A stretch of DNA of 64,000 nucleotides, taken from Antedon bifida (lineage: Eukaryota; Echinodermata; Crinoidea; Comatulida; Antedonidae). A model generated the notes under the pieces. That model was not told the DNA's origin and made no database searches. It was given only the letters and a program-made list of their open reading frames with translations. Below, one piece after another: positions 1 to 64,000 of this stretch; positions within the stretch are counted from its first letter, which is position 1, and every line of letters begins with the position of its first letter. The position numbers and the translations under genes were made by a program. The stretch spans positions 7,249,001-7,313,000 of the forward strand of contig OY727098.1 of assembly GCA_963402885.1 (NCBI GenBank). The letters are read 5' to 3'.

Positions 1-689
1 ATTATTATCCTTCCCACGCTTGTCTGTAGTGTACATAGACTAGACTGTTATTATGTCAACTACTTAACCTAGATTTGAGCATCTCAATAAACATACAAAA
101 CAGTGAGGTCAATATTAGGGTAGTAGTACAGACACTGCAGCCAATGTTACTGTCATCTTTAGGACTAAATTACTTTAAATTTTACTTCACGATTTATATA
201 CAATGGTTGTTTCATTCCTTTTATAGGATCTGAAATAGAAATAATAGTAGTCTTGTTCTAATAGTAAACTGAATAAGACTAGTAGCACTTCAATGAGATG
301 TGTACCAAATCTCAGATGACAGCTAATGTTTACCCTCAATGTTTGCCTACTTAGCAATAATAATACATTTACTTATTCACTGATCTATTGTGTAATAATG
401 CGTCTGCTTGTAAATTTGTTAGACAGAGGCTGTGAAGCTTATAAATGGCCTCGGTGCCTCGATCTTAAAGTCAATTGCGTATCAGCAAACTGACATGATA
501 ATGACTAGAAGTCATATTTTAGACTGTTAGTTGAAAATTTGTCCACTGAAACTGGTTTGAGAACAGGTCAACAGATTCAATTGGTGCCTATTATTCATTT
601 TTTTTTCATGATTGGTTTTTTTTTATGTCTTGTTCAGAAAGAAAAAACATATATTTGCATTGAGTTTTGGCTATCTAGACCATTTGATA

Positions 690-935
690 ATAATAAAGGC
701 TCACTCACTCCATGGTTCTGGTGGTACAGTAGAACGAGTCTTCTCGGGTAAGGACTATAAACCATAGGTCCAGTGTACACATCTAGCTCATGTGCACTAG
801 AACCTAGTACAGTACATCTTTTGAGACGAGTAGGGGGTTATCCCGGTGTACATAGTACACACATAGCCACTGATCATAACTGGGCCCTCTGGGAGACCAG
901 TCTCCGACTGATAAGGTTTCCCAGTATAAATCAAA
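690..935 (+). mobile_element. SINE family B, 5'-truncated copy
   Basis: The stretch from the words CTCACTCCATGGTTCTGG through TAGGTCCAGTGTACACATCT to AGCTCATGTGCACT and a TAAGGTTTCCCAGTATAAAT tail matches, on the opposite strand, the sequence at 17150-17420. The second copy retains a tRNA-like head that is missing here, so this copy is read as 5'-truncated. Confidence 0.6.
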
Positions 936-3418
936 TATTTCAATTCAATTCAAAATGTGGTATTAATATGTAGCAGTTGGCTATGCTACAGTACACTGGT
1001 GAAAAATGTTCCCGGGACTGATTTCTGTTGGCAAGAAAAACAAAAGCATTCTAGGAAAAACGTTTTGAAATGTTGTTGCTCTAATCTAAATCTAAAAGTC
1101 AAGTTCTTCATATTCATTCCATGTTGGACAATTTCAAAAGCTACAGTTAGTAGGCCTACTGTAACTTTTTTAAAAGGAATATGAACTAAAGCTTGTCTAA
1201 TAATATTTTAGTATAGGTACAGTAGCTTCAAACAAATGAGCTACTGTACAGTTATAGATTTTGCTGTTTGTGTTGTTGTTGTGTGGCTTGCACATTATTG
1301 ATTTTGGTTGTTTTAATAAAGAGTGGTGGAGCTTCTTTTAATGGCTTATTGTTATTGTTATGAACACCTACTATAGTATAATGCACCCTCCTTAGTAACA
1401 GTTCTTTTGTCATCAATTAATACTATTTAGTCTATTCACCTTTGAATTTTATGGCAATAGCTTCATATAGAATTATACGAACATTAAAATATATTTAGTT
1501 CAATCCCTTTAAAAGAGCACACCAGGTTAAATATACTGTATAATCTGATATAATTCTTGCTATAAAAAGCATTTAACAAAAAATGTTTTTTTTTAACGTG
1601 ATTACATTGTGAGATTGTTGTGTAATGCATTTAATGCAGGCATTTATAATGGACTACAGACAACAACCTGTAATGTGCGCCATCTATTTATTTAATAAAA
1701 GTTTATAGTGTTATAAAACAAAAATATGATTATTTGAACAGTATTTATGGAGAATATTATTATCGAACGTCAACAGTCAATTTTTAAACTAATGAAAATA
1801 TCCTTCGTATTCAACTCAAAACCTCACAAAAATATATTAATAAAATTGTATAAAATGACATTGAAAAAACTTTTATTGTAGCTCAATGAACATTGACATT
1901 GACTTTGCACGTATTATGGTTTTTCGTCATTTTTAACCTTCCTTTTGACAGTAGCTAGTGTCATTTTTTAAGAAATTAAAACATTACTGTATCATTTTTG
2001 ATCAATATTTTTTTTTTTTATTTATATTTTAATTAAATTTGACATTTTTAAAATGCATTTTAGCCTTGAATATTTGTTATATTTAATATTACCTATATTT
2101 ATATGTACCTGTAGTATCAGGTTATTTTAGAATTTAAAACATTAATATATTTTTAAAATTTATTTTAATCAATCATTTTAAAAACAAATTTATTTTTTAA
2201 TTTAATTTCTTTGAGGACTATTTTTATATTAATAATTAGAGTTTTCAACAATTCTTTTGATCTACAGTAGTATCTTTGTTAAAAGTAAGACATTAAGCAT
2301 TATTTATTTTAATTAATATTTAACATCTTACATATTAATTTAAAAAAGAGTTAAGTTTTGAATGTCTTTTTTTCTTCATCACATTCTATTTTTATGTAAT
2401 TTGTAAATTACAATTTTAAAATCGTATAAAGTAATGTTCATGTGTGTTTGTGTCAGATAGAATGTATTGGTTAAATATGTAATATAAGAATATTAATAAT
2501 AGGTTGGTACAGTACAGTTGTTTATTTCATCACCATTTTTTTCATGGTGCTTAGGTAGATGAAAGGTCACCACTTTTAGCACCTTTTGAAAATGCAGGAG
2601 GCCCAATGTACTGTCCTAAGGGATTTGTGTCATGCTCTACATGCTGTATACCATACATACTAATATAATGTGAAACAAAATACAGTACATTTTTTGATCT
2701 AAGAGGATATTGATAGAAGGAATAAGAATTATTTGTTGATATATTTTTGTATATTTGTTAAATTTATCATAAATTAAATTTTAATTTTAATCAAATATAA
2801 TATACGGTAAATTTTAATAAATATTTATAAATTTATCAAAATTAACCCTTAGGTTTACTTTACCATACAGAATTGGTAACCTACTTAAAGTAACTTTGTA
2901 TACTAACTTTTATACTAATTTGTCATTTGGATGGTAAGCTGACTTTAGTCCCAAAACCATTGGGATAATTAATTATATTTCTTTACTAGCTGTTTGGCTA
3001 GTAAAGCTACCAGTTGGCGCACCAGACAGCTGTTCTGAGCAGATAATCATGGCAGATAGCTCCTCAAACATGTCACTTTCTTCTGTGAGTAGTTAAAGTG
3101 CGAGGGGTTTGCAAGTGACCAGTTGAATGCGCCTATAGTATTTTCAAACATATTTATTTACTTGACAAGTATAAAGTTTATGGCATTATTTTGGGCAAGA
3201 AAAATAGTAGGGCTAGTAGAATATGCAGTACATACAGTATAAATGGGCTAGTGAGAACAAATACATAGTTAACTTTTATACTAAAATAGTATGTTTTATT
3301 TCTGTTTATGATCAAGTACAATGATTAAGGATTATCTTGTAAAAATGTTTCCATATTTGATCTTGATTTACTTAATGTTATATGAAAATATATAAATGCC
3401 AATTATGTTTGCCCTTAA

Positions 3419-14291
<10,873 letters not shown>

Positions 14292-17149
14292 AATCATCCA
14301 TCCCACTGAACAGATAACACAATCCTCATTTAACTGTGCTACATTGTATTAAATGTACATACTTACTAAATAATGTTGTTGTTTACTATTTGTTGTGAAA
14401 TTTATGTACATTATATATTTTTTAATACGACGTTTTATTTATCTATATGGCTAGAACAAGAAGAATAACATGAATGTTAGGGTTTTACAATAATGTTATC
14501 GTTAGTTAGATAGTATCCCCAACCCCCCACCCCAGCTCTTTATCCCCCAATTATTTAATTCATCCCTATACAGTATTATTTTTAGGTGCATACTTCGACA
14601 TTCTGGATTCATACAATAGAGTTAAGTGTTAAAAATACAAAGGTAATATAACTTGGAATATGGACTTGAGGTTCATGTTCCTGAGAGAGTTAAGTGATTG
14701 TTTCTAATAGTGGAAGCTATTAAGAGGAGTACCTTGATTGATGGATGGCACGAAGACAAGAACAAATTGATAAACTAATGATAAGCATTTCAGATTTAGC
14801 AATTGTGTGTCAGAAAGAGACCAAAATGATAAAAGTATAGAAGAAAACTATGTGAATGATTGAGGGAAATAGAAAGTAGTAGATAGATTGTATGGTAGCA
14901 TGAAATCACTAGGGAGCTATGAATTTGCAACGGTCGATGATCAAAGTACCTCATACTTATTCAATGTGCGTATGCAAGGATTTTAGAACACGTTTCCCAG
15001 CTTCCCATCTCAACACAAATTTTGATGGATTATATGTCCAATTTATGACCGACGACACATCAATTGACCTGACTTAGGTAGGTCATCGCAAATTGAAAGT
15101 TCCCTATTAAATGTCTGTAGCTCATCATAAATAAGACAATTTTACTTTTTAAAATTGTGAAAACCATTATTTTGGTTTTTTTCTTATGATGTGAAGAAAT
15201 TAGTTTTTTGAATATTTAAAATAAATTTGCAATTTTACATTGATATTGATATATTTACGTGTGACATGTACACATTGGGTTATTTCTAGAATTTATTTTT
15301 GGCAATACTTTATATGTAATATGTATTTTTTTTTTGTATTTTGTACAATTTGTTGTAATACTGGAATAGCCTAAACAATTCCTACTATAAAAATAGGGAA
15401 GGGAAGAATATTCATACAATGTACTATTGTGAAACTTTTCTACAACAAAAATGTGTTCTGTTTGTTTGAATGAACTTAATATTTACACACAGTGTGATTT
15501 AATGCAAGCAATGAATTTACTAGCATATTATTTTTGCGCAATATTTTTTATTCTGTAGTCAGCTGGAATTTTGTTACTTTACAGAAATTTATAATTGCAG
15601 TCATGTAGTATGTACACGTTGGTTTGAAAATCATTAGTAACATTGGGGTTAGATATTGACATTCAATGTTCCTCCGCTAAGGGTCACATTATGTCCTGAC
15701 CTAGGTCACATGTTCGAAGGGTCACATGACCTGATGGTTCTATGAACTGCCCGTTGTGTATTCTGATTGCTGTTAGGATATGACTAAATTATGTCTTGCA
15801 ATGATTTTATCTTTATAATCCCTTAAACATTTATTATTTAGGATAAATGATTGTTTTCAAAATTGCATTCTGTTCTGTAGAATACACTTGAGACACCTGT
15901 TGTATTATGTTTATTAATGATTATTGAAATATATACCACCTGCAGTAAATGAAACAATAAAAGAGTATGGCTCATCATAGGGAAACTGTTATTGGATGGA
16001 TGGGGTATTTAAACAGGGTTTGTTTGTGAAAGTTATACTATCGCGCTTGTACAGCATATGAACAAGTTAAGCTAAAAATAACACGGAAGTTGTATTAATA
16101 CAATTAATCTTATGGCATATCATTAACATGTGTAATGATGAAATACATTACAAATAAACATGTACAGACGTGTTGGCGCTCTTTATTTTTATTCGCAACA
16201 AATTCTGATTGATGTGTGTATGGGCATTTATAATGAAACCTATATCTCCATAATGTGTGCAATTTTGTTATAACCGTAGTTATTTTAGATTTGTGTGACA
16301 AGCTTTGTATAAATATTCTAAGCTTCATGATTTATGGCTGAACATTTTGTAATTGCAGTACAAGTAGTGTCTAATTATTAAAAGGTTGATTAATTTATCA
16401 TATTAATGGATTGACAATTAGGGGGGTTAAAGGCATTATATATGCTAGCTCATTTTTTAAACAAGTTATCCTTAGACTAATAATTATTATAGGCACTTAA
16501 AGCAACCAAATTAAGAGAATTTACAAAAACAATTTGATTGCAGTTTTTTTGTAATGAAAAGTATTATGGAAACCTTTTACAATTTATTTTTAAATACCTA
16601 CAAAATAAATAATTGCTTAAAAATATATGGAGCTATCATGAAATGGAAAAACCTGTATTTTAGACTACTGCTTGCTTGTGTTGCAAAAGAAATTCAACAT
16701 CTACAGTAAATACACACCCTCTATTGAGGGGACACTTTCCTATGAAACGAGATTGAGGGGAAATATATATTTTAACACTTTGGCAACCAGGGATAAGGGG
16801 ACATCTCTATTAAGAGGACACTCGATTGTGGTACTGTAGTTTTTAAAAACAATATCACACACAACATTGAATCTATTTTTATTTATATTACTTACAAAAG
16901 ATGTTTGAAATCCTATATTTTATTTTTGCACCAAGGTTTTATTTTATATGAGCTAAATATGTAAATAAAATATGTATTTTCTTTTCTGATAAACTAGGAG
17001 TTAAGGTAAGGAATATCCTATGTATATGTAATTGAAAATATCCACCTGGTTTAATAAATGCAAATGAATGAAATTTCATGTGACTGGTTGTTATTCATTT
17101 AGGCAAACATACTGTTTTTTTGAGAGGCCATATGTTTTAGAGTGCCGCA
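14292..17149 (+). other. CDKL 3' UTR and intergenic DNA
   Basis: AT-rich DNA without coding signal. Candidate polyadenylation signals are AATAAA at 15956-15961 and the TTAATAAATGC region near 17050; which one is used cannot be told. CCTCTATTGAGGGGACACTT (about 16717) and AAGGGGACATCTCTATTAAG (about 16795) belong to a dispersed repeat also seen near 4040, 7430 and 55570. Confidence 0.5.
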
Positions 17150-17420
17150 AACGGTATGGGCTAAATCAATTTTTTTATTAAACCTTATTTATAGAGGTGG
17201 GTAACCCTAAACAGAAAGATGTACTGGGTTCTTTAAAGTGCACATGAGCCAGATGTGTACACTGGACCTACGATTTATAATCCTTATCCGAGAGGACTTG
17301 TTCTAACACCAAAACCATAGAGCAAGTGAGGCTCAAACCCTTGCCGATATTATGGTACGGTTCCACTGCCTTAACCGCTTGGCCAGGCAGCTGGCAGCTC
17401 TTGTAAGCATACCTCATGAG
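17150..17420 (-). mobile_element. SINE family B, copy with tRNA-like head
   Basis: On the minus strand the head reads CTGGCCAAGCGGTTAAGGC and GGGTTTGAGCCTC, close to the A and B boxes of a tRNA-Ser/Leu-type promoter. The body (TAGGTCCAGTGTACACATCT, GGCTCATGTGCACTTTAAAG) matches 690-935. It lies between the convergent CDKL and SH2D4 genes. Confidence 0.7.
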
Positions 17421-18766
17421 GGAATGTAATCCACAGTTCACTAGTAGGCCTATAATAGACTTAAATAGGTATAAAAATGTGAAGATACTGTACAATATAT
17501 CTTGACATATTTGCAGTCTTGTCTTCGTCAATTAATTGTGTATGCTTGAACCCCTATTCCCATTTGTATGGTACAAAAAAATTGCTCAAATACCAACCTT
17601 CTATAACCATTTCTTTTAAGGCAATATCAACTGGAATATTTGAAAGAAATATGCTCTCTTATTATTGAACCAAAACAAAAAACACTGCTAACAAAATTCA
17701 TTAATAATAATAATGCTTTATTATACATCATACATATTCCAAAAACATTTTAATAAATAAACAATTTGAATAGTATACATATTAAATGAAATTTCCTGTA
17801 AAGATTTCATTTTTATTAATTAGCCTAAATTATATTTTACACCAAATGAAAAGTTGATTGTGCACTTGGGTCCTTTGCTAGCAATTGCAACTAAAACTCC
17901 TTAAATTCACACTGCATTTAACAACCTTGCACCGAGGCTTATTAGTTTTACTCGAAAGCTGGCAATTTCTTTATGGCTGTTTTACATTATATAATGGTTT
18001 TGTTTTAGTTTTTTGCTTATTTTATTTGAAACTTCATTGAGATCCAACCAATAACACCCACAACATTGTCATTAATTTGCCTTTTGATATATATTTAACA
18101 ATCTTGTTTAGTTGTGACAATGTGTCAGGCCCAATTCAAGGCACTTTACTGTTCTTAAAGTTAAAACTATACTCTATTTACTTTGTTAGTATTATTATAA
18201 ATAATGCTTCTTATTTTTAAATTTTACATAAAGTGACACAGTATAAAGTACATAGTTTATCAATTCCATTACTGTACTCTGTATCATACAACCACTGTGA
18301 CTGGTAGTGAAATAAATGCTACAGTACATTGCAACAAAAACAAATTAAAAGGTGCAGTGTTTCGTTTATAATCAAAATTTGTTAAGGGCATACAAATACC
18401 GAGATTTACAGTTAGTGAATGGAATGGTAGATTAATATTAATAATTGAATAATCTATATTCAATACTGTTAGAAATTATTGATTAAATTAAAACAATTTG
18501 TTATAAATCTGTACAATAGGAGAATGATTAGATAAATGAAACTATACAGATAACATATTATACACCATGATTATTTCATATAATGAATTGAAATGCGGAA
18601 TGTTTATTTTATTTTGTAATTATATTATATATAAAACTATGAATTTGATAGAAAGCATATATCAAATATAAATCACTATTTTGCTTAGAAACGTACAAAA
18701 ATTCATTCAAGGTGGAATACGTGTATACAATAGACAGCATCTACATAACAGTATACTGTTATAAAT

Positions 18767-18907
18767 AGGCCTATCTACACTATCAAACTTTATGTGACAA
18801 AAAAATGTGCTCATATACTGTATGGCCACGATGATGTCATAACACCATCATATTTGGGCACATCACACTATTTTTTGTCAAACTAGTTTGATAGTGTAGA
18901 CAGAGCT
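18767..18907. mobile_element. MITE family A, copy 2
   Basis: CTACACTATCAAACTTTATG on the left and ACTAGTTTGATAGTGTAGAC with AGAGCT on the right form the inverted ends; TTA follows at 18908-18910. The left terminus is mutated, so the duplication is not perfect. Confidence 0.7.
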
Positions 18908-18920
18908 TTAGAATTAACAA

Positions 18921-19083
18921 TTACCATATGACCAAGTATATAATCCCTCCATCTAAATTTAGGCTTAAATTCAGATAAGAAAACTTTGGTAAATCCATTG
19001 GTAGTATAATCAGCCTATAATCCCACCCCCTAATGTTTCCCAAATTTCATACCCCCTGGGACTATATTTGATCATATATGGTA
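18921..19083. mobile_element. Short inverted-repeat element (MITE-like)
   Basis: The left end TTACCATATGACCAAGTATA and the right end TATATTTGATCATATATGGTA (given here as 18 + 3 bases) are imperfect inverted repeats of about 25 bp. The internal words CCCACCCCCTAATG and AAATTTCATACCCCCTGGGA recur in inverted orientation near 4665-4735. Confidence 0.5.
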
Positions 19084-19292
19084 CTTGTTTGTGGACATTA
19101 ATTTTGTTGATACCAATAAAAGTGGAAGAATCCTACAGCACCTAACAAACATCTTGATTAAATGATGCAAATGTTCCTGAAGTGAAAATTTAAACCATAA
19201 TTTTTCAGATTAGCACCCGTTTTAGTTATATATTAAATTGAGTTGTAAACAAAAGTCTAAATCAGTGTACGAAACCAAATCTAAATCTGTTA

Positions 19293-19425
19293 AGCCTTGT
19301 CTACACTATCAAACTGTGACAAAAAAATGTGATCTGCCTATATATGGACATGATGATGTCATATCACTACCATATTTGGGAATATAACTACCATATTTGG
19401 GAACTTTGATAGTGTAGACAAGGCT
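19293..19425. mobile_element. MITE family A, copy 3 (cleanest ends)
   Basis: It starts AGCCTTGTCTACACTATCAA and ends TTGATAGTGTAGACAAGGCT, an exact inverse, with TTA on both flanks (19290-19292 and 19426-19428). It is 133 bp long and non-coding. Confidence 0.8.
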
Positions 19426-21131
19426 TTAGAGAGACCATGTCAACATTTTTCTACTGCAGTTACTGCAGTACTATCCTTTTGTTTTCTTGTTAACAGGTTT
19501 ATGCAATTGTAATTATACACAATGATTATTGCAATTATCAACTTAATTATGAACAAAGTAAAATCACAAAAAAAGATGTAGTTTTTACTACAGAACTGCA
19601 GTAGAATAATTTGACATGATCCCTGGATGAAATAGCCTATGTAGCAACCATAGAGGGCAGTATTCTACTTTAAATTGTACAGCAATATGGTTACAGCAAC
19701 AAATTGAAAATGTTTTAAGATCAGGTCCACTTTAAATATAAAGAGCTAAAACTGTACTAATATACCGTAATAATGTAAATCTAAACCTGTTAATTTGCTA
19801 CAAGACTAGGTCCACTTTGGGACTGTGGTAGGAAAAAACCCACACCTCATGGTACTATTAAGTTATTATTTTTAAAACTATCTGTAATATGAAAGCTCAT
19901 CAATTATGATCAAAACAGAAAGACTAAACATAGGAGGGAATGCTCTATGAGGAATGCTTAATATTATTAATTGTTTGTGCTTTTTGATTGTAATAACGCC
20001 TCTTATTTTATATATTCTTTACTATGCAATTCTTCATCTATAAATTTATTTAATTATAATATTAAATTATTAGTTAAAAATAAATTGTTAATGCCAAATA
20101 TCCGATATAAAATTTAAATGCACATTTTTAGGAATCAAAGCTGCCTTTTTTATTTATTGGTGTATATATACATCTTTTACATAATAAGTTAGCAAACTCT
20201 ACTATATGGTGATTGATCATGGTAAAGTTAACAAGTTTACAAATGTTACTGAAAAAAATTATTTGAATTTATGTATACTAGAGAATACAATTTAAATAAT
20301 CAAAATAAAGCAAGAAGTAGTCAGGGGTTCGAAGGTTCAAATGACAGCCCCTGTTTTCATGAAATACCCTTTCCAAACTAAAGTTCACTTCGCCTCCCAT
20401 TAATTTTAATATTTAATGTAAGAATTTTAACTGAAAAACGTATGAATATGTGCAAAATCTGTTTACATTAACAGCAGAGAGGTATACGTAGGTTGTGAGG
20501 ATCAATGTCTATCAAGCATTATGATTACTATATGAGTCTTGTGTGCTGCACTTTTTAGTTAGCAAGCAATTTGACCTTTAAATCTCCCAAAAAACGTCTG
20601 GAAAATCTGGCCTTCTGAATACATTTTAAATAGTGCAGGAACACATTTGGGATCATTGGGCAGGTTGATATTAAAATATCGTCACTTAATTATCATCGTG
20701 ATAAGTTTAGTAAAATAAGGAGAAACCATTCACATAGAAAATGTTATGATTTATTGTGGTTTATATTGCTAAATTATTGTGGTATAAATTTTGTTTACAC
20801 ATTTTTTTTGTTATGTGTATTGAGATGAATAAAAGAGATTGATTGATTGATTGCTGCATGAAAGCTGGGTCAAAGGTTGTGTGGAATAATGACCATATGC
20901 TAATTGGTTGAATTCAGCTGATCATGATATTTGATCATTTTAGGTTCATTTTAAAAATTACTGGCTTTATCATGATCAGTGGAAACATGACACGAACCTA
21001 CCTATTGGAAAAATTTTGGTTGAGGAAGTCCAGCTTGAGGGAAGTTGACCGATGGATATGACTGCTTATATACAAAATAAGTATACTGTAGGCTTTAAAT
21101 CCTCATCTGATGTATTTTTAAATTAATTATA

Positions 21132-29010
<7,879 letters not shown>

Positions 29011-29017
29011 CCTCAAC
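29011..29017. repeat. Target-site duplication, left copy
   Basis: CCTCAAC directly abuts the left terminus of the transposon and is repeated exactly at 35470-35476. Confidence 0.85.
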
Positions 29018-29051
29018 CATGGAGAAATAAGTTAGGAAGGAGTAACATCGA
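29018..29051 (+). repeat. Left terminal inverted repeat of the P-type transposon
   Basis: 34 bp beginning CATGGAGAAATAAGTTAGG and ending GTAACATCGA, identical to the reverse complement of 35436-35469. Confidence 0.95.
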
Positions 29052-30069
29052 TGTAATGCATGGATTTTAATCCAATTAAGCACATTACATGGTCAAATGA
29101 CTCCTATTAAATTGCACTGCGACCGCCCGCCGCGTTATCTCGGTTCGATCTCCTTACACACAAGGCTCCTCGCCGCTAAGTAGCAACCCCTATACCCTGT
29201 CTAACTAACAGTGGAGTACATAAATACGAACAAAAAACACATTGCATATGCGCAGTTAATTGTCAACAAGGATTCACATGCGTGTTTTATGTATTCGGAT
29301 TCCGAATTTTTTTGCGAACGTACCAGTCATTAAATCATTAAAATCAACCAAAAATAACTACTTGTTTCTTCAATTGTAAGTATTCCATTATTTTGAATAT
29401 AACAACGAAACAAACACGTATTTTAATAGTTTCCCTTTGTACTGGAGTTTTAAGTTTTAGTTATATGAATAAAGGAAAGCTGTAGCTTTCATTTGATGCC
29501 TTGCATGACAGTTTCCGATGGTGTCCGGCTGACATACAACGAATTGAAAAGCATCGAATCTGTCCGACCGCCGAACCGAATAGCCGGAGTTAGTTCCACC
29601 GGTCGTAGTTATTTTGGTCCACCGGTCGTTGTATTACTTAGGCCTAGGTCTAGGGCAGTTATTGTTTCGATGTTTAATTTAGGCTAGGTCTTAGATTTAA
29701 ATTTTAAACCAATAAATAATAACTAACATTAGCCATAAAATAATTACTTTCGTAGGCCTACTACTACTACTAGCTAGGCTAGGACTAAAGTACTCGACTC
29801 CTAGCTAGGGTCTAGTCCTACTAGGCTAGACCTACCTATTGTTCTATGTACTATTTATCATAGAGGTAATGTTAATCTACCACCTAGGGTTATGCCAAAA
29901 ATACCAATACTACTATCTAGGGCCGGCCTAATTAGACTATGTTCAATAACATTAACAATAAAAAAAAGCAGGTATTTATTTTTAGTTAGCTAGCCTAGAT
30001 AGTACTACTACTAGGACAACAACTCTAGGTCATCATTCGCCATTTAAATTAAATTGCTCTTGTTTTCAG
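29052..30069 (+). promoter_or_regulatory. Transposon leader region upstream of the transposase
   Basis: The TTTTCAG acceptor at 30063-30069, just before the transposase ATG, suggests an upstream non-coding or short coding exon spliced in. A 63-codon open frame at 29493-29687 could contribute such an exon, but I see no convincing donor. Many CTAGGCCTA and GGCTAGGACT words are present. No TATA box could be assigned. Confidence 0.4.
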
Positions 30070-30075
30070 AGAACG

Positions 30076-33000
30076 ATGACAGGACACAGTGTTTGTTTGA
30101 AACCTACTTGTCGACTTTGTGGAATTTCCAGGGCGATTCCTTCAGATCGTTCACCTTATACAAAGGACGCGTTCAAGTCTGTAATCAAGTCATGTTTTTG
30201 CTTAGATATTGATAATGATGATCCAGAAATCCACCCACCATTTATTTGTTATTCCTGTGTGCAAAAACTGAAAAGGTGGAAGAAAGGCCACAGCAAGGAC
30301 CGCAGTAAAGTGTGCAATATTGTAATTGCAAAATTCAATGATTCTCAATGTGCGTCTTGTATAACTGATGGGGAGATTCCTACCAATCTTCACGATTACA
30401 GAAAGGAAGCAGAAAAATGTAGCCTTGTCTCTTTGTTTCCACATGAAGATGAATTACTAATAATTAGACTTTCACCAACTGGTGATGCTGTCATCAAGTT
30501 AACAGTCAACAGTGATTCGACATGGGGAGTTGTCATTGCTGGTGTTGTATTGCAAGCACAGCCTATTCTAGGAGAAGTCTTTAACAAAAAATTACCATTA
30601 CATCAGTTCACCAAGCTGTGTGATATATTGAGGAGTGCTAAAATCTGTGCAGGCAATGAAGATTATTTAGATTTGATAGAGAGACGAAAAGGACCAGAAG
30701 GGCAGATTCCTATAAGGATAACACCAAAAGATGTCTATTTATGCAACACCATTAGACATAATGACTGTGAATTGCTAATTGCTGAGGATCTGAAGCGGTG
30801 CGCAGTTTGCCGAATTTATCGTGGGGATTTATCATCAATGCGAAGTGCTTCCTGCAAGGAAAAGTCTTCACTGACGGTAGCCAACAAGTATTTATCAAAT
30901 TCTCAACTGCAGAACAAAGCAGCAACATTACAATGTAATTACAGACGGTTGAAAAGAAAGAGTGGTTCCCTTGAGAATAAAGTTTCCAAGATGTACATGC
31001 TAGAAAGCAAATTAATTTCTGAAAATGCAGCTCACTTAATGGAAGACACAATGGAAATGGGAAAACCTGAAATTGAGAGTTTATTATGTAAATATCCGTC
31101 AGCAAAGCTTTTGTGGGAGCAGCAACTGGCATCTATGGGCAAGGGAAAGCAGATGCGTTGGCACCCGGCAATTTTACGTTGGTGCATTGCTATCCAAAGC
31201 AAGTCTCCGTCAGCTTATAATTTAATTCGCGAAAGTGGATTCATGACGCTGCCTCATCCAAACACACTCCAACCCTACAGCCACTTTGCTGGTGTGACAA
31301 CTGGTTTTTGCCATGAGATGTTAAGTAGAGTTGTAACAGACCTCAAATTATATGAAGAAGGTAATGAATTGCAAAAACATGTTGTGCTATTATTTGATGA
31401 AATGAAGATAAAATCAGGATTGGTTTTTTCACAAAGCTCTGGCAAAGTTGTTGGATCAACAGATGTAGGCAGCTTAGCCAATGAGATGCATTCATTTGAG
31501 CGGCGATGTCGAGGTGAAGAAGAAATCCCAGTTGCCTCACATGTTCTGGTGTTGATGATCCGGGGTTTGTTTTCTAACCTGCATGTTCCAATTGCCTACT
31601 ATCCAACAACTGGAGCTTCTAGTTGTGATCTGTTCATGGCAATGTGGGAAGCTGTTGAGATGATCGAAGTAGCTGGGTTTGTAGTTCATGCGATGGTTTC
31701 TGATGGTGCCACTCCGAACAGGAAGTTTTACAGACTGCATTCACCATCATCTACCACTTCATCCATTGTCTTCAAGACATCGCATCAGGGAGACCCAGAT
31801 CGCAGTGTTTTTTTCTACAGTGATGTGCCGCATCTAATAAAGACGCTTCGAAACAATGTAGAGAACTCTGGCTACAATAACAAGACACGGAATCTTCATG
31901 TAAGTACTGTATGATCATACACCACATTGAAAATACCAATTTCATTATAGCATGTTGAAAATGATATTTACTTATTTCTAAATCTAAAAATGTTCTTCAT
32001 TTAAAGTATAACAAACAAGACATCAAGTGGAGTCATTTTCTTGACACCTATGAATGGGATGTGAAATTGCAGAACACATGTCCAGGGCTGAGGATGCTCC
32101 ACAAGTTGACGCATGAACACCTCCACCTTACTCCATCATTGAGAATGCGGGTATACTTGGCTGCACAGGTAATTACTTGCAAGTTTTGTGTTCAGCCCTT
32201 GTTCTTTTGCAAACAATTCTGTAATTTAATTTTTCATGAATGTTTTTTATTTTCTTCATATTTTCAGGTGTTAAGCAATTCGACAGCAAATGCAATGGAG
32301 ATTATGGATCGACATGACATGACATCCACTATCAAATTTGTTAGAATGGTAGACCAATTTTTTGATTGCCTTAATGTCTCTAGTTTTTTCCAAGGCAAAC
32401 GATCCAGAAAACCAGCTATGGAGCCATACAGGACAAAAGATGACTGGCGTTTTAAGGTACATTTTTTTTAAATAGAAAATTTAAAAAAAATTGAACATGG
32501 GAAATGATTGGGCTTATTATTGTTTTTGTTCAATTTCAATTAGCATTTGGATATACATTGAGAAATATCTATAATTTTTGTATTAATCGAAGGAATAATT
32601 GCCACTATTTTTTGTTCTGATGTTTTTAAGTGGTTGCAAGATGACTTCCTGGGTTTCTTTAAAGAATGGCAAGACGAGGTGAATGCGCTTGAAGATGTAG
32701 AGAAGAGTGTAAAAAAGAGGATGTTATTAAGCACCGCAACACTTGATGGACTTGAGATAACAAGCAAGTACATTTCGTTTTTTTTTTACAGCTGACTTTG
32801 TTTAATAATTAATCAAAAGTTCTGACATCACAAGAGTGACAAAGTATATTAAAAATGAATTAATAATAAGTATATTAATTTTTATTCTTTGCCATCAACA
32901 GTTAATTCGTTTGTAGAGTTGACTAAAAAACTACTGGACCTGCCAGGGGTAGAGTGTGTTCTAAGTGCGAAGTATAATCAAGATCCGTTGGAACAGTACT

Positions 33001-33191
33001 TCAGTAAACAGAGAGGATGTGGTGGAAGTAACACAAACCCAACATCAATGCAGTTTGGCCACAATATGCATGCACTGTATGTAGCTGCGAACTGTTCCAA
33101 GGCATCCAGGAGAGGCAACTGCCGCAGCCAAATTGTTGACCAAACTATTGATGACTCACCTCTTCAAAGGAAGAAGACACCAAATGCATAA
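30076..33191 (+). CDS. P-element-superfamily transposase with RAG1-like N-terminal zinc module
   Basis: Five exons, 30076-31899, 32007-32168, 32268-32456, 32631-32763 and 32902-33191, join in frame to 865 residues. The fourth intron has a GC donor (GCAAGT); the others are GT-AG. Homology to P/THAP9 transposases is clear: HPNTLQPYSHF, VVLLFDEMKIKSGLVF, SDGATPNRKFY, SDVPHLIKTLRN, AAQVLSNSTANAM, and DPLEQYFSKQRG near the C-terminus. By position these give the catalytic acids D441 (DEM), D543 (SDG) and E800 (DPLE). A Leu-rich coiled coil spans about residues 275-315. The N-terminus is not a standard THAP domain. C12-x2-C15, then LDIDNDDPEIHPPFICYSC (H53, C58, C61) and C92-x2-C95 resemble the zinc-binding N-terminal region of RAG1; ZAD or a diverged THAP fold are alternatives. 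A further C242-x2-C245 pair follows. It is expected to bind the element ends in the nucleus and catalyse excision and insertion. The ATG follows a splice acceptor by six bases, and an upstream exon may add residues. Confidence 0.92.
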
Positions 33192-33324
33192 ATGATATTT
33201 ATGATCAGCAAACTTTTTCAAACCAAACGGTTCTTTTCAGAACCAACCAAAATACAATTGAGATTTAAGTTAGCTATTGTCGTTATTTATTTCATCACAC
33301 ACACAAAATACAAAATAGTATATA
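33192..33324. terminator. Shared 3' region between convergent transposon genes
   Basis: 133 bp separate the two stop codons. A minus-strand AATAAA lies at 33291-33286. For the plus-strand gene only a weak AATACA (33251-33256) is visible. The two transcripts probably overlap at their ends. Confidence 0.45.
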
Positions 33325-35190
33325 TTACAACAATTCTTTTCTGAGAGATTTTTCACCCTTTTTTGAAACTTTGCCGCTTTCCTTCTTTAAATTCAAGTAT
33401 ACCTTGAGGAATGCATTAGCTCTGATTTTCAACCAGTATCTAACTACAATTTGTAATAATTGAGCAGAAGCATTGTCACCTAGTGTATCTCTGGTTATTC
33501 TGCACCAGAAAGTTTGAACATTCTCCTTATTGATAATACGGTCATACAAATCAGCCAGATAGTTACTATTTAACATCGTATTAAGTTTATTTGTAGCTAA
33601 ATGCTGCCTTGTTTCTATTTCAACGCTTCTAAAAAACAGATATACATCGTCATCAACAACAAACAAACCTGATCTATTTTGTTTGTCGATCCATTCTTTG
33701 GAATAGTCGTAGAAGGAATGGGTTACGTTGGTACTACACACTTGCCACTTAGTGAGCACATCACAGTAGGCTCTGGCAGTACTACTTTTACCCTTTCGAA
33801 ATCTTTTCACAAGCGCATAAGGCACATAACCGGCAACGTACCGAATTATCTTTTCTGTGTGAACATCCAACTGTGGGATGTCAGTTACCGTTTCCTCATG
33901 TGGCAAATCTATTTTATGCTTATCATTTAGAATTAACCTTAACATTGTACGTTGCAAAAATAGGTTCAGTGTTTTTACATGCTGCCCATCAGAGTTGACA
34001 TTTAGCTCCTTTAACAGGGTGACCCACCTTCCCAAACTTGTACACATGTGTTGGTGAAATGCCCGGCACATCATCTCATCAGCTTCTGGTTTCATTTTCT
34101 TTGTGTTTCCTGATGTTATTACCTTCCAAAGTAATTTTGTACTGTCTTCCCAAAATGTTTTTATAATGACTGTATTTGAGTGCTTCTGCAGATCATTTGC
34201 CAATTTTTTCACTTGACGAGCTATTGGATACAAGTCATTGCTGTATACTGGATCGTTCGCTAACATGGTAAAAGCAGCATCAACGTATTCATTAACCCTG
34301 CTGACAGCTTCATCTTCACTAAACTTATTGGAGGGTCGGCTGATGCCTGAAAATACAGAAAAGAAAGATTATTGAGCATACAACAGTTTTAATAAATGAT
34401 GAGAATGCATTTAATATAGTAAAGATGAAATGTTCAAAATAAAATGTTATCATTCGTTCAAAATCCTTACTCTTTTTCCTTGATTGGTTTTTGGCTGGGT
34501 TTGTTGACACTTCCTTCTTCTGATGGGTTGCGGTAATAGTAGTTGGATGTAGGCCTACACTAACATCCATACCTAAATAGCATAATAAAATTGAAAATTA
34601 ACTCATGTTGTCCTATAAGAATGAAAAATAATAATTTATCTAAAAAATACAGACTAATACTAATACTAATGGTTTGAGGTCTTGACAAGGTCATAGATGA
34701 GTTGGTTGCATCAGATGATAATCGTGCCTTCATAATTAATATAATAATATGAATGATGCATTATTGATGATTGTGCAATAAAATTAATGATATATTAGGC
34801 CTAGGCCTCCTATAGGGGGAAATCCATGGATGGATAGATTATAGGGCCTAGCCTAGCTAGACCTATCAATAAATCGGGCGGCTAATTTTTGGCGTACAGA
34901 AAGAAAAACTACAAAAATACTACCTAGCCTAGAGAGGACGAACGAATTCAGAATTATCGTTGTTACAATCAACCCGGTCGTGTAGACAGCCTAGAGTGGG
35001 CCGGGGCAGACGAGGCCTCTTTAAAAGAGAAGAGGTTCAGGTAACTAGGCCTAGGCCTAGCTACTAAACTTAAATGCAATGCCTAGTTTTAACCTAGCAT
35101 ACCATTTTCCAGGTCTTCATGTTCGCTGGCAAACTTCAATTCCTCGAGAATTCCGGGTTCCAATTCGTCCTCCAATTCATAAAAATCCAT
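33325..35190 (-). CDS. Second gene of the transposon, protein of unknown function
   Basis: Three exons on the minus strand, 35190-35103, 34572-34471 and 34346-33325, join in frame to 403 residues; the splice sites are GTATGC, GTAAGG and clean AG acceptors. The N-terminus MDFYELEDELEPG is acidic. A short Lys/Ser-rich linker (KKEVSTNPAKNQSRKK) follows, then a mostly helical body with IIRYVAGYVPYALVKRF, GLFVVDDDVYLFF and a basic end KVSKKGEKSLRKELL. No zinc cluster, kelch repeat, nuclease or methyltransferase motif was seen. I do not recognise a named family, although body motifs of this kind feel familiar from unannotated cnidarian and echinoderm proteins. Lying convergent with the transposase inside the same terminal repeats, it is likely an accessory factor of transposition or its regulation; that is inference. 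An in-frame ATG at 35313 would add 41 residues; I chose 35190 for the acidic start. Confidence 0.8.
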
Positions 35191-35435
35191 AATGATAAAT
35201 AAAACGCGTAAATAAAATGTATCGAGTGTGGTATAATTATTCTTCTGCTGTGTGTATGGTCGCCGCGTGTGTAGATCAGCATCAACAACGAGTCTCGCTT
35301 GATGACGCGTCACATGAAAGCAATGGATATGCGCATGCTCAAATCTAACAAGCGACAGATCAACGGCAATTAAATGTTACGTAACAGTCAGATAATCCAA
35401 TTAGCGGCGGGGTGGCCTATTCGTTTGATGTATTC

Positions 35436-35469
35436 TCGATGTTACTCCTTCCTAACTTATTTCTCCATG
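35436..35469 (-). repeat. Right terminal inverted repeat of the P-type transposon
   Basis: Exact 34-bp inverse of the left terminus, ending ACTTATTTCTCCATG on the plus strand. Confidence 0.95.
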
Positions 35470-35476
35470 CCTCAAC
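35470..35476. repeat. Target-site duplication, right copy
   Basis: CCTCAAC immediately follows the right terminus and matches 29011-29017. Confidence 0.85.
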
Positions 35477-36860
35477 ATACACCACCACCAGGCCTTCGTT
35501 GAGGAAGTAGAAGGGGTTAGCTCTTTAAACGAACCCTTAATACGGTAACATACCTTTTGGAACGGAATTCCTTTATACGTACTCAAATTATCTTCGTATG
35601 TCATGATTGTGTATGCTCGTTAATCCGTGGTACATTTTGTGTGCTTTGTATTCATGACTCGATCTACAAATTGTATGCTTCTTAGCACGGGCCTAGAAAT
35701 AGAACTACAGTACTACAACAATTGTCCATATTCTTAGCCTGGTACAAAGCTATCAAGCGGAACGGAAGTGGTGTATAGTAGGTGTGGTGATTCGTGACGG
35801 ATCGAAATTCACCTGTTGTTGTTAGCTCAGCAGTTCGGTCGACTTCGTCACAATATAAAGTTCATGGTTAATAATAAAACATTGAACTACTGTATATTCA
35901 TTTATGTAAATATTAATTAATTAATAAGCGTAGTAGTACCTAGTACCTCAATTTCTAAATTAGATATTGAGTTATTACATTGTTAGAAATAAAATATTCA
36001 ATTTTAATATTTAAATTCCGTAGGAATTCAATAACATAATATAGTATAACTTTTGACAAATATAAATATAATTATACATCTTGATACATTTCTGATCAAT
36101 TAAAAGGTCTACATAGCAATGAATTAATGACTTTTGTAACCAAAAACAAATATTAATCATATCATACATAGGCATAAGGCCCAAGCGCATAGTTTAATTT
36201 CAACGTTCAGATTGTAATAAACTGGTTTAGTGTAGGCCTACATAGGCCCAATTAAAATATACACAAAACACATACATTAACCTAATAAATTCTTACGATT
36301 AAAATGTTCTGCTTTTTAAAATAAATTTGTAACACTAAGTTTTAATGTCACTCTGTATTGGTTTGAGATCAATACCGATTTTAATTGAAATAAATGATAT
36401 AACATATACATATGAACGATATATAAAGTAATCAAACAAAGTACTAGTGTACTGTATATACCGTACCTTGTCAATATTTACCTGACTTAATTAATTTACT
36501 CAGCTTTAGATCAGTGGCAACACAGTAAGTTGTCCAGTAAAACTTTGAAACAAATCAAAACATAATATCACCAAAACAATCACTTAAGTAATATTCGTTC
36601 ATATTTTAATATACAGGACCGTATTTTACTAAAAATAAACTTACCTACTCAATAATGGTTTTATCTAGAACTTAAGTACAGTATCGACCAATCAAAATTA
36701 GTCTTGAAACTTAAAACTCTTGAGGGGGTAAAACATATAACTTGCAGGATCTTTCGATTCACTCGTGTAACGACCATCGTACATCTTTCACAGATTACTG
36801 TAATTTGGAATCGATTTTGAATTAACTAAATACAAGTATTAAGGAGTTATAGTTATCATA
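35477..36860. other. Intergenic DNA before the SPARC-like gene
   Basis: No coding signal. The left part (35500-35860) may contain a minus-strand 5' exon and the promoter of SH2D4. The right part should contain the promoter and 5' UTR of the SPARC-like gene; ACATATAACTTG at 36730-36741 could be a TATA-like element, but this is weak. Confidence 0.4.
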
Positions 36861-39800
36861 ATGAAACTAATTACTGTGCTATTCTTTATCTGCCTAGCAT
36901 CTGCAAAAGTAAGTATTTTCCGCTTTTTTTTCAAGGAGATAGGTTATATTATCTGCGTGCTACAATAAAAAACATACCGACGAATGCGTAGACAATTAAT
37001 GTGAAATCAACGAGCTTCCACGAGTAGTTTTATCATTGTTAAATTAGCTTAACTATCGTTATTAAAATTCTAAAATATCAGAAATCTGAAATATAAATTC
37101 GGTTTATTTTTGTAATTTAGACTGAACATTCAATTATCAATGATCCCCCCCCCCCCCCACCCACCCCATAACAAAGGCGTACGTGCGTTACCACCCCTTA
37201 CCTTAAAGTGTAAAGTTGTTTATAAATAGTGAAGCATGGTATATAAGTACTCTATAATATTAGGCCACTTTACATCATCGTAAATCGTATTAGCGTAAAC
37301 AATGAACGATAAACGTGCTTTTTAGTTGTTATACAAGACGTATTGTTTATCAGAATTGCGAATAGTGCCCGTCAATGTGTAACAAAAGACTTAATTTGGC
37401 TGTCTGGCACTTTCCAATCACTTTTAATAGGCCTGATATAAGTAGCCTACTGTGCATTTCGAGGTTGACTATCATGGTGCAACAGATAACTGATTCTTTC
37501 TAAGAATAAATAATACCAATTGTATACATATACGATGCTCTCTACCGTGTATAATTATGATGAAGGTTTGACATTAGACACAAAATCAGGCTGATCCTCG
37601 AGTTTACTTTACAATACATCGACAGTTGGGTCAATGAACTGAATGTAGACAGCGTGTCACACCATCCAAATTAATAATGTATTTTTATATGTAACCATTC
37701 TGACTGAAAACTTTTTTTTTTATCATAGGCCCATCAAACAAAATTTATAAAATAACATATGATTCTTGTCAAAGATACAGGCGCGACGTGTTATTCGTTA
37801 GTATACGTCATACACGTGGGGGATTTTATATATAAACTTTGGCTAATGTTTTCAATAATCATATTTTGTCTAGCTTGACTTGTGCTTTTAATTATACCCA
37901 TTAAAACCTCGCATTTGTTGTTGTAATCTTAGAACTATTCATCTCCTTGTAATTGATATTAAAGGAACTCCCCCTTGTTCAATCGCCTAGAGATTTGTGC
38001 CTTTGAAAGTTTACGATAATTAACAAATCAGGCGCTGTTATTAATTAACCTTAAATTTAACCCTTTCATGTTGGCCTACTTTATGTTCCCTCAATGCCAA
38101 GCCCGATAAGACTCGTTATGATTCATGATATGTTAAAAACGTCACGATGTGGTTTATTTTTCTATGATAACAATTTATGTAAAATTAAAAATTAGGATTT
38201 GAATATAAATCTTAATTATTGAATTAGAAATGAGTATCCTATTCACAGAACCTTAATAAATAAAATATCCTATTTAAAAGCTACATTGACTGTAAATAAT
38301 GCGTTAAAATCTATATTTAGAGAGTGTAGTTTATTACGTTACAGTTTAGGCTATTATATTGTGTATACGTATATCCATTTACACATGTATAAAAATGGGG
38401 AGGTTTTAAACTACGTGTGATGTCTAAAAATATTCACTTCTCACATAGGCTGCGTTTGTCTTCGTTATAGATTTGCACATAAGGTTATCTGTATCATTGG
38501 AAAAACTGTAATTTATTTTTTACCTTCATTTCATTTTTTTCATTTCTTTATTAGCCATATAAATACAAAAATACATAGTCCAAGATGGCATGGAATGACC
38601 ACAGTTTAAAATAAAACTTTGACACTCAGGCCGGTAACCGTCTCAGAAGATGATAACAAAAAATAGATATGTAACAAAATAAGAATTATCTAGGCCTAGA
38701 TACAAATACTAGGCCTATATAAAGCAATTCGTGTTTATTTTCAATTGAATTCAATTGAATTCAATTAAAACTTTATTATCCCCATGGGGAAACTCTGTTG
38801 GCCTTTTCAAAATACAGTACATACAAATATAAAATGGATACAGTACATAAAATTGAGTGTATAAAGCTCATGATTAATCAAGTACCATATACCAATTGGT
38901 AACTTGAGGTCATTTTATAAACATTAATTAGCTTTAAAATAAGCTTTTATTGTCCAACCGGGCCTAGTGGGTGATAATTGTGGTGTTAATTTACACAGAA
39001 GTTAACACGCTGCGATATACTACACTAGGTGCTAAAACAAACTAATATGAAAACTTGTTATTAGTGTGTTATGTGTTGATAACTAACTCATGCTGTGGTT
39101 ATGTGTAAGTTTTTCCGCATGGCCAAGTATCGTATGAATCATAATTAATAATCAAAATAATTATATTGTAGCAGTAATGCCATTATCATGGTGTAAATCA
39201 ATATCAGAAATAAAATAACTGCGTGAGTTAAAAAAAAGAGGAAAGCTCAATGATGCATTCTTTCTCTCTATGTGGATTACCTTATTTTATTTTCAAATAT
39301 CTCTAAATGTTGTGCATACGGTGGAGAAATAAGTACTAATAAATAGGTACTAATAATAGGCCTATAATGAATGCATATACGTCAACACATTGCTACAGGT
39401 TTATATTATTGTAGGCCCTCCAATTGCCCTTAACATGGGTCAAATTAAATTAAAGGCCGCAATGGTAAAGAATGGTTATATGCATTTTAATGCAAGGATG
39501 CAAGGAACATTTTCGCCAGTGTAGCGTAGCAAAAAGCTATACAAAACAACCTTAATGCTACACATTTTGAAAATTGTGTAGCAAAAAATACAATACAAAA
39601 CTATGTTTCTCGACTTAAAAATCAGTTTGATTAGCAATATTGCTAAACAAAATTTTTAAATGAAAATTTTCCCTGAGATGTAATTAGCGCAATGCATGCG
39701 AGTTGACCAATCACAAACGTGGATCCATCGCGTCGTGTTGGTCAACTCACTTGCGTTGCGCCTAAATCCGCACGGTTTGTCCAAGTGAGAAACCATACTT

Positions 39801-41729
39801 AAGTTTACACCGATATTGTAAATAACAACACTCTGAAACATTTGTTTTTTCGGAGAAAGCTTGAAAATGTAGGCTATTTGGTGATCCCCCCCCCCCACCC
39901 AAAAAAAATAACAACATTGTGTATGTTTCATTGTTTAGAAGCAAAGGCCGCGTAAATTATCGTCTGAACAGGCAAAAGCAGTTCTTGATGAGTTAACGTA
40001 TACAAAGGAACAGCAAATATACAACATAAATGATATTAATGACCAGCAACTTGGAAAGGAAATCACGAAAGAAGCACAGAGGCAGGTTAAGAATTTCATC
40101 AAAAGTAAGTGCTTCGGATTATTTCTCATTGATATTAATTGATTATTATCGATTAATAGTTGATTTATTTAAACAGTCTACTTAAACGATGGACTGACCA
40201 GGAAGTTGAACTGACCACCAATGTTTGTTGATTATGATTTTTTTTTTATTTCAGATCCTTGCAGTACCATGAAATGTAACCAAGGACAGATTTGCGCATT
40301 AAACGAAAACTTCGAACCAACGTGCACATGCGCAGAATTCTGTACTGGGTCGGAAATAGAGACTAACATCTGTGACAGCGCCAACGTAACGTACCCAAGC
40401 GAATGCGAGTTCTATCGTAGAAAATGTTTGACTCCAAAGATACTAGCTGACGTTGACTTGGACTATTATGGTTCTTGTTTAGGTTTGTATTGCCTATATT
40501 TTCATTGAACTGCCAGACGTTCGTAATCTACACGCCCGACGTTAAAAGTTATTTTGTGAGATACTGTATTTCCCCTTAAATAATAATTTTGTTTTTAGTA
40601 AATTTGTATGTCGTAAAATACTAATATTTCAGTCAATACATATTGAATTTCTCTAAAATATGAGGTATCAGACAGGAGCATTTTAAATGTTAATTATTAG
40701 CCTAAATTTGAATGGTTTTAAACATAGGTCCATAGGTTAGATGACTTATTTTTACACTAAAAAGACACTGGTAACTCTGTTTCATGCGCTTTGATCGCCC
40801 TTTTTTCACCAACCCATATTATTGTTGTTCTGTTTATTAACTGACCCCTACAGATGTTGAGCAGATGTGCTCTCCTTCCGATCTACTGGCGATGCCCTCT
40901 CTGCTGCAACAATGGTTCTACATGGGTATGGGAGAGCTAACTCAACGGGACTCTTTAGAGCTGACAACGGTATCTTTACTCGATTCACCCCAGTCACAGA
41001 AGAAAACACCTAAGCGAATGATGAAGTTTCTGAGATACCGATTTAATATGTTGGATGATTCGCCCCCAAACAGGTAAATCAATGAATTTACTTTATAACG
41101 TACAGTACCGTAAGCATTTACAGGATCGTACAGAAAGGTATTAAGAATAAGATTATTATAGTGAGTAGGCCTACAATGATAGTTGTTCAAGGAAAACGCA
41201 TCAGTCCGTTTTTCGTACAAAATAATAATTGGCAGGATCAAATCTTCGGCAAAGCGACAGAGGGCGTGCTATTTATTATTTCAGCTAATGTTAAAGGTAA
41301 ATATAACTCGAGATTTTAATCAGCTTCTGTGACGTCACCAATATTTAGATTTTTATGAAAATCAATAGGCATGGTATGTGACTATTTGGAAAAAGAAAAT
41401 TTAGGAAGAAATTGAAAATTGTGGATATTATCGTGCAAACAAACAAACAAACAAACAGATAAACATACAAAGCAAGTAATATACAAATACTTGGCAAGAT
41501 TTTTGCGAAGTGAAAAGGCTTCTCGGTACGCAATGTGGTAGTTTAAAAGCTGTAAGTAAATTGTACTTTTTTATTATTATTTTGCAGAATGTTAAGTGAT
41601 TCAGAACTAATCCCGGTCCGTGCTCCGTTAGTTGCCGTCCAGCCTTGTGTTATCCCTTTCCTTAAGTCTTGCGATACTAATGAAGACGGATACATACATA
41701 TGGACGAATGGCTGGAATGTTTCAAATGA
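36861..41729 (+). CDS. SPARC: SPARC/osteonectin-like secreted calcium-binding matrix protein
   Basis: Five exons, 36861-36908, 39939-40104, 40255-40482, 40854-41073 and 41588-41729 (stop 41727-41729), give 267 residues. Residues 1-15 (MKLITVLFFICLASA) are a signal peptide. Residues 16-71 are hydrophilic but not the strongly acidic domain I of vertebrate SPARC. A follistatin/Kazal-like domain starts at C74 (NPCSTMKCNQGQIC, CEFYRRKC, DLDYYGSC). The C-terminal extracellular calcium-binding domain includes PSLLQQWFYMG and SELIPVRAPLVAVQPC. EF-hand 2 is complete (D250, N252, D254, Y256, E261; DTNEDGYIHMDE) and bracketed by C249 and C265. EF-hand 1 (LDDSPPNRMLSDSEL) keeps the family's proline insertion but has N-R where vertebrate SPARC has D-G, so calcium binding there may be weak. 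SPARC proteins bind collagen and calcium in the extracellular matrix. AATAAA lies at 41738-41743, just after the stop. Confidence 0.92.
38740..38900 (-). mobile_element. LINE (L2/CR1-like) 3' end fragment
   Basis: GAATTCAATTGAATTCAATT followed by AAAACTTTATTATCCCCATG and GGGAAACTCTG is the typical inverse of an L2/CR1-type 3' terminus with its short tandem tail. No coding part remains. Confidence 0.5.
39660..39775. mobile_element. GCAACGCAA-family MITE
   Basis: GCAATGCATGCGAGTTGACC with AATCACAAACG on the left and GTTGGTCAACTCACTTGCGT with TGCGCC on the right are inverted arms. It is related to 48655-48785, 57745-57890 and 63430-63755 (GTTGCGC/GCGCAAC ends with an internal GACCAATCA). Confidence 0.6.
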
Positions 41730-41737
41730 AATTATAG

Positions 41738-41743
41738 AATAAA
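41738..41743 (+). terminator. Polyadenylation signal of the SPARC-like gene
   Basis: AATAAA nine bases after the stop codon; the 3' UTR would be very short. Confidence 0.5.
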
Positions 41744-42890
41744 ACAATTCATTCAAGCGATATAATTTGAGTTTGATTTATGATATTGAACGAGTATGCA
41801 GTTTCAGCTCGTGTTAAAACATTTATGCACACGTTATGTCTTTTTGTGACGGTTGGTTACGAAGGATGAACGTTAAAATCAACCAAATACAGTGCCGATA
41901 AACTGTTCACGTATGCACAACTGAACAGTTATCGTCTCGTACCGTAATTTCCTCAATCTAGATAATACTGTAGTAATACACGTAAACGGTATTACGCACA
42001 CGTTCGTCATGTGGAGTCACTGCACTTCCTTGTTTTGTGACGAAGAAAACACTATGGCACGCGTTTACTTTTATGTGTGCCCATTGCGTGTATCCCTTCA
42101 TTTACACAGGAAGGCTGAAAGTTGCCGGAGAAATACTTTCATCATTTAAATACAGTATATTTACCTAGTCTAAAAACTATTCGATATTAGGTATCTAACT
42201 AACATTAGAAGTTCAATTTTTCATTTTCAAACGATGGTTTCAAATATGGCTCCGAGAAAATACAAAAATGTATTATTATCTTACGAATGTGATGTATTAA
42301 AACAATTTATTTGTTCAGTTTAAACTTAAAATTAACCAATATTTTTTTGTAAACTTATTAATAATGACAATTACAGTATAAGTGAGTACAATTCTGCTGT
42401 TCATTACAAGGATTTATGGCAAAACATCTCAGATTTAGTTGGTATAGAATCATAATAAACCGTTGGTGGCGCTATTTTTCCTATATTTACGCGGGGTGGT
42501 TTTAATATGATTTCTGGAGTATTTATGAACATTTTCAAAGAGGACCAGTATCAAACTTACTTTACCTACCATGGCAAATGTAATGCTGTGAGATTACAGA
42601 AATAAAACAACGGGATTACTAGACTGTACGGGTAAATACTGTTCGGAAGGCCGGCCTCCTATTGGTTGGTAATCACTAATCAGCCTTACGCGAGCTTATT
42701 CATTTATGGCGCCCTCTACACTATTACTTTTACCGGCCTTCCTTTTCTTTTATATAATCACTGCATAGTAATTCGCACAGTAAATGTTTACACATCCAGA
42801 ACGTTTAAGTTTCAGTTAGTCAGTCTAGCGTATACTAAACCAACCATTGGTCAAAGTCCCAGCTGCGCTACACATAAACAAACAATCGGT
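41744..42890 (+). other. Intergenic DNA and probable TMEM175 promoter
   Basis: No coding signal. CCTATTGGTTGG (42658-42669) is a CCAAT-type motif on the minus strand. TATATAAT at 42751-42758 could be a TATA-like element. An inverted pair GGAAGGCCGG (42647-42656) and CCGGCCTTCC (42733-42742) flanks it. The transcription start probably lies within 42650-42800. Confidence 0.35.
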
Positions 42891-45800
42891 ATGACGTCTA
42901 CCCAAGAAACTAAAACAGATGATATAGAAGAAGGAGAGGCAACAAAAGAAATAGGAAAAAATAATCCAGCCTTCGAACTGAATGAAAACACCACCGCTAT
43001 GGATGAAGTTAACATAGAGACTATAGACCCATGTGGAGAACCTAAAAATGTTGAGAATGCGTTTCATAGGTTCTTATCACCAGATCGGCTATGTGCATTC
43101 AGCGACGCAGTCTTTACTATCATCATTACTATTATGGTAAGTTTGTAAAACTATTGCGCAAAGGAATGCTCATTTTGTTTCAGTACAGGTGCTGCAGTTA
43201 GGCCTACTGTTTGCTGAATTTGAATCTAATTAATTAACTTTTAGAGGCGGACGGTGGATGTATGACTTAGTTGTAGTTGAAGTTATTGATACCTATAGTA
43301 CATGGATTTTGTTCTTGCTATTCATAATGTTTGAAGGAGAATTAACTTCTTATAGTTAGTTGCTTGCTTTAGGGACTTCTAGGTCACCACAGTGTTTCAT
43401 TTACAAAAGGGTTAATGAATAAGTAATCAATCCTCCTGAATGAAGCACTTGGAATTGTAGGCTATTCTTTATAGTGATTGCCTAATTTATGTATTTTGAT
43501 TAGATGAAACTTACGTTGATTGAAATATTGCAGATTTTGGAACTACAATATTATCATGAAGGAATTAGATCGTATTGTATATTATACCATTCCGATTAAC
43601 GATGGATGTACGTCCGACGTGTTGTCAAAGCACAATGCTAATGTGTAGCATATAATCGATAGGTCGAACAAAACATTCAGATTACAGATCGGCTGCCACC
43701 TGATCAAATCAACAAAAATAAATAAACCGAACATTTAGCTTATTCGACCATGATCTACGTATTACTAATATTACTAGAGTGGTACCTTGATTTACTAGGT
43801 CAAAACAGTATGATTTGATGAAAATCAAATTATAATTTTAGTAATTTAAGTACATAATAATTCGTGATATGGCATGCTATATTTAACTATAAACAAAAAG
43901 GCCCAGATCCTTAATTTTAATCCAAATTAGAAAACCCGTTTAGTAACAAAACCCGAAATATATACCCAGCACTGCAGCAAATAATCAAACAGTTATGTAT
44001 ATAATTTAATTATATCAGTCGGATGTTGTATAGGCCATCATGTATTTGACTTAACCATTTTAAACAGGGGTTGACATTTACATAGAGTAATTAAATATAT
44101 TCCCAACTCTCTTGACTCCCTATCTAACTCACCAAGCTACTGTATTTTTAAAGAAATTACAGAGTGACAGGCTACTATCTTTCAATCAACTAAAAAAGCA
44201 GAACTTTCTATTAAGAAAAGTTTTTCGGGCCATTGAAAAGTGGGTTGACCTGGCAACATAGTCAGTATGAATCACATACTTAAAATAAAAAAACTTGCCA
44301 ACTTTAAGGCTAATAAATAATTATCATTGGATTTTAAAACGAGATCACGAATGCTGTGCCTTCGATCCCACCCAACTAGGTGACTATACAGCTTCCTAAG
44401 AGCATTCTGCTATTGTGAAGTGCACCTCTTTCCGCACACATCACTCTACACCAGTGTGTACCAACCTTCGTGATCTGTAAACAGCATTTTAGTTACTCCC
44501 ATATTGATTAGTATTGAGTATACCAATTTGTATAAGGATTGATATGTTGGTTTCTCATGTTAACCTACCCTCACATGAAATGGGAGAAAGTATGTACTGT
44601 ATTTGCCTAAATTTCGTACAACACAACCATAAACAGGTCTATTATATGAACCATGCTTTTAGCTAACACCCATATTGATTAGCAATAGTATTGAGTATAC
44701 TTTGTATAAGGATTGATAGGTGTTGGTTTCTCATGTTTAACCTACTCTAAACGGGAGAAAGGATGTATACCTGTAGGCCTAAATTTCGTACAAAATGTTC
44801 GTACAACCATAAACAGGCCTACATGAACTATGCTTTTAGCTACCACCCATATTGATACAGAGTACTAATGAGTATACTAATTTGTATAAGGATTGATATG
44901 GGTTTAACATACGGTACTCTACACATGAAAAATTGTGTACTGCATGAAAAAGTCTAGTCAATCAACACCTAATGTTTTAACTGATATTATAATAGGCATA
45001 TAATATAATATATCAATAATTAAGATTGCGGTGAAGCACGCTTCGTTGATCTGTCATTCATATTTAATAGTATAATTATTTAACCAAAGTTCACAGTGAC
45101 TGAGTTCTAAAGATAATTCATATCGCGTGTAAACAGTCCTTATTAATAATTAAATATATGTATTTAACACAGTTTATATGTTTGAGAAAGGACAGGTTTT
45201 AAAATGAGAGGAACTGATAACGTAAACACAAGTCTTATTTATCCTATAGTATATACGCAACAGGTCAATCTACGTTGTTTGTTATTAAACAATATAACGC
45301 ACGTTACTGTCTCTATACCTGACAGATTTGTATACGCCCCGGGTTAAATCTTGCTGTTAAGACATGCCAATTCATAATGCATACAGTAATATAGTAATGA
45401 GGATGGTTTAATTAGATGTTACTAATTATAATAATATTGATAATATTATACCTAATTAAATAGGTTAATTTAGTCCTATGATTTAAGCATGAACAGATTT
45501 ATTCGTTTTAAATAATTGCATGTATCAATTTACCGTAATGATTTCAGAGAAACGTAGGGCGTGTAAAACCAAGATGAGAGAGAGACTGATTGCAAAAAAT
45601 AAATTGAAACTGAAACTAGACTCAGTGAGTGCAGTATAACAAAATGAATAGATTATTCATTACCTTCCACCCATCCACCCCCATCCCCCCTCCACCCCCA
45701 TCTCCCCCCAGTAAAGTATCCCTCTTGGGGCAACTAATAACCAACCCTTAAAAAAATTACCACTGATTCTTTGATGAAATTGAAGCATTTTGTGATGCTT

Positions 45801-48800
45801 CAATCTGGTTTAAGGTTAAACCAAATGCATGTGGATAGGTTCGAATAAAAATACAATTTCTAAACTTTTGAATATCACCTGGACAATAGACATTTTATTA
45901 TTAAATTAAATTTCTCGGAATATGTAGGATACGATGAAAAAATCGTGTGTAAAAAAGAACTGTGTTGAAAAGATTACCCATTTAGAAAACAATTTACATT
46001 TCTGGGAAAGAAGATTTTTATATTTTTTGGAAAAGATAATTGTAAAAAAAACCTTTAGCAATATCTAAGCTGATATGTAATGCAAGTATAATAGAACTAA
46101 AACACCTATTTCCTAAAAGAGACAAAATATTGTACATATTCTTATGGCCCCAATAATAGAAGCAATAGTGATTTCTTGTTAAAGCAATTTTCTATTATAA
46201 TCATTTGATCATTAGCAAACGTATTTCTCCAGTATAAGAAATGAAATGGGGTTTGGAGATAAATGTCAATGATATAAACTGGGATGAAGTTTGGAATAAC
46301 CGTGTGAGTTGTATGAAATATAACACAAAAATTGCCCAGTTTAATTATAAGTTGTTGCATCGAATTCTACCTTGTAATAAACGATTACAAATCTGGAAAC
46401 TTGCAAGGAGTTTTATATGTGACAATTGTGGTATAAGTATTGAGAATGATGAGCAACATGTTACTATTATGTACTGTTGTCCAACCAGTATGGATACGAT
46501 TTAACAAACGAATTGCAAAAAAAAATATTTTCCTGAAATACAAAAAACATTAAAACATTATTAAATAAAGTTGTAAATAAACTATTCACTTACTATCTGT
46601 ATTTACAAAATGTGTTTACAAAAGAAAATAGATATACGTATTATACATGATGTAAATTGATTTGGAAGTTATCCCTCCCTCTCTCTCTCTCTTGAAGTTA
46701 AATATCAAATTAAAAATTATGAATATGCATGTAACAGAATTACAAGATACAAGTCTACTTTATTGTCAAAATTTTACAATTTTGAGATATGTTTTGTGCC
46801 ATAGTAGATAATTTCAGTCTCGAACAACAATTTGTTTTCTTAAACTAAATGGTATGATCTTACTTTACTTTGTTTTGATCTATTGTGTTATTATTAAAAT
46901 AAGTTCTTTTTTCTTTTGTTAATTGTGGTTACCATATGCATCCTGCATCCAGCCTCCCATCTCAGTGTATATCATATTCCATTTTGGAGGTAAAACCCCG
47001 TTTATGAGACCGATGGTCTTTTCAACCGAAAGGGCCCTTATGATTGCACCAAATGGCAATACAGTAGGCCTAGTTTAAATTTGAATAATAGATGGAAATT
47101 ACTCTGGACAAAGGCTAATCGGGTTTTTTTTTTAAACCAAAGTGCCCTTATGTATGATTGCACGGAGGGCAATAGGTTATGCTATTTTACAGTTTTTCCT
47201 ACCAGTACATTCCAAATAAATGTATAATTATACTTCAGACATATCATTTGAAATATATAAGACAAACATTTCCATCTGTATCCATTTTTACATACATGAT
47301 GTTTCAATGGGTCACTAGCGGGCGTGACCCCAAAATATAATATCGATTTGATTTTTTTTCTTTTAAAAACGTTTTCCTTTAACGAATACCAAATGAATGT
47401 TACCAGGGGAGTAACTTAACTCTTCCCTGGTACCACTATATTAGTTATCTATATATTAATACAACTAATTAACTCAAAATACAAATCAGGTTGAAGGCCA
47501 TATTAAAATATTATATGGAGAAATGATTTATTTAAATAATTCCTCCATGGTCAGGCCGATTGCATCGACGCGGTACAACGAAAGATTTTACGGTTTTGTC
47601 TTATAATTGTCCTAGATTCTTTATTTATTTATTTAATCTAAGTCTATGCGCCGAAGGATGTCCGTTTCATACCATGTCTTGAATTCTGATTATTATTGTC
47701 GTTGATGTCGTTTCGTTATTAGTCGCGACTCTACAGCTCGCTCGGTCGGTTGGTCGGTCGGTTGGTCGGTCGGTAAACACTAACTCAAATTTTCGCATGT
47801 ATATGGCCTTGTTTAACTTAGGCGGTGTTTCCGCAGCCAAAACAAAAATTATCGGTTAATTTTTTAACCAATAATGTGCCCATGATCAGTAATTACCAAA
47901 CAACCCAATCACATCGCAACAATTTGTCCTTCAGGTCAAAGGTTAACAATTATCGCATTTATCCGACAATTATCTGATTTGAATGAGATAATCATCAGTT
48001 AATTTTTATCGAGTAGGATCGGTTAAACCCCGTTTCCACAGGCAGTTTATCTGTTAAATTATCGGTTAATTTTTATCGATTAATTATCGGTTAATTGGCT
48101 GCGGAAACACGACCTATAACGTACCAGGTCGCACGCGCATGTAGCCTTGTTGAATGTACCAGGATGCGAATGTTTTTACATTTATTTTTACCGTATAGGC
48201 CTACTGTACATTTAATAATTTAAACTGCAATAACATTGATATGTTCTGTAATTAGCTTGTTTCTTTTAAAATGCAGTTCATTGTTCACAAATGAATGCAT
48301 AATCAATTTGTCTATGTCATGCTAATGTTTGATTTATTTTTGGTTTATTGTTTTGCATGTTTCTACATTAGATATAATATTTATGTTTTATGGTGGTTTA
48401 TCAAACCTGTTAGTGGCGGTTTTTATCACTGTTGGTTTAGATTAAATAAAATAAAATGAATACATTTGATACAATTAGCAGTTATCAAACGTTTGTAATA
48501 ATGTCTAGGCTTTGTTACCAATTTGTAATAAAGGCAGGCTAACATGTTAGTCGATCTCGTTGCTGCTGTATCTATAATTTGTCCAATCATAGGCAAATTT
48601 GGTCACATGTGTATCATATGTGACCACTATTTCATAGGCCATAGGCCCAAAGCTTGGTTCCCACAGAGAACGCAACGCAAAGACGTAAACGCATTACGCA
48701 ACGCAATGACCAATAAAAAGCGACAGTCATTTGTAAACTTGCTTGCGTTGCGCTTGGCGCCTTTGCGTTGCGTCCTAGTGTGACCTCTGATGTGTGACAC

Positions 48801-51800
48801 TGTATTAAGAAATGTTCCTAATACTGGACAGATGATGTCACATGATACAGATTATCGGGCGCGAATGTTAACCATCATACATAAAACATCAAGGACCTTG
48901 ACAGTAGGATCGAACAAGCGAATATAGGAGTCTGGACAAACATTATCGTATGGCCTGTATAAATATTACTCATTACATTAAACAACATTATGACGTGCTC
49001 AATATAAAGCTCGGCTACTACTAGGCATGAGTTTAAATAACGCATTTGGTTAGACCTAAATGTACACAAATTAAAGAAAAAACAACAGTAATTTCTAATA
49101 TTTAAATAGTTTGTACAACCTGATATGGTGAATCCCCAGAAAACAATACATGTTGGGGATATGGAAGATGATTTTTAATATAGCGCAAAAATAGAAATAT
49201 AAAGTTGAATAAAAAATAGATAAAAATGTAAATTTTAAAATGTTACGTTTTTTATTTAATAATATTTTATATAAGTTATTACTTATTAATCTGATAACAA
49301 AATATTGCCACGACGTTTATTTTCCATTTTTTAAATGCCTCTTTGTTTAAACCATGGAGAAATAATGTTTAAACACACTTGTGAAAGAATAGGGACTTTA
49401 GACACTAATCTCCCCAAACTCACCTTTTTGTGTCGTGTGACACAATATTGTTTAACATAGGGAAAACTACATGATACATTTTGAAACGGTTTGCCTGCAA
49501 CCTGGTCTTTATCACTTCTCCTATATTTTACATCAGCCGTCCGATCGTTTATCGTTAACGCGTGTAGTCCTGCTGTCCTCAATATGACCAGTTACCATTG
49601 TATTATTGTTGTGTTAATTTTTCTCTCGTACCAGTTTATATTTATATTCATTATATTAATATAAATATTTACATCCGCACGCTATGTCTATCGAAGATTA
49701 CATCTAAATCATGCCGCAACGAAGGGAACTGCCTGCCGATACTCAACATAACGACGCAGTGCGTCCTCTGATGGGAATCAAGCGTACAGGCCTACCCACC
49801 CGCAAGACAAGGCAGGCACTGTGAAAGCTCCGAGATTCGATTGGTATATAAACAAGCATATATCAACCACCACGCGTCAATGTCACTACTAAAATATAGA
49901 CCAGCGGTAGCCGTTTATACGTAGAGCATTGGTTTAGTAGATAAAAAGTCGAGAACGGTTATGTTTATTGTATGAGATGTGATCACCTTACCTGTATCTG
50001 ACTAATACCATTTTCTTTGATTATATTTCGCACGTTAATAGTCCAATCCATTATTTACTCGTAATATTTGACATATTTGTCTTTTATGATTTCCGAGGAA
50101 AATTAACATGTTGATATTATCATCTGTTGTTGACTCCTTATCCAAATGAAATGACGGAGAATAAAGTGGTTGGTCACTTAAGTTACAATTCCTTCAATTG
50201 GTTCACAGTATGTTTTACAGGAGTTATAACCACTAGCCTTCTCATTTGTATAATAAGAATATACCTTTTAAACGATTTACAATTGGTTTATACAATACCG
50301 GTATTCGATGTGATGAAAGTGACCCTAACGATGATTCACTATTCTTCAATAACATAAAATTATATTTATTTCCTGATATTACGATGTAATGCTTCTGGAG
50401 CCTTCAGACCCCCGGAACCACTCATTTGGCCCACTGCCTTGCAACCGCCTGCCCTGGAGACACGGTCATACCCCAGTATCCTATTAATATTGATGGATTG
50501 AGGTATTACCTTTGTGTTGTAGCGTCTATGAAAACATTAGACCTATTTTAAACATTTGTTTGCATAAACATAAAGAATACAAATGTTTTTGTAACACATT
50601 GAGTCGCTAATAAATATGTACATAATTTATATTATAAGATGCACGTAACAAGACAACATCAATAGGTATATGCTGTTTATATGCAGAGGACGCACTTTTA
50701 TTAATTCAATTCAATTCAATTCAATAAACTTTATTGTCAAACTCATAAATGGCTTGAAACTTTGGCTGAAAGTACACACATTAAAATTGTCTAAAAACAT
50801 TGTCGCACAAACAGTAAAAAAGAATAAAATCAAATAAACAGAGAACAAGATGTTATAAAAAAGTTAAAAGAGGACACAAAAAGTACAAATTGAGTTAAAA
50901 ATACAGATTTAAAAAATACAGATTTAAAATAATTATTGCAGTTATCATTTCCACCTTAAATTAAAATGCCTCATGGCAGGTTTAAAAAATACAGATTTAA
51001 AATACTTGTTGCAGTTATCGTTTCCACCTTAAATTAAAATGCCTCATAGCAGATGGGAGAAAGGATCTACGTAGGCGTTCAGTGTTCCAACGAGGATATG
51101 TAATGCGCCCAGACCGGCTTAACGTAATGTACTGGTTAAGGCCGGATGGTTTTAAAAATTGTTTTCAAAATACTAATAAAGGCAGTATTACACATTAATA
51201 ATATAAAAACTTTATTTCGCAAATAAAATGCATAGCAAATACATACAAAAGGTATAAAAAATACATATAGGCCTATGAGTTATAACCGGTATAGCCTAAA
51301 AAGAAACGCTACCTCGATTTATTGTAATTATGTTATTTTTTTTCAAATTTCTTTCGAATTTTTCATATCGTCGTTTCTATCATGCAGACTGTTTTTTCTC
51401 GAATAGTGTTTTCCAAATCATAAGAATAAAAATGAAAAACCAACGTTAATTAAACCTAATAATTGTATTGATCATGGCCTAAAGCGACTAGGTATGATCG
51501 TATTGTAATCTTTTGTACTAGAGTATACGTCACATGGATAAATGTGAATGAAGTCTGTATACTTGTCTCATAACTATGGACAAATACAGTATTATTGTAT
51601 TAATTATTTATTTATTTATCATGACATCTTTCATTATTATTTAATTAAACACTATCATAATGTTATCAATAGAACACGGTCACTTTCTTGACCTAGAAAG
51701 AATTATCGGATCGGCCGCTTATCTGTGTGCAATATTTGATACCTTATCTAAAATGTAATATATTAAATATATATTAAATCTAAATGTTAAACAGTTCTGA

Positions 51801-54800
51801 TCGATATGCATTTACCTGTTCCACAAGTAAATGCTTTCAACGTGGGAAAGTCGTTTGGTCAAATGATATAATGTTTAAACGAAGTAGGTAATATAAACCT
51901 CGATCACTAGTGAGCCTAACCTCGATCACTAGTGAGCCTAACCTCGATCACTAGTGAGCCTAACCTCGATCACTAGTGAGCCTAACCTCGATCACTAGTG
52001 AGCCTAACCTCATATTTATTTGGATTTACACCTTTACATCGGTGGCACACTTCAAATACAAAGGTGCATCCTTCAAAATAACAATACAAATGAAAAGAAA
52101 AATTAACACAAGTAGGTAAAATTGCGAAGAAGCAAGATAATCAATAACATAAAATTAATCAAACCATAGCACTACCCCACCACCAATCCTCTTTAAATTT
52201 ATCTAATAATTTAAATTTATTTAATAATGTAAATTCGGCCAGAAGTATGTTAAGCTCGGATCAATTCGGCCAACGTTCTTGCAAGCTCGGATCATGGAGA
52301 ATTAACGTATTTCTCCTTGCTCGGATCAATTCGGCCAGAAATCTGGCAAGCTCGGATCAATTCGGCCAACGTTCTTGCAAGCTCGGATCATTGAGAATTA
52401 ACTAATTTCTCCTTGCTCGGATCAATTCGGTCAGAAATCTGGCAAGCTCGGATCAATTCGTCCAGAAATCTGGCAAGCTCAGATCAATTCGGCCAGCAAT
52501 CTGGCAAGCTCGGTTCAGTTCGGCCAGCCAGACCATGAGTTCCAATCTTTATTCAATGTCCAGAGCTTACCTTAGTTTTACTCATTGATTAAATGAGTTT
52601 ATTTGTGATTTTTTAAAGTAAATATAATGTATACTGCATGTAATTGCCTTCGTCTCAAATGACTCTCTTATTATGAAACTGATTTCACTAAATGACATAA
52701 CGTTTTAATGCCCTATTTCGTTTTACCAAAATAATAATGTTTGTCTATTATATCAGGAAATCTGAAGCTTTCCTAATGGAGGTTATATTGTGTTACATTT
52801 TAATTAAAGTTGATCTCATTTGATTGGTTGATCAAAATGCATTAAAATATTTGATTTTGCTCTGGGGCTATAACAGCTTAGCAACCATTAACATTGTATA
52901 TTTATCATTGTCTATTGACACTCAGCTATCAAAACAAGTTAGTTTACCTTGTCAGATCATAGTGAGCCGACTGTCTTGGTGTTTATTTTCGACTTTAGTG
53001 AATTACAATTAAAAACATAAGTATTAATTACATTACAATAATTACACATTAATGTTAATAGGTTAATCCTTAAGTATCAACCGCTTCATATCCAAGCCGA
53101 AGGTCGCGGGATAATGTGATTAATCTTTGTACTGTATAATTTAAACTTGATCCTACGTCGAATTATTAAATGTTTACAGTTTACTCAGCGTCATACCCTA
53201 TAAATCGCTTTTTCGCTCAAATTATTTGTAAGGCCTACTATATTTCCGTTTTCTCGTGAAGCGATTTTGCGCCTGTCTAAATTGATTGTAACAAACTACT
53301 GTAACAAACTTAATTGGAAAACAAATGTCTAAAATGTAACCCGTATTTCGTCCATCGGTATATATAATTTATAAATAAACTGATTTACTGAAAAATGTAT
53401 TTGTATATTTGTAGCAAGCGCACGACAAGACTTGATATAGGCTTCCGTAAATAAAGTTTAGTAATTGAATTAAAACAAAGTTTTAGGCCTAAAAAAAGCC
53501 TGGTTTCAGGGACGCTATGCGTCTTTGACGAAGTTCCCCGGTTCGTCACGGACTCCCGGCAAGTCACGGACTCCCGGCAAGTCACGGACTCCCGGCAAAG
53601 TTTCAATATCCTCCATACCCCTCATACCCTGCCTCATTTTTGTTTTCAACATAAACTTTAATTGACACACATTAAAAAAAATATGTTGGGTTTATTAATT
53701 ATTAAGACATAGGTGGTAAAATGAAAAAGAAGAAAAGTGGCAACTGCTGCCTAAGGTTGACAAAAGTGCACCTTTTATATAAGTGGCAATGACCGGGTGG
53801 CAAAAGGCGATGTTGCGATCGGCCCTAGACCCGTTTTATGAACCTAGCTAGCGTACGAATTTAATTGTGTATCTCTTTTTTTTAGATTGTACCGTTGTCT
53901 GCATCTGTAGATGACTATGACCCAAACGTGGTAAGAACATATACCTTTATTTGTTAGCACAACTAATTTGCATATTTCTGTTTCTATAATGGTTTCCATG
54001 GAGACAACAAGGCCCTGTGTTTCTTAAATTACTGTATAACGATTTACATTTATATAATTTGTTATAATGCCGACAGATTCCGTTGATATTATTGGGATAG
54101 GCCTATATCGAATATTACAATTGCACTTTTTATTTCATATTAGTAATAATCTTCATTTCAATATAGTTAGAGATTACATGGCGCCAAATAAAAAAGTGTT
54201 TTATTCGACGCGTCCACTCATTTCAATGGTTTTCTTTATTTTTTTTTCTTTATTTTTTGTGTGGATCGTTTCTTGTCGGGATTCTAATCAAAAAGATAAT
54301 ACTGCATTGTTATGTTGTCGATTTATGCTACCTACTCTTTTTAATTACTATATTAGAAAGTATGGCAAAGCTTCAATGATGACGTGTACAACTTCATTAT
54401 CTATATGATAACGTTCATGATAGTTGTGAAGATATGGGAGGAACACGCAATGTAAGTTGACCATCAACAACATACCCACCCATTCTCCAACACCACACCC
54501 ATCCATTCTACAACTCCACACCCATCCATTCTACAACACCACACCCACCAATTCTCTAACACCACACCCACCCATTCTCCAACACCACACCCATCCATTC
54601 TACAACTCCACACCCACCAATTCTCTAACACCACACCCACCCATTCTCCAACACCACACCCATCTATTCTCCAACTCCACACCCACCACTTCTCCAATAC
54701 CACATCCTCCCCTTCTCCAATACCACACCCACCCATTCTCCAACACCACACCCACTCCTTCTCCAACACCACACCCACCCCTCTCAAACGCCACACCCAC

Positions 54801-57800
54801 CCATCCTCCAACACCACACTCACCCATCCTCCAACACCACACCCACTCCTTCTCCAACACCACACGCACCCCTTCTCCAACACCACACCCATTTCTGCTC
54901 CAACACCACACCCATTTTTTTCTCCTTCACCACACCCATCCCTTCTTCAAAACCACACCCATCCATCCTCCAACACCACACCCATCCATCCTCCAACACC
55001 ACACCCATCCCTTCTTCAAAACCACTCCCATCCATCTTCCAACACCACACCCACTCCTTCTCCAACACCACACCCACCCATTTTCCAACACCACACCCAC
55101 CCATCCTCCAACACCACACCCACCCATCCTCCAACACCACACCCACCCATCCTCCAACACCACACCCACCCATCCTCCAAAACCACACCCATCCATCCTC
55201 CAACACCACACCCACCCATCCTCCAACACCACACCCACCCATCCTCCAACACCACACCCACCCATCCTCCAACACCACACCCACCCATCCTCCAACACCA
55301 CACCCACCCATCCTCCAACACCACACCCACCCATCCTCCAACACCACACCCACCCATTCTCCAACACCACACCCACCCATCCTCCAACACCACACCCACC
55401 CATCCTCCAACAGCCTAGTAAAGGCATGCCATACTTTATTGGCCATCAAATAAACAGCCATAAGTCGCGTGCTAAAACGCATAGTGATACCGGACCGACA
55501 GACAGACCGACAGACCGACCGACATAGTGAACTATAGAGTCGCGTCCACGCGACTAAAAAGAGGAGGATGAAGATACCCCTATTAAGAGGATACTTTATT
55601 GGTTCCCGAAGGTGTCCCTTCAATGTGTTTTAACCTGTGATAACATTAATGCTGATTATTATTTTCGATTTCTACCTTTTTCAGTATATTTAGTACAATG
55701 AGGAATATTGGAGATACTGCGATTGTACTAAATGTTGTAAGTATATTGTCTCTATGCCTATATAATAATATTGCACAATCCAAATCAAATAATTTACAAT
55801 AACTCTTCAATTAAATTATTGTTTAATGTACTATGACGAATGGACGTGGTTAAGGCATAGATCCTTTCAAACAAAAATAGTTCCCCAAATTAGCAATCCT
55901 ACTTTAGAACATCCCTATAACAGGGGTTATGTTTACATGTGTTAACAAGTATAATTTACTATGTAATATATACTGTCGTTGATTAGTGAACCATTTCACA
56001 ATTACTTATTGTAAACAATATCAAATAAATTGTTAAATTTACGAGTCATTTTTTTACGTTCAACAAATCCTTCATTAACTTTAATTAACGTGCCCTTAAG
56101 TTACCTGAACACAAATATCATAAGTGTTTTGATGGTTATAAATTATTTGCTAATCATAAACGAAAGGCATATGCAGAAAGGGCAACAATAACGTAGATAT
56201 CAGTGGCGAGGTCTATCTCTTTTTTTATCCTCTTTTTTTCTCCCCCAATACCATCTTTCTGTCGCAACTTCCAGTGCACTCATCTGTAAATGAGTACATG
56301 GTTAAAAAACAGGGGCTGTGTGAAAAGTGTGAAAAGGAACTGGCCACCCTACCACTAGTGTCAAGAGCTCCTAAAAGCACATTCCCTACTTTTAAAACGA
56401 TGTACGATACTCCCTAATTTAATTGCCGTGAATGTTTGAGGTAGAAAAAATAGACTTTAAAAAGTAGCAGGTGAGAAATTCCAAGGTTTTTCGAATAATC
56501 GAATGTATGGTACATTAAAGTAAATCATGTTTTATCATCTTATTTTGTATCTATTATTTTCAGATTCTACTTCTTGTTGTGAGCCTTATACCTTTCTTTG
56601 TAAGTATTTAACCTTGTTTTAATAGTGGATCTGTGGCTTGATGGTTACGTGCTTGGCTTCTAATCCAAGCTTACGACTGTTTCTTCATTCCCTAGCCTCA
56701 AATGAGACTTGGTTTATAAGCACGAGATATAGTTTATACATTGTATAATTGGTCATTTGCTTGCTGAATTGAAGGATGTGTATGACAAACCCCGTAGTTA
56801 AGCAGTTGTCTGTTTATCAGTGCATCTCATTTGGTGTTAAATTCCATCGAATTAATGGGGATGCTAATGGGACTAATTAGCACATCACAGAACCTGTACG
56901 TAACTATCCAATTATGAAATGACTGTAAAAATACCAAGATTGTTATATCTTATATAATAGTATTTGTAGGCCTAATATTCAGTATTTTATAATATTTTGT
57001 CTGTTTATCAAGGGCCTAAATGATAAGTCTCTTCACTGAAACAGGACAGTATTGAACCCACAAAATGTGAAAACGCCCACAAAATGTGAAAACGCCTACA
57101 AATGTAAAAACAACCAAATTTGTGGGTTCAACAGACAGTCCACCTTCATTACATATGGTAATACATAGATAATTAATTAATCAAACTGCAGGACCAAAAC
57201 AGCAACTTCAAGATCGATGATAGATGTGTTAATTTTGCCACGAAAACTTGACAGTTCATCAATCTATATAAGTTCTCCTTCAATTTAAAAGGTGTTTTAC
57301 GGATGTTGATAAACGATTTCTTTTCAGTCAACACTTCTTGGTGAATTTCCACTTGAACCCTTGGCACTCATCTTACAAGGGTGTTGTTTTCTACTTATTA
57401 TCATCCTTGAAGTGAGTACAATATTCTTTACATATTTGTTAAAAATCGATATAATTCGCTTTCTGTGAGTAATGTGAAGATAATACAGTACAACAGAATC
57501 ATGTGAAACAATCATTGTTTATATATCTGAGAATTGTGTATAGACTACATTATAGGTATTTGTATTGAATAGCATGCAGTATCACTTTAAAATGGTTCGA
57601 GTTCGGCTTGCTGTGGGTGGGGAAGGGGAAACCCAATATACGCTCAGTTCTCCATAGGCCCTACATACGTACAACACAAGTATGCTGACCAATAGCAAGC
57701 GCCGATTTGGATGATCCATCGTGTGTGACATTATTGACTGGGCCAGTGGGTCACTATGACGCAAGGACGTAAACGCAACGCAAGTAATTTGACCAATCAA

Positions 57801-60800
57801 ACGATGGATTATTCGAACTGTCGCTTGTCTTGTCTACTCACTTGCGTTGCGCTTACGTCCGTCCTTGCGTTACGTGGGAGGTCAAAATCACCACCCATTG
57901 CGTTGCTTTAGGAATCAAACTTTTCTCCCCTTGCGTCCTCTCTTTTATCCGATTTATAAATATTATGTAGGTCTACTTGTCTTTCCGGTTGTGTCTCTCA
58001 ATACTCTTTGATATGATTGCCACTACAAACATTAATCACGAGCGTAATACAAACAAAATTAAGAAATGTCAATGTTAAGTTTAGTTAGTTATATCGGCAT
58101 TTGGTTTGCGTTGTACATCTATGTAGCCATTCATTCCGGTGACGTGTCTATCAAAATGACAAATTGCATATTATACTGTACTTATGTGTAAAAAAGCACA
58201 ATTTCTTCGTCAGGGCTAATGTATATAGGCTAACTTAGTTGAAATTTAGTTGTACATTATTCACATACAATAGAAGAAACAGAATTTTCCGGTAATTAGT
58301 TGATACTGTTTAATTAACACAATCCGATTAGGGACAGTATAACTTTCTACCAATAAATTAAATATTCCTCTCGTTCTTCTAGGCACTGACTGTTATTGTA
58401 GCGTTTAGTCGGCCTAAAATGATTGAGCCTGAGTATATATCATCATCTGAACAAGTAAGTATGCTATTAATAAATCGAATACTGCAACATTACTATAACA
58501 TTAAGAAGTTGATTGTAAACTCTGAATTGTGCTATTATTAGACAGTACAAGTATTCATTTAGCGGTCTAGATATCTATTCATTATATAAATTAAAATATA
58601 TGTTTTGGTCCAACTAGCGGTGGATACTCAATTACTCTTCTAAATTGACGGCAACAACGACAAAGGCGAATGAAATCACATATCGATATCATAAAGATCA
58701 TGGTATATTTATGACAATTCAGATAATTATAGCCTACCTAGTGTTATTGTCGTTGAAGGCATCAATGACGTTTACAATGAAAATGTTGATGACAATGATG
58801 ATGAATCGTGTTAGTACTCAATACCATGGTAGTAACATGTATTATTCTTTATTAATTTAGCCAAGCATCCGAACTCGTTACTATTTTACCTTTACGTTGC
58901 AAGCATCATGTGCTATATTAGCCATTAGCTGTGCACAAGCTTCACCTCCCGCAGTAAGTATGATGACAAATATGTAGCATTTAGCGTCCGTAATTCAGTG
59001 TACTACATGATTGGTCTCAAATGCAGAGTACGCGATAACATCGGTAGTGTCGGTAGTATCCCCAATGCACGATATCCATATTACCGATGTGATACGCGAT
59101 ATCCGATGTAGTATTCGTATTCGAAAAAAATCGCTATACAAAATTCAGTACACGATAACAAATCTCAATGTATTCGTGCACGATCGGTACACGATAATAA
59201 TATCGGTACACCCAATGCGGTAGGCCTACACGATAATGATATCGGTACGGGCCCAATGCGGTAGGCCTAAACGGTAATAATATTGGTACGGGCCCAAAGC
59301 AGTAGGCCTACACGATATTAATTTCGGTAGACCTACTACACCAAATTCAGTCGATACGATCGGTACCCTCAATACAGTACACGATTTTATCGACCCTTGA
59401 TACATGTGGTTTATCTTCAACGTGTGAAAGAACTAAGAGCACTTGTCCACACGTTTGTACTAAAGATAGTGTGAACGATCACTATCGGGAGAACATGGCC
59501 ATTTTAAAGCAATTTATATCTTGAGATTCAATTTCCGAATATTCGCACTTTCTCGTTAGCTTGTTTTCACAAATGCCGGTACTGTAATATGAAATTATAC
59601 GGTATGGTAATATTATGTTAATTGAAAATTTAGGGAAGATGCTATAACTTCTACTTTAATAATTGTTGTTCTACTTATAGGCATGGGTATTTCTCGTTCT
59701 GATGCTGTTCTGTGGGTTCATCGCTGACTTCATTATAGGTTTATGTATCTGTTGTAGAAAATGTAAGTCATCTTTAACATTAACATTAACATTTCAATTT
59801 ATATAGCGCCTTTACAAGGATCAAAGCGCTTTACAATGACCGATCATCTGGTGAACATAATTATTTCGGGAAAAGATGGGTTTTCAAGAGTTTTTTGAAA
59901 ATTATAATTGAAGATGAGTCACGAATTGTGCTTGAAAGGTTATTCCAAAGGTCTGGGCCTAGCTTTGAAAATGAATGTTCACCAGATGATCGGTGAACAC
60001 GAGGAACATTGAGTTTAGCCGGATCGTGTTCTGACCTAAGACCTGCTCTTTGACAATTGTACCTACTAATTAAGTCACACATGTAAACCGGTGCTTGCCC
60101 ATTTACGCAATTATAAACTTGAACTAAAATGTTAAACTTAACTCTTTGTTCAACTGGCATCTTAATTCTAATTCACTGTACTGTATCTGAAACGTCCGTA
60201 ATACAGCATCTCATGTATATCACATGGTGCCTGTGTCATGAAAGATGGGAGTTTAGTGTCTATGATACAGGTGTCGTATGTGAAACAATGTATAACGGAA
60301 TTTGCAAATTTAGATAACGGTAACGGTAATTGGCTAAAAACACGATTCGATTCCTGTAATACAGCAGAAATTTATACATAATTTACTGTACTTTAAGTAG
60401 ATTGTGGAGACGAAAAAAATCCATAGCTGTTTCATACGTACGTAAGTTTCTCGGATGTTGATTTTTGTTCGTGTAATTTACAGGAGGCCTTTTCTTTTTG
60501 TTTCAGTTGAAGGACGAGACGACGAGGAGTCTAGGTTTAAATCATGTTTGTCTTATCTGATGGATAAACGCATCCGTGAACATCTCCCAAGTGAACGCGT
60601 ACACAGTGAGTATAACAACATTATTAGGGATACATTTACGTAGGCCTATACTTTTTGTGAGGGAGGTGTATACCGTTTAGTAGTAGACCACATAACGGAA
60701 CCATAGACTTTCCCCCAGTCTGTATTTATTGTGTTTTTTTTAAAATTTTATTTCACCAGGCAGTTGCCGTTTCGATTTTTGTCCAAAAATGTTTTGGCTT

Positions 60801-62750
60801 GGTGGTTATGATGCTTGGCTACCAATACAAGGGTCCTGGGTTCAAGTCCTGTCATATGTCAGGATTTTTTCTCATGACAATTTGCAACTCCACACCCAAA
60901 GACTTGTAATAATAAGTCTTTGTTTATGTAGAGCATCTTGTGTATATGTTTGTCTTGTGAAAAGGGATTTCCACATTTGAGAAGGATAGTGAATGAATTC
61001 ACTTGTGGTTATCCTTGGCAATTTGCCTAAAATGAAAAAAAAAATAAAAAAATACGAGCTCATGTTTTTTACGTACCAAACGCCATGTGTGGCAAAATCT
61101 GTTTAATAATTTCGATCTAGAACTTGGACTAACCGAAACCCATGAAAAGAAAGCAAATACTTTATAAGATCAATGTGTCTAATCGTACAAAACGCTATCT
61201 CATAGACCTATTCCCTATAACAGGTATACGTACAGCTTTGAATTTTACGGGTATTCTCATAGCTTCGACTAGTTGTAATGTGGCGTTACGTAATATTGAG
61301 TTGTAGGTCTACATTTTCACATCTCACATCCAATAGATTACGTATGAAAGTTAACCAAGTGTGCGTTTACCCTGATATACGTATTATTTTGAATACTGCC
61401 CTCTCCGTACAAAACTTTCCAAACTTATTCATAATCCGTTACCGTACTGCATTATTACTGCTGTTATCAGTCAATGGAGAAAATTCCTCCATGCTCAGTC
61501 TAGGTAGTTGAAGATTTCCTTAACATAATCTTGTTTCTTTTCCCCAGTTGTTTAATTTTCATTCGACAGCGGGGAGCCCGTCACTAATATAATTTAATGC
61601 ATTTTAAACAACAGACAAGAACAACACCAACAAGAACAATTCAAAGCTTTGACCTTTATTAATTTTAGATTTAATCATGGCGGTTCTTCTTGGATTTACT
61701 AATTTTCATTCTTATTTCAGACTTTTCTGACGGTGTTTTTGCCATAGTTGCAACTCTAATTATCCTTGATGTCACGTGAGTTATTTTTTAAATCGTACTA
61801 TATTATTATTATTATTATTGGCAATAGTTATGCCGCATAGCCTTGTACCTATAAACGTAAGAAGCACGTGTACTTCAATATTTCTCGTTAGGAGCCTTGA
61901 CATTTATCTCGTTGCTCTAAAGGCTACTAATTGAACTGCATGTTTTCTGTAGTACTGCCGTTGTGCCAAATTCTGAAACTTTACAAGTTGACCTGAGGAC
62001 AACACTGAAGGACGACTCGGAGCTACTACTATCATACGCGGCCACTTACATAACAATAGGTAAGTTGATTACGTCATCAGATAAACATTTAAATATTGTT
62101 GTTTTTTTTTAAAATTAATGATTTTGAAATAAATAAAAAATATTAACGAACTTCTTTGCGCGCAGGCTTACCATTTTGCAATATTGTAAATGTTTAACCA
62201 GGTTCTATGGTTAATTCAGTAGTACTATGTGCGGTGCAAGTGCATTTATTTTCTGTTCTACTAGATCAGTAATAGCCTACACGGCAAACTTAAAGCTAAT
62301 TTTTTCTATTCAACTTTCAGGAATGATTTGGTATGTCCATTACACCATCTTTAACCATGTAAGTACTTTTACAGTGTACTAATATTCACCTTATTATATA
62401 CCACATTGATAATACTATATAATATGACCCGTTCAAAATTATTTAACCGGGTACATCTCTAACTTTGGTGAGTTGCACCAACTTACTCGGGTAAGTAAAT
62501 GCCTGGACAGGACCACAAACGTTTCCTAACCAGTGCATTTATTCAGTTTAAATAAAGTTGTGTATATGTCAATGCCAACAACAACGTGTCCTCAAATGAG
62601 GTTTTTTACCTATTATGCCAAAAACTCCCTCTTGATTGCGGATTGTGTATAAGTTGTCAATTAGGCGATCTTTGGTATAATGTTCATTTCATCATTCATT
62701 TTCAGTTAGTGGTGGCGGTTTCTCGTGCAATGAATATGTTCAATAAGTTG
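42891..62750 (+). CDS. TMEM175: TMEM175-type endolysosomal potassium/proton channel (3' end outside window)
   Basis: Fourteen exons join in frame: 42891-43136, 53886-53930, 54357-54451, 55685-55736, 56564-56599, 57328-57411, 58383-58454, 58861-58953, 59681-59762, 60507-60605, 61721-61775, 61953-62059, 62321-62358 and 62706-62750, coding 383 residues so far. Two homologous six-helix halves are recognisable. RLCAFSDAVFTIIITIM (FSD at 70-72) opens the first and ERVHNFSDGVFAIVATLIIL (FSD at 303-305) the second; FSD is the conserved TMEM175 filter-helix motif. The first 58 residues are acidic and hydrophilic. VKIWEEHA, IGDTAIVLNV and YVHYTIFNHLVVAVSRAMN agree with the order in human TMEM175. The C-terminal helices lie beyond position 64000. 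The family forms K+ and H+ leak channels of endosomes and lysosomes. I chose the ATG at 42891; an in-frame ATG at 42666 would add 75 residues of unlikely composition across presumed 5' UTR. Very small exons (36-55 bp) alternate with repeat-filled introns. Confidence 0.9.
44487..44937. repeat. Tandem repeat, unit about 170 bp, 2.6 copies
   Basis: The words CCCATATTGAT, GTATAAGGATTGATA, TTTCTCATGTT, GCCTAAATTTCGTACAA and CATAAACAGG recur in order with spacings of about 169 and 177 bp; the third copy is partial. Confidence 0.75.
45900..46510 (+). pseudogene. L1-like LINE ORF2 C-terminal fossil
   Basis: Broken frames give pieces such as SKLICNASIIELKHLFP, then an open stretch (46241-46504) with NYKLLHRILPCNKRLQIWK and ICDNCGISIENDEQHV, which match the post-RT region and the final CCHC-like motif of L1/Tx1-type ORF2 proteins. 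Stops and frameshifts at 46075-46150 show it is dead. Confidence 0.65.
47690..47810. repeat. Dispersed repeat with (GGTC)n tract
   Basis: TTAGTCGCGACTCTACAG followed by GGTCGGTTGGTCGGTCGGTT resembles, in inverse orientation, 55485-55560 (GACCGACCGACATAGTGAAC, TATAGAGTCGCG, CGCGACTAA). Confidence 0.5.
47821..48115. mobile_element. MITE with GTGTTTCCGCAGCC ends
   Basis: GTGTTTCCGCAGCCAA (47825-47840) and TTGGCTGCGGAAACAC (48095-48110) are exact inverses. The interior repeats ATTATCGGTTAATTTTTA several times. It is about 295 bp and non-coding, with no clear target duplication. Confidence 0.7.
48655..48785. mobile_element. GCAACGCAA-family MITE
   Basis: The left end GAACGCAACGCAAAGACGTA and the right end TTTGCGTTGCGTCC are inverted. 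The centre carries ATGACCAATAAAAAGCGACA, as in the other copies. Confidence 0.65.
50704..51150 (-). mobile_element. LINE 3' end with internal 75-bp duplication
   Basis: TTCAATTCAATTCAATTCAA followed by TAAACTTTATTGTCAAACTC is an inverse L2/CR1-type 3' tail. ATACAGATTTAAAATA, CCACCTTAAATTAAAATGCC and TCATGGCAG appear twice in tandem (about 50917-50980 and 50988-51055). Confidence 0.55.
51898..52007. repeat. Perfect 22-bp minisatellite, five copies
   Basis: The unit CTCGATCACTAGTGAGCCTA plus two bases is repeated five times without variation. It contains the palindrome TCACTAGTGA. Confidence 0.9.
52232..52526. repeat. Composite minisatellite, 30-bp unit
   Basis: Units built on AAGCTCGGATCAATTCGGCC alternate with the endings AGAAATCTGGC and AACGTTCTTGC, and with a longer insert GAGAATTAACGTATTTCTCC that occurs twice, giving a two-level repeat. 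Confidence 0.8.
53545..53598. repeat. 18-bp tandem repeat, three copies
   Basis: GTCACGGACTCCCGGCAA occurs three times in tandem, with a related partial copy upstream. Confidence 0.85.
54470..55413. repeat. 23-bp minisatellite of about 40 copies in TMEM175 intron 3
   Basis: The unit is CCAACACCACACCCACCCAT with CCT; the first third is variable and the last third (55070-55413) nearly homogeneous. Because 23 is not a multiple of three and few units contain stops, both strands show long open frames (up to 356 codons) of Thr/His/Pro or Gly/Val/Trp/Cys repeats. These are by-products of the repeat. It starts about 20 bp after the exon donor at 54452. Confidence 0.92.
55485..55560. repeat. Inverse copy of the (GGTC)n dispersed repeat
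   Basis: GACCGACAGACAGACCGACA followed by ATAGTGAACTATAGAGTCGC and CGCGACTAA. See 47690-47810. Confidence 0.5.
56622..56720 (+). mobile_element. SINE family A head fragment
   Basis: GTGGCTTGATGGTTACGTGC followed by TTGGCTTCTAATCCAAG matches the tRNA-like head at 60788-60830 (GGCTTGGTGGTTATGATGCT). Confidence 0.5.
57745..57890. mobile_element. GCAACGCAA-family MITE
   Basis: ACGCAAGGACGTAAACGCAA and ACGCAAGTAATTTGACCAAT on the left are mirrored by CTCACTTGCGTTGCGCTTAC and GTCCGTCCTTGCGT on the right. It lies 334 bp after a TMEM175 exon. Confidence 0.7.
59036..59400. repeat. Degenerate tandem repeat, unit about 45-60 bp
   Basis: Units contain GATATCGGTACGGGCCCAAT and GCGGTAGGCCTACACGATAA; at least three are clear at 59180-59330 and the flanks are diverged. 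Confidence 0.65.
59779..60170 (-). pseudogene. LINE 3' end with RT C-terminal tail
   Basis: On the minus strand an open stretch (60160-59861) reads VYNCVNGQAPVYMCDLI, RSEHDPAKLNVPRVHRSSG, FSKLGPDLWNNLSSTIR and FKKLLKTHLF, the conserved end of L2/CR1-type ORF2. It is followed by CATTGTAAAGCGCTTTGATC, AGGCGCTATATAA and a (TTAATG)n tail. The copy is 5'-truncated. Confidence 0.75.
60785..61060 (+). mobile_element. SINE family A, nearly complete copy
   Basis: The tRNA-like head TGGCTTGGTGGTTATGATGC with box-B-like GGGTTCAAGTCC is followed by the body AAAGACTTGTAATAATAAGT and the tail TATCCTTGGCAATTTGCCTA ending in A-rich DNA. It lies in a TMEM175 intron. Confidence 0.7.
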
Positions 62751-64000
62751 GTAAGATTTATATTACGATTTAATGTTATAGAAATAGAGAATGTTATGAT
62801 ATACTGATTGAGCGTTTGACGATGCAAACAGAAATAACGAACGAACCTTTGACGGATACCATAACGGCATTGATGATGATCGTTCCTTGATGAGATAACG
62901 AAGATACACTACAAGCTGCACTAACACGTAACAATACCAAATTTCTCGTCACGATGTACAACCACAGAAAATGTTCTTTTCTAAATTACTAAAAACATTC
63001 ATTTCATAATATTCATAACTTAACATATACAGTACATCTCTTTAAATGTTAAGTTCTTAACGTATTCATTTTCTCAAACATATTCATTTCTTAACATAAT
63101 CATTTTAGCATACCTTTCTTAGCTATAAACTTAAGGTAAACTTGAGTGTAAAGTTTCCACGGTTTCACACAGGAACTATACTGATTAACAAACTACCCCC
63201 TCAATTTGAATGACGGCCATTGCAAAACACATGATGTAATAAAACTATGATATAAATGATAATGCCGACAACGAGGAAAACGACGACGGTAACGATGAGG
63301 AGAGTGCGAATGAGAATGATAACACCAGAAGTGGATGAAAGTAATTATGACGGTGACTGACTTATAACGATGATGACGACCAGGCGGAAAAGATTGCGGC
63401 ACCAATAACAGACATGCGACCTGGTAAAAATTGGTTCGCACCTGGACCTAACGCAAAGACGGAAGCGCAACGAAAGTAATTTGTTAATCAGATTAAAGCG
63501 TGGTTACCACTAGCGACGCAACGTAACGCAATCTACGCAACGTAAGCAAATGCCCTTCCAATAATTGTGTTTGCCCCCGCCTGCGTGAAATCAAACCTTC
63601 GATGTTTGCAGCACTGTTGCATCGTCGGTTCCCACTTGTGATTACGCAATGCAGCACGTTGCGTCGATACGTAACTGCGTTGGGAACCACGCTTAATTGC
63701 GTTGTGCTTACGTCGTCGTTACGTCGCGTCCTATAGTGCAAACCAAGCTTGATTGTAAATGACGCGCCACATGACTACGCAGCTTTCCAGTCAAAAAGTC
63801 ATTAAACAATCACGGGGGCATGCGCAGATTGACTCGTGAAGAGTGCTTATGATTGATGTATTTATGGTGATGGTTAGTTTGCTTATAAAGATTGAAGAAA
63901 ATAATAGAATGATTATGAATAATGATGATAATGCCAATAAATAGAATAAACAAAAAATGTCAATTATCGTAATTTTGAGGTTGAAAAATGAGCTTTATTA
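62751..64000 (+). other. TMEM175 intron running off the window
   Basis: No further TMEM175 exon was recognised. It contains the nested MITE pair at 63430-63755 and GATGATAACG-like low-complexity DNA near 63240-63380. Confidence 0.55.
63430..63755. mobile_element. GCAACGCAA-family MITE with a nested second element
   Basis: Outer ends: GGTTCGCACCTGGACCTAAC with GCAAAGACGGAAGCGCAACG on the left, and TTGCGTTGTGCTTACGTCGT with CGCGTCCTATAGTGCAAACC on the right. Inner ends: AAGCGTGGTTACCACTAGCG at 63495 and GTTGGGAACCACGCTT ending at 63694. Four inverted boundaries in this order indicate one MITE inserted into another. Confidence 0.65.

Follow-up and report, generated by a model that had tools for sequence, protein, structure and literature searches.

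The P element of Drosophila begins its terminal inverted repeats (TIRs) with CATG and prefers palindromic targets, and we know of no second gene or histone stem-loop associated with it. Galileo, a Drosophila element of the same superfamily, has a single transposase gene, very long TIRs and a target-site duplication (TSD) of 7 bp. The Drosophila P element has one gene, whose product carries a THAP domain and has its C-terminal domain (CTD) in cis; in this single-chain enzyme the CTD is held on a disordered linker and contacts both transposon and target DNA. In PMC7776569 the CTD is described as all-helical and the TSD of the element as 8 bp long. For zebrafish Pdre2/THAP9, PMC10983969 reports a single chain that includes the CTD, an 8-bp TSD and a 13-bp TIR. 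Two systems related to RAG1 also bear on the locus. N-RAG-TP of Aplysia, which has a Chapa domain, is described in PMC8355894 as a RAG1-N-like sequence only, and the accounts of ProtoRAG/TransibSU (RAG1L-RAG2L; PMC4411706, PMC8355894) give a Transib core, a 5-bp TSD and a Kelch-PHD partner. Neither a two-gene P element nor a histone stem-loop in a transposon was found in the literature searched, although a Repbase consensus entry may exist.

The window (the 64,000-nt stretch of Antedon bifida DNA that was analysed) contains an element bounded by 34-bp TIRs at 29018–29051 (+) and 35436–35469 (−), which begin with CATG and are complementary at 34/34 positions. The duplicated flanks (29011–29017 and 35470–35476) both read CCTCAAC, so that the TSD is 7 bp long, not 8. 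Between the TIRs lie two convergent genes, ORF1 on the forward strand and ORF2 on the reverse, whose five and three coding exons, with splice sites inferred from sequence, give proteins of 865 and 403 amino acids with no internal stop. An earlier note on this DNA had claimed perfect 34-bp TIRs, an exact 7-bp TSD, two uninterrupted spliced genes and membership of the P superfamily; the first three agree fully with these observations, and the last is upheld at the level of sequence and, in the case of a relative, of fold.

ORF1 encodes a transposase whose RNase H domain is split by a GTP-binding insertion, the arrangement that characterizes the P superfamily. Exon 1 (30076–31899) contains a zf-AD-like zinc domain (23.6 bits against a cut-off of 28) and an HTH, likewise below cut-off, followed by the N-terminal half of the RNase H domain with D441 and D543. 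Exons 2 (32007–32168) and 3 (32268–32456) contain the GBD, exon 4 (32631–32763) has a GC donor, and exon 5 (32902–33191, stop codon at 33189–33191) contains the C-terminal half of the RNase H domain with E800. The three DDE residues were assigned by motif, and D441 and D543 were also aligned with 6p5a. A Pfam search gave no match to a THAP domain at E ≤ 1, and the chain continues for just 65 amino acids past the catalytic Glu, with no CTD in the same chain. By its catalytic core, then, the predicted protein places the element in the P superfamily, yet the element departs from the canonical P/THAP9 type, since it has no THAP domain, a 7-bp TSD and no CTD in cis. It has in common with the Drosophila P element (6p5a/6pe2) the RNase H domain with its GTP-binding insertion, the HTH and the DDE residues, as well as the CATG terminus and the palindromic target, but differs from it in having two genes, no THAP domain and the shorter TSD. 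Similarly, it resembles Pdre2/THAP9 in its transposase and in the CAT at the start of its TIR, and differs from the account cited for that element in the length of its TIR (34 bp rather than 13 bp), in its TSD and in having no CTD in the ORF1 chain. Galileo shares the 7-bp TSD with the window element and is unlike it in its very long TIRs and single gene.

The assembly that was searched comprises 315.6 Mb in 27 contigs and contains the window. The first 283 bp of the element have 100% matches at 16 places in it, window included, and are found nearly whole at two further places (96% and 84%), besides short partial matches; these 16 places, together with the exact 7-bp TSDs, mean that the element is more than a chance arrangement. 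We fetched 15 complete TIR-to-TIR copies (family 1) for comparison. Eight are mutually identical across 6453 bp, and the window copy is identical across 6452 bp to a copy at a different site (L010). Both genes are open in 13 of the 15, the others being L013, with an insertion at the start of ORF1, and L018, a 3583-bp deletion derivative. Exact 7-bp TSDs flank 15/15 copies, and 8-bp TSDs none; two copies beyond the 15 (L024/25 and L026/27) also have exact 7-bp TSDs. The targets are palindromic, with T(−2) in 13, T(2) in 10, A(6) in 14 and A(10) in 13 of the 14 distinct sites, and the target of L026/27 matches all four positions, that of L024/25 only A(6) and A(10). Family 1 has thus moved very recently, in line with the recent insertion claimed earlier, which the identity of the window copy and L010 supports, and the search for multiple near-identical copies that had been proposed as a check has found them. 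Identity extending over more than 6 kb could also arise if the copies were misassembled repeats, but the 14 distinct sites have different flanks and TSDs, only one tandem pair sharing a site, and we regard such an assembly artefact as scarcely credible. In that pair (L016/L017, C9:27814044–27826956), two complete copies stand in tandem with the TSD GTCTGAT at all three junctions, which probably reflects insertion into the duplicated target of an earlier copy. The window copy itself belongs to a minority subtype that differs from the eight identical copies at 33269 and 30363, among other changes; the latter difference is an I for M at residue 96 of ORF1, and the former lies in the stretch resembling a histone downstream element described below.

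The second gene, ORF2, is read from exon 1 (35103–35190), which encodes an acidic N-terminus, MDFYELEDEL, through exon 2 (34471–34572) to exon 3 (33325–34346, stop at 33325–33327), all on the reverse strand, with a likely poly(A) signal, AATAAA, at 33286–33291 (−). For exon 1 (MDFYELEDELEP...), support comes from P0003 of Anneissia (MDFYELNDELDY...), and the closest ORF2 proteins are from Anneissia japonica (43% and 37%). Exon 3 encodes a helical domain and then a domain that, in the structural model, appears to match the P transposase CTD: the match of the modelled fold with 6p5a_B covers 112 of 118 residues and stands 5 Z units above the next entry. Other comparisons gave less. Pfam returned nothing above cut-off for ORF2, Foldseek no match with E below 0.2, and an ORF2 profile a single unrelated weak match among PDB sequences; the C-terminus of P0067, a THAP-type protein, found nothing in the PDB, and hhalign placed ORF2 against the P0067 CTD in the expected register, but within the range of 40 shuffles. 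ORF2 could instead be an accessory or regulatory protein, such as a repressor or a chromatin-targeting factor, with a fold match that reflects chance likeness between helical bundles. We consider this rather unlikely, because the domain matched is the one missing from ORF1, because the match covers nearly all of the 118 residues at a clear distance from the next entry, and because it had been expected beforehand. The model thus favours the reading that ORF2 is probably the CTD that ORF1 lacks, a point absent from the earlier note, as are the presence of the gene pair in diverged families and the histone stem-loop, both described below.

The pairing of the two genes is found well beyond family 1. 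ORF2 has 37 matches in the genome, and at all six diverged loci where the match is stop-free and reaches the 3' end (L047, L049, L054, L055, L056 and L057; ORF2 27–44% identical), the 3' end of an ORF1 lies convergent within 1.5 kb. Open matches to ORF1 exon 1 at C8:18356502, C11:12581732, C8:20158653 and C13:5592996 adjoin four of these ORF2 loci. Altogether, ORF1 was present in 9 of 14 ORF2 records checked (L045, L047, L048, L049, L051 and L054–L057) and absent from L046, L050, L052, L053 and L058. L052 probably represents the 5' portion of the L057 ORF2. The fetched flanks of L046, L050 and L053, which are fragments or contain stops, held no ORF1, nor did that of L058, which also retains the 3' end of a diverged ORF2 (the seventh such locus) and has a stop. 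Conversely, some pieces of ORF1 have no listed ORF2 nearby, for example C9:28392247 (open) and C8:28396567 and C15:13444763 (both with stops). In Anneissia, LOC117114750/751 and LOC117106473/474 are apparently neighbours, as judged by their consecutive numbers and equal-sized contigs. A convergent second gene in a DNA transposon may have been captured from the host, and L050 and L058 have the ORF2 3' end with no ORF1 in the fetched flank; however, both contain stops and look like broken copies, while ORF2 homologs adjoin ORF1 in diverged families here and apparently at the two Anneissia loci. Capture of a host gene by this one element is therefore very improbable and was rejected. The occurrence of ORF2 elsewhere as an ordinary host gene, which the earlier note had named as evidence against its reading, was not seen in this genome, where the ORF2 matches of L046, L050, L053 and L058 are fragmentary or stop-bearing.

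In two of the diverged loci, L054 and L055, the ORF2 leader contains a PHD finger that scores above cut-off (E 1.7e-7 and 4.5e-7, respectively). It follows an acidic start resembling MEDFYTLDDFSDLDF, and the window ORF2 keeps this start without the finger. Partial PHD fingers, below cut-off, are present in Acanthaster P0069 and Anneissia P0001.

Downstream of ORF1 and in its sense, Rfam identifies a histone 3'UTR stem-loop (RF00032; 33224–33270 (+), stem 33229–33244; 35.5 bits against a gathering score of 34, E 1.3e-6), which is the window's only Rfam match at the gathering threshold. It lies 37 nt beyond the ORF1 stop, has a folding energy of −6.9 kcal/mol (z −4.3) and is present in 15/15 complete copies; a stretch that by eye resembles a histone downstream element (AATTGAGATTTAAG) occupies 33256–33269 (+). 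In family 2 (L055 and L056, 97.7% identical), a stem-loop 29 nt past the ORF1 stop scores 42.2 bits (E 3e-9) and has one pair different on both sides, so that RF00032 exceeds its gathering score shortly past the stop in two families. No stem-loop at E ≤ 1 was found in the remaining four records where the 3' end of a diverged ORF1 is present (L047, L049, L054 and L057), and we take the stem-loop to be a trait of some families. A genome-wide scan, in which 75 of 58,233 candidates were scored, ranks the two family-2 stem-loops 14 and 15; those of family 1 are not among the 75. Fourteen stem-loop loci were sampled outside transposons, and 12 of them end histone genes, which we take to be H1, H2A, H2B or H4, while two are not histones. 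In these host histone genes the distance from stop to stem is 28–34 nt (90 nt in an H1 gene with an insert), GGCTCTTTTCAGAGCC is found in every one of the 12, mostly together with CAAACCAAACGG or a close variant of it, and AAAGAGATT follows downstream of the stem-loop in 10 of the 12. Family 1 has CAAACCAAACGGTTCTTTTCAGAACC followed by AATTGAGATTTAATTT, the latter replaced by AATTGAGATTTAAGTT in the window copy, and family 2 has the canonical stem followed by AAAAAAAGAAATTTTG.

Whether the stem-loop acts in processing or is a relic without function, left from a histone 3'UTR, with the ORF1 mRNA processed otherwise, may be judged from these details. One family-1 stem pair is unlike that of the host histone genes, but the changed bases still pair; the stem-loop was not found in the four diverged records just mentioned, but where it occurs its distance from the stop is near that of histone genes, and the downstream-element-like stretch is kept. 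Copies of family 2 resemble deletion derivatives, and an AATAAA lies about 110 nt downstream of their ORF1 stop, but family 1 has neither AATAAA nor ATTAAA for ORF1 up to 33400. On balance a relic seems unlikely. With histone-type processing of ORF1, the element may produce two mRNAs, the first histone-type and the second polyadenylated, with ends that would meet with little or no overlap.

Delimited by their TIR pairs, the family-2 copies measure 3702 bp (C1) and 3692 bp (C11); they appear, from the residues matched (only 766–862), to be deleted for most of ORF1 while keeping ORF2 and the stem-loop. A 52-bp remnant of the same family, with the 7-bp TSD CTCAAAC, is located in a histone H1 gene, within the 3'UTR and immediately ahead of the stem-loop (L060:1037–1088; C11, about 18849636–18849687). 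The paralogous H1 gene (L059) is an exact empty site, identical at 120/120 bp after removal of the remnant and one TSD. The position of this remnant suggests that insertion beside a histone 3' end is a possible route by which an element could acquire one.

Taken together, we think it likely that this is a complete, very recently mobile P transposon whose transposase is split over two convergent genes, with ORF2 as a CTD in trans and an ORF1 mRNA with a histone-type end. The anatomy, the number and identity of the copies, their TSDs, the recurrent gene pair and the stem-loop in two families are observed; the relation of ORF2 to the CTD, which comes from a model, and the working scheme that follows are inferred. 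In such a system, ORF1 and ORF2 would assemble on the TIRs. ORF1, as the catalytic subunit, would use its N-terminal zinc domain and HTH to bind the ends and its GTP-dependent RNase H domain to cut and join, and ORF2 would supply the helical CTD, which would clamp both transposon and target DNA in the manner of the P CTD. The PHD finger, in relatives that have one, could read histone tails or chromatin at the target. A histone-type stem-loop at the end of the ORF1 mRNA would tie transposase synthesis to S phase, and the ORF2 mRNA would use an ordinary poly(A) signal.

A broader interpretation, which we hold about as probable as its opposite, is that these elements form an old, distinct P branch in which catalysis and contact with target DNA/chromatin fall to different subunits (the latter a CTD that may or may not include a PHD finger), parallel to RAG1/RAG2. 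In some of its families the catalytic subunit would have become subject to histone-type 3'-end processing, which would restrict transposase to the time of DNA replication, when cut-and-paste can raise copy number. ProtoRAG/TransibSU likewise combine a catalytic DDE subunit and a separate PHD partner in one transposon, as some relatives of the window element appear to do. The window element has neither the Transib-type RNase H core nor the Kelch partner of RAG1/RAG2 transposons; the likeness is one of division of labour, and the element is neither homologous to that system as a unit nor a member of that family. If correct, the interpretation would provide a P-type transposase in two separately encoded subunits, with the division at the linker seen as disordered in the solved structure, and hence a natural separation-of-function tool for CTD versus catalysis. 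A histone-type 3' end on a transposase gene would connect transposition with S phase by a direct molecular route; transposition in S phase is thought to favour copy-number gain. The element would also be a second case of the RAG1/RAG2 design, with a RAG1-N-like zinc domain on the catalytic subunit in some relatives and a PHD on the partner in some. The intact identical copies make the system testable.

The closest ORF1 proteins are from the crinoid Anneissia japonica (67%), followed by starfish, sea cucumbers and others, in keeping with a crinoid host. PF12560, the RAG1 importin-binding family, is precomputed on 10 of 64 ORF1 protein matches, and the eight scanned proteins that were selected by this label (P0008, P0010, P0028, P0034, P0035, P0038, P0046 and P0056) have it above cut-off at their N-termini, up to E 1e-9. 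It has no match in the ORF1 of the window copy and none above cut-off in P0006, P0012, P0013 and P0023. As recognized by this profile, a region like the RAG1 N-terminus is fused to P transposase cores in some ORF1 relatives, which share this RAG1-like zinc region with N-RAG-TP; the window ORF1 differs in having no PF12560 match.

Six more distant P-like loci with long open frames (C7:13111189, C9:17294756, C10:16374742, C8:17850707, C1:19361839 and C7:22131971) are 26–27% identical to ORF1 and probably represent another P lineage, perhaps a single-gene one, whose proteins could provide CTD sequences to compare with ORF2. At L070 (C10:16939080) and L072 (C8:15133974), a histone-type stem-loop and downstream element follow frames that are not recognized as histones and that both contain AIDEGCRRLR-PR; these may belong to a further mobile element, or to a gene, that has a histone 3' end. 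Elsewhere in the window, positions 54430–55629 form a long array of low complexity in which several frames are open, translated for example as TPTHPPTPHPPILQHH; it is probably a minisatellite.
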